In this document: piece by piece, positions 1-45,178 of the stretch
How the letters are laid out: every line of letters begins with the position of its first letter
Numbering within the stretch: the first letter of the stretch is position 1
IMG/VR virus record: IMGVR_UViG_3300035698_012380
Coordinates: 1-45,178 of that record
Reading direction: 5' to 3' (one strand)
DNA: 45,178 nt
DNA from: a virus
Notes under the pieces: model-generated
The model's input: only the letters and a program-made list of their open reading frames with translations
Databases searched by the model: none
Told to the model about the DNA's origin: nothing
Translations under genes and position numbers: made by a program

Positions 1-92
1 AATATTTGGTGCAGGGTCAATTTATGTTAGTGTACCAACTGGACAAGCACAATACTTATTTGTAAATAATGTAGCAATAGGTAATCAGTCAG
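1..92. repeat. terminal direct repeat, left copy
   Basis: These 92 bases are identical to 45087-45178. Joining the copies gives one uninterrupted reading frame for the fibre gene, which supports a circular or terminally redundant molecule of 45,086 bp. The cut lies inside a gene rather than at a terminase-like site, so this is more likely an assembly overlap of a circular map than a physical end. Confidence 0.95.
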
Positions 93-271
93 GAGATGCA
101 ACTAATTATATTATCTACACTGAAAGTGATAGGGATTTATTCTTATCACCAGCTGGTACAGGAAAAGTTAAGTTTGGTACATACACTGCTTCAACTATTA
201 CACATACTGGATATATTAAAATGAAAGATGCTGGTGGAACTGAAAGATTAGTAATGATTGGGGAGGTCTAA
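2..271 (+). CDS. tail fibre with AIGY-type repeats, C-terminal part (gene wraps around the junction)
   Basis: This is the 3' end of the gene that begins at 42757. Codons run from position 2 to the TAA at 269-271, giving 89 residues, and the frame continues exactly from 45178 through the 92-base overlap. The joined protein is about 866 residues. This part lacks the AIGY-type repeats seen upstream; it is glycine- and threonine-rich and reads as a C-terminal beta-structured tip. No peptidase S74 chaperone domain is apparent. The gene ends just before the SD and ATG of the XhlA-like gene at 274, so the two are probably co-translated. Confidence 0.85.
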   Translation: MFGAGSIYVSVPTGQAQYLFVNNVAIGNQSGDATNYIIYTESDRDLFLSPAGTGKVKFGTYTASTITHTGYIKMKDAGGTERLVMIGEV

Positions 272-273
272 AC

Positions 274-495
274 ATGAACGCAGATAAGATCAAAGAACTT
301 AAGAGGAAGAACGGCAATAAATACATTAAGAATAATGATTTACTTTGGTACATTGTATCTCGCCTTGACGACTTGGAAAAAGAATCCAGCAAGGATAGAG
401 AAGAATTAGCTCAAGTAAAAACAAGTATAAAAATATTCTGGATACTGCTACCAGTAGGATTAACAATAGCAGGATATGTAGGAAGCGTGATATAA
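274..495 (+). CDS. XhlA-like coiled-coil protein with C-terminal membrane anchor
   Basis: A 73-residue protein. Residues 1-50 are highly charged and helical (KELKRKNGNK, then LEKESSKDREELAQVK), and residues about 53-72 form one hydrophobic segment (IFWILLPVGLTIAGY). A short coiled coil followed by a C-terminal membrane span is the pattern of the XhlA/hemolysin family, which often sits beside phage lysis genes. The SD GGGGAGGT precedes the ATG, which lies two bases after the fibre stop. A role in lysis or membrane association is inferred; no endolysin was found next to it. Confidence 0.6.
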   Translation: MNADKIKELKRKNGNKYIKNNDLLWYIVSRLDDLEKESSKDREELAQVKTSIKIFWILLPVGLTIAGYVGSVI

Positions 496-496
496 A

Positions 497-1120
497 ATGG
501 CAATAGATGGTTATTCAACAGACAAAAGAAGAATACAAGATGATGATGGGGATATAGCAGAAATTAATCCCGATGGAAATACTTGGGCTGGAAAAGCAGT
601 TCATTTAAGAATAAATCTTGATGTAGAATATTTAGTATGTCATGAATTTATAACAGTTGCAGCAGGAAGTACAGTAACTTTCTCAATTATGACTAATGGT
701 AAATTCCCACATGGTGAAATTAGAATAGCTAGTAATGCAGAATTTAGTTATAATATTGACTTAAGTTCAGCTACATCAACACCAAGTCCAGCAACTCAAA
801 TATACCCATTTAATTTAAATCGTGGGGATAATAAAAATAGAGCAGTAGCAACTTTTTATCATAGTGATGTAAGTGGACTTACTAGTAAAACTATAGAATG
901 TGGCCATGTAGGTGCGGCAGATAAATTTGAATCCATAGCTTCAAGTGACCAAAGTAATTATTGGACACTAGATTCAGGTAGAATTTATCATATTAGAGTA
1001 ACTAATGAAGATGATGCTGCATCATATATAGTAGTAAAATATAGATGGCATGAACATGATGCAATTGAGGGAACTGGTTCAGGTGAAGACGAACACGAAT
1101 ATGATTATGAACCTATCTAG
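497..1120 (+). CDS. putative virion beta-sandwich protein, last gene of the late operon
   Basis: A 207-residue soluble protein whose ATG starts one base after the preceding stop. The sequence alternates short polar and hydrophobic strands with Ser/Thr-rich turns and ends in an acidic tail (GSGEDEHEYDYEP). It has no signal peptide, membrane span or catalytic motif I recognise. Its position after the fibre and the membrane-anchor gene suggests a virion-associated or adhesin-accessory protein. It does not resemble a muramidase, amidase or CHAP endolysin, although an unrecognised lysis enzyme cannot be excluded. Function unknown. Confidence 0.7.
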   Translation: MAIDGYSTDKRRIQDDDGDIAEINPDGNTWAGKAVHLRINLDVEYLVCHEFITVAAGSTVTFSIMTNGKFPHGEIRIASNAEFSYNIDLSSATSTPSPATQIYPFNLNRGDNKNRAVATFYHSDVSGLTSKTIECGHVGAADKFESIASSDQSNYWTLDSGRIYHIRVTNEDDAASYIVVKYRWHEHDAIEGTGSGEDEHEYDYEPI

Positions 1121-1141
1121 GTAATTCTAACCGGGGAATAG

Positions 1142-1167
1142 TGGTAAGTTTTCTACCTCTCTTACCA
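1142..1167 (+). terminator. probable terminator of the late operon
   Basis: TGGTAAG (1142-1148) pairs with CTTACCA (1161-1167) around a 12-nt loop, and the + strand then becomes T-rich (TTCTCTATTATTTTAAT). It lies between the end of the rightward operon and the leftward operon, where convergent transcripts would meet. Confidence 0.6.
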
Positions 1168-1177
1168 TCATTCTCTA

Positions 1178-1300
1178 TTATTTTAATATACTTTCAATAT
1201 ATACAAGTGCAAATATAAGTATTAAAATAATTGCTACCACAGTATAAAGTCCTATGCAGTTAGTTTTCGCTGCTAATGTTATTGCTGTTTCACTATACAT
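1178..1300 (-). CDS. small single-span membrane protein
   Basis: A 40-codon ORF starting at the ATG complementary to 1298-1300 and ending in TAA at 1178-1180. A polar N-terminus (MYSETAITLAAKTNC) precedes one hydrophobic helix (VVAIILILIFALVYI). The start is two bases downstream of the glycosyltransferase stop, with GAGTGG as a plausible SD, so it looks like the last cistron of the leftward operon. Holin-like or accessory membrane roles are possible; no family is recognised. Confidence 0.55.
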   Translation of the reverse strand: MYSETAITLAAKTNCIGLYTVVAIILILIFALVYIESILK

Positions 1301-1302
1301 GA

Positions 1303-2223
1303 TTACCACTCACTTAGGGTCACGAGACGACGTTGTTGTATTATACGCTTGTCTTTAATACAAGCTCGAATTAAGTTGAGCTGTATGTAGACCGTATACG
1401 CTATTAAATCAAAGGTTTTGTATTCTAGTAGTGCAAAGAAGCCATTACGCCAAATCCACTTCATATGCCACAAAGCCATTAATTTTGAATCACCTCTATT
1501 TTTTAATCCAACAAGGGACCAAACCATTTTATGGGAACCCTCTGCAATATCTACTTCTTTTATATTGTGGTCTACTTTTATAGGAAACATTAATTGTACA
1601 TATCCCTTTTCTTGTATTGTCTTGGCTAGTAAAGAATCTTCAGTTGAATGCAATGTGTTCATATATGCTTCTCTTTCTTTTGTCATAGTTGTTGCGGATT
1701 TTAACAATAAAGAACATGCTGTTGGTGCATTAGATTTTGCTACAATATGCTTTGTGCCACTTTTTCTTCTTTGGTATACATCGTATCCTGCCCACCAATG
1801 TGCAATAAGTGGAACTGTGTCAACCATTGTACCTTGAATCTGAGCAACAGGTTTAGCTTTTTTTGGCCACTCTTTAAGCTGCTCGAATAGACTTTTTATA
1901 TAATCTTTTGGTAACATAATATCTGAGTCTAACCAAAATATTGTTGGATACTTTGCATATTTTATACCTGTCATTCTTGCTGCGCCAAGTGGTCTATCTT
2001 CGTTTACTATAATGCCAGAAATTTTATTGTGACTATTTTGAAATTCTCTAACAATTTTTTCAGTATTATCTGTACTACTTTTATCAACAATTACTATTTC
2101 TAATGCTATACCTTTTGGAAATGCATCTGGAATATGACTAAGGCATTCTTCTAATGTACATTCGGCATTCCAAGTTGGTATTATGATGCTGCATCCTTTT
2201 TTAAATTCTGTTATTAAGCGCAT
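1303..2223 (-). CDS. family 2 glycosyltransferase (GT-A fold)
   Basis: A 306-residue protein with a classical GT2 N-terminus: the IIIPTWNAE strand, a VIVDKSSTDNT nucleotide-binding segment, a GAARMTGIKYA helix and a LDSDIML segment supplying the metal-binding DxD motif near residues 97-103. The C-terminal third carries aromatic hydrophobic stretches but no clear membrane spans. It should transfer a sugar from a nucleotide-sugar donor; the acceptor is unknown. It overlaps the 3' end of the upstream GT4 gene by 23 bp and belongs to a run of glycan genes. The SD GTGGGGAAA precedes the ATG. Confidence 0.88.
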   Translation of the reverse strand: MRLITEFKKGCSIIIPTWNAECTLEECLSHIPDAFPKGIALEIVIVDKSSTDNTEKIVREFQNSHNKISGIIVNEDRPLGAARMTGIKYAKYPTIFWLDSDIMLPKDYIKSLFEQLKEWPKKAKPVAQIQGTMVDTVPLIAHWWAGYDVYQRRKSGTKHIVAKSNAPTACSLLLKSATTMTKEREAYMNTLHSTEDSLLAKTIQEKGYVQLMFPIKVDHNIKEVDIAEGSHKMVWSLVGLKNRGDSKLMALWHMKWIWRNGFFALLEYKTFDLIAYTVYIQLNLIRACIKDKRIIQQRRLVTLSEW

Positions 2224-3079
2224 TTAATTTCCCCACTAATCTTTTTTCTCTATGTTTAATGCTAAATATTTTAAGGTTATTTCTATTTTCAAATATTTCA
2301 TCCATGCCATTTCCTATAGTAAAATGTACTTTACACCCACAAGATAGAGCTTCAAGTAATGTTAAGCAGAATGATTCATATTTTGAAAGTTGGAAGTACC
2401 AGTCTGCATTATTATAAAAGCGCACCAGTTCTTGTTGAGTTGCTTGATGGTATAGATGCAAATTTGATGGCTTATTTTTAATTTGATTACTGATCTCACT
2501 ACTTATTCCAACCACGGAAAATTCTGAATCAGGCATATCTCTTGCATAGGCTATAAATTTGTCAATTCCTTTTAAGTAAAATCTATCCCAGGAATCTATA
2601 ATTCCAACTGTTAGCATTTTTGATTTAGTATTAAATTTTCTAACATTGTGGTCACAAAATTGTGTTAAGTCTATGCCGTTATAAATTAAATCCCAAGAAT
2701 ATTTGTGTACTCCTAATTCTATAGCCGCTTCTAATGTAAATTTTGATACCGCAAATACCCTTGTTGAATTTTTGATAGCAGATTTGACCATGAGTTTAAA
2801 GATTTTATGTTTCTTTAAAACATCACTCTGTACTCCATATCCACCTGCTACAAGTACAATTTTTCTCTTATACAGTTTATTTATAAGGCCAATTATATAT
2901 GCAGGGTATGATATAAACCATATATAAACTATATCGCACTTTTTTATTTTCTTAAATAACTGCAAAGTTTTCCTTGGTGTGTAATGAAAGTCTTCTACGT
3001 CATAATGCTTTCGTAGAATCTTCAAATCGTTTTCTATAAATGTTGCTTCTCTTTTATGATGTACAAATAATATTTTCAT
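2201..3079 (-). CDS. family 4 glycosyltransferase (GT-B fold)
   Basis: A 292-residue protein resembling a compact GT4 enzyme. The N-terminal domain holds KILFVHH and a VLVAGGYGV strand-turn. The C-terminal domain has VFAVSKFTLEAA, IYNGIDLTQF, a LKGIDKFI segment and ESFCLTLLEAL, which matches the E-x7-E donor-binding signature. A 292-residue length is short for the family (commonly 350-400), mostly through a reduced N-terminal domain. It overlaps the upstream FrhB-pyruvyl transferase gene by four bases and the downstream GT2 gene by 23, so the three should be co-expressed. SD GGAGGA lies 7 nt before the ATG. Confidence 0.87.
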   Translation of the reverse strand: MKILFVHHKREATFIENDLKILRKHYDVEDFHYTPRKTLQLFKKIKKCDIVYIWFISYPAYIIGLINKLYKRKIVLVAGGYGVQSDVLKKHKIFKLMVKSAIKNSTRVFAVSKFTLEAAIELGVHKYSWDLIYNGIDLTQFCDHNVRKFNTKSKMLTVGIIDSWDRFYLKGIDKFIAYARDMPDSEFSVVGISSEISNQIKNKPSNLHLYHQATQQELVRFYNNADWYFQLSKYESFCLTLLEALSCGCKVHFTIGNGMDEIFENRNNLKIFSIKHREKRLVGKLNALNNRI

Positions 3080-4980
3080 TTTCTGTCCTCCGCTATACTC
3101 ATAAATGGGTAATAAGGTTTTCCAAATTTTAATTTATTTGCATTATATATTTGAAGTTTAATTATACCGTGCAATTTTATTGCATGTTCAATTGTGGTAA
3201 TTGTATAATCTACACACTTATCCCAATTATTTTTATCCATTTTTGGTACTACTAATGATGGTAAATTATAACCATCAGCAATAACTCCTTTATATTTATG
3301 ACTATATGCAATGGCCACAACTGGAACTCCTCTAGTAAGACTACTAATGGCCCCATGCATACGGAAAGAAACATTTAAATAACTGTGAGCTAATATATTT
3401 CTTACACTGCTTGGTGTTGCATTTTCTGTATCTAATGGTGTAGACATATGTTTTTCGTTTTTAACCACATCTTTTGCTAATTGTATATCATAATTATATA
3501 TACTATGTGGTAAAACTATAACGTCTTTTCCAGTTAACTCATGCAGTTTCCTTGAAAATCGCTTTACTCCATTTATATATTTATCATATGTAGTTGCGTA
3601 GCGTTCCCACAAGGTTGAAATTATAACTGTGCAGTACGTTTTACTTAAACCTTCTTTTATATCATAATTTAATTCGTTTTGTAATCGTAAAAAGGCCAAG
3701 TCTGGAGCATATCTAATATTTTTTGACACACCTATTGCCTGGCATCTTTTCATACTATCTCCATCTCTGCACCAAATTTCTGCCATATTATTAAAGACAT
3801 ACTTTATAAATGGTTTAAGTAGAAATGGAAATTCCCCAACTGTATTACTAACTACACGAACTCTCTTTCCACATTTGTTAAGTGCATTGATCGTTACAAG
3901 GTTACTTATCCAAGACTTATATTTCCATTTATTTGTTAGATAATCTCCACCTAATATTACAACATGCCTACAGTCAGCAAATGTCTTTCCCAAATTAGAA
4001 TCTTGTGGATTAACAAGTCTTTTAAAGAACTCTATTAATGAATCTTTTATACTTCTATATTCAATATCTGTTACTCCAGTTTCAGCTTCTATTACATCTT
4101 GTGCGGAATGCTCTTCAATGAAAACAAATTTCGCATCACTATCTATTCCTTTCATATATGAAATAAAATTACAAGACAGCATTAGATTTCCAAAGTTCTT
4201 AATATCTGCTACTTTAAGAAGACCAATTTTGTTAGAATCTACAGGAATATAATTATAAAAAGGTGTTTGACAATGTAGGTTATAAGATATTTTATCAAAC
4301 CATTTATTTCCTTTGATTGTATTTAATTCCACTATACTTGTACCGTAAGTATTTTTAAATACAGGGTGTACTCCCCAAGCGTCACCTAATGTAATGTCAC
4401 TGTCATTTCTATCCTTGGTGCAATACTTACATATGGAATTTACATTGCGCTGTTTAATATAATCTTTAATAAGCTTTGGCTTAAAAAATATACCACTATA
4501 TCCAAATCCAGCACCTGTCCATCCATTTACTTTGCTTCTGAATATAATATCTTTAACTGGTGCTGCTAATGTATTAATGTAATCTTGAAATACTTTTGTT
4601 TTTATTACCCCATGACAACGAAGTGAAACGTAGGTAACAAAATTATCATCTAAATTTCTATTCTTTAAATATTGCTTTAATCCTGTTACCTGACATGGAA
4701 GACCAACGAAAAGTATATTATGGTCCATTTCTTCTGCTATATCATATGCTATAAGTCTATACATTTGAACTGGATTTGCCCACAAGTACTTTGACCCACG
4801 CATTTTTTTAACATCTTCTAATTTGTCAGCCATCATAAACTTTGGTGTGAGTCCTTCCATTGTAACTCCACATACCAAGCCACCAATTTTAATACAGCGC
4901 TTAGCCAACTCATAAAATATTCCACCTGATGAGGCTTCTTTTAATGCTTCTCTATCTTTAGTCCACGCAATAAATTTCAT
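3076..4980 (-). CDS. fusion: FrhB-like oxidoreductase domain + polysaccharide pyruvyl transferase
   Basis: A 634-residue two-domain protein. Residues about 1-250 match the FrhB/coenzyme F420 hydrogenase beta-subunit family as it occurs in polysaccharide clusters: ASSGGIFYELA, MRGSKYLWAN, LFVGLPCQVTGLKQYL, LRCHG, then CKYCTKDRNDSDITLGDAWG. The N-terminal ferredoxin domain seen in many relatives is absent. Residues about 330-630 match polysaccharide pyruvyl transferase, with VVILGGDYLTN, EIWCRDGDSMKRCQ and the conserved SFRMHGAISSLTRGVPVVAI. Family knowledge predicts addition of a ketal pyruvyl group or a related change to a surface glycan; the redox role of FrhB in such clusters is not settled. 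It overlaps its neighbours by four bases on each side. SD GGAGATG precedes the ATG. Confidence 0.85.
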   Translation of the reverse strand: MKFIAWTKDREALKEASSGGIFYELAKRCIKIGGLVCGVTMEGLTPKFMMADKLEDVKKMRGSKYLWANPVQMYRLIAYDIAEEMDHNILFVGLPCQVTGLKQYLKNRNLDDNFVTYVSLRCHGVIKTKVFQDYINTLAAPVKDIIFRSKVNGWTGAGFGYSGIFFKPKLIKDYIKQRNVNSICKYCTKDRNDSDITLGDAWGVHPVFKNTYGTSIVELNTIKGNKWFDKISYNLHCQTPFYNYIPVDSNKIGLLKVADIKNFGNLMLSCNFISYMKGIDSDAKFVFIEEHSAQDVIEAETGVTDIEYRSIKDSLIEFFKRLVNPQDSNLGKTFADCRHVVILGGDYLTNKWKYKSWISNLVTINALNKCGKRVRVVSNTVGEFPFLLKPFIKYVFNNMAEIWCRDGDSMKRCQAIGVSKNIRYAPDLAFLRLQNELNYDIKEGLSKTYCTVIISTLWERYATTYDKYINGVKRFSRKLHELTGKDVIVLPHSIYNYDIQLAKDVVKNEKHMSTPLDTENATPSSVRNILAHSYLNVSFRMHGAISSLTRGVPVVAIAYSHKYKGVIADGYNLPSLVVPKMDKNNWDKCVDYTITTIEHAIKLHGIIKLQIYNANKLKFGKPYYPFMSIAEDRK

Positions 4981-5231
4981 TCGACATCTCCATTTTCTTT
5001 AATTTTTGTATCTTCATATGGAGCTACCCATCTACGGTAAATCTCCAACTTAGCCATTTCCAATTCACCAAGAAATTCTTTTGCCCTCTTGTAGGACATT
5101 CCATGCTTCATTTGTGTTAGGAATAGTTTGGCAAGGAAATAATTTAATCTTCCATCTGGTCTTATGTAGGCCCATGAGTCCCAAACTATCTTATCTAATA
5201 TAGGTCTATTTAGTTTAGTTATGTATGGCAT
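4977..5231 (-). CDS. DUF6899-like small phage protein
   Basis: An 84-residue soluble protein. MPYITKLNRPILDK at the start, GRLNYFLAKLF in the middle, and EIYRRWVAPYEDTKIKENGD at the end match my recollection of DUF6899, a family common in phage genomes and of unknown function. Its start codon abuts the stop of the deoxyribosyltransferase-like gene and its end overlaps the next gene by four bases, so it is translationally coupled within the glycan/nucleotide operon. No catalytic residues can be proposed. Confidence 0.75.
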   Translation of the reverse strand: MPYITKLNRPILDKIVWDSWAYIRPDGRLNYFLAKLFLTQMKHGMSYKRAKEFLGELEMAKLEIYRRWVAPYEDTKIKENGDVE

Positions 5232-5692
5232 TACAATGCACCATCATATTTTATTTGCAAGTAAAATGCAAAGTCGTCTGTAGTTTTAAATATTAAAGTT
5301 GAAAAGTATTTAACCCATGGATGGTAACTAAATTTGTTCGTTATTACGTAGACTGGTATCTTTAATACATATGCGGCGAAGAAGATTTCCATTGGAGTAC
5401 CTATACTTTCTTTATCCATGAATACAAGGAGACCATCAGATTTTCGTATCATCTCTAAATCCCCTTCAACTATCTTTGTACACATCTTTGGTGTATTCCT
5501 TGTCTTAAAGTAATCTTCTTGCTCTTGGCTGTGGTCCTTGAGTTTATCTAATGCTTGTATATCGTTTCTATCATTGTCATAAAATGGGTTGGCAATGTTA
5601 ACTTTTCCTGCAAATATTCTTTCAATCATTAATTCCCATTCTCTTACTGCTTTTCTGGAATAGAAATTATGCGCAATATAATATGTTTTCAT
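5231..5692 (-). CDS. nucleoside 2-deoxyribosyltransferase-like protein
   Basis: A 153-residue protein with the Rossmann-like pattern of the family: KTYYIAHNF at the N-terminus in place of the usual IYLAGPF, KIVEGDLEMIRKSDGLLVFMD in the centre (split by the aspartates that contact the sugar) and SIGTPMEIFFA, where the glutamate of G-x-x-x-E is the expected nucleophile. Relatives cleave or transfer the base of deoxynucleosides, or hydrolyse modified nucleotides. In a phage this fits host nucleotide scavenging or protection of modified bases. It overlaps the C-terminus of the PQ-loop gene by 26 bp. SD AAGGTGA precedes the ATG. Confidence 0.75.
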   Translation of the reverse strand: MKTYYIAHNFYSRKAVREWELMIERIFAGKVNIANPFYDNDRNDIQALDKLKDHSQEQEDYFKTRNTPKMCTKIVEGDLEMIRKSDGLLVFMDKESIGTPMEIFFAAYVLKIPVYVITNKFSYHPWVKYFSTLIFKTTDDFAFYLQIKYDGAL

Positions 5693-5960
5693 TCATTTCA
5701 CCTTTTTCCAAATAATATAATATCTGTGTATTAACTATAAACATTAGTACTAACTGTACACTGTTTGTAATCATTGAGAATGTTAATCCGCTAATGTAAC
5801 AAGCGGCGATAGTTATCTCTATACATACAAATACTACAAAGTTTCTCTGTAAGCTTATTCCTGCTGCTGTTTTTTTCTTCCACAAATGCCATATCTGGGG
5901 TACTATACTATATGTAAACCCCAAAGCGGCAACTGTGAACATTACATCTATTAAATCCAT
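5667..5960 (-). CDS. SemiSWEET/PQ-loop membrane protein
   Basis: A 97-residue integral membrane protein with three hydrophobic spans (about residues 4-22, 40-58 and 64-83) and the hallmark SIVPQIWHLWKKKTAAGIS, a PQ-loop motif after the first helix. Bacterial SemiSWEETs are three-helix proteins of 85-100 residues that dimerise and move sugars down their gradient; some PQ-loop proteins have other substrates. It lies between DNA polymerase and the deoxyribosyltransferase-like gene, upstream of the glycan genes. Sugar supply or retention for glycan work is an inference from context only. Confidence 0.72.
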   Translation of the reverse strand: MDLIDVMFTVAALGFTYSIVPQIWHLWKKKTAAGISLQRNFVVFVCIEITIAACYISGLTFSMITNSVQLVLMFIVNTQILYYLEKGEMNENILYCA

Positions 5961-5968
5961 TTGTTCAC

Positions 5969-7708
5969 CTAATGTGCTTTACTCCATGTGTCACCAATTT
6001 TTAAATCTATTTCTAATGGGACGTTAAACATATCTCTTTGTTTTAACATTGCATCGGTAACTACTTTTACTGCTTCCTCTTCTTTATCTTTTGGAACTGA
6101 TACTAGAACCTCATCATGTACAGTGAGAATTATTCTCCCACCTATATTTTTTAATCCTTGGTACATATCTATCATTGCTAATTTTATTAGATCAGCTCCG
6201 GAACCTTGAATGATTGCATTAACCATACTTCTTAATTCCGCACTTTTTTGAAATGGTTCTTTGTCATAGAATGCATCTGTTAAATGTCTCTTCCTACCAA
6301 AGATAGTTTCAGTGTATCCCTTTACCAGTGCTAACTCTTTAGTGTTGTCAATGAAATCTTTTAATGTACTATAATTTTCCCAGAACTTATCGTGAAACTC
6401 TGCTGCTCTTGATGGGCGAACATCTAACTGTTTTGCTAATGTTTTATAGTACATACCATATAATAATCCGAAATTAATTGTCTTAGCCTCTTGTCTGGTA
6501 CTGTCACAAGCATCTGCTGTCAACTGATGTATATCTGTATTAGTATTATATGCTGCTACCATATTTTCATCCTCGGATACATGTGCTGCAAGTCTTAATT
6601 CAATTTGAGAATAATCTGCACCTATTAATATATGTCCTTCATCGGCTATAATAGCTGCCCGTATATCAAACTCATCTGTAGCACGAGGAATATTCTGCAT
6701 GTTTGGATTACTACTTGAGAATCTCCCGCTTGTTGTTCCTGATTGTCTGAACTTTGCATATATTTTATTACCATTAAGTGGAGTAAGTGCTGGAACGAAT
6801 GTTGATAAGATTTTATTATACTTTCTATAATTAAGAAGGTATTTAATTTCCTTACAGGAATCTGCATGAAACTCAAAGAACTCTTTATCTACACATGGCG
6901 ATCTAGTTTTCTTACTATACTTCAGTGGCTTAAGTCTCTTCTTATCTACGAAGTACTCACGAAGCTGTTTAGGGCTGTTTAAATTAACGTTAGGCATTAC
7001 ATATTCAATCCATTCAAGTGCGTTAGAGACTTGCTTCTGACACTCCTCACGTATCCATCCAACTTGAACCCTATCTATAGTTATACCATTAATCTGCATA
7101 TCTGCTACTACCATCAAGAGAGGTTGCTCTATCATGTGGTAAATATAGTTAAGGCCATCGTCTTTTAATAGCATGGGATATAATGTTTTGAATAGTTTTA
7201 ATGTATATTCTGCATCTTCACTTGCATATGATTGTGCCACATTTTCTTCCACGTCTGCAAATGTAATTTTCTTTTTCCCAGTACCACAGATTTCCTTAAA
7301 CGATTTCATTTTGTGGTCACAATATCTAAGGGCCAATGGTTTTAATCCTTGCTGGGAATTTTCGTCTAACAAATGTGCAATTATCATTGTGTCTTGTATG
7401 ATAGGAGATATAACTGGCATCCCAAACTGTTTAAATACATCTGCGTCAAATGTATAGTTGTGGAATACCAGTTGATCTTTTGACAGAATAGTCTTTAATA
7501 ACTTTTGAACATCATGTAGTTCCATATTTTTAAATTTATTATGTCTTACTGGGGCATAATAGCTAATAATTTTATTATTTTTTTCATAAGCGAAGGAAAA
7601 TCCTACAAGGGTCTTGTCTACCAACCCAAGTGTTTCTGTATCTACCGCTACTATTAATGCTTTTTCTATTTCGAGTAGTATATTTTTATTGCATTTTTTT
7701 AGTATCAT
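5969..7708 (-). CDS. family A DNA polymerase with 3'-5' exonuclease domain
   Basis: A 579-residue polymerase. The N-terminal DnaQ-like exonuclease has VAVDTET (residues 21-27, catalytic Asp and Glu), LVFHNYTFDADVF and the late YASEDAEYTLKL aspartate. The polymerase domain carries motif A ADYSQIELR (about 360), motif B RQEAKTINFGLLYGM (about 405-420) and motif C VHDEV (about 531). It lacks the 5'-3' nuclease domain of bacterial Pol I, as is usual for phage replicases. It should replicate the genome together with the primase-helicase at 21.3-23.3 kb. It sits 7 bp upstream of the PQ-loop start, so the two are probably in one transcript. Confidence 0.96.
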   Translation of the reverse strand: MILKKCNKNILLEIEKALIVAVDTETLGLVDKTLVGFSFAYEKNNKIISYYAPVRHNKFKNMELHDVQKLLKTILSKDQLVFHNYTFDADVFKQFGMPVISPIIQDTMIIAHLLDENSQQGLKPLALRYCDHKMKSFKEICGTGKKKITFADVEENVAQSYASEDAEYTLKLFKTLYPMLLKDDGLNYIYHMIEQPLLMVVADMQINGITIDRVQVGWIREECQKQVSNALEWIEYVMPNVNLNSPKQLREYFVDKKRLKPLKYSKKTRSPCVDKEFFEFHADSCKEIKYLLNYRKYNKILSTFVPALTPLNGNKIYAKFRQSGTTSGRFSSSNPNMQNIPRATDEFDIRAAIIADEGHILIGADYSQIELRLAAHVSEDENMVAAYNTNTDIHQLTADACDSTRQEAKTINFGLLYGMYYKTLAKQLDVRPSRAAEFHDKFWENYSTLKDFIDNTKELALVKGYTETIFGRKRHLTDAFYDKEPFQKSAELRSMVNAIIQGSGADLIKLAMIDMYQGLKNIGGRIILTVHDEVLVSVPKDKEEEAVKVVTDAMLKQRDMFNVPLEIDLKIGDTWSKAH

Positions 7709-7726
7709 TTACTCACCTATTTAGTA

Positions 7727-8323
7727 TTAGGGTTTCACAAACCACCAGTCTGCTTCTTTAGTATGTAGTATTAATCTAGAATCTCTATTTACAAAATTTA
7801 ATACTGCATGAATTACTTCTACAAAATTCCCACAAAAATCATGACCTGCAAGAACTCCACCTGATTTAAGTTTATTATAATATTGTTCTATATCATTAAG
7901 ACAATAACCATAATCATGATTTCCATCAATATAAATAAAATCAATGCCATATGGTACATCTTTTAATGCATTTGCTGACTCTTTTATAATGAACTTTACT
8001 GGGTATTTCTTAAGTCTATTCATAGCAACTTTTAACAAAGGTTGAAAATTATGTGTGTATGCTACTTCTTGATTATTTTCTGTATACTCACCATAAGGAT
8101 CAATGCAATATATTATTTTTACATTAAGATTATTACATATACTTCTTGCGTTAGAGCCTCTTTGTGTACCGATTTCAATTACATTAAGTGGCGTTCCACC
8201 AAATAGTTCTTTAACAAACTTTGTGCTAGCGCGTACTTCTTCATATAACTTTAGTGCGGCTAAATACTTTTGAGAAACTTTTGTTATAAATTTAAATAAG
8301 TTCTGATTAAACATTGCTTTCAT
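7727..8323 (-). CDS. class I SAM-dependent methyltransferase (Methyltransf_24 type)
   Basis: A 198-residue protein with the Rossmann-fold motifs NVIEIGTQRGSNA (SAM-binding motif I), IYCIDPYGE (motif II acidic end), GIDFIYIDGNHDY and LKSGGVLAGHDF. This motif order matches small methyltransferases often found in glycan clusters, including sugar O-methyltransferases; the acceptor cannot be told from sequence. Two ATGs are possible (8323 and three codons on). The SD AAGGAGC, 9 nt upstream, favours 8323. Its leader is identical over 19 bases to that of the gene at 24508. Confidence 0.85.
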   Translation of the reverse strand: MKAMFNQNLFKFITKVSQKYLAALKLYEEVRASTKFVKELFGGTPLNVIEIGTQRGSNARSICNNLNVKIIYCIDPYGEYTENNQEVAYTHNFQPLLKVAMNRLKKYPVKFIIKESANALKDVPYGIDFIYIDGNHDYGYCLNDIEQYYNKLKSGGVLAGHDFCGNFVEVIHAVLNFVNRDSRLILHTKEADWWFVKP

Positions 8324-8439
8324 TTTTTTCTTGCTCCTTTTATTTTTCCTTTAATAATACGTTTAATAATTAATGTTATTTTTCTTCTTGAGATAGGTGG
8401 CATTAAACCTATTTTATCATAATCTTTATAATTTATCAC
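8320..8439 (-). CDS. small basic protein with GTG start (tentative)
   Basis: A 39-residue ORF that starts at a GTG inside the end of the upstream gene and stops by an ATGA overlap with the methyltransferase start. The product is very basic (PPISRRKITLIIKRIIKGKI). AGGTGG lies 4 nt before the GTG, closer than usual. An internal ATG is an alternative start. It could simply be a translated leader that feeds ribosomes into the methyltransferase gene. Confidence 0.4.
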   Translation of the reverse strand: MINYKDYDKIGLMPPISRRKITLIIKRIIKGKIKGARKK

Positions 8440-8587
8440 TGAACCACCTACTATATATATTTTTAAGGTTGTTACCTTCTTCATTTACTTGGTATACTAC
8501 AAAGCCAACCTCTCCCTTATGATTAACGAAGTAGTGAATCTGTAGTGGTAAATCTGTATACTTTATCCAGAGTTTTAAGTTACTCAT
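8426..8587 (-). CDS. hypothetical protein, 53 aa
   Basis: I chose the ATG at 8587 (MSNLKLWIKY) rather than an upstream in-frame ATG because AAAGGAGA lies just before it and the upstream part overlaps another well-supported small gene. The product is a soluble alpha/beta-like sequence (LPLQIHYFVNHKGEVGFVVY) with no recognised motif. Confidence 0.65.
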   Translation of the reverse strand: MSNLKLWIKYTDLPLQIHYFVNHKGEVGFVVYQVNEEGNNLKNIYSRWFSDKL

Positions 8588-8588
8588 T

Positions 8589-8723
8589 TCATGGTCTCCT
8601 TTGAATAGTAACATGAAAACATTCCCAATCACCCTGTAATATTTGGAAGTAATAGTGATTTGGATTTTCTAATAGTTTTTTTAACATATATTTTGATATG
8701 TATATTGTTTTTTTGCTTATCAT
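8589..8723 (-). CDS. hypothetical protein, 44 aa
   Basis: A short ORF with a strong SD (AAAGGAGAT) 6 nt before the ATG and a stop two bases before the next start. The product is polar and aromatic (YMLKKLLENPNHYYFQ, then GDWECFHV). It is the first gene downstream of the tRNA-like stretch. No family recognised. Confidence 0.6.
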   Translation of the reverse strand: MISKKTIYISKYMLKKLLENPNHYYFQILQGDWECFHVTIQRRP

Positions 8724-8798
8724 TTTTATCTCCTTTAACCTGGGCAGCAGTTTGATTTTTTATAGAGAACAAACGCTCGCGCCTCAAACAAACTCTAT

Positions 8799-8848
8799 AC
8801 CGGTCGTGAGGAATCGAACCTCAACCTTCAAGCTCCTTTGCTGACCAG
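8799..8848 (-). ncRNA. truncated tRNA-like sequence with T-arm
   Basis: On the minus strand a canonical T-arm (stem TGAGG/CCTCA, loop TTCGATT) is followed by CGACCGG, which pairs at six of seven positions with CTGGTCA upstream. Only 18 nt separate the 5' strand from the T-stem, enough for one small hairpin (AGC/GCT) but not for D- and anticodon arms. It is a tRNA remnant or a mini-tRNA-like element, not a decoding tRNA as it stands. No CCA is encoded. Confidence 0.35.
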
Positions 8849-8880
8849 TAGTTCGAACAACTTTTTGTTACTTCTTCTCA

Positions 8881-9000
8881 CGTTGTAGACTTAGTACGTA
8901 AACCGCCTAAGGCAACATGAGGGTACATATTGTCTCTTTTCGATGCTAGCAGAGTGACTGCATCTAGCGTTTAATTACGGTAGTCGCTTATCTACCAACA
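8881..9000 (-). other. gene-free segment enclosed by a long-range stem
   Basis: This segment separates the two tRNA-like elements and has no ORF. Its ends, TGTTGGTAGA and TCTACAACG read on the minus strand, can pair over nine bases with one bulge. Inside are a GCC-TTA-GGC hairpin and a CTA/GCAG hairpin with a TCACT loop. Possibly a structured RNA or a spacer of decayed tRNA genes. The whole gene-free stretch is 8724-9090. Confidence 0.3.
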
Positions 9001-9063
9001 AGGAGCAGGGAGTTGAACCCTGGCACGCTTGACCGTTAAACAAGGTGGTAACCAATCTCCTCG
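8999..9063 (-). tRNA. tRNA-like gene with shortened D-arm (degenerate)
   Basis: On the minus strand CGAGGAG pairs with CTCCTTT (six pairs including one wobble). The T-arm is canonical (CAGGG/CCCTG, loop TTCAACT) and the variable loop is five bases. The anticodon arm has only four good pairs (CTTG/CAAG), with AAC central in the loop. The D-arm is reduced to TGG-TTA-CCA, and total length is about 65 nt against the usual 72-76. I read this as a decayed or unusually compact tRNA. CCA is not encoded. Amino-acid identity is not assigned. Confidence 0.4.
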
Positions 9064-9090
9064 ATGAAAGAAATACGATAGGGGATTTCC

Positions 9091-9465
9091 CTATGCTTTG
9101 GCAAGTGCTAACTCAAAATTATACCAATCATAACCGCTGTTGGTTTTGACTTTGCTAATAAACTTAATTCTAACAATGTCTCCCTCTTCAGCAATTAGAT
9201 CAGGAACAGAGTTACCATGTCCCATCAAATCTACAAGTCCTGTTTTACCTAAGATCAAGACAGGTTTTTTTGCTCCCTTAACACGGAGAGTATATATTTT
9301 TTTGTAGATTTTACTTGCTTTAATCGAATCTATAACTCCTTCGATTGTTTCGCCTTCATTTACCTGATAAGTTGTTTCAGGATTTTTCTTTCCGATCGGG
9401 CCGAAATTACAAAAGAGAACTTCTTCATCCTCTTTGTCGGCGCTTTGATTTACAAATTTTGCCAT
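9091..9465 (-). CDS. probable OB-fold ssDNA-binding protein
   Basis: A 124-residue protein with the strand pattern of a phage OB-fold: GETIEGVIDSIKASKIYKK, YTLRVKGAKKPVLILGKT, LIAEEGDIVRIKFISKV, NSGYDWYNFELAL. The basic and aromatic residues fit nucleic-acid binding, and a phage carrying its own PolA and primase would be expected to encode an SSB. No catalytic motif. It is followed within 14 bp by the next small gene. SSB assignment rests on pattern and context, not on a strong signature. Confidence 0.55.
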   Translation of the reverse strand: MAKFVNQSADKEDEEVLFCNFGPIGKKNPETTYQVNEGETIEGVIDSIKASKIYKKIYTLRVKGAKKPVLILGKTGLVDLMGHGNSVPDLIAEEGDIVRIKFISKVKTNSGYDWYNFELALAKA

Positions 9466-9478
9466 TATTTTTACGTCC

Positions 9479-9703
9479 TTAATTAGTGTCCATTTTTAAT
9501 TTATAGAGCCATGCTTTTCTATAGGTACTTAGTATAGACTTACTAAGCTGCACAGATTCCGCCAAGAGGGGCATATCTGCTTGTTCCGCATTCTCTTTGA
9601 GGTCAGAAAAAATTTGTTCGAAATCTTTAAAGCCATCTTTAATATTTTTTTCAATAGTCTTAACAGAGGTTTTCCCCTGAGCTTTAGCGTTTCCCTTTGC
9701 CAT
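9479..9703 (-). CDS. hypothetical helical protein, 74 aa
   Basis: A lysine-rich N-terminus (MAKGNAKAQGKTSVK) is followed by long amphipathic helices (DFEQIFSDLKENAEQAD, SVQLSKSILSTYRKAW). Its start overlaps the stop of the upstream gene as TAATG, so it is probably coupled to it. No family recognised; its position next to the OB-fold gene hints at replication or repair. Confidence 0.7.
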   Translation of the reverse strand: MAKGNAKAQGKTSVKTIEKNIKDGFKDFEQIFSDLKENAEQADMPLLAESVQLSKSILSTYRKAWLYKLKMDTN

Positions 9704-9879
9704 TATCCAATCACCTTAGCAATTTCTTCTTCATTCATTTCTTCTACTTCTGGGTGCTTTGAGAGTTCTTTCTTTAACTCTTGATCGCATTCTTCAAAGC
9801 TTGCTGCCTCTGTTACAGCTATTCGCATTGTTTTATATGGTGCTATTGATAGCACAATTTCTTTACTATATTTTGTCAT
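9703..9879 (-). CDS. hypothetical protein, 58 aa
   Basis: A 58-residue ORF starting at the ATG at 9879, ending in TAATG shared with the next gene. It has a strand-like N-terminus (KEIVLSIAPYKTMRIAV) and an acidic helical C-terminus (HPEVEEMNEEEIAKVIG). AGAGAG is a plausible SD. The tight packing on both sides supports it being real. Confidence 0.65.
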   Translation of the reverse strand: MTKYSKEIVLSIAPYKTMRIAVTEAASFEECDQELKKELSKHPEVEEMNEEEIAKVIG

Positions 9880-9880
9880 T

Positions 9881-10114
9881 TTATTTCTCTCTTATTTTGC
9901 AACCTAATTTTTTTTCGGCTTCTTGTATGGTCATAGAGCATTGTCTATACAAAATAGTACCTCTCTCTGTATGTAATATAATAAGGTATTGATATTTTGA
10001 ATCACTAGCTTGAAAAACGTCATGGCCATTATAATTTTCTTTAATAGCTTTAAACGTCTCCCATCCAGTGCCATTCCATTTTGAGTCTCCATTATATACT
10101 ATTTGAATTGACAT
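9881..10114 (-). CDS. hypothetical protein, 77 aa
   Basis: A soluble alpha/beta protein (IQIVYNGDSKWNGTGW, YQYLIILHTERGTILYRQ) ending in a basic helix (QEAEKKLGCKIREK). The ATG shares one base with the upstream stop, another TAATG-type junction. No recognised domain. Confidence 0.72.
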   Translation of the reverse strand: MSIQIVYNGDSKWNGTGWETFKAIKENYNGHDVFQASDSKYQYLIILHTERGTILYRQCSMTIQEAEKKLGCKIREK

Positions 10115-10305
10115 TATTCCACCATAAAATATTTACCCATTGTTTGTAAGAGATGGTCATAATCTCCACTCATGGCTTCCTTGCTGATTACGTCCCAGTC
10201 AAGACCATTTGCTTTTGCTACTCGTGCTGCTTTACCGAGAATCATAAATGCATTCCCGTCTACTCCACTTAGTTTTAATATAGGTTTCATTTTATTTACT
10301 TCCAT
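10114..10305 (-). CDS. conserved small phage protein (KLSGVDGNAF type)
   Basis: A 63-residue protein with KLSGVDGNAFMILGKAARVA and a SGDYDHLLQTMGKYF ending, a combination I recognise from many unrelated phages as a conserved small protein of unknown function. An internal ATG (MKPILKL) five codons in is an equally likely start. Its N-terminal coding region overlaps the end of the DUF1599-like gene by 14 bp. Confidence 0.75.
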   Translation of the reverse strand: MEVNKMKPILKLSGVDGNAFMILGKAARVAKANGLDWDVISKEAMSGDYDHLLQTMGKYFMVE

Positions 10306-10618
10306 TTATTTTTCCTTTAATCATTATCTCAAGGATAATCCAATAGTTTATTTCATCTCCTATCTTTTCTTCAAGGAGTTCAAGCGATGGTAAATAACCA
10401 TTCTTAATACCATTTATAATATCTTCAATAGATACAGTGTGTTTTACTTTCATTCCTAATAGTGCTTCTTCAGGAGTTGTGTTACGTAATACCGCTGCTC
10501 TATTAAAGTTATGTAGTCTATCTGCGTCAGGAGAATATTCTTTCCCCTTTTTACTTAATATGTTTATTATTTTATTTAGTCTTTGATTCAAATATTTTTC
10601 AAACGTTTCATTATCCAT
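10292..10618 (-). CDS. DUF1599-like (nucleotide modification associated) protein
   Basis: A 108-residue helical protein with KKGKEYSPDADRLHNFNRAA, NTTPEEALLGMKVKH, VSIEDII and LLEEKIGDEINYWIILE. The order KGKEY, RLHNF, ALLGM-KH and EEK-GD matches a phage family listed as DUF1599, which has been associated with nucleotide modification; its biochemistry is not established as far as I know. The gene is preceded at about 10 nt by a 43-nt element also found upstream of the small terminase gene, suggesting its own promoter. Confidence 0.72.
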   Translation of the reverse strand: MDNETFEKYLNQRLNKIINILSKKGKEYSPDADRLHNFNRAAVLRNTTPEEALLGMKVKHTVSIEDIINGIKNGYLPSLELLEEKIGDEINYWIILEIMIKGKINGSK

Positions 10619-10628
10619 TCTGTTCGTC

Positions 10629-10671
10629 CTCGTTATTATATGGGCTACTTAGCCTTTATATAGTCTTCTGT
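10629..10671 (-). promoter_or_regulatory. repeated 43-nt leader/promoter element, copy 1
   Basis: Thirty-four of 43 positions match 25283-25325. On the minus strand it reads from ACAGAAG through CTATATAAAGG, a GGCT/AGCC hairpin and GCCCATATAATAACGAG. It ends 10 nt before the ATG at 10618, as copy 2 ends 10 nt before its gene. It overlaps the stop codon of the zinc-ribbon gene upstream. Both a TATAAT-like and a TATATAAA-like box are present, so promoter type is open. Confidence 0.55.
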
Positions 10672-10989
10672 TATCATAGGCCAGTCGGCACTGAACATAT
10701 AGAAGTGCTTACTCAATATATCTATACTTAATAATATATTATGTTTAATACCATATATTATAGCCATATTTACATTAACTAAATTACCACTACCACAATA
10801 GGCACATCTAAATACATAGTGATCTTTTTTTCGTGACTTATACAATGGCTTACCACATAGTAAGTTCTCATATGTTTCATCATACATTTCAACTGGCGGT
10901 CGTTTAAATGTTCTTCTTGAGTCATATAATGTTCTTGCTTCATTGCTGTACTGTCCACATCTTTTGCAGTATAATTTATCTCCATACAT
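10645..10989 (-). CDS. zinc-ribbon protein, 114 aa
   Basis: Two CxxC knuckles (CKRC at residues 8-11 and CAYC in the middle, FRCAYCGSGNLV) predict a structural zinc site. The C-terminal half is hydrophobic-helical (NILLSIDILSKHFYMF). The start is MYGDKLYCKRC, 10 nt after the stop of the small membrane gene upstream. Function unknown; nucleic-acid or protein binding is typical for such ribbons. Its last codons lie in the repeated 43-nt element. Confidence 0.72.
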   Translation of the reverse strand: MYGDKLYCKRCGQYSNEARTLYDSRRTFKRPPVEMYDETYENLLCGKPLYKSRKKDHYVFRCAYCGSGNLVNVNMAIIYGIKHNILLSIDILSKHFYMFSADWPMITEDYIKAK

Positions 10990-10999
10990 TTCATATCAC

Positions 11000-11080
11000 C
11001 TAATAGTATATTACTAACAGAGTCATTACAATTCCTAACATTGTTAGTCCAATTATTCCTAATGCTGCGTCTCTTTCCAT
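11000..11080 (-). CDS. 26-aa single-span membrane peptide
   Basis: A tiny ORF (MERDAALGIIGLTMLGIV, then a hydrophobic end) consisting almost entirely of one membrane helix. GGTGA lies upstream of the ATG, which begins two bases after the thyX stop. Its stop is followed within 10 nt by the next start. Several such peptides occur in this genome. Confidence 0.5.
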   Translation of the reverse strand: MERDAALGIIGLTMLGIVMTLLVIYY

Positions 11081-11081
11081 T

Positions 11082-11705
11082 TTATTCACCATTTACAAAA
11101 TACTTATTCTGCAAGTCTTCAAATATTGCCGGCATTCTATAGTGCAGTTTACAAAGTAGCCTTTGTGCAAATTCCCTTATCTCCGGTGTATTGTTTGAAG
11201 TAATACGTTGTTGAATTATATGTCTCCATTCCCTTGCGTTGGCGGTGATATACATATCTGTCAGACATGCATTTGGTAGGACTTCTCTTGCAATGTAATG
11301 TGGAACACCAGTATCTATAAGATGTTTGTATAATTTATTAATTGTACCCATCACTTTATCATATACAAGTTTATTAAATGCATCATTACCATAAGTCTCT
11401 AAGTCTTTATAAGAGAAATCTAAGTGCTTAACATAATGCTGAGACTTTACACTATATGATACAAGCCGATGCCTCGTGAGCTGCGCTAAAAACGATCGTG
11501 AGACGTCCTTTGCATATATTGATATACAAATATGTTCAAGAACTGACTCATGGCCAAGCTTTACTAGTTTTTTAGTAAACCTTTCCATATCACTTTGTGT
11601 CTTGTCTTTTAATTTACCAGCATCTCTCTGCCCGTAGCAATTTCTACCTGCAGTATAGACCATTCTCCAATAGTCTTCCGGATAATGTTCAACTGTTATA
11701 TTCAT
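11082..11705 (-). CDS. thyX: flavin-dependent thymidylate synthase
   Basis: A 207-residue ThyX. The signature RHR-x7-S is intact as RHRLVSYSVKS (residues 78-88), followed by HYV. ANAREWRHIIQQR in the C-terminal half matches the second conserved block. ThyX makes dTMP from dUMP using methylene-tetrahydrofolate, FAD and NADPH, and works as a tetramer. With dUTPase at 12.5-13.0 kb it forms a complete dUTP to dUMP to dTMP route. The gene starts inside the upstream stop (four-base overlap) and GGGTGA serves as SD. Confidence 0.95.
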   Translation of the reverse strand: MNITVEHYPEDYWRMVYTAGRNCYGQRDAGKLKDKTQSDMERFTKKLVKLGHESVLEHICISIYAKDVSRSFLAQLTRHRLVSYSVKSQHYVKHLDFSYKDLETYGNDAFNKLVYDKVMGTINKLYKHLIDTGVPHYIAREVLPNACLTDMYITANAREWRHIIQQRITSNNTPEIREFAQRLLCKLHYRMPAIFEDLQNKYFVNGE

Positions 11706-11938
11706 TTTTTCACCCTGTAAAGTAAATCCACGTCACTTCTATAAAATTTAGATACACCTGTTTCAAATATAAAGGTAAAAGAGGTACTATTTTGTATGTC
11801 TTCACATGTTACACTAAAGCTTTCTCTCCAGCGATCAGTGAAAGACTCTAAATCCATCACCCATGCTCTTTGTTGTAGGAATCTTACTTTATTCTTCAAG
11901 CGTAATATTTCTGTATTAATACTTCTTTCTGTTTCCAT
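11702..11938 (-). CDS. hypothetical protein, 78 aa
   Basis: A helical N-terminus (INTEILRLKNKVRFLQQR) with coiled-coil character is followed by a mixed region (FTDRWRESFSVTCEDIQ, SFTFIFETGVSKFY). It starts at a TAATG shared with the 40-aa gene upstream and overlaps thyX by four bases. No family recognised. Confidence 0.7.
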   Translation of the reverse strand: METERSINTEILRLKNKVRFLQQRAWVMDLESFTDRWRESFSVTCEDIQNSTSFTFIFETGVSKFYRSDVDLLYRVKK

Positions 11939-12060
11939 TAGTACCGCCCCTTTTTTCCCTTGGCGAATCTTGCTTTGTTTATCCTGCTGCGTTCAATTCT
12001 TTTTCGTATTTTGATTTCTGTTTCTACCTGCTTAACATTTTCTAACTGTTCTTTATCCAT
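11938..12060 (-). CDS. small basic helical protein, 40 aa
   Basis: The ATG at 12060 has a strong SD (AGGAGATAT). The product is an acidic helix turning strongly basic (ENVKQVETEIKIRKRIER, then KARFAKGKKGRY), which suggests nucleic-acid binding. The stop overlaps the next start as TAATG. Confidence 0.65.
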   Translation of the reverse strand: MDKEQLENVKQVETEIKIRKRIERSRINKARFAKGKKGRY

Positions 12061-12070
12061 TTTATATCTC

Positions 12071-12331
12071 CTAAAACTTCTTCCATCCTTTTCTATGTTT
12101 AACTATTTTGCTACCGGATAGATTTAATACATTCTTACTAGCAAAACTTTCCATAATATCTTTCATTGCTATTATTGTAAGGCCTGTTCTTATATATAAA
12201 AGCTTGTGCCCTCCTCTTCTATTAAGTAGACTTGGAACTGCTTCATATACTTTTATTTCGCCTGCCTTATAATCAGCTTCAGCGCGTCTAATAAAGTTTC
12301 CTGCTTTCCAATATACAATTAATCGTTCCAT
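12071..12331 (-). CDS. hypothetical basic protein, 86 aa
   Basis: A soluble protein with strand-rich N-terminus (RLIVYWKAGNFIRRAEADY) and a lysine-rich C-terminus (SGSKIVKHRKGWKKF). Coupled by TAATG to the zinc-knuckle gene upstream. Predicted isoelectric point is high. No known domain. Confidence 0.7.
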   Translation of the reverse strand: MERLIVYWKAGNFIRRAEADYKAGEIKVYEAVPSLLNRRGGHKLLYIRTGLTIIAMKDIMESFASKNVLNLSGSKIVKHRKGWKKF

Positions 12332-12465
12332 TATTCTTTCGCCTCATAATATATATAGGGTTTAAATCTTTTTTTATTCGGCCAACAGTTCCAACAAGTG
12401 GGGTGCAAAATATCATTAGCCCCATGTTTGCAAGTGGCACAATCTTTTCTTTTAAATAGTTTCAT
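12331..12465 (-). CDS. small zinc-knuckle protein, 44 aa
   Basis: Two CxxC pairs (DCATCKHG and TCWNCWPN) about 15 residues apart predict one zinc site in this 44-residue protein. The SD AGGAGAT is 6 nt upstream of the ATG. Highly basic C-terminus. It is translationally coupled to the following gene. Confidence 0.68.
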   Translation of the reverse strand: MKLFKRKDCATCKHGANDILHPTCWNCWPNKKRFKPYIYYEAKE

Positions 12466-12474
12466 TTTTATCTC

Positions 12475-12966
12475 CTAATATTTATCTTCCTGCCTTTTGA
12501 TATTTGTTTTGTTTTTCTGTTCGAATCTATAAACTAATTCGTTGGCACTCATACCACTTGTTAATGTTAAGTTGATTACAAAATGCCATAGATCAATTAT
12601 TTCTTCCTTGTAATGTTCCATACTAACTGGTTTTCCTTTCTTCCAAGGCTTCCAATTTAGTTCTTCTAATGCCTCACAAGCCTCTGTTATTATACCAATA
12701 AATGTAAGTCTAATAAACTCCATAGCAGTTATATCCATTCCTATCTTTCTTTGTAATTCCTCTTGTAGGGTGAATAATCTTTTAATACCGGGATTTGTTT
12801 CAGATGTCAGGATTTTTTCAAACTCTACCCTTAACTTCGGATAATACTTTTCTTCCACACATGGGGTAGTAGTAATATCATCAGGTCCACAATATTCATG
12901 TTCATATTCCTCATAGTCTGCTACCGCATCTACTATCTGTTCGATTTGTTTATTTGTTAATTTCAT
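12475..12966 (-). CDS. all-alpha dUTP diphosphatase (dUTPase_2/MazG-like)
   Basis: A 163-residue all-helical NTP pyrophosphohydrolase. LQEELQRKIGM opens the core, ITEACEALEELNWKPWKK supplies the first ExxE metal motif, and EEIIDLWHFVINLTLTSGMSANEL the ExxD motif and following helix. This pattern is that of dimeric dUTPase/dCTP-dUTPases from phages. It would remove dUTP and yield dUMP for ThyX. The 14 codons after the start match a helical lead. Overlaps the glutaredoxin-like gene by four bases. Confidence 0.88.
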   Translation of the reverse strand: MKLTNKQIEQIVDAVADYEEYEHEYCGPDDITTTPCVEEKYYPKLRVEFEKILTSETNPGIKRLFTLQEELQRKIGMDITAMEFIRLTFIGIITEACEALEELNWKPWKKGKPVSMEHYKEEIIDLWHFVINLTLTSGMSANELVYRFEQKNKTNIKRQEDKY

Positions 12967-13202
12967 TTTGTCATCGCCGTTCCTACATCTCTTAAAACTT
13001 TGAGACCACTTTCTATACTTACCACTGATATATGATGGCCTGTAATATTACCAAAGCAATTGAAATCAGGGCAAATAAGGATTACTTTTTCTTTTGCTAA
13101 GCCATATTCCTCTAAGTCTTTAATAGTACCTTTACACATCGAACAATTATTTGTAATCCAAATGCCTTCTACTTTTCTGAATAAGTTCTTTAGTTTCCTC
13201 AT
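12963..13202 (-). CDS. glutaredoxin-like protein
   Basis: A 79-residue protein in which a strand (GIWITNN) leads into CSMCKGTIKDLEEYGLA, placing CxxC at the start of a helix as in glutaredoxins. VILICPDFNCFGN and HHISVVSIESGL would be the next strands. The cis-proline expected before the third strand is not obvious, so a degenerate thioredoxin fold or a zinc-binding protein remain alternatives. Phage glutaredoxins usually reduce ribonucleotide reductase, but no such enzyme is encoded here. Confidence 0.5.
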   Translation of the reverse strand: MRKLKNLFRKVEGIWITNNCSMCKGTIKDLEEYGLAKEKVILICPDFNCFGNITGHHISVVSIESGLKVLRDVGTAMTK

Positions 13203-13366
13203 TGTGTTAACCTCTTTGGTTCATATCTCATTCCTTTACGTACTCCAAGGCGTCTCAATTCAAGGCGTACTATAAAGTGTTCGTCTTTAAAATTTCTGCG
13301 TCTGTGCTCTCCTAAATTACTATTTCCAACTTCAATAAAAGCTGGACTCATTTCTTCGTTATACAT
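13199..13366 (-). CDS. hypothetical basic protein, 55 aa
   Basis: Starts at the ATG at 13366 with a strong SD (GGAGGC) and ends by ATGA overlap with the next gene. Arginine-rich (GEHRRRNFKDEHFIVRLELR), probably nucleic-acid binding. The first codons overlap the 3' end of the zincin gene by 19 bp. Confidence 0.65.
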   Translation of the reverse strand: MYNEEMSPAFIEVGNSNLGEHRRRNFKDEHFIVRLELRRLGVRKGMRYEPKRLTQ

Positions 13367-13731
13367 TTTACTTTGCCTCCTGCTTCTATAAATTCTTCAT
13401 CTGATATACCATAATGGTCTAATATATATTGAATACCACTTTCTTTTATTCGATCTGACCAAACCATTGAGCCTGGTGCTTCATTTTTTACTCTTCTTTT
13501 AAGTAGTTCAATATTTCTAAAGTTATCTCCAATAATATCAAACAAACAACTCATGGTATTATTAAACTCTTGTTCTAATACTACATGCATAACTTCATGC
13601 ATTATTGAATCTCCTATTAGTTCTATAACTTCGTCCGGTGTTAAATCAGTGTCGGGTGAAAGGCCTATAGATATGAAAGTTCTACCATTAGTATTACTTC
13701 CGCGACTTCTTACTCTCCAGTCAACGTCCAT
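13348..13731 (-). CDS. zincin-like metalloprotein with HExxH motif
   Basis: A 127-residue protein with SIMHEVMHVVLEQE (residues about 43-56), a textbook HExxH zinc motif on a helix. The preceding DLTPDEVIELIGDS and strand-like SIGLSPDT fit a minimal metallopeptidase fold. A third zinc ligand is not certain; later Asp/Glu residues (ILDHYGISDEEFIEAGG) are candidates. The family could not be named. A protease acting on a host or phage protein, or a SprT-like role at DNA-protein crosslinks, are possibilities. It sits among early genes, not lysis genes. Confidence 0.65.
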   Translation of the reverse strand: MDVDWRVRSRGSNTNGRTFISIGLSPDTDLTPDEVIELIGDSIMHEVMHVVLEQEFNNTMSCLFDIIGDNFRNIELLKRRVKNEAPGSMVWSDRIKESGIQYILDHYGISDEEFIEAGGKVKCITKK

Positions 13732-13830
13732 CTACATACCACCATCCGGATGGTAATAATTAAGTAGTATTTCATCTTGTAATGTTTTGTCTTCTTTTTT
13801 CATCAATTTTAAGTACTCTTTAGTAGTCAT
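13732..13830 (-). CDS. hypothetical protein, 32 aa
   Basis: A short ORF with SD GAGGT before its ATG at 13830 and a stop directly before the zincin start. Lysine-rich helix (KEYLKLMKKEDKTLQDE) followed by NYYHPDGGM. It is the first gene downstream of repeat island 1. Confidence 0.5.
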   Translation of the reverse strand: MTTKEYLKLMKKEDKTLQDEILLNYYHPDGGM

Positions 13831-13851
13831 TTTTTACCTCTTTTCATATTT

Positions 13852-14080
13852 ACGTCGATTGCCGATAGGATTCTGATCATTTTACGTCAATTGCCTATAG
13901 GTTCCGTTGATCTTATCGGCTAATGATAAAACGTAAAACTTCCCATTCTTATCTTACAACCAACAAAATGGGCGGTACGTTTTATCATTATCATAATATT
14001 GTATAAGTAATATATGGGCCCTTCCTTCTTGCTTAAAATATCGCGATAACGATGAAAGGACCTATCGGCGATTGACGATA
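13852..14080. repeat. repeat island 1 (control region)
   Basis: Gene-free DNA between two leftward gene blocks. Two direct repeats at 13852 and 13884 share ACGTC-ATTGCC-ATAGG with 32-bp spacing, and an inverted copy lies near 14062-14078. A perfect 15-bp inverted repeat follows: TAATGATAAAACGTA (13921-13935) and its complement (13976-13990), with a nested 6-bp pair (13942-13947/13967-13972). TCGCGATAACGA (14041) is the inverse of a site at 25371. A TATATGGGCC motif lies near 14011. The set of motifs recurs at 25.33-25.54 kb. Confidence 0.75.
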
Positions 14081-14081
14081 A

Positions 14082-14273
14082 TTACTTAGTCTCCTCTACG
14101 GCAATTGCATACTTTTTGTTTAGTTCATCGAATAGAGTTTGTGCATACTCTGATGCAGTAAAGGGGTCTTCATCATAAATTTTAACACTAATGTTAACTC
14201 CCTTGCTGGTTTTTTTGATCTCCACTGAGCTTGTACCTGCCTCATCTATTTTTTTAACTTCCATTTGTTCCAT
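14082..14273 (-). CDS. hypothetical protein, 63 aa
   Basis: A soluble alpha/beta protein with strand NISVKIYDEDPFTA and helix SEYAQTLFDELNKKYAIA. This strand-helix pattern recurs in phage proteins of unknown function. The gene ends beside repeat island 1 and begins two bases after the next gene's stop. Confidence 0.7.
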   Translation of the reverse strand: MEQMEVKKIDEAGTSSVEIKKTSKGVNISVKIYDEDPFTASEYAQTLFDELNKKYAIAVEETK

Positions 14274-14275
14274 GA

Positions 14276-14755
14276 TTATGCCTCAATAGGTGTAAATACT
14301 TTTGTGCCCTTTCTTACCGCAATCCATTCTCTTAAAGTCAAATCATACACATTACTAATTTCAACAGGCTCACTCCATCTATTACCATCTATGACATTAA
14401 TTAATCCACAAAATCCTTCAGAAACTTGTGCTAAAAGATATATAACACCTTTGCGGTCATAGTGTTGGCCTATCATATGTTTTATTTCAACTTTTCTAAG
14501 CGTAAAAAATGGAAAGGATTGATAACTATCAACAAAATTAATTCCTCTCTCATGAATATCTCGTATGACATATTTATTACCAACGGCTTTATCCATTTCT
14601 ATTGACCAAGAATTACGCCAACCATGTGCATGGCTTTTAACTTTAGACATAACTTCTACTGTATCTCCAATTTTAAATCCAGCGAGTTTTTGTTGATTTA
14701 TATAAAATTCTTTAGCTTCTTCTTCATATTTGTCTTCATATTGCTCTTTATTCAT
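14276..14755 (-). CDS. conserved phage protein with KOW/SH3-like start, 159 aa
   Basis: After a charged helix (residues 1-24), FKIGDTVEVMSKVKSHAHGW and NSWSIEMDKAVG, then FFTLRKVE, form a block I associate with small phage proteins that have a beta-barrel-like fold. The C-terminal half continues with strands (VIYLLAQVSEGFCGLINVI). No catalytic residues. SD GGAGATATAAAA precedes the ATG. Function unknown. Confidence 0.72.
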   Translation of the reverse strand: MNKEQYEDKYEEEAKEFYINQQKLAGFKIGDTVEVMSKVKSHAHGWRNSWSIEMDKAVGNKYVIRDIHERGINFVDSYQSFPFFTLRKVEIKHMIGQHYDRKGVIYLLAQVSEGFCGLINVIDGNRWSEPVEISNVYDLTLREWIAVRKGTKVFTPIEA

Positions 14756-14770
14756 TTTTATATCTCCATT

Positions 14771-14938
14771 TTAATTAAGATAGAATGCTCTTTTTTCGTA
14801 TTGTTTATAACTTGGACTTAAACAACAATTAACCAACTGGCCACACTTGTCACATAAGAACAAAGATTTTCTGCCATTTTTATGGTGGAATTTTAATTTA
14901 CCACCACATTTGACATGTTCAGATTCAAATTCTGCCAT
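14771..14938 (-). CDS. small zinc-ribbon protein, 55 aa
   Basis: Starts MAEFESEHVKCGG at 14938, directly after the upstream gene. LCDKCGQLVNCC gives CxxC plus further cysteines and, with the first Cys, a likely zinc site. Basic middle (KLKFHHKNGRKS). No clear SD beyond TAGAATAAAA. Confidence 0.6.
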   Translation of the reverse strand: MAEFESEHVKCGGKLKFHHKNGRKSLFLCDKCGQLVNCCLSPSYKQYEKRAFYLN

Positions 14939-14940
14939 TT

Positions 14941-15312
14941 TTATTCTACCGGACTTAGAGTGGTTTCAATTGTTTTGCCAGTGCTTGGATTAACATCGAC
15001 TTTTAAAACGTCTATTTCCAAGATCGGTGCTTTGTGGGTGATTTTATATACATCATACCCTTCAGGTCCTTCTGCTTTTTTGATGATGTTTCTTGTGTGT
15101 TTTTCGTATTGACGTTTTGACTCACATTCCCTGCAATAAATATACAGTCCGTCTTTTCGGCGGTTGTCTACAGGAAAATTACTGAGACTCAATACTTGTT
15201 TACACTTTGTGCATGTTTTTGTAGTAGCCTTTAGGATTACTACGGGCACAATTTTTTCAGTCACTTTTGTTGTCTTCTGCGTCTTTTTTGCGTTATTTAC
15301 TTTTTTTGTCAT
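14941..15312 (-). CDS. zinc-finger protein, 123 aa
   Basis: Residues 1-32 are lysine- and threonine-rich and probably unstructured. Then CTKCKQVLSLSNF and LYIYCRECESKRQYE form a two-knuckle zinc finger of the type found near HNH endonucleases and in phage DNA-binding proteins. The rest (YDVYKITHKAPILEIDVLK) is strand-like. No HNH histidines are visible, so it is more likely a regulator than a nuclease. SD AAGGAGATAT. Confidence 0.68.
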   Translation of the reverse strand: MTKKVNNAKKTQKTTKVTEKIVPVVILKATTKTCTKCKQVLSLSNFPVDNRRKDGLYIYCRECESKRQYEKHTRNIIKKAEGPEGYDVYKITHKAPILEIDVLKVDVNPSTGKTIETTLSPVE

Positions 15313-15330
15313 TTATTATATCTCCTTATA

Positions 15331-15366
15331 GATAAAATAGTGAGGGATTGAACCTCTAGACTATTC
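15331..15366 (-). ncRNA. intergenic T-arm-like hairpin, copy 1
   Basis: On the minus strand AATAGT pairs with ACTATT, then a 3-nt bulge, then GAGG/CCTC closing a TTCAATC loop. The stop codon of the upstream gene (TAG) lies in the lower stem. TTTATCTATAAGGAGATAT and the next ATG follow. Compared with the other copies, both lower-stem strands have changed together. Confidence 0.65.
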
Positions 15367-15696
15367 TTTATTAATCGCTTTTTCTTGTTGCCTGACCATT
15401 TGACGTTTTGTCCAGTCTGACACAACTCCAAGACCTTCATTATGCAATTGTTTACTATTATACAATATTCCAGCACGAGTCATTTGGATTTTTGCGCCAT
15501 CTATAAAACATTCTTTTAAATGGTAATAGCTAATAATGTGATTTAAATCTTCCAAATGGAATACTTCAACTTCTACCCCTTGATGGGATATTTTCATACA
15601 GTGCTTAGTAAATTGAGTTACTCCAAATACTTCCAAATGATATATGTTTCCATATTTATCTAAACATGTAAATATATCAGATTTTGTCGAAGACAT
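15361..15696 (-). CDS. hypothetical protein, 111 aa
   Basis: A soluble alpha/beta protein: FTCLDKYGNIYHLEVFGV, a CMKISHQGVEVEVFHLED stretch, and a basic helical end (SDWTKRQMVRQQEKAINKE). It begins at a TAATG overlap and ends in hairpin copy 1. No domain recognised. Confidence 0.7.
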   Translation of the reverse strand: MSSTKSDIFTCLDKYGNIYHLEVFGVTQFTKHCMKISHQGVEVEVFHLEDLNHIISYYHLKECFIDGAKIQMTRAGILYNSKQLHNEGLGVVSDWTKRQMVRQQEKAINKE

Positions 15697-15803
15697 TATG
15701 CTTTTCCACCTAACTCTCTTGCTTTTTCAGAAACTACAAACACTTTTGCGATTTTAATAAGTTCCTTTTTGTCGGCATCTTCTACTTGACCTACGATTAT
15801 CAT
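15696..15803 (-). CDS. hypothetical protein, 35 aa
   Basis: Strong SD (AAAGGAGAT) before the ATG at 15803, TAATG overlap at its end. MIIVGQVEDADKKELIKI and a basic end; alpha/beta microprotein of unknown role. Confidence 0.6.
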   Translation of the reverse strand: MIIVGQVEDADKKELIKIAKVFVVSEKARELGGKA

Positions 15804-15821
15804 TTTTTATATCTCCTTTAA

Positions 15822-15858
15822 GATAAAATAACGGAGTATGACCTCCAGATTATTCTTT
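15822..15858 (-). ncRNA. intergenic T-arm-like hairpin, copy 2
   Basis: Minus strand: AATAA, TC bulge, TGGAG/CTCCG (one wobble), 6-nt loop GTCATA, TTATT closing the lower stem. The TAA stop of the membrane protein gene is inside the stem; an SD follows. Confidence 0.65.
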
Positions 15859-16071
15859 AATATATTTGATGAGTCCATAAATAGATATAGTAATTGATAT
15901 AGGTATTAAAAATAACTCCATAAGTGCTTCATTATATAGATTTATATTAATTGCAAAAAATCCACCATTAAAATATGCGGCTAAGAATACAATAAATAAT
16001 GCTATACTATGACTGACACAACTTCCTATTCCAATTACTATAAATAGATTTTTTTTACAGTGTAGTTTCAT
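15850..16071 (-). CDS. two-span membrane protein, 73 aa
   Basis: A basic start (MKLHCKKN) precedes a hydrophobic helix (about residues 9-34), a short loop rich in Asn, and a second helix (about 51-69, LFLIPISITISIYGLI). Helical hairpin topology with both ends cytoplasmic is likely. Holin-like in shape but located among early genes. Flanked by hairpins 2 and 3. Confidence 0.65.
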   Translation of the reverse strand: MKLHCKKNLFIVIGIGSCVSHSIALFIVFLAAYFNGGFFAININLYNEALMELFLIPISITISIYGLIKYIKE

Positions 16072-16088
16072 TTTTATATCTCCTATTA

Positions 16089-16124
16089 GATAAAATAATT
16101 GGGAATGAACCCAAGATTATTCTT
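16089..16124 (-). ncRNA. intergenic T-arm-like hairpin, copy 3
   Basis: Minus strand: AATAA, TC bulge, TTGGG/CCCAA, loop TTCATT (6 nt), TTATT. The stop of the upstream gene is in the lower stem; TTTATCTAATAGGAGATAT follows. Confidence 0.65.
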
Positions 16125-16341
16125 TAACATCAATTAGTATTTGTAATCCACCATTATCTTTCCAATAATAAATAGCAAATTCTACCCCATATTCTAAACA
16201 AATAAGGCTTATTTTTTTCGTCTCGCAGCGGGTAAATGAAGTTGCTTCTAAATATATCACATGTGGAGTTGTTGTTGTATTTATATTTACTCCATATATG
16301 GCTTCTTCTAATTTTTCGACTATAGTATTAAATTTGTTCAT
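16117..16341 (-). CDS. hypothetical protein, 74 aa
   Basis: Alpha/beta protein: MNKFNTIVEKLEEAIYG helix, HVIYLEATSF, KKISLICLEYGVEFAIYYW and GLQILIDVKE strands. It lies between hairpins 3 and 4 with an SD (AAGGAGATAT) of the shared cassette. Unknown function. Confidence 0.7.
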   Translation of the reverse strand: MNKFNTIVEKLEEAIYGVNINTTTTPHVIYLEATSFTRCETKKISLICLEYGVEFAIYYWKDNGGLQILIDVKE

Positions 16342-16358
16342 TTATATATCTCCTTATA

Positions 16359-16395
16359 GATAAAATAATTGGGAATTGAACCCAAGATTATTCTT
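16359..16395 (-). ncRNA. intergenic T-arm-like hairpin, copy 4
   Basis: Minus strand: AATAA, TC bulge, TTGGG/CCCAA, loop TTCAATT (7 nt), TTATT. Stem length (5 bp) and loop (7 nt, TTCAATT) are those of a tRNA T-arm. No acceptor partner is present nearby. Confidence 0.7.
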
Positions 16396-16789
16396 CACTA
16401 CTCATATTTTCCAAAAAGTCAATATAATCCATTAGTTGTGTTTGTAACCAATATTTCTTTGGGATATTATATTCTAATAATTCATGTGCTGGCATTTTTT
16501 CTATTTCATTTTGCGAAAATTTTTCATATGGATCGTTTTTAATTATTTTTACATAATCTCCAACACTTTCATCATCATTCCAAAGCCACTCATCAATATA
16601 GATAATAACGCAATTGTCCCACTCATCACAACCTTCAATCTTATCATCCATTCGAATGTAGATTTCACTTTTTGTAATATGGTCAATTTTGCCGGTTTGT
16701 CCTTTTGATATTATAAAATGGGGAAATGATCTGTCCCAATCTTCAATAAATTTAACTTTTTGGCCTTTTTTATACGCTTTTGTATTCAT
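16388..16789 (-). CDS. conserved phage protein with SH3-like N-terminus, 133 aa
   Basis: KKGQKVKFIEDWDRSFPHF, ISKGQTGKIDHITKSEIYI and MDDKIEGCDEWDN have the spacing of a small beta-barrel (SH3-like) domain often found in phage early genes. The C-terminal half is helical and acidic. No catalytic site. Flanked by hairpins 4 and 5; SD AAGGAGATAT. Confidence 0.7.
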   Translation of the reverse strand: MNTKAYKKGQKVKFIEDWDRSFPHFIISKGQTGKIDHITKSEIYIRMDDKIEGCDEWDNCVIIYIDEWLWNDDESVGDYVKIIKNDPYEKFSQNEIEKMPAHELLEYNIPKKYWLQTQLMDYIDFLENMSSEE

Positions 16790-16806
16790 TTATATATCTC
16801 CTTATA

Positions 16807-16842
16807 GATAAAATAATGGGATTTGACTCCCAGATTATTCTT
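16807..16842 (-). ncRNA. intergenic T-arm-like hairpin, copy 5
   Basis: Minus strand: AATAA, TC bulge, TGGGA/TCCCA, loop GTCAAA, TTATT. Here the upstream stop codon comes just before, rather than inside, the stem. The change from TTGGG/CCCAA to TGGGA/TCCCA keeps all pairs. Confidence 0.65.
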
Positions 16843-16988
16843 TAAAATTCTTCTAATTTTATATATGTTTCATGAATAATATCTCTTAATGACTCATATA
16901 ATTCCATGGAAATAAATCCATTTTGAATTGCCATTTGGTTTTTATTATCAAAAAAGCATATAATTTTCATTGTTTCTAATTTATCCAT
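16842..16988 (-). CDS. hypothetical protein, 48 aa, first gene of the 9-17 kb operon
   Basis: Strong SD (GGAGATAT) before the ATG at 16988. Acidic, helical (MDKLETMKIICFFDNKNQ, then ELYESLRDIIHETYIKLEE). It follows the long gene-free region and the leader hairpin at 17015-17046, so it is the promoter-proximal cistron of the leftward block. Confidence 0.65.
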   Translation of the reverse strand: MDKLETMKIICFFDNKNQMAIQNGFISMELYESLRDIIHETYIKLEEF

Positions 16989-17014
16989 TTTTATATCTCC
17001 ATTTATATATTTAA

Positions 17015-17046
17015 AGTTGTATTCACCATGACGTGTTAATACAACT
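17015..17046 (-). promoter_or_regulatory. leader hairpin before the leftward operon
   Basis: AGTTGTATT (17015-17023) and AATACAACT (17038-17046) pair perfectly over 9 bp, with CAC/GTG continuing inside. In the leftward transcript it lies 27 nt upstream of the first ATG. Possibly protects the 5' end or controls translation; no T-tract follows, so it is not a terminator. Confidence 0.55.
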
Positions 17047-17091
17047 ATTCTGTCTTATTTATTATTTGAGATATATTATATTTGTTGTTTT

Positions 17092-17366
17092 GTCAATTTG
17101 ACGTAGTAACTATTATAAGAATAAAATTACTATAAACTAAATTTCATTGTATTTGGATTTTTGAATAATAAAGTATTAAAGTATTATTGAAATTCCGTAT
17201 TTCTTCATTCCAAGTTATTTTGGAAACACTTTTGCGGATTGACATAAAGTCAATATAGTAGAGTTAACTTCTCATATAGTTTCCGTTATTTGCTACTACA
17301 ATATATACATTGTCATTCGTACTATATATAGTTGTCTATTATAATCAACACTTTGACATTATGTCA
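17092..17366. promoter_or_regulatory. three GTCAA/TTGAC palindromes (operator candidates)
   Basis: GTCAATTTGAC at 17092-17102, TTGAC-5nt-GTCAA at 17239-17253 and TGACATTATGTCA at 17354-17366. They lie upstream of the leftward operon. A shared TGAC half-site in three separate palindromes suggests binding of a dimeric regulator, phage- or host-encoded. Confidence 0.45.
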
Positions 17367-17734
17367 GTTTTACTAAGTATTATAAGTATATATCTTATAT
17401 AAGATATTATTGATTTAAACAATATTTAGGATCAATATAAGAGACTTTAATTAGTTGTTAATAATAATACTTAAGTTAAATTATCTTGCTTTAGATCTTT
17501 TTAAAATAAACTTTAAATAAAAATAAGAAAAAAAAAAAAAAAATTAAGTTTCACTTTTTAATAAATTAATTAAATACTTAATTTCTTCAATATTTAATTC
17601 ATTTACTATAGTGTCAAAATTCCCATATATTAGTTTTTTATTCATACTATTATATTAGTATACATTATATATAAAGGTTTTTAGATATTCCCACATTTCG
17701 ACACTATGACATATTGCCCTTTCCCCCTTGATGG

Positions 17735-17905
17735 TATCACATATGGGCCCTATCACATACTGACCCTGCCACATACCGACACAGTAACACATAGGCACTA
17801 CTACACCATGACATATACACACACTGACATAGTAACATATGAGTATACATTCATATAAGTATTATCACACTATGCCCCTCTCACATACTGACATAACAAC
17901 ACATC
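17735..17905. repeat. iteron-like CACATA repeats
   Basis: CACATA recurs at 17738, 17754, 17770 and 17788, that is at 16-, 16- and 18-bp spacing, followed by variants (GACATA, AACATA) at 17810, 17826 and 17834 and another CACATA at 17882. The fuller unit is approximately CACATACTGAC plus AGTAACA. Regular spacing and degeneracy fit protein-binding iterons. Confidence 0.6.
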
Positions 17906-18109
17906 GTTACTTGGCGATATTATTATTCACAATTCATTTAAAAATCATTTAGAGTCAATATGAGATAAGTAACATATACCCTTATTGTTAATATTAATAA
18001 AAATACTTTTTGCTTCTCGGACTAAAGTATATATAGTTATTAGTAAAAGTTTATATACAAAAACAAAGTGAAATTCCCCATTCTATTTATTACATTATTA
18101 TATATTAGT

Positions 18110-18245
18110 ATAATTATATAATACATACTATACCACAATAATATAATATGGTATTAATATAATAATATAATATATAATATAGATGATATAATAATACATA
18201 TAATATATAATACTATTAATATATAATACATAATATAATATAATG
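18110..18245. repeat. nearly pure A/T tract (ATAATATA type)
   Basis: About 135 bp composed almost entirely of A and T in ATAATATA-like permutations. Such a tract is easily melted. Its position 200 bp from the iteron-like repeats matches a DNA-unwinding element; it could also be a low-complexity spacer. Confidence 0.6.
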
Positions 18246-18383
18246 GGGAATAGTCGTGCGGGAGATGAGTGTAACACATGAGTACATATTCATATGTCAG
18301 GTAATATATATCTATTATTATATTAGCATCGAAATAAAACCCGCAGGAAATAAAGTAATCATCGGGTAACTGCAGAATTATTA

Positions 18384-18435
18384 CTGTAAAGTTATCGTAA
18401 ACCGTCCTTATATGAAACGGGCTACCACTTTACAG
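18384..18435. other. 8-bp inverted repeat enclosing a second pairing
   Basis: CTGTAAAG (18384-18391) pairs with CTTTACAG (18428-18435), and CCGT/ACGG pairs within. Four further GTAAA-containing motifs occur between 18380 and 18500. Either a small structured RNA or clustered protein sites. Confidence 0.35.
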
Positions 18436-18495
18436 GACGTAAACCCTTTATATAGTGGGCGTAAAGTACCGGGCTTCCTGTAAAATTTTTTCTGT

Positions 18496-18543
18496 AAAAA
18501 AAAATAATGGGGTTTTAGGACCCACCAAGGGGGATTTTCCCCG
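18496..18543 (-). terminator. leftward terminator with tandem hairpins
   Basis: On the minus strand a GGGG-AAAAT-CCCC hairpin is followed by TGGGT/ACCC and then TTATTTTTTTTT. It lies two bases after the stop of the 50-aa zinc ribbon gene and would end transcripts of the 18.5-25.3 kb block before the gene-free region. Confidence 0.75.
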
Positions 18544-18544
18544 T

Positions 18545-18697
18545 TCACGACCAAAGGCCATCATTGTCAATATAGCTCCACATGAAACCATATCCCTTGC
18601 ACTGTTCGTTGGCGCAGAACCATTCTCCGTCTAAAGCTTTGGGCATTCCTACCGGTGCATTGCTTGTCATGAATCTTCCGCAGTGGGGGCATTTCAT
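18545..18697 (-). CDS. small zinc-ribbon protein, 50 aa
   Basis: MKCPHCGRFMTSNAPVG at the start and FCANEQCKGYGF further on give CPHC and a CxxxxC pair, a probable zinc ribbon. SD AGGTGGGAGT precedes the ATG at 18697. GC content is higher than in most neighbours. Last gene before the terminator. Confidence 0.7.
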   Translation of the reverse strand: MKCPHCGRFMTSNAPVGMPKALDGEWFCANEQCKGYGFMWSYIDNDGLWS

Positions 18698-18705
18698 ACT
18701 CCCAC

Positions 18706-18810
18706 CTATATTATAAGTCCTGCTATTACATCAATAGCAATAATAGTTATCACAACACTCAGCACCACTATCAACACCGCCTGGTATATTAATAAATCAT
18801 CACTGCTCAT
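18706..18810 (-). CDS. 34-aa membrane peptide
   Basis: MSSDDLLIYQ is followed by one strongly hydrophobic helix rich in Val and Ile (VLIVVLSVVITIIAIDV). ATGA overlap with the upstream gene. Single-span peptide of unknown role. Confidence 0.55.
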   Translation of the reverse strand: MSSDDLLIYQAVLIVVLSVVITIIAIDVIAGLII

Positions 18811-18941
18811 TTCAACACCGGAATCTTAACTAGTATTACTTCACTACACCGTTTGCATGTATAGGTTTTCCAGCCTACGCGTGTATACAAATCTGGTGCA
18901 CCTACTTTATGTCTTTGTAGTAGCCAGCAAATTAGTCTCAT
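18807..18941 (-). CDS. hypothetical protein, 44 aa, CxxC
   Basis: MRLICWLLQRHKVGAPDLYT, then GWKTYTCKRCSEVILVKI: a CKRC pair plus an N-terminal Cys, possibly zinc-binding. GGGGAAAA acts as a weak SD. ATGA coupling to the next gene supports it. Confidence 0.55.
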   Translation of the reverse strand: MRLICWLLQRHKVGAPDLYTRVGWKTYTCKRCSEVILVKIPVLK

Positions 18942-18953
18942 GCTTTTCCCCGT

Positions 18954-19181
18954 TTACGACTGCTCTTCCTTGGCGAGATAGTCTTCCCATATGGTAGCAA
19001 TGGAATTAAGTAATTCTTTCCAATAGGCATCTGATACTTCAAAGTCCATTACCATTATTGTTTTATTAGCGTGCAATTCCCCATTGATCTTTGCTCCAAA
19101 GGTTAGAGCATTGCACTCTTTTCCATCTTCAATTACTACCTCTACTCTTATGAGTTCTACTTCTACATTTCCTACTTTCAT
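18954..19181 (-). CDS. hypothetical protein, 75 aa
   Basis: An N-terminal beta sheet (VGNVEVELIRVEVVIEDGK, NALTFGAKINGELHAN) followed by an acidic helix (DAYWKELLNSIATIWEDYLA). Soluble. SD not strong; ATG at 19181 follows the membrane-protein gene by two bases. No family recognised. Confidence 0.7.
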   Translation of the reverse strand: MKVGNVEVELIRVEVVIEDGKECNALTFGAKINGELHANKTIMVMDFEVSDAYWKELLNSIATIWEDYLAKEEQS

Positions 19182-19183
19182 GT

Positions 19184-19360
19184 TTATTTACTCCAAACGA
19201 TGTCTTCATGTGTGACAGCCCGTAGAATAACATTAATGAGTACAAGAATCATTCCTTGTATCTCTAGGCTTGTGACGTACCCATATTGAGTCTGTATGAT
19301 TATCACGGCTAATGCTATTAGATTAACCCAGATCATTTTACTTGCATACCAGTTTTTCAT
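19184..19360 (-). CDS. two-helix membrane protein, 58 aa
   Basis: ATG at 19360 and TAA at 19184. MIWVNLIALAVIIIQTQYG and MILVLINVILRAVT are two hydrophobic stretches separated by a polar turn. The NxxLR-T pattern after the second helix recurs in small phage membrane proteins. Its start overlaps the preceding gene's stop by four bases. Confidence 0.62.
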   Translation of the reverse strand: MKNWYASKMIWVNLIALAVIIIQTQYGYVTSLEIQGMILVLINVILRAVTHEDIVWSK

Positions 19361-19542
19361 TCTTGCACCGCCTCTGTATCTTTCTTGACCTCTTTTGATT
19401 TCTCTGCCTCTGCTTTAAAGGTCTCTATTAATTTATATTTTAGCATTGTCAAAAAGTATCCCATCTCAGGATTTACTTGACAATCGTTTATTAGTTTTAC
19501 TGCGGCGTCTGCTTCTTGCGGTTTTATATCTATTTTTACCAT
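19357..19542 (-). CDS. hypothetical helical protein, 61 aa
   Basis: Strand KIDIKPQEADAAVKLI followed by NPEMGYFLTMLKYKLIETF and a charged tail rich in Lys/Glu. SD AGAGGAA precedes the ATG. Found between two small genes with tight spacing. Unknown. Confidence 0.65.
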   Translation of the reverse strand: MVKIDIKPQEADAAVKLINDCQVNPEMGYFLTMLKYKLIETFKAEAEKSKEVKKDTEAVQE

Positions 19543-19545
19543 TTT

Positions 19546-19674
19546 TTATTCCTCTATTAATCTATTATACCATTCTTCTTTCTTGGCGCAATCCCTACAA
19601 TAGGGTGCTCCCAAGTATCTTATGGAAACATCTTTGCTTCCACATTCAGTGCACTTATTTCTTTTCATTCTCAT
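19546..19674 (-). CDS. small zinc-ribbon protein, 42 aa
   Basis: KCTECGSKDVSIRYLG and PYCRDCAKKEEWY: two CxxC knuckles, a classic minimal zinc ribbon. TAATG overlap with the upstream gene; a second ATG two codons later is an alternative start. Confidence 0.65.
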   Translation of the reverse strand: MRMKRNKCTECGSKDVSIRYLGAPYCRDCAKKEEWYNRLIEE

Positions 19675-20000
19675 TATTTGAATAGCATCTTAATTATTCC
19701 TTCTTTCTTTTGCTTATTAGATAATATTTTCTTAGGTGCTAGATTTTGTAACTTCTCACCACAGAAAGGACAGAAGTTCATATCACTATAAACTTTTGAA
19801 GGGTCACTAGAATAAGTATCATGGGTATCATATCCCACAGCACAACTGAATCTACGTGTGCTAGTATTGTAACTGATTAATCTATTATGTGGTGATATTA
19901 CTAAATGCTTCTTCATTTTTTCGCAGCAGTAATCATCGTCGTATACTTCATGCACAATGTTTGTAACTTCTTTTACGGTTTCTACTTTATATACTTTCAT
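19674..20000 (-). CDS. zinc-binding protein, 108 aa
   Basis: An N-terminal DDDYCCEKMKKHL segment and C-terminal DMNFCPFCGEKLQNL form the two halves of a split zinc ribbon of the kind seen in many small phage proteins. Between them is a strand-rich region (LISYNTSTRRFSCAVGYD). SD GGAGGAATAAAA. Function unknown. Confidence 0.7.
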   Translation of the reverse strand: MKVYKVETVKEVTNIVHEVYDDDYCCEKMKKHLVISPHNRLISYNTSTRRFSCAVGYDTHDTYSSDPSKVYSDMNFCPFCGEKLQNLAPKKILSNKQKKEGIIKMLFK

Positions 20001-20019
20001 TTTTATTCCTCCGTTTTTA

Positions 20020-20118
20020 TTATATCAATCCTACATCTTTAAATACTACATAAATAAATATAAATACTGTTATAACTGCTAATACACTAGCAACTTTACC
20101 TGCTGTTTCATCATTCAT
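20020..20118 (-). CDS. 32-aa single-span membrane peptide
   Basis: MNDETAGKVASVLAVITVF followed by a hydrophobic end. SD GGAGATATGC before the ATG; ATGA overlap with the upstream gene. Confidence 0.55.
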   Translation of the reverse strand: MNDETAGKVASVLAVITVFIFIYVVFKDVGLI

Positions 20119-20219
20119 TTTGCATATCTCCTATTTGGATTTCTTGGACATATCTCACAAGTAGAATCATAAACGCATTCACAAATTACATTTTCATTAT
20201 ATTTGCATCTCTTACTCAT
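20115..20219 (-). CDS. cysteine-rich 34-aa protein
   Basis: Five cysteines in 34 residues (RCKYNENVICECVYDSTCEIC). It ends in RRYAK-stop because the last codons coincide with the SD (AGGAGATATGCAAA) of the next gene. Zinc or metal binding likely. Confidence 0.6.
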   Translation of the reverse strand: MSKRCKYNENVICECVYDSTCEICPRNPNRRYAK

Positions 20220-20389
20220 TTTGCATATCTCCTTGGTAGTGGGTTTTTATTTACTAACTCCCAGTCTGCCACGCCTATTTTCAGTTCATTATAATAGTAG
20301 TGCTCATAACAGATATGGCAGAAGAAATGTAATACTCCTTCATCCCACACTTTTATCAGCGCTTCAGCTTGGCACTCTTCACAATTCAT
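20216..20389 (-). CDS. zinc-ribbon protein, 57 aa
   Basis: MNCEECQAEALIKVWDEG and FFCHICYEHYYYNE give two CxxC knuckles. Like the next gene it ends in RRYAK-stop, encoded by a duplicated ribosome-binding cassette. ATG at 20389. Confidence 0.65.
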   Translation of the reverse strand: MNCEECQAEALIKVWDEGVLHFFCHICYEHYYYNELKIGVADWELVNKNPLPRRYAK

Positions 20390-20556
20390 AACTCCACCGT
20401 ATTTAATTCATATAGTACAGTTGTGGTATATGATACAATTATTTTCCCACTCTTGTTAATAAATATATTCTCTTGGAAATCACAACCACCTACTAAATAC
20501 TTATATGCCATCAATACTTGATTACGCCAAATATCAATGCCGATGTCTACTCTCAT
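20386..20556 (-). CDS. hypothetical protein, 56 aa
   Basis: I take the ATG at 20556 (MRVDIGIDIWRNQVLM), preceded by GAGGGGAAAAT, rather than an upstream in-frame start that overlaps the previous gene. Alpha/beta composition (KYLVGGCDFQENIFINKSGK). ATGA overlap with the upstream gene. Confidence 0.62.
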   Translation of the reverse strand: MRVDIGIDIWRNQVLMAYKYLVGGCDFQENIFINKSGKIIVSYTTTVLYELNTVEL

Positions 20557-20714
20557 TTGATTTTCCCCTCGGCTTGTAGTTTCCTGAAACATGGGACACA
20601 GAAGATAGTTCCATCTGGGTGTTCTAGATAGCTCATTAATATTGCTTCTTGTAATAATGGATTATGTACTATAGCTCCACACTCTTTGCATATGAGCATT
20701 TTATTATTTTTCAT
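20553..20714 (-). CDS. zinc-ribbon protein, 53 aa
   Basis: MLICKECGAIVHNPLL and GTIFCVPCFRKLQAEG: two CxxC knuckles around a helical insert. ATGA overlap on both sides, so it is part of a chain of coupled microprotein genes. Confidence 0.65.
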   Translation of the reverse strand: MKNNKMLICKECGAIVHNPLLQEAILMSYLEHPDGTIFCVPCFRKLQAEGKIK

Positions 20715-20854
20715 GCGTACCCCATAAAGTAGTCAAGATCATCTTTGCAGTGTTTGCATAAGTGAGTTATTTTATCTTTATTAGGCTTTCTAAAGAATAA
20801 GTTAACTACAACTGAACTCACTCTCATTTTCCCGCCACATCGTTCACAGCGCAT
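20711..20854 (-). CDS. zinc-ribbon protein, 47 aa
   Basis: MRCERCGGKMRVSSVVV and THLCKHCKDDLDYFMG: two CxxC pairs. The start overlaps the end of the upstream gene by 11 bp. ATGA link to the next gene. Confidence 0.62.
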   Translation of the reverse strand: MRCERCGGKMRVSSVVVNLFFRKPNKDKITHLCKHCKDDLDYFMGYA

Positions 20855-21047
20855 TTTTCTTTGCCACCTTTTCCTTGATTTTTATAAAGGCTTCAGTCTC
20901 TCTTACAATTTGCCCAGTAAGTGAACCCTTCCGCATACAGTAAGGTAAATTGACATCTCTATGTTTCCAGCCACAACCAATGCAGGACCATTTCCTTTGT
21001 GCTAGGAAAGTTCCATCAAGGTCGTATAGGCATAAAATATAATGCAT
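20844..21047 (-). CDS. cysteine-containing protein, 67 aa
   Basis: MHYILCLYDLDGTFLAQRKW opens with two strands, then CIGCGWKHRDVNLPYC. CxxC plus two isolated cysteines may bind zinc. SD GAGGAGTA. The C-terminus is a basic helix (FIKIKEKVAKKNAL). Confidence 0.65.
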   Translation of the reverse strand: MHYILCLYDLDGTFLAQRKWSCIGCGWKHRDVNLPYCMRKGSLTGQIVRETEAFIKIKEKVAKKNAL

Positions 21048-21049
21048 GC

Positions 21050-21259
21050 TTACTCCTCTTTTTGATCTAAATCCACAACAATAATATCAGTACCCGTGTT
21101 AAACAGTCCCTTTGCTGCTTTCCTATTTACGCGGGCTTTTTTAATTGTTGGTTTTTTCTTCATTGCATTCGGGCCACACTTTGGACAGTATATTTTTTCA
21201 TCTATTACAAAGTAGGCATTATATTCTATTTTTTTTCCGCATTTAATACATTTTCCCAT
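21050..21259 (-). CDS. zinc-ribbon protein, 69 aa
   Basis: KCIKCGKKIEYNAYFVID and IYCPKCGPNAMKKK form a well-shaped zinc ribbon, followed by a basic linker and an acidic end (IIVVDLDQKEE). It starts one base after the primase stop, so it is probably coupled to primase translation and might bind nucleic acid alongside it. Confidence 0.7.
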   Translation of the reverse strand: MGKCIKCGKKIEYNAYFVIDEKIYCPKCGPNAMKKKPTIKKARVNRKAAKGLFNTGTDIIVVDLDQKEE

Positions 21260-23338
21260 TTAGCTCACCTTTATTAATTTTAGATTTGATTTCTTTCTTA
21301 ATTCATTAATATCTTTTTCTAGCTGTTCACTAAAGTAACCTTTTATACCACCCGGTATATTAATAACTAATTTAGTACCATCTGAATCTAAGCGATACAT
21401 TCTTACATCTTTGCCACTTTTGGCGTGGAATTTATTAACACTCTGTATTAATCTACGCTCAACCATATCCTCATTCTGTCGGTACAACCAAGCTTGGCTC
21501 AATCCAGGATTTTCTTCTAAAATAGTATTTAGTGGGACATAATCTTTTCCACGTAGATATTCAAGTAGTTCTTCTTGTCTTCTTGTTAAAGCTTGCCCAG
21601 TTAATATATCACACCAATTTATGATAAATACTGCACAGGCTAAATCATCTCTATTAGCAAGTACAGTTCCATCTGATCTTTTTTCTCTTTGAAACTGATG
21701 CAGTGTTGCATTTGCTTTTGTCATATCTAATATTTTAGAAGTCTGTGTCCTCATAATTGGATTATCTATTGGTAAGTAATCTATAAGTTCTTCAGCATAA
21801 GGAATATCTACTTTTACTCTTGGCAAATTCCTAACAGCATCACGAAGAGTTTCATTTTTAATTACATCAAGAGTTCCAGTTGCCTCTTTAAATTGGTATA
21901 CCATAATGGCTCTTGTTAATTCTGAAGAGGGGTCTAGCCTTACTATAGTCCACCTTCGCATTAATTCAATATCAATTGATGCCTTCATACTAGTAACAAT
22001 CATAATTGGTTTTCCTTCAATTCGCACTTCTTGCAATTTTCTATTAGTATCCAATGATTTTAATGAATTTTTACCACTAGACCTAACTTTAAATGCTTGC
22101 TTTGCTAAAACATCTTCTTCAGGGTCTTCTAAGTACATCACTCTGCCATCCCAACTAACACCTTCAATTCCACCTGGATGCCAATAGTTTAATACTTTAT
22201 CTGTTATACAAGTTGCTTGCTCTAAAGTTTTCCTATCAGTTAGCATTACTTTGCATAACTTAGAAGTAATATTATCTTTACCCAAACCTGTATTGTCAGA
22301 AACTAATATATTACCACTAGTTTCTTTTGCATTTATGGTGCATCTCATGGCAATTCTATTAATAAGTACTAATAAAGATTGCTCTTCACCTACTACACCT
22401 TCTTTTTGAACTTCTTTTAATAAATTAAATACTAGATCTGGTTTTTTAAGTTCGGCAATTTCTGATGTAGTGAGTTCTCTTCCTATTTCAGCATCTTCTG
22501 CAGCTTTAATCTCTTCTGGCTCTTTATATCCATATTTAGCTGCTAGTCTTAAAGTTATTTTGAACTCCTCAGTGTGAGACTTGAAATAACCTGGAACTAA
22601 CTCATGACATTGAGCAATACCCTCCAAGAGGGCAACTAATGAAATCGCATCTCCACCCACTCCACATCTAAAGCAGTACCATGTGTTTTTCTTCTCATTA
22701 ATTCTAAAGTTTGCGCCACCTTCACTTCCATGTATTGGATGGCAGCCACACAATTCACCATTTTGTAGGTTAAGGCCCTTAATTTTATCTGCAACTTGTG
22801 ATATACCAAATATTTTACCAGTGCTACAAGGGTTTATTTCTTTTTCTTCTTTAACAAATGGTTTTATGGCCGCTAACAGTTCAACTTTTGTTATTTTCTT
22901 GATGGGTATATCTTTTATAACCTCATACATGCCACCGTTAGGATGAATTGAATTTGGGCCTAACACTTGTGCTCCAGTAAATTGAACTTCTCCATGGTGC
23001 ACTCCTTTATCGTCATTTAATACAATCTTTTCAGTTAAGTCATTAATTGTATAATACAAATGGGGACTTTTATGTCCAGGAGTTAATACAGTGAAAGTAT
23101 CTGGTAATAATTTCATTATAATTTCGGCACTCTCAGAATTGTCACAGTCAATCACAGCAAGTTTCCCAAACCCACAGACGACACCGTAAGTTGGATTATC
23201 TTTTAAGTGCTTTTGAAATTCTTCTTCATTATATTTATAATTATTAGCCATAGTCCAGTCTGGTTCAGCTGGCCTCTTTTCTCCAGTTTTTATTTTGATA
23301 AATCTGAAGGATTTCTTTTTTAATTGTTTTGGTATCAT
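21260..23338 (-). CDS. primase-helicase: prim-pol domain, CHC2 zinc finger and P-loop ATPase
   Basis: A 692-residue replication protein. Residues about 1-170 match the bifunctional prim-pol family: KTGEKRPAEPDW, YGVVCGFGKLAVIDCDN (active-site Asp pair) and SPHLYY. Residues about 190-235 hold a CHC2-type finger (CGCHPIHGSEGGANF, WYCFRCGVGGDAISLV). The C-terminal part has an atypical P-loop, SDNTGLGKDNITSK (about 345-360), and RVMYLEDPEED as Walker B, then LMRRWTIVRLD as possible arginine finger; residues 590-640 look like a winged helix. It should prime and unwind DNA for the PolA enzyme. Whether the ATPase is an active helicase cannot be read from sequence. Confidence 0.85.
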   Translation of the reverse strand: MIPKQLKKKSFRFIKIKTGEKRPAEPDWTMANNYKYNEEEFQKHLKDNPTYGVVCGFGKLAVIDCDNSESAEIIMKLLPDTFTVLTPGHKSPHLYYTINDLTEKIVLNDDKGVHHGEVQFTGAQVLGPNSIHPNGGMYEVIKDIPIKKITKVELLAAIKPFVKEEKEINPCSTGKIFGISQVADKIKGLNLQNGELCGCHPIHGSEGGANFRINEKKNTWYCFRCGVGGDAISLVALLEGIAQCHELVPGYFKSHTEEFKITLRLAAKYGYKEPEEIKAAEDAEIGRELTTSEIAELKKPDLVFNLLKEVQKEGVVGEEQSLLVLINRIAMRCTINAKETSGNILVSDNTGLGKDNITSKLCKVMLTDRKTLEQATCITDKVLNYWHPGGIEGVSWDGRVMYLEDPEEDVLAKQAFKVRSSGKNSLKSLDTNRKLQEVRIEGKPIMIVTSMKASIDIELMRRWTIVRLDPSSELTRAIMVYQFKEATGTLDVIKNETLRDAVRNLPRVKVDIPYAEELIDYLPIDNPIMRTQTSKILDMTKANATLHQFQREKRSDGTVLANRDDLACAVFIINWCDILTGQALTRRQEELLEYLRGKDYVPLNTILEENPGLSQAWLYRQNEDMVERRLIQSVNKFHAKSGKDVRMYRLDSDGTKLVINIPGGIKGYFSEQLEKDINELRKKSNLKLIKVS

Positions 23339-23595
23339 TTTCTCAATCCTAATTTTCTTAATTCCGCTTGTATAATACGGCGTTCGGCAGTAAAATCTTT
23401 GTGCCTATGGGGTCCTATATCTGTAGTGCCTAGTGGAATAACATACTTCCCTTTTATAAGTGTCCTTTTTTCTTTCATTATATCTTTCTTTTCTTCTTCC
23501 CTATAAAACTGTTGACATTTAGCACAGCGAGTTTTATTAGGGTGTAATAATGTTATATCCTTACAACATTCACTACAATATCTGTAGTCTGACAT
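23335..23595 (-). CDS. zinc-ribbon protein, about 86 aa
   Basis: I start at the ATG at 23595 (MSDYRYCSECCKD); an upstream TTG overlaps the previous gene. YCSECCKDITLLHPNKT and RCAKCQQFYREEEKK form two knuckles, followed by a basic helical tail (AERRIIQAELRKLG). It overlaps the primase start by four bases, which suggests a replication-associated role. Confidence 0.68.
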   Translation of the reverse strand: MSDYRYCSECCKDITLLHPNKTRCAKCQQFYREEEKKDIMKEKRTLIKGKYVIPLGTTDIGPHRHKDFTAERRIIQAELRKLGLRK

Positions 23596-23599
23596 AGTA

Positions 23600-24496
23600 T
23601 CACACTTTTCCAATGTATACTTTATTATTTATCACGCACTTTCCGTTTATGATTATTGGAGTGTAGTATGTGAAACTCCCATCTGGAAATTCATACCAAA
23701 ACATAAATTGATGCACCCAAGCATTTGGTTTATTATACATATATTGTGGATTTGCATTACATAAACAACCAATACCCACACCACTCTTTGGTAATGTATC
23801 TATAGGTGATACAGATGTAAATACTTGATTTGAATGTAAATGGCCACAAAATATATTTTTTCCATAGATTCTAACATTTTTCTCAGCAAAATACTTATTA
23901 GTATAGAAACCGTGGATAAAATTAACTTCCCCAATTGTTAATACCTCATTAAATGGAATTAGTTCATAATCTTTTAAATTAAGATTATTTTCAATTTCTA
24001 CTAATCCCTCTAATTGCGGATTATCATCAATTAAACGTTCAATCCAGTACTCGTGATTTCCTATCATGAAGTATTTTTTACATCTGGCTGATAAAATATT
24101 GTCAAACTTATCTAATATTTCAGATTGAAATTTATTATAATCCCTTTTAAGTCTGGCATTTTCAGTAAGACGCAGTTTACCCTTGTTGTGGTGCGAAATA
24201 CAGTCTAAGTGCATTTGATCCCCGCCAAGTACAAACATGTGGGGCTTAAAGTCTTCTAGAAACTGATACACTATACTCATACTTCTCTTGTCATGATCTG
24301 GGGCATGAATATCAAATAGAGCAACTCCTCTTTTAATTGAACCATCAGTGCTTGCTCTTTGTATATCTTTATTCAATTTAACATAGTATCTGGCCAATTG
24401 ATTTGAAATGTCAGCTTTTCTTGCTAATTCGTCTCTTCCTATTTCAGGATTCTCACTAAATAATTGTTTTATTTTCAGTGGCATTAATTTATTCAT
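23600..24496 (-). CDS. HTH-metallophosphoesterase fusion
   Basis: A 298-residue protein. Residues 1-45 contain a helix-turn-helix (IGRDELARKADISNQLARYY). The remainder is a calcineurin-like phosphoesterase with GVALFDIHAPD (the first metal-binding D-x-H), FVLGGDQMH (GD), YFMIGNHEYW (GNHE), FIHGFY and FCGHLHSNQ (GHxH). All metal ligands are present. Phage enzymes of this type are often located with replication genes; their substrates are generally unknown. The SD (AAGGAGAAT) precedes the ATG. Confidence 0.87.
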   Translation of the reverse strand: MNKLMPLKIKQLFSENPEIGRDELARKADISNQLARYYVKLNKDIQRASTDGSIKRGVALFDIHAPDHDKRSMSIVYQFLEDFKPHMFVLGGDQMHLDCISHHNKGKLRLTENARLKRDYNKFQSEILDKFDNILSARCKKYFMIGNHEYWIERLIDDNPQLEGLVEIENNLNLKDYELIPFNEVLTIGEVNFIHGFYTNKYFAEKNVRIYGKNIFCGHLHSNQVFTSVSPIDTLPKSGVGIGCLCNANPQYMYNKPNAWVHQFMFWYEFPDGSFTYYTPIIINGKCVINNKVYIGKV

Positions 24497-24507
24497 GTAA
24501 ATTCTCC

Positions 24508-24831
24508 TTATTGGTATGAGGGGTCTTTTTCCTCTTTTTCAGCTTCTATCACTTTGTTGCCCATAAATTGTTGGACCATTTTATTATTTGATTCTACTAA
24601 ATTATCTTGAGTTCTTTTAAGGGCCATTGCTAATGTTGCAAGGTGTCCTAGCATAAACTCTTGTCTTGCTACTGTATAATTAAATGCAGGCAGCCACCAA
24701 GTGAGCATAGCGATAATTTTTTTCTTAACTGACCAAGTTTTAACTTGCCCTAAGAAAACTTTATTCTTGTTCTTCTTCTCCACTAATTTCGGTTTCTGGG
24801 TTTTCTCCGTTGGTTTCTGAGTTTTCTCCAT
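24508..24831 (-). CDS. hypothetical protein, 107 aa, overlaps the small terminase gene
   Basis: A lysine-rich repetitive N-terminus (MEKTQKPTEKTQKPK) precedes a helical region with a hydrophobic patch (KKIIAMLTWWLPAFNY) and an acidic end. Its first 71 bp overlap the 3' end of the upstream gene in another frame. SD AAGGAGC lies 9 nt upstream and the 19-nt leader is identical to that of the methyltransferase gene at 8323. A peripheral membrane or DNA-packaging accessory role is possible, but nothing is diagnostic. Confidence 0.62.
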   Translation of the reverse strand: MEKTQKPTEKTQKPKLVEKKNKNKVFLGQVKTWSVKKKIIAMLTWWLPAFNYTVARQEFMLGHLATLAMALKRTQDNLVESNNKMVQQFMGNKVIEAEKEEKDPSYQ

Positions 24832-25273
24832 TTTTTTCTTGCTCCTTTTTTAATTTTTTCATATCTACTGCAGATGGCTCACCTATAAAGATATTATAAA
24901 TTGGCCTTGTTAAATGAGAAGTGCTTAATTTGGCTTCCTCAAATTTTTTCAACACATCTGCTTGTGTTTTAACGATTTTAGTATATGTATCCATTGCTGA
25001 TAGTCTTAATTTGTTATTAGGATCGCTTCTGGCTATGTTATAAGCGTCTTCGGCCAAGTCTTCGATGCTTTGCATTATGCCAGTCTTTTTATTCTTTAAT
25101 TCAGACGTAGTTAATGAATCTAAATCTTGTTTTAAATCTGCATTCACTGTGGTGTGTGATACTTCCATTCCATAATCATCCCGTAAAATCTTAGTGATGG
25201 CCCTGGCCGATAAAGTCCCATGCTTACTAATGATCTCCGCGATAGCCTTATGGCGTAATGTTGAGTTTGACAT
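24761..25273 (-). CDS. probable terminase small subunit
   Basis: A 170-residue protein. The start MSNSTLRHKAIAEI at 25273 is chosen over an upstream ATG at 25468, because the upstream part would span repeat island 2 and reads as low-quality sequence. Residues about 5-60 form a winged-helix/HTH (ISKHGTLSARAITKIL, then SHTTVNADLKQDL). Residues 75-125 are helical (DAYNIARSDPNNKLRLSAMD, TYTKIVKTQADVL), as in TerS oligomerisation domains. The C-terminus is a repetitive acidic tail of GEN-ET units. It lies divergent from the large terminase at 25673, an unusual arrangement. Confidence 0.6.
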   Translation of the reverse strand: MSNSTLRHKAIAEIISKHGTLSARAITKILRDDYGMEVSHTTVNADLKQDLDSLTTSELKNKKTGIMQSIEDLAEDAYNIARSDPNNKLRLSAMDTYTKIVKTQADVLKKFEEAKLSTSHLTRPIYNIFIGEPSAVDMKKLKKEQEKNGENSETNGENPETEISGEEEQE

Positions 25274-25282
25274 TATTTTGCT

Positions 25283-25325
25283 CTCATTACTATATGGGCC
25301 ACGTAGGCTATATAAAGCTTTCTGT
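25283..25325 (-). promoter_or_regulatory. repeated 43-nt leader/promoter element, copy 2
   Basis: Matches 10629-10671 at 34 of 43 positions and ends 10 nt before the small terminase ATG (25273). It reads on the minus strand ACAGAAAGC, TTTATATAG, GGCCCATATAGTAATGAGAG. The shared ending is directly upstream of the SD-like GAGAG. Confidence 0.55.
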
Positions 25326-25328
25326 ACG

Positions 25329-25537
25329 TCAATCGACGATAGTGTTATAAGCAATTGACCATACGTTTTATCGTTATCGCGAAAGTGTGAGAGTAAACAA
25401 GATGGCCACATACTACTCTTACAATATAACGATAATGATAAAACGTAGGTCTCTTTCTTGGCGTTCATAAGATAAGAAAGTCCCCTTTTGGTGGATTACC
25501 ACGCGCGATAAACAGCGATAAACGCGATAAAACGTAC
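25329..25537. repeat. repeat island 2 between divergent terminase genes
   Basis: Contains a site like those of island 1 (ACGTCAATCGACGATAG near 25326-25342), an 18-bp inverted repeat with one mismatch (TACGTTTTATCGTTATCG at 25362-25379 against 25430-25447) enclosing an AGAGTA/TACTCT inner pair, and three closely spaced GCGATAAA units at 25505-25533 ending in AACGTA. The set of motifs and their order resemble 13.85-14.08 kb. Good candidate for operator, pac or origin function. Confidence 0.72.
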
Positions 25538-25540
25538 TTA

Positions 25541-25660
25541 GATATATAAATATATATATATACCTGCCACCCCTATGTATGATACTATATATGTATTATT
25601 ATAATATAGGAGAGATGTAATTCTCGGGATAGTGGTGGGTACATACACTATATGGTATAG
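25541..25660 (+). promoter_or_regulatory. probable late promoter region
   Basis: AT-rich leader upstream of the large terminase gene and of the whole rightward operon. TATAAT at 25600-25605 is a possible -10 box, but the sequence 17 nt upstream (GTATGA) is a poor -35. ATATATATATA at 25548-25561 is an alternative TATA-like box. A 5'UTR of 60-70 nt with a TAGAGGTAG SD precedes the ATG at 25673. Confidence 0.4.
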
Positions 25661-25672
25661 AGGTAGTTTTGT

Positions 25673-26968
25673 ATGCATAATCTTCAAGTGTTAAAAGTGG
25701 AAAGGTCTTTCTTGCCTAAACAGTTAGAAGTGTTAAAAGCAATAAAAGAATATAAATTCACTTTATACAGTGGAGCATTCAGAGCTGGTAAAACATTATT
25801 ACTAGCAAACATAGCAATTACTACCTGTATAGAAAATCCAGGCTGTATTGGACTGTTAGGTTCATTAACATATCCTCAATTAAATGATGTTGTATTTACA
25901 GTCTTTAAACAAGAGGCTGGATTATATCAAGATGCATTAGATAAAGCTGGAATACCAGTTAAACTCATAGATAAGTTTATTGGCAGTCCAGGTAAAATGC
26001 GAGCCGAATTTACAAATGGCTCATTAGTACACTTTAAAGCTTGCGATGATGAATTAAAGCTTAGAGGCTACACATTAGATTTCTTTGGCTTAGATGAGCC
26101 GATTGATATTGATGAAACAATATTTACTCAATTAGTTGGACGTATAAGTGGAAATGTGCTTAAAAAGCCATTTGGAATACTTACAACTAACCCTGGAAGT
26201 GAAGCGCATTGGATATATCGTAGATTCATTGCTAGGAAACATCCACAGTATGCTACGATAAAAACTACAACTTACGATAATAGAATGTTACCCGATTATA
26301 ATAATTATATTAAATCACTTCAAGAGAACTTTGATGATGATTGGATTAAAAGATTTCTTAACGGTGACTGGGGAGCATTCGCTGGACAGATTTACAAAAG
26401 TTTTGATACAAAGAAGCATGTTGGGGACTTTAAAAAAGACCCACGAATCCTCTACTACATAGCAGGGGTTGACTTTGGTACTAGAAATGCTTCATGTGTT
26501 TTAACTATAGGCGTAACTGAAGACAAAAAGGCGATCATAGTAGAAGAGTACTACCAACCTACAACAAGTGTTGAATTAACACAAGTGATTAAACAATTGC
26601 ATAAAGATTACAATTATAGAAAAGTATTTATTGACCCAGCAGCTCTTGATTTAATTACACAATGTGAATCAAACAAAATCCCAGTGGAAGCTGGTATTAA
26701 TAAAGTTGCTCCTGGAATAGCAAAAGTAAAATCACTTATTAAAAAAGACTCTCTTTATATTGATAGATTCTGTGGACATACAATAAATGAGTTACAATCG
26801 TATCATTATAAAAGAGACAGACTAAATAACAATCCAACTGAAGAGCCTGAAAAGGTAGACGACCACAGTTGTGATGCACTAAGATACGCACTATTTACAT
26901 TTAAAATATGGAAAACCAGAACCTTAGCGGGTTGGGTAGAAAGAAGCATGTGGAGAATTGAAGGATAA
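25673..26968 (+). CDS. terminase large subunit
   Basis: A 431-residue TerL. Walker A GAFRAGKT (residues 34-41) sits after FTLYS, Walker B is LDFFGLDEP (about 137-145) and the coupling motif LTTNPGS follows. The RNase H-like nuclease domain shows GVDFGTRN (about 265), FIDPAALDLI and a final DDHSCDALRYAL aspartate. It translocates DNA into procapsids and cuts concatemers. Headful against site-specific packaging cannot be decided from sequence. The gene overlaps the portal start by one base. Confidence 0.95.
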   Translation: MHNLQVLKVERSFLPKQLEVLKAIKEYKFTLYSGAFRAGKTLLLANIAITTCIENPGCIGLLGSLTYPQLNDVVFTVFKQEAGLYQDALDKAGIPVKLIDKFIGSPGKMRAEFTNGSLVHFKACDDELKLRGYTLDFFGLDEPIDIDETIFTQLVGRISGNVLKKPFGILTTNPGSEAHWIYRRFIARKHPQYATIKTTTYDNRMLPDYNNYIKSLQENFDDDWIKRFLNGDWGAFAGQIYKSFDTKKHVGDFKKDPRILYYIAGVDFGTRNASCVLTIGVTEDKKAIIVEEYYQPTTSVELTQVIKQLHKDYNYRKVFIDPAALDLITQCESNKIPVEAGINKVAPGIAKVKSLIKKDSLYIDRFCGHTINELQSYHYKRDRLNNNPTEEPEKVDDHSCDALRYALFTFKIWKTRTLAGWVERSMWRIEG

Positions 26969-28293
26969 TGAATAAAACAGTTTTAGATTACACCTCAGAT
27001 ATTTGGACTAATTACTTTGCAAAAAGTGAGAAAAAAATTGCATCCAAAAAGCCAAGCACAGGAGAATGGTCACCTGAAAACCAAAAACAAGGATATATCA
27101 AACTAACTCCTCAAAGACGAAGAGAGATAGCTAATGAATCTCCCCTCTTGATGAAAGGCGTTACTAAAAAATCTGCAGATACTTTTCGTGCATGGTTTAC
27201 AATTGAATCAGAAGAAAATAGAGGAAATCCAGCTAAAATAGATACTATGATTCTAAAAAATTTCGAACGTAGGTCTAATTATAAAGCAAAATTAACACAA
27301 GCAAGAATAGCTAGCCACATTTATGGTGATGGTTTTTTATTAATTACATTTACAAATGATGAAGGTTTAGAACTTTATAATAAACCTGCAGATAATGCAG
27401 AACCTTATAGTGTTGAGGTATTAAATTCTGAATATATAAAATCAAGAAAAACTATAGGTACAGATAAAAAAACACTTTATTTTGTATATAATGAAAGCAC
27501 TGAAGAAAAACTTATTCATCCAGATCGCATTCAATGGGTTCCAGCAAACTTAACACCTGGATTCAATCTTGGTGTATCTACAATTGATCTTTTACGGTGG
27601 ACTATGTATAGTAAGAAAAATATAGACATAGCTGCTGGAAATATACTTGCATGGTTTAGTCATGGATTAGTAGATTTAGAAATTCAAGATATGCAACCGG
27701 AAGAAAAAGAAGAGTATCTTAAAGTAGCAGCTTTGCATCCTGGATATTGGGTACATGACCAAAATATGAAACTTGATATTAAAAATCCAACAAGTATAGA
27801 CCCAAAACCATTTTATGAATATGTTGTTTTAAATATCGCAGCAGCAATTAATATGCCTACTCACGTTTTGACTGGTGTACAAACTGGTAGAACTACAGGT
27901 AGTGAGATAGGATTTGCAGATTACTATAGAGATGTTAGTGACGACCAAGAATTAATAATGTCACCATTAATTTCATCTTTATATTCAAGAATACTTAAAG
28001 CTAATGAGCGCAAGTGGAAATATGACATTATGTGGAACTCAATTTATATTGACGAAGCAGCAGAAAATAAATTACTTGACATAAAAGTAACAGCAGCTCA
28101 AAAAGCAAAACAAGCAGGATTAATAGATACAGAAGAAGGGAGATTAATGATAAACAAAGGTCAAATTGAATTAGATACGTCTAAAGAAATTGAACAACCA
28201 ATACAACCAAATCCAGGGCAACCATCGCCCGACGCACCTAATAGACCTGTAGGACCATCTCCAGCAAGAAAGGCGAAAAAGTCAGATGATTAG
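26968..28293 (+). CDS. portal protein (DUF1073-like)
   Basis: A 441-residue portal. The middle (RIASHIYGDGFLLITF, LLRWTMYSKKNID, NIAAAINMPTHVLTG, TGRTTGSEIGFADYY) matches the DUF1073/phage portal family, and a Pro-rich C-terminal tail (QPNPGQPSPDAPNRP) ends the protein. It forms the dodecameric vertex channel. Position directly after TerL supports the call. The ATG overlaps the terL stop (TAATG). Confidence 0.87.
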   Translation: MNKTVLDYTSDIWTNYFAKSEKKIASKKPSTGEWSPENQKQGYIKLTPQRRREIANESPLLMKGVTKKSADTFRAWFTIESEENRGNPAKIDTMILKNFERRSNYKAKLTQARIASHIYGDGFLLITFTNDEGLELYNKPADNAEPYSVEVLNSEYIKSRKTIGTDKKTLYFVYNESTEEKLIHPDRIQWVPANLTPGFNLGVSTIDLLRWTMYSKKNIDIAAGNILAWFSHGLVDLEIQDMQPEEKEEYLKVAALHPGYWVHDQNMKLDIKNPTSIDPKPFYEYVVLNIAAAINMPTHVLTGVQTGRTTGSEIGFADYYRDVSDDQELIMSPLISSLYSRILKANERKWKYDIMWNSIYIDEAAENKLLDIKVTAAQKAKQAGLIDTEEGRLMINKGQIELDTSKEIEQPIQPNPGQPSPDAPNRPVGPSPARKAKKSDD

Positions 28294-28669
28294 ACTTCAA
28301 ATGTATGGCATTGATGAAGTAATAAAACGTATTGAGTCCTTGGCGGATGAGAAACGCATGCGAAGTATGCAACATGATTTAGTACTTTGGATGAAACAGA
28401 AGGCCAAAGATTTATGTCCGGTAGATACTGGTCATTTAAGAAGTACAATTTACATGCGTAAAATGGGTAAGTTCGATTACGAATTAGGAGTTACCGCACA
28501 TTACGCAGTTTGGAATGAGTTTGGGCCAATGCCTGGCAGAGTACCAATAGGCGGAGTAAAAAATCCAACACATTATAAAGGTGGTTATCGTCCCTTTATG
28601 CGCCCAGCAGTGTGGTTAGGTATTAGAAGATTACCAAAACTGTTTAAAAAGTATTATGAGATTAAATAA
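28286..28669 (+). CDS. HK97 gp10-like head-tail or tail completion protein
   Basis: A 127-residue protein with CPVDTGHLRSTIYMRKMG, GVTAHYAVWNEFGPM and RPFMRPAVWLGIR. This VDTG-LR, HYA-EFG, PF-RPA order is the signature of the HK97 gp10-like family, which closes the head or tail. It overlaps the portal gene by 8 bp. Unusual in position, coming before the capsid rather than near the tail genes. Confidence 0.82.
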   Translation: MIRLQMYGIDEVIKRIESLADEKRMRSMQHDLVLWMKQKAKDLCPVDTGHLRSTIYMRKMGKFDYELGVTAHYAVWNEFGPMPGRVPIGGVKNPTHYKGGYRPFMRPAVWLGIRRLPKLFKKYYEIK

Positions 28670-28694
28670 TATAAAAATCTAGAGGTAGAAAATT

Positions 28695-29297
28695 ATGACA
28701 AATAGAAAACGTGCAAACGCACCAAAGAAAATAGAAGAAGTAGTAGCAGACCGAACAAAAGTAGTACCCCTTATGCAAAAAGAAACTGGATTTTTCCAGG
28801 AATTAGTAGAAATAAGTAACGCATACGGTAAACTACATCAACAGCATGAACAATATAAGGCAATTAAATTAGGCCTTGAAGTACGAAGAAAAAAGATACA
28901 AAAAAATGAGATCAAACTTCCAGTGCAAATTCAAATAGCACAAGGTATGTTTTATGCTGAAGATAACAAAAAAGAAGTGCTTAAATATATTGATGAGCAA
29001 TTAAACTCAATAAATCTAAGTATTAAAGGTATTATTGGTCAAATTGAAAACCATCAAGAAGCATATATTGAATCAGGATTACGTCTATTTGAGTTCGCTA
29101 AAAATCGATACGGCATATACAAAGTAAAATCATTTTCTCCATTAGGATTAAATCCAAATAAGAATGATAAAAATGTCATGGAAAAAGAACTCGATACATT
29201 ATTCAAAGGAAAAGTTGAGGATATAAAAAATAATCCAGAAGTAGCAAAAGCATTCCAAGCAGCTAAAGATCAAGCAATTGAAAGCAATAGCAAGTAA
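28695..29297 (+). CDS. hypothetical coiled-coil structural protein, 200 aa
   Basis: Long amphipathic helices (ELVEISNAYGKLHQQHEQ, VLKYIDEQLNSINLSIKG) and a charged tail. Position between gp10-like and capsid genes suggests a scaffold or head accessory protein. The leader (TCTAGAGGTAGAAAATTATG) is repeated before 36217. No family recognised. Confidence 0.65.
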   Translation: MTNRKRANAPKKIEEVVADRTKVVPLMQKETGFFQELVEISNAYGKLHQQHEQYKAIKLGLEVRRKKIQKNEIKLPVQIQIAQGMFYAEDNKKEVLKYIDEQLNSINLSIKGIIGQIENHQEAYIESGLRLFEFAKNRYGIYKVKSFSPLGLNPNKNDKNVMEKELDTLFKGKVEDIKNNPEVAKAFQAAKDQAIESNSK

Positions 29298-29306
29298 GGT
29301 GTTTCT

Positions 29307-29792
29307 ATGGATATTTTGCAAGTCAATAAAAATAAAAAGATAATCCGTACAGTTGTATGGCTATTGAGAAAGAAACTTGGCGATTGTGCAACAGAAAATG
29401 CTATCCATAATGATTTACAAAATAGTGGAAACTCATTAACTCAATTTCTATCATCATTGTTAGATTATTCTGGAAAACAAATTAAAGAACCATATCAAGC
29501 TAAAACAGTAAAAGAATTAGGTGAATTATCTCTTTGGATTTTAACCAAAGATACTGCTTATAGAGATATATTCTTTTGGATACTAGATCAAGTATTACAA
29601 CGTGCCGATATAATTAGAAATTGGATTAAACCATATGTTAAAGAACCAAAAGATTGGTATGTTAACACATGGCATCACACTAAAAAGAGGTCAGCAAAAT
29701 TAAGGGCTGAGGGTAAAATTCCAAAGTATGGAAAATCTGCTGAGGAAAAAATATTTACACCTACTGAGCAAAAGAAAGTATTAAAAAGATGA
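29307..29792 (+). CDS. hypothetical head-region protein, 161 aa
   Basis: Helical protein (KIIRTVVWLLRKKLGDC, TAYRDIFFWILDQVLQR) with a basic C-terminus (HHTKKRSAKLRAEGK). It lies between a probable scaffold gene and the protease gene, overlapping the latter by four bases. No known domain. Position suggests a head morphogenesis role. Confidence 0.65.
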   Translation: MDILQVNKNKKIIRTVVWLLRKKLGDCATENAIHNDLQNSGNSLTQFLSSLLDYSGKQIKEPYQAKTVKELGELSLWILTKDTAYRDIFFWILDQVLQRADIIRNWIKPYVKEPKDWYVNTWHHTKKRSAKLRAEGKIPKYGKSAEEKIFTPTEQKKVLKR

Positions 29793-30553
29793 TAAACATG
29801 TCGAACAATGAAGGTGTACCAGAAGGGTACGAAGAATTTTCATTTGAAGCGCCAATTACCACATATAATTATGTAAAAGATTTAAAAGTGGAATTGCAGG
29901 AAACTGAAAATCCAGAAAAAGATAAGAATATAGAAGTAAGAAATGCGGTCGCCTTAATTGGAGACAAATTTTACAAAAGAGATTTTTTTTCCGCAATAGA
30001 GCTAGAAAAAGCAGCTGCATTGTGGGATGGAAGTCTACATGATATTAACCACATGGGAACGACATATGGTGATGGATTAAGAACACATAGTAATATTCTC
30101 TACTTTGTGGGCTGGCAAGATAATATTCAATACGATCAAGACACCAAATCAGTCTCCATGGATATTCACGCCGATTATGACACTCACTATGGTAAAGCAT
30201 GGAAGTCATATATTGGATTATGTGAAAAAGCAGGACAAGCGCCAAATGTATCAATTTCTTTTCTAGGCAAAAGGAAAATGGTAAAGGCCAATGATTTACC
30301 TGCAGGAAGTAATTACGAAGCCTATGGATATAGTAAAGATGATTACGTGTCTTACATTTACGATGTAATACCACGAGGATTATCAACTGTACTCAAAGGT
30401 ATATGTAATGATAAACAAGGTTGCGGAATGGCCACAAATAACTCAGATAATACTTGCCAAAAACCTGTAGTTATCGAAGAGAATAATAAGGACGATGAGA
30501 AACGCGCCTACATTGAAAAGCGTTTAAAAAGATTTAAAGGAGAAAAACTTTAA
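29789..30553 (+). CDS. probable prohead protease
   Basis: A 254-residue protein just before the capsid gene. IEVRNAVALIGDKFYKRDFF, then AALWDGSLHDINHMG with candidate His, FVGWQDNIQYDQ, SVSMDIHADYD and PNVSISFLGK with candidate Ser match the strand and residue order of U35/S78-like capsid maturation proteases. The catalytic assignment is tentative. The C-terminal 40 residues are charged and Cys-containing. Starts inside the upstream gene and its stop overlaps the capsid start. Confidence 0.6.
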   Translation: MINMSNNEGVPEGYEEFSFEAPITTYNYVKDLKVELQETENPEKDKNIEVRNAVALIGDKFYKRDFFSAIELEKAAALWDGSLHDINHMGTTYGDGLRTHSNILYFVGWQDNIQYDQDTKSVSMDIHADYDTHYGKAWKSYIGLCEKAGQAPNVSISFLGKRKMVKANDLPAGSNYEAYGYSKDDYVSYIYDVIPRGLSTVLKGICNDKQGCGMATNNSDNTCQKPVVIEENNKDDEKRAYIEKRLKRFKGEKL

Positions 30554-31788
30554 TGACTGACAAAACAATTGAAGAGCTTGAGCACGAATACGCAGAAGAG
30601 CTTAACAAGAAAACTGCCAGAATGAAAGCAGAAGAAACAGAACTTGTATCTACCGAAGCTGAAAAAGCAAAAGCAGATTATGAAGCTGGTTTGAAAGCAA
30701 CATGGCAGGACGAATATATAGCGGCTAATCCGCCTGATCCAAAAATTAATACCCAAAAACCTGGTGATCTCAGCGGAGCAGTGGAACTTGGAGCACATAT
30801 TAAAGAATATGTAAGCAATTATAGTTCTGTTGTACCTTATGAAAATTTTGCTAGTGGCAAAGAAATTAACTACACAGACTCAGATACTGGTTGTGAAACA
30901 ATCATGACTTCATGGAGTCCAGAAGATATTTACGTAAATACCGTTTGGCATGCCATGTATTGTGAAGCTAACTTGTTTCAACTTTGTGTAAAAGGTCTCG
31001 AGATCAATAAAGGTGATGGTCTTACAGTTCAAATTAGAACTATCGGAAAATTCGCCGCACCTGCAGCCGCAGCAAGCTGTGAATGTCTTTCATGTTCTAG
31101 TGTTGCATTAAGTTCATATTCACTTACACTACAGCAATATGGATTAATGACTGAAATTTGTGAAAAGGACATTTGGGACGTAGGAGAAATATATAGGAAA
31201 TCCTATCTTGAAGCACTCGGTAAACGCTGGGGTCAATTCTTTGACGCTACAATTTACAGTGAACTTCAAACAGCTGCCGAAGGAACAAGTGTCGATCTAG
31301 CTGCAACGTTAGTATGTACACCCGCAATTAGTGGTTCATGCTGTTCGGATGCAAGTCTATTGAACTTTTACAACGCAGTAAATGAAGCCGTCTATACTAT
31401 GCAAGAAGGTGCCGCACCATATGACCCAGATTATATGATCGTGTCTCCATCAATCGCAGCTATTATGAAACGTATGCAAACTCCTTCAGTCCAACCATGG
31501 GCAGAAAGAATTGTTAAAGTAAATGATAGTGGTCGGTTAACAATGTTCAATGGCCTTAAAGTTATTGAATACTGTGGGGCTCAAGCATGTTCAACAGCAA
31601 CAGATACTGTCTTCGCAATTATCGTAGATAGTTCAAGAGCAGTTGGAGCAGCCTTTGGAAAACGTCCAACCGTAGAACAAGATCGAAATATTGATTGTAA
31701 TAGTACAACCTATGCAATGTGGTGTTTCTTTGCTTGTAGCGAACTAGATGTCAATGCAATTGCACACATCAAGAGTCCAGACGCATAA
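30553..31788 (+). CDS. major capsid protein, HK97 fold, cysteine-rich
   Basis: A 411-residue capsid protein. Residues 1-75 are highly charged and helical (ELEHEYAEELNKKTARMK), likely a delta/scaffold domain removed on maturation. The rest shows the HK97 pattern: SSYSLTLQQYGLMTEICE, LGKRWGQFFDATIYSEL, DPDYMIVSPSIAAIMKR and AFGKRPTVEQDR. There are 15 cysteines, clustered as SCECLSC, GSCC, CGAQAC and WCFFAC, which is far above most HK97-fold capsids. Disulfides or metal sites in the shell are possible. The gene is followed by a terminator, in line with very high expression. SD GGAGAAA. Confidence 0.88.
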   Translation: MTDKTIEELEHEYAEELNKKTARMKAEETELVSTEAEKAKADYEAGLKATWQDEYIAANPPDPKINTQKPGDLSGAVELGAHIKEYVSNYSSVVPYENFASGKEINYTDSDTGCETIMTSWSPEDIYVNTVWHAMYCEANLFQLCVKGLEINKGDGLTVQIRTIGKFAAPAAAASCECLSCSSVALSSYSLTLQQYGLMTEICEKDIWDVGEIYRKSYLEALGKRWGQFFDATIYSELQTAAEGTSVDLAATLVCTPAISGSCCSDASLLNFYNAVNEAVYTMQEGAAPYDPDYMIVSPSIAAIMKRMQTPSVQPWAERIVKVNDSGRLTMFNGLKVIEYCGAQACSTATDTVFAIIVDSSRAVGAAFGKRPTVEQDRNIDCNSTTYAMWCFFACSELDVNAIAHIKSPDA

Positions 31789-31795
31789 ACAAGTT

Positions 31796-31824
31796 AGGGG
31801 AATAACCCCTTCTATCTTTCTTTA
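31796..31824 (+). terminator. terminator after the capsid gene
   Basis: AGGGG-AATAA-CCCCT hairpin 8 nt after the capsid stop, then TTCTATCTTTCTTTAT. Nearly the same hairpin (AGGGG-AATCA-CCCCT) follows the major tail gene. Probably partial, because later late genes depend on read-through. Confidence 0.78.
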
Positions 31825-31841
31825 TATGGGGAGAGTAAATA

Positions 31842-32207
31842 ATGTCATGGTATACAGCAAATCTTAGAAGCGCTTTTTATTACGGTAAATATAGATTTAA
31901 TATGTACAAAGATTTACAAGTACTGTATATAAAATATTTAGAGGGTTCCCTTGGAGGAAGTACTTCGGTGCCTGATGAACCACCTATTCAAGAAGCAACA
32001 TTTATTGAGGATTTTGAAACAAAGTGGATAGAAGAATCAGGTGAAGAATTAGAACCTAAATTTAATGACACATTTGAAATAGATTGGTTTATAATAAATA
32101 TATATTCAATTAATATTATGTTAGAAAACTTTGATGACAATTGGTTTACAATTAATGGATATAAAAATATCGCAGAAGAAACATTTGAAGATGATAGTTG
32201 GGATTAA
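31842..32207 (+). CDS. acidic repeat protein, 121 aa
   Basis: Four imperfect repeats of F-(E/D)-x-x-W: FIEDFETKW, FNDTFEIDWF, LENFDDNWF and ETFEDDSWD, in a very acidic protein. The N-terminus is aromatic and basic (TANLRSAFYYGKYRFNMY). SD GGGGAGAG. It ends one base before the next start; the following protein looks like the domain that usually comes after such a motif, so the two may be halves of one ancestral protein. Function unknown; surface decoration or adhesin is a guess. Confidence 0.68.
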   Translation: MSWYTANLRSAFYYGKYRFNMYKDLQVLYIKYLEGSLGGSTSVPDEPPIQEATFIEDFETKWIEESGEELEPKFNDTFEIDWFIINIYSINIMLENFDDNWFTINGYKNIAEETFEDDSWD

Positions 32208-32208
32208 T

Positions 32209-32739
32209 ATGGGTAAATCAAATTGGATTATAACAGGAGATGGTGGTATAAGCATCATTGAAGAAGGTGGTAGTAAACGCTGCCGTTTATCTTATACTAA
32301 ACTTATGTTGTGGAATGGGAATAGTGCTTGTACAGATTTTGAAGTTATAGCTGATGTAAATGTTCCAAGTACAACAAACTATCGCGGTGGATTAATTCTT
32401 AGATCTAATCTTTCTGGTACTACAATGTACAGATTAAGAGTATATGGTAGAAATACAACCTCAAGGACTTACTATATAGATAAAGTAGTCAATGGTGTAA
32501 TGACAACACTTGGCTCAGTAATAAGTATTCAACCATCTATATATGTAAAAACAAGATTTAGAGTAGATGGATTTCAATTGTCAGTAGAAGAATGGATTGA
32601 TGGTGATTGGGAAGTAATAACTATGGTAGAAGATACAAGTCAAGCAATAATATCTGGCTACTGTGGATTGATTGGAATGAGCCCAAATTCAGCTTATTAC
32701 ATCACATTTGATAATATTGAAATTAATGAAAAGGAATAG
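32209..32739 (+). CDS. lectin/LamG-like domain protein
   Basis: A 176-residue protein. I start at ATG 32209 (MGKSNWIITGDGG); an upstream ATG overlaps the acidic repeat gene. The strand order is that of concanavalin A-like laminin-G or glucanase lectins: FEVIADVNVPSTTNYRGG, LRVYGRNTTSRTYYIDKV, YVKTRFRVDGFQLSVEEW, YITFDNIEINEK. Probably a virion-surface carbohydrate-binding protein. The stop (TAG) lies inside an inverted repeat. Confidence 0.65.
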   Translation: MGKSNWIITGDGGISIIEEGGSKRCRLSYTKLMLWNGNSACTDFEVIADVNVPSTTNYRGGLILRSNLSGTTMYRLRVYGRNTTSRTYYIDKVVNGVMTTLGSVISIQPSIYVKTRFRVDGFQLSVEEWIDGDWEVITMVEDTSQAIISGYCGLIGMSPNSAYYITFDNIEINEKE

Positions 32740-32751
32740 TTATTCCTTAAT

Positions 32752-32826
32752 GCTTGGGTAGTTTATATAGTAAAACTCGGACTATTACTGATAGTACGGA
32801 AACAAGGTGCAAGTCCTTGCCCAGGA
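32752..32826 (+). tRNA. tRNA-like cloverleaf (non-canonical) between structural genes
   Basis: GCTTGGG (32752-32758) pairs at six of seven positions with CCCAGGA (32820-32826). A D-like arm is GTTT/AAAC with an 8-nt loop lacking GG. An extended arm ACTAT/ATAGT with a 5-nt TACTG loop follows in the anticodon position, and the T-arm is perfect (CAAGG/CCTTG) with a 7-nt loop TGCAAGT. The length is 75 nt, as in a tRNA. The anticodon-type loop is too short for normal decoding. No CCA is encoded. The gene downstream starts just after it. Confidence 0.4.
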
Positions 32827-32834
32827 ATGATAAA

Positions 32835-32966
32835 ATGAAAATGTTTATAGATATGGTAAATGGAGAATATTATTTTCTCGATGAGACCACAGAAGAAGGT
32901 AAAATAAAATACCAAGAATACTCTGAATCAAAACAATATATGGAGTACTTCGAATATGGCATCTAA
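32835..32966 (+). CDS. small hypothetical protein, 43 aa
   Basis: The likely ATG is at 32835 (MKMFIDMVNGEYYFLDETT); an upstream TTG frame would run through the tRNA-like element and is rejected. Acidic, aromatic microprotein. The C-terminal codons overlap the start of the nuclease gene by 11 bp. AGGA lies 8 nt before the start. Confidence 0.5.
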   Translation: MKMFIDMVNGEYYFLDETTEEGKIKYQEYSESKQYMEYFEYGI

Positions 32967-33672
32967 GAGCTGGAAAATCTTAGAATCAAAAGATTATGAA
33001 ACAACTAATAAAGCTTACTGCATTGATGGTCAAAAATATGCTAGGGTAACAAAAACTCTTTCTGTTATTGGAAAACCAGGAATAAACAGTTGGTTTGCAA
33101 ATGTTGGTAGAAGAAAAGCAGAAGCTGTAATTAAAAATCGTCAGATACTTGGAACTAAAGTTCATCACTTAATTGAATTACAACTCAAAGGAAAAGAGTT
33201 ACATTTAGATACACTTATAGATACTGCAGCAAACACTGAAATAAAAGAAGATATGAGACTATTTGATGTTTTCAATATAGAAGCTAATCTAAAACCAGAA
33301 GGCTTAGAACAGCGCCTATGGAGCAACACATATCAATACGCAGGAACTGCTGATTACATTGGCAACTATATAACTCCTGAACGCTTCTTGGTGAGAGGAC
33401 ATCAGGCAAGATTCTTAAAAGACTCATTAGTAATTGGTGACTGGAAAACTAGTAGAAGTATCTATCCAGAATATTGGTTACAACTCGCAGCATATGTACA
33501 AGCGTTTTATGAATTAACAGGTATCAAAGTAGATGGAGCTTTCATAGTTCAATTTAGATTTGGTAAAATAAAAATTAAAGAAAAGACATACGATGAGTTA
33601 GTAGCATTATTTGAAATATATAAATGCGCACTTACATTGTACTTTTGGAAATTTCCAAACGCATTAAAATAA
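32956..33672 (+). CDS. PD-(D/E)XK nuclease within the structural gene block
   Basis: A 238-residue protein with the core of RecB/Cas4-like exonucleases: ILGTKVHHLIELQLKG (helix with His), YAGTADYIGNY (the D of PD), LVIGDWKTSRS (DxK) and WLQLAAYVQAFYELTG as the conserved QLAAY helix. It is embedded between lectin-like, connector and tail completion genes instead of replication genes. Possibly processes DNA ends at packaging or ejection, or degrades host DNA late. No zinc-cluster cysteines are visible, unlike true Cas4. Confidence 0.72.
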   Translation: MASKSWKILESKDYETTNKAYCIDGQKYARVTKTLSVIGKPGINSWFANVGRRKAEAVIKNRQILGTKVHHLIELQLKGKELHLDTLIDTAANTEIKEDMRLFDVFNIEANLKPEGLEQRLWSNTYQYAGTADYIGNYITPERFLVRGHQARFLKDSLVIGDWKTSRSIYPEYWLQLAAYVQAFYELTGIKVDGAFIVQFRFGKIKIKEKTYDELVALFEIYKCALTLYFWKFPNALK

Positions 33673-33684
33673 AGAGGTTTAAGT

Positions 33685-34650
33685 ATGGAACGATATGATA
33701 TTAAGCAAACTGGAGAAACAAATATTTTACAAAGAGATGATTCGTATCTCCTGCATATTACAATTAGAGATATTTTAACTACAACTGAAAGTACTCCAAG
33801 CACAGTAAAAATTAAGATTGATTCAGAATATGGTGAAGCAGTTTTAGCAACTACAGATATGACTAGCGATGTGGTAGGTATATATTATTATGATTTTGCT
33901 ATTCCATCAGATGCAGCATATGGAAAATATACAGTTACCGTATCTACAGCAACTTATACAATGCAGAAAATATATAATTATTATATATTACCATGGAATG
34001 CAAATCATGAAGTACGCGAATTAACTGGTATTGATACAGAAAAAAGTATTGGCCAGGATGCTCTTAATAAGATAATTTATGAATCTTGGAGAGAAGTAAG
34101 AAGCATTGTTTTTTCAAGGTATGTGGAAAGAGTATTATGTAATCCATCTACTGGAGCAGGATTCGATGGTAGCAATAAAACATTTAGAACTAAACAAACT
34201 CCAATTGCAGATTTCACAGATAATGGTGTAGTACAAGGTAAACATACAGGTATTACAACAAAAGATACTGATGCAGAAATTACATACAAAGACACATGTG
34301 GTGCAAAGTTTTATGCTAACCTAACTATAGATGATGCAGAGTGGGGAGATATAACCATTGAGAAACAAGATGGAACTGCATTACCGGCTGATACATGTGA
34401 TTTACGTATAGAATATTATACTTCAACACCAGTTTACATTAGAGAACAAATGCATCAAGCAGTTAATTATCTTGCAGCAAATAAAGTTCTATTGAGATTT
34501 GGAGAACTAGAACGCGCAACAAGTGCTGATCTAGTAAACGCTCAAAATGTAAAATATGTAAACCCTCAAAGAATGTTTAAAGAATATAAAAACATTATTA
34601 GGAAAATCAAAAAGCCTGAAATAGGGGGAATAAGCGACGACGTACAGTAG
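33685..34650 (+). CDS. head-tail connector with Ig-like N-domain
   Basis: A 321-residue protein. Residues 1-105 have an Ig-like strand pattern (YLLHITIRDILTTTESTP, GIYYYDFAIPSDAAYGKY). Residues about 110-140 (VRELTGIDTEKSIGQDAL, then YESWREVRSIV) look like the helical start of gp6-type connectors. The remainder includes FRTKQTPIADFTDNG and IREQMHQAVNYLAAN. Position after the capsid block and before the tail completion gene supports a neck role. The domain combination is unusual. Confidence 0.6.
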   Translation: MERYDIKQTGETNILQRDDSYLLHITIRDILTTTESTPSTVKIKIDSEYGEAVLATTDMTSDVVGIYYYDFAIPSDAAYGKYTVTVSTATYTMQKIYNYYILPWNANHEVRELTGIDTEKSIGQDALNKIIYESWREVRSIVFSRYVERVLCNPSTGAGFDGSNKTFRTKQTPIADFTDNGVVQGKHTGITTKDTDAEITYKDTCGAKFYANLTIDDAEWGDITIEKQDGTALPADTCDLRIEYYTSTPVYIREQMHQAVNYLAANKVLLRFGELERATSADLVNAQNVKYVNPQRMFKEYKNIIRKIKKPEIGGISDDVQ

Positions 34651-35131
34651 TCTAGACCCACGAAAAGATATTCGCTCTACAATAGGTACATCTTGGTGGA
34701 CCAGAGAATCTGGAGATATATATACCATTCATGTTACTGATAATAAGGGAGCTACAATAAAAGTTCCAATGTTTTTATCAGAAGAAGAGAAAACAGAATC
34801 AATAAAAGAAATGCCTTACATTACATTAGACCTTGCTTTGTGCACATATAAACCCCACGATATCGGGGCCCGTACAAGGGAAGCAGAGGCTTACATAGAT
34901 ATTAGTGTTGAATTTGCAGACACAGATAATATCTCTACAACTGGATTTGGTAAAAAGGTTATTGATGAAATTATTAATCAAGTAAGAACTCATCAAGTAG
35001 CTTGTACATTTCCAGCATCAATTACATTCATTAACATTGAATCGGTGAGACATTTAAGAGAAACACAAGCTCATCAAGTGGTATTTAAATATATGTTAAC
35101 CGCATATGTATTGTACTACGATTTATGTTAA
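34637..35131 (+). CDS. tail completion or terminator protein, probable ACG start
   Basis: The frame is open and clearly coding from 34634 to 35131 (YSSLDPRKDIRSTIG, SWWTRESGDIYTIHV, then LDLALCTYKPHDIGA and ESVRHLRETQAHQVV), but no ATG, GTG or TTG occurs before 34769, which would remove about 44 residues. AGGGGG lies 8 nt before ACG at 34637, an ideal SD spacing, and I take that as the start (164 aa). A +1 shift from the connector frame near its TAG (34648) is an alternative. The core resembles the small proteins that close phage tails. Overlaps the connector gene by 14 bp. Confidence 0.6.
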   Translation, partial: TTYSSLDPRKDIRSTIGTSWWTRESGDIYTIHVTDNKGATIKVPMFLSEEEKTESIKEMPYITLDLALCTYKPHDIGARTREAEAYIDISVEFADTDNISTTGFGKKVIDEIINQVRTHQVACTFPASITFINIESVRHLRETQAHQVVFKYMLTAYVLYYDLC

Positions 35132-35137
35132 CATCTT

Positions 35138-35195
35138 TTCCCGTAGGGAATTGATTATTGTCATTTCGAAAAAAGTCTTACTTGCCTAGAGTAAG
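35138..35195 (+). promoter_or_regulatory. two hairpins upstream of the major tail gene
   Basis: TTCCC-GTA-GGGAA (35138-35150) and CTTAC-9nt-GTAAG (35177-35195). They lie in the leader of the major tail gene, whose SD (AGGAGG) follows at about 35208. Possibly mRNA stabilising or processing elements; the first could be a weak terminator. Confidence 0.45.
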
Positions 35196-35225
35196 CAAAA
35201 AATAAACAGGAGGAACAATAAATAT

Positions 35226-36146
35226 ATGGCTTTAAACCGTATTGGTGAACCCTTCAAAGGAACTATTTGGTATTGGGTGGAAGATTCCTATGGTGGTGGA
35301 GAAAGTTCTACAACACTACCAATATCATGTAAAGTTCTCGACGTAAGAGTAGGAACTGGAGATAGGCATACACCGTTAGTTGGATTTGACTCTCCGATGG
35401 CGTGTCATTTACTACAGCAAACAAATGAACCAACGCTTCATCTTGAATATATCCCACAAATTGGCGATCATATGATAGATGATGTTGTGGACCGTGCTAC
35501 AAGTTGTTGCACACTACAATCTTTGGCATTTTGTATTGGTGCTAACGCATGTCTTGACGTAACTAATAATTCCTATTATGATGTTATCGGGGCTAAACCA
35601 AACACTGTTACAATCTCCGGGGCAAAGAATGAACCTTATAAAGTATCAATTGATTTTTTAACTAAATCGATTTTAACTGGTACAATTACTGGTTCAGCAC
35701 CTGCAGCATTAGCAGGAGCATATTGTCAATTCCATACAGCTGGAGAAATAAGAAAAACGACAGGACACGTAGTAGATACAGACCATATCGCTTTTATCAC
35801 AGACAGTATAAGCATCACATTTAACCACAATTTAACAGGATATACTGACCACGATTCTCTATTAAAATCATTTTTAGTAGAAGGACAGTATGCAATTGAA
35901 GGTACTTGTGATATTACACTAGATGGTGGTGGAGCAGAGCATTTCGGTGAAGCACTTGCTAATACAGCATTTACTATAACCGTAGATATGGGAGCAGCAG
36001 GAGCGCCTAGAATTACTTTAGCAGATTGTGAATGGAAACAAAGTGAAGTTGACCTAAACATTTCTGGTGAAGCAATAATGGAATCAGCGCCGTTTACCGC
36101 AAAACCATCAACATGTACTGCGCTAATATCTGTAGTGCCAGCATAA
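35226..36146 (+). CDS. major tail protein
   Basis: A 306-residue protein in the position of the tail tube gene (before the chaperone and tape measure). Strand-rich, with IPISCKVLDVRVGT, LHLEYIPQIGDHMIDDVV, GAKPNTVTISGAKNEPYKVS and ITFNHNLTGYTDHDSLL matching tube-protein character. Ten cysteines (TSCC, NAC and others) mirror the capsid protein. A strong SD and a terminator just after it indicate high expression. Tube function is inferred from position and composition, not a strong motif. Confidence 0.72.
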   Translation: MALNRIGEPFKGTIWYWVEDSYGGGESSTTLPISCKVLDVRVGTGDRHTPLVGFDSPMACHLLQQTNEPTLHLEYIPQIGDHMIDDVVDRATSCCTLQSLAFCIGANACLDVTNNSYYDVIGAKPNTVTISGAKNEPYKVSIDFLTKSILTGTITGSAPAALAGAYCQFHTAGEIRKTTGHVVDTDHIAFITDSISITFNHNLTGYTDHDSLLKSFLVEGQYAIEGTCDITLDGGGAEHFGEALANTAFTITVDMGAAGAPRITLADCEWKQSEVDLNISGEAIMESAPFTAKPSTCTALISVVPA

Positions 36147-36176
36147 GGGGAATCACCCCTTTTATTATTTTTTATA
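36145..36176 (+). terminator. terminator after the major tail gene
   Basis: AAGGGG-AATCA-CCCCTT hairpin followed by TTATTATTTTTTATA. A classical intrinsic terminator, starting in the stop codon of the tail gene. Confidence 0.85.
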
Positions 36177-36216
36177 TTCGTCAAAGTTTATAGAAGATTT
36201 CTAGAGGTAGAAAATT

Positions 36217-36522
36217 ATGACAAAACTAATATTACAATTTGTGAACAAGGGAAAACCATTTGTACTCCCTAACTGGACGGTTATTAAACATAAAGCCGCC
36301 TTAGAAGAAGTAAATAAATTAAAAACAGAAGATGAAGAATTAAAAGATATTGAATTTCAATATTCCGCGATTTATCAAACGTTAATAGAGGTAGATTCCT
36401 CTGTTGATATTAATGATGTTCGCAATTTGCATCCAACTGTATTATCTGATTTATTTACTGCCGTTTTTAATGAAGGAAAATATGATATATATTTTCATCA
36501 AAAGGGCAAAAAGACCAAGTAA
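36217..36522 (+). CDS. tail assembly chaperone, short form
   Basis: A 101-residue helical protein (KLILQFVNKGKPFVLPNW, ALEEVNKLKTEDEELKD) in the position of lambda gpG, directly upstream of the tape measure gene. Terminates at 36520-36522 (TAA) a few codons after a heptamer (36501-36507) that moves a fraction of ribosomes into the -1 frame to give a longer product. Its leader cassette is shared with the gene at 28695. Confidence 0.72.
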   Translation: MTKLILQFVNKGKPFVLPNWTVIKHKAALEEVNKLKTEDEELKDIEFQYSAIYQTLIEVDSSVDINDVRNLHPTVLSDLFTAVFNEGKYDIYFHQKGKKTK

Positions 36523-36749
36523 GAATTGGTTATAGAGAAAGACTTGACCTCTTTGTCCGCGCAATAAATTTACTATATCTGTCACTTGGTGGATATAATG
36601 AAATACTACATTTTTCTTATTGGGATTTTCTCTCAATCATGGACTCCAGAGCAGAAATGAACAGAGTTCAATCAGGAAAACCACCAGTAAGAGAAGGATT
36701 ATATCAAAGCCAAAAAGATATGATTAGTAGAAGAAAGGCACAACGATAA
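36217..36749 (+). CDS. tail assembly chaperone, frameshifted G-GT-like form (about 177 aa)
   Basis: The -1 frame is open from 36486 to the TAA at 36747. After a -1 slip at 36501-36507 the product continues RIGYRERLDLFVRAINLLYL, then EILHFSYWDFLSIMD and EGLYQSQKDMISRRKAQR. The region would be non-coding without a shift: it lacks its own SD and start near its beginning. By analogy to lambda gpG/gpGT, the extension binds the tape measure and recruits tail tube subunits. Length and place agree with that family. Confidence 0.78.
36501..36507 (+). promoter_or_regulatory. -1 programmed frameshift slippery heptamer
   Basis: The 0-frame reads CAA AAG GGC; A AAG GGC is an X XXY YYZ heptamer. A second, weaker A-rich site (C AAA AAG) follows four nucleotides on. 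The next 0-frame stop is 12 nt downstream of the heptamer. I did not identify a convincing pseudoknot beyond it. Confidence 0.75.
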
Positions 36750-36766
36750 ATAAAGGAGAATTATTA

Positions 36767-39700
36767 ATGTCACAAGAAACTCACAAAATCCGCACTATTA
36801 TGACCATTGAAGGTAATCAGAAGAAAGAGCTTACCAAAATAAACGGTCAACTTACAAAAGTTAAGAGAACTACAAAAGAATGGCAAAACGGTATAAAGAC
36901 TGTTTCTACAGCAACTGATAAATTTGCAGGAAAAACTAAAGGGTTATCTCGTGCATTAAATGGTGCAGCATTAAGATTTATTGGATTAAATGCACTTGTC
37001 ACAGGTCTATCAATGGCTTTCAGAAAAGCTAATGAATACGTTGATGAGAGTGTTGACAAGTATAGAAAGTTCAGTAATAGTATGGCTGAGGTCAGTACTA
37101 TTCTTACTGGAGATTCCTATAGAGCAATGGGCATGCTTGAAGTTGGAGTAAAAAGCTTATCAACTCAGTATGGTCAATCTGCAGTAGATATGAGTAAAGC
37201 TCTTTATCAAATTTTATCCGCAGCAGTAGAAGCTGAAAAATCCATTAACTTATTAAATACCGCAACTAAAGCAAGTATTGCTGGATTGACGAGTGTTGAG
37301 TTATCTGTTGATGTGCTTACAAGTATTATTAATTCATATGGTAAAAGTGTAGAACAAGCTTCTGGAGTTAGTGATATTTTATTCCAGACTGTAGTTCGTG
37401 GTAAATTAAGATTCGAAGACTTAGCTTCCTCATTAGGATACATTACCCCAATAGCAGCAGGAGCAGGAGTAGCATTTGAAGAAATAGCTGCAGCCCTTGC
37501 AACAGTTACTAGAATGGGTCTTCACGTTGATATGGCTTCCAGAGGTTTAGCTCTTACAATTCAAAATATAGTTTCCCCAACAAAGCAAGCAAAAGATGCA
37601 GCTGAAGAGTATAACGTGGAAATGTCAGCAGTTGGATTAAGAATAAATGGTCTTAAAGGATTCATGGAAAGCTTATCAGCGGCTGTCAAAGAGTTCGGCC
37701 TTGGTGTATTGCCTAAAATGGTCCGTAATATGAGATCATTAAGAGTCGTTATGGCTCTCGTAAGTGAAGAGGGTATTAAAGGCTTTGCAAGTGATTTGGA
37801 CCTCATGTATAGTGCCGCTGGACGTACTGATGAAGCTCTAGCAAAGATGATTGCAACTCAACAGAGAGAAGCGCAAGTTGTCAAGATGAGTCAGGAAGTA
37901 ATTCAGAGGGAACTTGGTAAAACATGGAGCCCAATAAAAAGAAATATTGAAGCTACAAAAATGTGGTTCGCCTCATTCATTGCAGGTGGATTTAGTATTA
38001 AAAAAGCGAACAAGGATATTGAAAGATTATCAGATACACTTGGTAAAAATAGAGAACAAATATTCAAAACAATTGATTTAATGGGACAAGCTGGTCAACA
38101 ACCTATTTATAATCAATTATTCAATTTAGATGATTATGATTCTAGTAAGGTAGAGCAAATAGTAAAAGATGCAGGTGTAATAGTTGGTGTTAAAACATAT
38201 TTAGATGCCCAAATGAAAACAAGAGTTGGTGGTAGTAGAGGCGGAAATATTTATGAAGATACCGTAGCAGATTTAGAACTTGTTAAAAATTCATTTACTG
38301 CCGGGACAATGGATGCTGGAGATAGCATATTTAAAAGAATTACAGATGCTGCAGCAGAAGGATTTGACTTAGCGCCATATGAAAAGGGTACACATGTTAT
38401 GAGTTGGTTAGATGAAACAATAAGAGGTGTAACTTTAGCCGCTGAAGATAATATTACAGTTATGAGTGAAAATGTAGATGCATATAATGCCTTCTTTGGT
38501 GCAATAGACACAGCAAGGGAAAATGTATTTAATTACAAAACTAATATACTAGAGTTAACAAATGCCATACCAGACCTAAGCACGGAAGTTAGTGACACAT
38601 TTACAGATTTAACTGGCCAAGAACATGCGGGTACAATGGGCTTAGATATTGATACTAAATCAATGGATACTGCAATGGATAGAATGGGTAAATTCTCAGG
38701 CATGATTACAAAATATGGAACTACCTGGGAAGATATGTTTTATGATGTATTTGAAGGTAAAACGTACTCAATGGGCGACGAAGAGATAAGTTATATCGAA
38801 GAGTATGACACTGAATTAAAAGCCGCAGTTAATACTGTACATAACTTTGAAGAGTCTCAGAAGGGCTTAAAAAAGACTATGAATGACTTAAATAAAATCA
38901 TAGCACAAAATAATATTCTTATTGCAGAGTTACAACTTAAAGGTATGATTAGACGTAGGGGTCAAACAAGAGATGAAGAGAAAAAAATTAAACTCCTGCA
39001 AATCGCTAATATGCAAGAACGTCTCAAAGGTAAAAAAGCAGAACATGAAGCAGTTAGTGAGATTGATAAACAAGGTTATTCTGACGCACAAGGTGTTATA
39101 GAAGAATATTTTGCCTCACAAAAATTTAATCTTGGAATGCAGAAAGATGCTAGAGATGATGAATTAGAACATATGATACATGCATTTGATAGAAAAAAGA
39201 CTACTTTAAAAAATTATCAAGAAGCATTAGTCATACAAGAAGGTTACCTTAAAAAAGCGCATCAAATTGAAATAGACTTACTTACTTATATTACTGAGCA
39301 GCATCCAGTAATAGCTGCATCGTATGAAGAAATATATGGTGTTTCAATTCCAAAGTCTATACAAAAATCAATTGATGCTATGGAAGAATGGAATGAATTA
39401 CAAGAGGGCGGTGGCTCATCAAGTGGAACATCAGGGCAAGTAGTTTCATATATTAGAGACACAGTAGAATCTGGTGGAAGTGTAAGACCACAAGAGATAG
39501 TAAATATAGTTAATCCGCGCTTGGGGGATGCTATGAGACGTGCGGGATTCTCAGGATTTAAAAGGGGTTCATCATTTATACCAAAAGACATGCCAATAAT
39601 GGCTCATCAAGGGGAGCAAATACTTCCTGCTGGAAAAGATTCAAATGATGAAACAATTATTATACATGTAAACGTAACTGGTAATACTATAGCTAATACA

Positions 39701-39793
39701 AATGTAAATGATGTTGCAAGTCAAATTGCAGATCAAGTTTCAAAAGGTTTAATGGATAAAAGAACTGGTAAGAGTAAATACAGGATGAGATAA
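36767..39793 (+). CDS. tail tape measure protein (TP901 core type)
   Basis: A 1008-residue protein, the longest fully contained in the window. The N-terminal TP901-like core is clear (YGQSAVDMSKALYQILSAAV, VELSVDVLTSIINSYG, RFEDLASSLGYITPIA, LATVTRMGLHVDMAS). Helical and coiled-coil stretches follow (about residues 690-790), and the end has MPIMAHQGEQILPAG and a V-rich strand. Tape measure length sets tail length, roughly 150 nm by the usual rule of 1.5 angstrom per residue. No lytic or peptidase domain is apparent. SD AAAGGAGAA. Confidence 0.94.
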   Translation: MSQETHKIRTIMTIEGNQKKELTKINGQLTKVKRTTKEWQNGIKTVSTATDKFAGKTKGLSRALNGAALRFIGLNALVTGLSMAFRKANEYVDESVDKYRKFSNSMAEVSTILTGDSYRAMGMLEVGVKSLSTQYGQSAVDMSKALYQILSAAVEAEKSINLLNTATKASIAGLTSVELSVDVLTSIINSYGKSVEQASGVSDILFQTVVRGKLRFEDLASSLGYITPIAAGAGVAFEEIAAALATVTRMGLHVDMASRGLALTIQNIVSPTKQAKDAAEEYNVEMSAVGLRINGLKGFMESLSAAVKEFGLGVLPKMVRNMRSLRVVMALVSEEGIKGFASDLDLMYSAAGRTDEALAKMIATQQREAQVVKMSQEVIQRELGKTWSPIKRNIEATKMWFASFIAGGFSIKKANKDIERLSDTLGKNREQIFKTIDLMGQAGQQPIYNQLFNLDDYDSSKVEQIVKDAGVIVGVKTYLDAQMKTRVGGSRGGNIYEDTVADLELVKNSFTAGTMDAGDSIFKRITDAAAEGFDLAPYEKGTHVMSWLDETIRGVTLAAEDNITVMSENVDAYNAFFGAIDTARENVFNYKTNILELTNAIPDLSTEVSDTFTDLTGQEHAGTMGLDIDTKSMDTAMDRMGKFSGMITKYGTTWEDMFYDVFEGKTYSMGDEEISYIEEYDTELKAAVNTVHNFEESQKGLKKTMNDLNKIIAQNNILIAELQLKGMIRRRGQTRDEEKKIKLLQIANMQERLKGKKAEHEAVSEIDKQGYSDAQGVIEEYFASQKFNLGMQKDARDDELEHMIHAFDRKKTTLKNYQEALVIQEGYLKKAHQIEIDLLTYITEQHPVIAASYEEIYGVSIPKSIQKSIDAMEEWNELQEGGGSSSGTSGQVVSYIRDTVESGGSVRPQEIVNIVNPRLGDAMRRAGFSGFKRGSSFIPKDMPIMAHQGEQILPAGKDSNDETIIIHVNVTGNTIANTNVNDVASQIADQVSKGLMDKRTGKSKYRMR

Positions 39794-40326
39794 TGACAAC
39801 AAGATATAGAGCAAATCAAAATGAATTAAAACCTGCTGTACCATTTATATTTCTATCTCATGGTGGCGCACAGTCATTTGATACAACTGGATACCATTTA
39901 TGGGATGATATAAAAATTAAAACTTCCCATTTTACATATACTGCATCACAAGATAAAGTTACATTACAAACAAATTCATCTGGATTATATATGGTAGAGT
40001 TCGATTGTACTTTTCAAAACAATGACCCAAGTGAAGAATTAACAGTAACCACAGTATTACACAAAAATGGCTCTGAATTAAACGACAGTGAATCAAGCTT
40101 TCAATTTACATCAGCAGGACAGACTGCTTTAAAATGTGGATTGAATATTCATTATATAGTTTATTTAGAAAAAGGAGATTACTTACAAGTTTACACTATT
40201 TCAAATGATGGTGAAATACTCACAGCACCAGGAACTTGTAGATTAGCAATTCAATTTATACCTATGCAAGGGTGGGATAACTCTGCAGCCGGTAGAACTG
40301 ATTATAAAGGCGGAGTGATGAGATAA
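39793..40326 (+). CDS. TNF/C1q-like jelly-roll tail protein
   Basis: A 177-residue protein with the strand order and small motifs of C1q/TNF-like domains: FTYTASQDKVTLQTNSSGLY, MVEFDCTFQN, VLHKNGSELNDSES, IVYLEKGDYLQVYTISN, CRLAIQFIPMQGW. Trimeric jelly rolls like this occur in phage fibres and collagen-like proteins. It follows the tape measure and probably belongs to the tail tip or a side fibre. Starts at TAATG with the tape measure stop. Confidence 0.68.
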   Translation: MTTRYRANQNELKPAVPFIFLSHGGAQSFDTTGYHLWDDIKIKTSHFTYTASQDKVTLQTNSSGLYMVEFDCTFQNNDPSEELTVTTVLHKNGSELNDSESSFQFTSAGQTALKCGLNIHYIVYLEKGDYLQVYTISNDGEILTAPGTCRLAIQFIPMQGWDNSAAGRTDYKGGVMR

Positions 40327-40919
40327 TGGCAAATGATATGAGATACTATGAAACATTTTATGGTATTCACACAGATGATTTAAGTTGGAACTTTGGGACA
40401 TTCTCAAATCATAAATATGTTTTAGTAAAAGATTATATAAGTGATGGTTGTGATACAACTGATACTTCAACAGCAAGTGATTGTCCTATTAAATTTTTAT
40501 ACCCACACCACATTGCAAAAACCTACTTTATTGAGGGAGTTATAGATGGGCATGTAACATTTGGATGCTCGACTGCTACCGCTTATATATGTAAATATAG
40601 AGTAACAGTTTGTAAAATGCATGAAGATAATACTGACAGTGAACTATTTACTACTGGATGGACAACGGTTAATAAGACTTTAGGCTGGGATGCAGTTTAT
40701 GAAATAGGTGAAGAAATAGTATTTCCTTTTTCAATTGATGCGTGGGAATATGAAAAATTAGATGAAAATGAAAGAATATATGTTAAGGTTGAATCAACAT
40801 GTACAGATGATACTAACTTTGAAGAGTGCACTTGTGAAGAGTGTACAAATATAGACTTGTGGCATTCAAATGATAGTACATGGCAAGATATAAAAATAAA
40901 TATACCATTTAAGATGTGA
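40326..40919 (+). CDS. cysteine-rich tail protein, 197 aa
   Basis: Nine cysteines, including CDTTDTSTASDC, STATAYICKYRVTVC and FEECTCEEC. Strand-rich with polar turns, no membrane segment. Location between jelly-roll and repeat-containing proteins places it in the tail tip. Disulfide or metal stabilisation is plausible. No homologue recognised. The start overlaps the previous stop (TAATG). Confidence 0.65.
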   Translation: MANDMRYYETFYGIHTDDLSWNFGTFSNHKYVLVKDYISDGCDTTDTSTASDCPIKFLYPHHIAKTYFIEGVIDGHVTFGCSTATAYICKYRVTVCKMHEDNTDSELFTTGWTTVNKTLGWDAVYEIGEEIVFPFSIDAWEYEKLDENERIYVKVESTCTDDTNFEECTCEECTNIDLWHSNDSTWQDIKINIPFKM

Positions 40920-40923
40920 TATA

Positions 40924-42306
40924 ATGGGAACATTTACAATAACACAAACTACACCAAATGATGATAAATTATTTATATACCCAGAGGGAGATTTAAGTAG
41001 TTGTACTGCTTGGACCGCCGTTGGAGAAACTAATAATTATCAGTGTGTAGATGAGAATAAAAATTCAGTTGATTATACTGATTATGTTTCAATGGCTGCT
41101 ACTGCTTCTACTTTAGATTTATATGACACACAAGATCACACAGCGGAAACAGGCACAATTAATTATGTTAAATTATATAATATGGTTAGAACACTTGCGG
41201 CACCATCATCAGGGTTAGAGTATTACATAACTGTAAGTCCTGATTCTACATGTACACATGTATATTATTCAGATGCTAAAAACTTAACCACAGGATGGGC
41301 TAAGAAATCATATGTTTGGGAAGATAATCCACAGACTGCTGTTGCATGGTCATGGGCTAATATTGATGCATTAGCAATTGGAATGAGAGCATTAAGTCCA
41401 GTTGTAAAACAATACTTTAGCACAACTTTAAGACCAAACTCTGATGCAGCACCTAATGATTGGACTGCTGTTGGTGAGACTAACAATTATGAGTGTGTAG
41501 ATGAATCTGTTGCTAATGATAATACTGATTATGTAACATCAGATGTTAATATGGATGAAGAGTATTATGGTTTTGTAAATCCAACTCCAACTGGAACTAT
41601 TGATGATGTAAAATACTTTGTAAGATATGGTTCTGGAATACCAGGACACTTTGCATCAATATTTCCAGTCTTTAATTCTGGTATTGATGTAGGCGGAGTA
41701 AAAGCATATGCTATTTCAGGTATTGGACTTCCTGATGGTGTTGAATATACTAATGCCTCAAAAACTTGGGATACTAATCCTTCTGGTGGAGCATGGACAT
41801 GGGCAAATATAAATGATATGAAAGCCTATACACTACTTGTTACAACCCCTGGCAATGACTTTGCACGAATGACACAAATATATGTGGTAGTTAATTCTCA
41901 TACTACTGCTGATTCTACAGAGGTACAAGTTACTCAATGTTATGCAGAAGTTGGATACACTCCAAGTACGACAGTTTGTGCACCACATAAACCACAAGAG
42001 GTAAGTACAAATCATAATAGAAATACTAAGATGTTTAACTTCTGGAATGGCGAAAGAGAAGTCTATGATTTAAATCGCAGTGGAAAATCGCTAGTCTTGA
42101 AGGGTTCAGAAAATGGCGCAGGTGCTTGTTCAATTATAATGTGCATAAGAGATATTACAAGAAATGGTGCAGTAGTTACGGTAACTGGATTAAATCCATG
42201 TTACTTTAATGGCGATTATAGAATTAATCAATTCGCATGGAATAAGATAAGCGAAAAACCAGAACATTACACATGGATGATACAGTTGGAGGACCATGAA
42301 GCATGA
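40924..42306 (+). CDS. tail-tip protein with duplicated domains, 460 aa
   Basis: Two tandem domains of about 170 residues share WTAVGETNNY-CVDE, N-(T)DYV and TG-I-(D/N)YVK or DDVKYF segments and W-WANI-A/NDMKA segments, an internal duplication. The final 110 residues (KMFNFWNGEREVYDLNRSGK, NGDYRINQFAWNKI, HYTWMIQLEDHE) resemble the whole of the next protein. Likely a baseplate or tail-tip structural protein with carbohydrate-binding modules; this is inference from position and composition. Confidence 0.65.
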   Translation: MGTFTITQTTPNDDKLFIYPEGDLSSCTAWTAVGETNNYQCVDENKNSVDYTDYVSMAATASTLDLYDTQDHTAETGTINYVKLYNMVRTLAAPSSGLEYYITVSPDSTCTHVYYSDAKNLTTGWAKKSYVWEDNPQTAVAWSWANIDALAIGMRALSPVVKQYFSTTLRPNSDAAPNDWTAVGETNNYECVDESVANDNTDYVTSDVNMDEEYYGFVNPTPTGTIDDVKYFVRYGSGIPGHFASIFPVFNSGIDVGGVKAYAISGIGLPDGVEYTNASKTWDTNPSGGAWTWANINDMKAYTLLVTTPGNDFARMTQIYVVVNSHTTADSTEVQVTQCYAEVGYTPSTTVCAPHKPQEVSTNHNRNTKMFNFWNGEREVYDLNRSGKSLVLKGSENGAGACSIIMCIRDITRNGAVVTVTGLNPCYFNGDYRINQFAWNKISEKPEHYTWMIQLEDHEA

Positions 42307-42743
42307 GCCAAGCAACATTTACATTAGCAAGTAGTAGTGGGGAAAACTTTTATTTTCCAGTACCTGAATGGGGAAGTCCAGATAATAGGATTACAAAAGA
42401 TGTTGTCCTATTTAATATGTGGACCGCTACAGATATAGAAACAGTCGACAAGGGTATAAATGACCAACCTCTCATTCTTGGCGGAACTATCTGCATAGAG
42501 GGTATTTGGGAAGGTCTATGTATTCCATTCTGTATGAACTCAATATGCTTCAGTTCAGCTTTAAGCGTATTCTTAGACAACTTAAAGACTGACATGAACA
42601 ATGGCGAAGAGTTTACGATAAATGAGTTTGAAGATTGCTTAAACGGGGTTTATGTGATCAGAAATTTCACATTCGACACAATAAAAAAAATACCTACATG
42701 TTTTAAGTGGGAATTACATCTAGAAAGAGTAAGAGATATATAA
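42303..42743 (+). CDS. tail-tip protein, paralogous to the preceding C-terminal domain
   Basis: A 146-residue protein. VVLFNMWTATDIETVDKGIN, QPLILGGTICIEG, EFTINEFEDCLNGVYVIRNF and FKWELHLERVRD line up with the C-terminal domain of the previous gene product (FNFWN, LVLKG, GDYRINQF, P-HYTWMIQLED). Its gene overlaps that gene by four bases. Probably part of the tail-tip complex. The paralogy is by eye. Confidence 0.62.
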   Translation: MSQATFTLASSSGENFYFPVPEWGSPDNRITKDVVLFNMWTATDIETVDKGINDQPLILGGTICIEGIWEGLCIPFCMNSICFSSALSVFLDNLKTDMNNGEEFTINEFEDCLNGVYVIRNFTFDTIKKIPTCFKWELHLERVRDI

Positions 42744-42756
42744 AGGAGTTAGAGAA

Positions 42757-45178
42757 ATGGCAAATATACAATGGTATGAAGTTGCAGCAGCAAATGATTG
42801 TTTAAGTGGACATGCAACTTGGAATGATATGGTTGAATATATAAAACATAGCGCATGTTTAGATTTTACTATCTATATCACATGTACTGATACAGGTGAG
42901 GCATTTAAATTTACTACAAATAGCATTGCTATCGAAGGAGATAGGGCTATTTATGTGAATAATGATGAAGCATACTTTGGGCATGGTGCAGGTGATTCAA
43001 TAACAGGTGGTACTTACAATACATTACTTGGTAATTTTGCAGGTAATCTTATTACAACTGGTGAAAAAAATGTAGTCCTTGGTGCTTTAGCAGGTGGTCT
43101 TGCTGATGTTGATATGGATAATTCTGTATTAATTGGTTATCGAGCAGGTCAATCTAATACTCAAAATAATACAATAGCAATTGGGTTTGAAGCATTAAAA
43201 GGTAATACTGGACAATACAATACAGCAATTGGTTATAGTGCTTTAGATGCAGCATGTAGTGGACAGTATAATACAGCACTTGGTTTCAATGCAGGAACAA
43301 ATCATACATCTGGTGATAGAAATACATTTATAGGTAATGATTCTGGACAAGCTAATACTACTGGTTACAATAATAGTTTTATCGGTTCAAATAGTGGATA
43401 TAATAACACACTTGGCTATAATAATACATCTTTAGGGTATCAGTCATTAAGAGATAATACTACTGGTGATGGTAATGTTGCTATTGGTTATTATGCAGGT
43501 CAACAAGCAGGGATAGATGTAAATAATGCTGTGTATGTTGGATTTGAAGCAGGATTAAATAATACAGAAGGAAATACAGTTGCTATTGGTTATAGAGCAT
43601 TAGATGCTAATACAGGGGTACAAAATGTTGCTGTTGGATATAACTCATTAACTGATAATACAGCAGGATATAATAATACTGCTTTTGGATATAGTAGTTT
43701 ACAAAATACCACAGAAGGTAATAATAATACAGGAATTGGTACACTCGCACTTTCAGCAAATACACTTGGTGATGCAAATACTGCAGTTGGTTATTTAGCA
43801 GGGTATAATACTGCTGTTAATATTAATAATTGTGTATATCTTGGACATGAAGCAGGAAGAAATAATACACAATCAAATATAATTGCTATTGGTTATCAAG
43901 CATTGATAAATAATACTGGTGCTGCAAATACTGCTATTGGTTATCAATCAATGGATGCTGCATGTACTGGTGAAAGTAATACTGCTTTAGGATTTAATAC
44001 TGGTGGTGCAAATACAAGTGGTTTTTATAATATATTTATTGGAACTAATGCAGGAGAACTAAATACAACTGGTCATAGTAATTCATTGCTTGGATACAAT
44101 GCAGGTGGAGATATTACAACTGGACTTGCAAATACAATTATAGGTAAAGCAGCACAATCAACAGGTAATCCTTCAAGTGTTGTTGCTATTGGATATGGTG
44201 CAGGTAGTGCTAATACACAGGATGCAAATATATTCATTGGATACGATTCAGGTAGTGTTAATACTGGTGCAGGTTGTATTGGTATTGGAAGAAATGCATT
44301 ACTAAATAATACTGGTGGCGCTAATATTATGATTGGTGAATACGGTATGATGGAGGCTGTTACTGGTGTTGCCAATACTGGTTTAGGTCGTGGTGCATTT
44401 AGAAACTTACTTGGTGGTGCATATAATGTTGGTATCGGTGATAGTACATTGTATGATATAACAACTGGTAATAGTAATGTTGCTATTGGATATTATGCAG
44501 GGTTTAATACTGCTGCTGCTATGAGTGATTGTGTTCTTATTGGTTATTATGCAGGTGAAAATAATACCCGTGATGATATAGTCGCAATTGGTTATCAAGC
44601 ATTACAAGGTAATACTGGCGCTGTTTGTACTGGTATTGGACACTCATCTCTTATAGTTAATACTGGTGATGCAAATACTGCTTTAGGTTTTGAATCTTTG
44701 AAAGATAATACTTCTGGATGGGGTAATACTGCTATTGGTACTTATGCTATATATGATAATATTACTGGATATAGAAATACAGCAGTTGGTGATGGCGCAG
44801 GTATGAACTCTGCTACTGATATAAATGATTGTGTATATATTGGACATGAAGCAGGTAAGAATAATGCAACAAGTAACCGTCTTTACGTAAATCCTACTTC
44901 AAGTGCTTTCCCTCTTATCTATGGTGAATTTGATAATGATGTAATAAAATTTGGAAATGGCACTGACGACTTTGGACTTATCTTTGATGTTAATACAGCA
45001 GGTGAAGGTAAAATTTATGGTGGTGATGATACAGGTGATGATTTACTTCTTCAAGCAAACACATCTGATGCTAATTCATTTGTTAAAATATTTGGTGCAG
45101 GGTCAATTTATGTTAGTGTACCAACTGGACAAGCACAATACTTATTTGTAAATAATGTAGCAATAGGTAATCAGTCAG
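42757..45178 (+). CDS. long tail fibre with AIGY-type repeats, N-terminal part (continues at 2-271)
   Basis: The ATG at 42757 has an AAGGAG SD nine nt upstream. The frame is open for 807 codons to the window end and continues through the 92-base overlap to 271, about 866 residues in all. Residues about 1-80 form the virion-attachment part. Residues about 85-690 are several dozen degenerate repeats of the type N-TAIGY-AL-NT, like the YadA head left-handed beta-roll and phage side fibres. The rest is a C-terminal beta domain. It probably trimerises and makes the receptor contact. The repetitive DNA may promote recombination and sequence exchange. Confidence 0.88.
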   Translation, partial: MANIQWYEVAAANDCLSGHATWNDMVEYIKHSACLDFTIYITCTDTGEAFKFTTNSIAIEGDRAIYVNNDEAYFGHGAGDSITGGTYNTLLGNFAGNLITTGEKNVVLGALAGGLADVDMDNSVLIGYRAGQSNTQNNTIAIGFEALKGNTGQYNTAIGYSALDAACSGQYNTALGFNAGTNHTSGDRNTFIGNDSGQANTTGYNNSFIGSNSGYNNTLGYNNTSLGYQSLRDNTTGDGNVAIGYYAGQQAGIDVNNAVYVGFEAGLNNTEGNTVAIGYRALDANTGVQNVAVGYNSLTDNTAGYNNTAFGYSSLQNTTEGNNNTGIGTLALSANTLGDANTAVGYLAGYNTAVNINNCVYLGHEAGRNNTQSNIIAIGYQALINNTGAANTAIGYQSMDAACTGESNTALGFNTGGANTSGFYNIFIGTNAGELNTTGHSNSLLGYNAGGDITTGLANTIIGKAAQSTGNPSSVVAIGYGAGSANTQDANIFIGYDSGSVNTGAGCIGIGRNALLNNTGGANIMIGEYGMMEAVTGVANTGLGRGAFRNLLGGAYNVGIGDSTLYDITTGNSNVAIGYYAGFNTAAAMSDCVLIGYYAGENNTRDDIVAIGYQALQGNTGAVCTGIGHSSLIVNTGDANTALGFESLKDNTSGWGNTAIGTYAIYDNITGYRNTAVGDGAGMNSATDINDCVYIGHEAGKNNATSNRLYVNPTSSAFPLIYGEFDNDVIKFGNGTDDFGLIFDVNTAGEGKIYGGDDTGDDLLLQANTSDANSFVKIFGAGSIYVSVPTGQAQYLFVNNVAIGNQS
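45087..45178. repeat. terminal direct repeat, right copy
   Basis: Identical to 1-92. See the left copy; the fibre reading frame passes unbroken from one copy into the other. Confidence 0.95.

Follow-up and report, generated by a model that had tools for sequence, protein, structure and literature searches.

Hairpin array of the window

The window is the whole stretch of viral DNA analysed here, 45,178 bases that form a complete IMG/VR record. It carries similar hairpins at consecutive junctions of small genes, and raises the question of what a structure repeated in this way does. The initial annotation placed five intergenic hairpins at 15331, 15822, 16089, 16359 and 16807 and proposed that they serve as an attenuator, a processing site, a stability element or a mimic of a tRNA T-arm. 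All five are present on the minus strand (Table 1). They separate small genes directly downstream of a 1.5-kb A+T-rich non-coding stretch. This non-coding region lies upstream of the hairpin operon, has a counterpart in the related record G003 described below, and is a possible promoter or origin region.

In all five copies, 2–3 bulged nucleotides on the 5′ side separate the A+U lower stem from an upper stem of 4–5 bp. Copies 2–5 share the lower stem AGAATAA/TTATTTT with a TC bulge on its 5′ side, and their upper stems are TGGAG/CTCCG, TTGGG/CCCAA (twice) and TGGGA/TCCCA. Copy 1 is formed by the lower stem AGAATAGT/ACTATTTT, a CTA bulge, and the upper stem GAGG/CCTC; relative to the other copies its lower stem contains an A-T to G-C change, which is also compensatory. 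The loops are 6 nt (GTCATA, TTCATT, GTCAAA) or 7 nt long (TTCAATT, TTCAATC) and contain TCA in every copy, as had been described. The upstream stop codon, reported to lie inside the stem of most copies, is located in the 5′ strand of four of the five (TAG at 15363-15361 in copy 1), and finishes one base ahead of the stem of the hairpin at 16841. A U-rich tract borders each hairpin on the 3′ side, and the shared Shine-Dalgarno cassette AGGAGATAT and then ATG follow in all five cases.

The window virus belongs to an uncultured tailed-virus family. None of 50,697 phage records matches its primase-, capsid- or tail-type proteins, and a provirus and host search with the terminase or tail protein found no relative among 84,980 species genomes. 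Among the window proteins tested, the matches to cultured phages are distant terminase matches only. DNA-level searches of phage records returned only short chance matches, and a pattern search with the Shine-Dalgarno cassette alone only unrelated contigs.

Table 1 Features of the window and of related sequences.
Feature	Sequence	Position	Strand	Letters or remark
Junction hairpin copy 1	Window	15334..15367	-	AGAATAGT cta GAGG ttcaatc CCTC ACTATTTT
Junction hairpin copy 2	Window	15825..15856	-	AGAATAA tc TGGAG gtcata CTCCG TTATTTT
Junction hairpin copy 3	Window	16092..16123	-	AGAATAA tc TTGGG ttcatt CCCAA TTATTTT
Junction hairpin copy 4	Window	16362..16394	-	AGAATAA tc TTGGG ttcaatt CCCAA TTATTTT; literal T-arm match
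Junction hairpin copy 5	Window	16810..16841	-	AGAATAA tc TGGGA gtcaaa TCCCA TTATTTT
Shine-Dalgarno cassette after copy 1	Window	15318..15325	-	GGAGATAT
Shine-Dalgarno cassette after copy 2	Window	15809..15816	-	
Shine-Dalgarno cassette after copy 3	Window	16076..16083	-	
Shine-Dalgarno cassette after copy 4	Window	16346..16353	-	
Shine-Dalgarno cassette after copy 5	Window	16794..16801	-	
Gene after copy 1, endonuclease VII-like zinc-finger protein	Window	14941..15312	-	G003 ortholog also hairpin-preceded, other stem letters
Small gene after copy 2 (MIIVGQV...)	Window	15699..15806	-	G003 ortholog preceded by hairpin TCGGG tgcaatt CCCGA
133-aa gene after copy 5 and before copy 4	Window	16388..16789	-	Ortholog in G003 array
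A+T-rich non-coding region	Window	16989-18544		
Sixth bulged hairpin, related but different class	Window	17015..17046	-	AGTTGTATT aa CAC gtcatg GTG AATACAACT
Terminator-like stem-loop 3′ of capsid-type gene	Window	31796..31810	+	
Terminator-like stem-loop 3′ of major-tail-type gene	Window	36145..36161	+	Junction bearing same hairpin family in relatives
tRNA-Ser(ACU)	Window	32751-32828	+	Between genes 32131-32739 and 32956-33672
tRNA-like elements	Window	9063-8999; 8850-8798	-	After gene 9091-9465
tRNA-like elements	L042	10626-10990	+	
tRNA-like elements	L051	about 11120-10940	-	
GTCATG-class hairpin	L016	4495-4463	-	
GTCATG-class hairpin	L040	14160-14194	+	
GTCATG-class hairpins	L089	5259; 2531	-	
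Minihelix	L042	10627-10668		
Minihelix	L065	3522		
Minihelices	L082	271-314; 6923-6966		
Minihelix	L083	6909-6952		
Minihelix	L085	6923-6964		
Minihelix	L086	3050-3092		
Minihelices	L087	3355-3398; 6923-6966		
Minihelix	L088	3509-3552		
Full tRNA gene	L068	949-1021		
Full tRNA gene	L070	3272-3344		
Full tRNA gene	L072	3552-3623		
Full tRNA genes	L081	3692-3764; 6953-7025		
Duplicated ~95 bp of G018	L114	about 11440-11545; 12370-12460		Gene end and hairpin

Conservation of the pairing in related viruses

A search with the DNA primase/helicase-type protein identified two related records, 58% identical. One of them, IMGVR_UViG_3300005613_000191 (G003), is syntenic with the window over most of its length and contains seven hairpins of the same kind at the corresponding place of the genome. 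Two of these precede orthologs of window genes that are themselves preceded by hairpins, and their stems differ yet pair: GAGG/CCTC in the window corresponds to TCTGG/CCAGA in G003 before the endonuclease VII-like gene, and TGGAG/CTCCG to TCGGG/CCCGA before the MIIVG gene. Across the 12 copies of the window and G003, 98% of cells are paired, with double changes in four of the five pairs, versus 35–65% in slid controls. The covarying upper stem of the initial annotation is confirmed in 20 distinct copies from nine viruses, in which 99% of cells are paired and all five pairs show double changes, whereas slid controls are 43–67% paired. None of 500 shuffles reached the covariation score of the 20 copies; the shuffle does not remove relatedness, an effect from which the slid control is free. 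The C and A of the loop are invariant in all 20.

We built a covariance model, R2, from the 12 copies of the window and G003 with the upper stem alone paired. In 19 whole records it detected a third tandem array, in IMGVR_UViG_3300033149_004356 (G018), where four copies (E = 4e-6 to 1e-3) lie between a primase-type gene and thyX, the same genome position as that of the window array. Stop codons of the G018 copies are in or beside the stem, and a Shine-Dalgarno sequence follows the stem in most of them. The records G015 and G016 have single copies. In 548 kb of relatives, the six top-ranking hits to sequences not used for training are each weak (E = 0.015 to 0.6). They come from six different viruses, and every one is positioned directly 3′ of the stop codon of the major-tail-type gene, which was assigned by position rather than by a family match. 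Several of the model hits are marginal taken singly. The search for further copies that had been proposed at the outset thus led to the G018 array and to the tail-junction copies.

Hairpins were also counted with our own simple scripts, under a rule of a stem of at least 4 bp with three G-C pairs, a loop of 6–7 nt starting N[TG]CA, and at least six T in the next 12 bases. The window region holds five such hairpins against a mean of 0.0035 in 2,000 dinucleotide shuffles (maximum 1), and the matching region of G003 seven against 0.0025 expected. The single-sequence folding energies of the window hairpins are unremarkable (z -0.6 to -2.0). Since the single folds are not unusually stable, the case is built on repetition and covariation. 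Related viruses keep the pairing with a rewritten stem, so the conserved RNA signal is real, and covariation together with recurrence in relatives supports a selected RNA structure with compensatory change. No Rfam 15 family scores above its gathering threshold for the hairpins. The structure and the family are new to the sources searched; an intercistronic regulatory stem-loop is of a known kind.

Terminator-like properties of the junction hairpins

All 12 array copies of the window and G003 have the G+C-rich stem-loop of an intrinsic terminator, with an upper stem of 4–5 bp and at least three G-C pairs, and the U-rich tract, with six or more T among the 12 bases that follow the stem. The tract opens with A or C in copy 1 and three G003 copies. 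Terminator scores of the array copies, calculated with the d'Aubenton Carafa formula, range from -26 to -80 and are all below the threshold of d > 0; those of copy 1 and two G003 copies are within the null range. The array copies are terminator-like but weak, and most of them outrank the null. The tail-junction hairpins are located directly at the stop codon and are followed by long U tracts, and three members with a TTCATC loop score 0.7 to 1.9.

In nearly every relative, the junctions 3′ of the capsid-type and tail-type genes have at their very start, by the stop codon, a stem-loop resembling a terminator. Stop-proximal hairpins of relatives are above the null 95% level in 25 of 29 cases after a capsid-type gene and in 29 of 32 after a tail-type gene, with median scores near -25 (null median -100, null 95% -52). 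The window region has eight terminator-like sites against 1.9 expected. In Cluster O mycobacteriophages, a likely terminator after the major tail gene is reported to consist of a bulged 12-bp stem plus TTTCT (PMC4351075). The hairpins described here resemble such tail-gene terminators of tailed phages as stem-loops at a gene end with a U-rich tail, and the corresponding junction carries the window family in six relatives. Unlike these terminators, the array copies are shorter, bulged and weakly scoring, keep a UCA-type loop, and are repeated at consecutive small-gene junctions.

Because of the terminator-like scores, the presence of the family at the tail junction, and the Cluster O tail-gene terminator, we tentatively favor, at somewhat less than an even chance, that the hairpins are gene-junction stem-loops working as leaky terminators or 3′-boundary attenuators. 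Attenuator or stability element remains the best of the functional classes proposed initially, and T-arm mimicry is not retained. We hypothesize that the hairpins are copies of one cis-acting element that would act at the RNA level. The element consists of an upper stem of 4–5 bp that contains G+C and carries a loop of the UCA type and, beyond a bulge or a small internal loop, an A+U-rich lower stem that often holds the upstream stop codon; after it come a U-rich tract and then the next Shine-Dalgarno sequence. Each copy would combine a weak (leaky) intrinsic terminator or attenuator with a 3′-end hairpin. Behind each small gene, polymerases would pause or terminate in part, and the shortened messages would be protected at the hairpin, which would step expression down along the operon. 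A phage or host factor may change the read-through via the conserved loop.

Loop conservation and a putative bound factor

A simple terminator needs neither the conserved loop nor the compensatory change that copy 1 has in its lower stem, and both point beyond a plain terminator. Therefore, a bound factor is the strongest rival of the leaky-terminator reading. The hairpins would then be bound, through recognition of the NUCA loop, by an RNA-binding protein of phage or host origin. This protein would control the translation or decay of each downstream gene, and termination would be incidental. The loop C and A stay invariant though the stems vary, and the lower stems are near-uniform within a phage and different between phages, as in a co-evolving regulon.

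A sixth bulged hairpin of the window is situated in the operon leader, ahead of the first gene of the array operon. Its inner 12-mer CACGTCATGGTG is found again in relatives, in a second conserved hairpin class that has inner CAC GTCATG GTG, adjoins gene starts, and has completely different lower stems. This GUCAUG hairpin, which keeps its inner part while the lower stem is rewritten, and in which the next Shine-Dalgarno sequence is paired within the stem in three phages, is also consistent with recognition by a protein. Binding as the primary function is nevertheless rather unlikely: the analysis yielded no candidate protein, and the U-rich tracts after every array copy and the match to the terminator-like tail-junction hairpins would be left unexplained.

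Two other interactions were considered and discarded. The loop could pair with the AUG start (UCAU-AUGA) in several copies, but not in those with GCA loops, and such pairing is not general. Sequestration of the Shine-Dalgarno sequence by a second small hairpin, TATCT/AGATA, is present in the window and not kept in G018.

Resemblance to tRNA T-arms

Copy 4 had been called indistinguishable from a tRNA T-arm. The literal match holds, and copy 1 nearly attains it; mimicry does not follow, as copy 3 has the same stem and one loop A fewer. The hairpins could be acceptor/T-arm minihelices, tRNA mimics that would be cut by RNase P or RNase Z and punctuate a polycistronic mRNA. The window hairpins have 12 bp in total, split as 7+5 (four copies), 8+4 (copy 1) or 9+3, with a bulge in the 5′ strand and no interruption of the 3′ strand, and such a broken helix resembles the stacked acceptor and T stems of minihelices, which are model RNase P substrates. 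The 7-nt loop of copy 4, TTCAATT, is closed by a G-C pair, and full tRNAs and anticodon-less minihelices occupy other junctions of relatives. Unlike an acceptor-T minihelix, most copies have 6-nt loops unable to form the T-loop fold (three of five in the window, four of seven in G003, all in G018, and those of the tail junction), and only copies 1 and 4 have a 7-nt U-U-C-R-A-N-Y loop closed by G-C. The array hairpins lack RCCA, and their first pair is A-U.

A second model, R1, was derived from nine aligned acceptor/T-arm minihelices of relatives chosen for that fold. It matches the T-arm part of copy 4 with E = 9 and no other window copy, and the hairpins have no Rfam tRNA hit. T-arm mimicry was abandoned as the main reading because R1 missed the array copies and R2 tied them to the stop-proximal tail-junction hairpin. 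Furthermore, relatives such as L081 and L082 have a stop-proximal hairpin and, next to it at a position of its own in the same junction, a tRNA-like element. Hairpin and tRNA-like element are thus distinct, and the minihelix reading becomes improbable. P1/P7 C4 RNA and T4 gene 32 mRNA are phage RNAs cut by RNase P (cited in PMC11143913). The window hairpins are similar to them as phage RNA with a tRNA-like fold and a possible processing site, and differ in being without the defining tRNA features.

The minihelices of relatives are anticodon-less acceptor and T-arm structures at gene junctions, with a linker of 9–12 nt that is often GTGGGAATNNN. The nine aligned members, selected for the acceptor/T-arm fold, covary, and the R1 search finds further members. 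With a T stem of at least three G-C pairs and a linker of up to 12 nt, 11 are found, versus none in 20 Markov sets and none in the reversed sequence. The next start codon is often a few bases 3′ of the acceptor strand, which in some cases contains the Shine-Dalgarno sequence.

Full tRNA genes are present within the structural operon. Several records have Thr UGU behind the capsid-type gene, with the next ATG two bases downstream, and Ala UGC stands behind the tail-type gene. tRNA-like elements with a T-arm and acceptor and no clear anticodon arm follow a window gene and occur at the same place in relatives; of those in L051, one has a weak Rfam match to tmRNA and another to tRNA, with scores under the gathering level. 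ARAGORN identified a tRNA-Ser(ACU) in the window, whose T-loop TGCAAGT is of the loop type of three G003 array hairpins. We consider it quite improbable that one evolving tRNA-derived class, running from full tRNAs through minihelices to bulged hairpins, punctuates the junctions, with host tRNA processing cutting or gating the polycistronic mRNA.

DNA-level alternatives

The hairpins could be cassette boundaries, that is, repeated DNA for homologous exchange of small genes, with the structure as a by-product. Cassettes within one genome are near-identical, and in G018 about 95 bp comprising a gene end and hairpin are duplicated at two array sites, which suggests that small genes are exchanged at cassettes. 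The stems however change by paired substitutions, for which DNA-level recombination has no need, and the orientation and the position relative to the stop codon and Shine-Dalgarno sequence are fixed; this function is very unlikely.

Tandem inverted repeats in an early-type operon are also reminiscent of operator or stoperator sites for a dimeric repressor, and stoperators and ESAS are known from other phages. In the hairpins, the spacer is conserved and the arms are variable, which is the reverse of a DNA dyad operator, and all copies have one orientation; an operator role is extremely unlikely. Like the SAS/ESAS of Cluster K mycobacteriophages, the hairpins are inverted repeats upstream of a start-associated sequence, present in many copies in a non-structural gene region, with a consensus that differs between subclusters (PMC3203893). 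SAS/ESAS are defined by GGGATAGGAGCCC next to the start codon and 17-bp inverted repeats (PMC3203893), whereas the window has the AGGAGATAT cassette and arms of 4–8 bp. For ESAS variants, the authors report no support for RNA pairing and favor DNA binding (PMC3203893); in the window, the support for RNA pairing is strong, and the upstream stop codon is where the element starts.

Implications for the virus lineage

The junction hairpins are a covariation-supported RNA element without an Rfam entry, recurrent at gene junctions of a lineage of uncultured tailed viruses. For the proteins of this lineage that were tested, cultured phages gave distant matches or none. A single loop base can produce a striking T-arm match in a different structure, and the hairpin is probably not the tRNA mimic that it resembles. 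As judged from its sequence features, the conserved RNA signal probably restricts transcription at each junction or brings it to an end, and its UCA-type loop may bind a factor. The tandem junction hairpins offer a concrete case for testing a built-in expression gradient.
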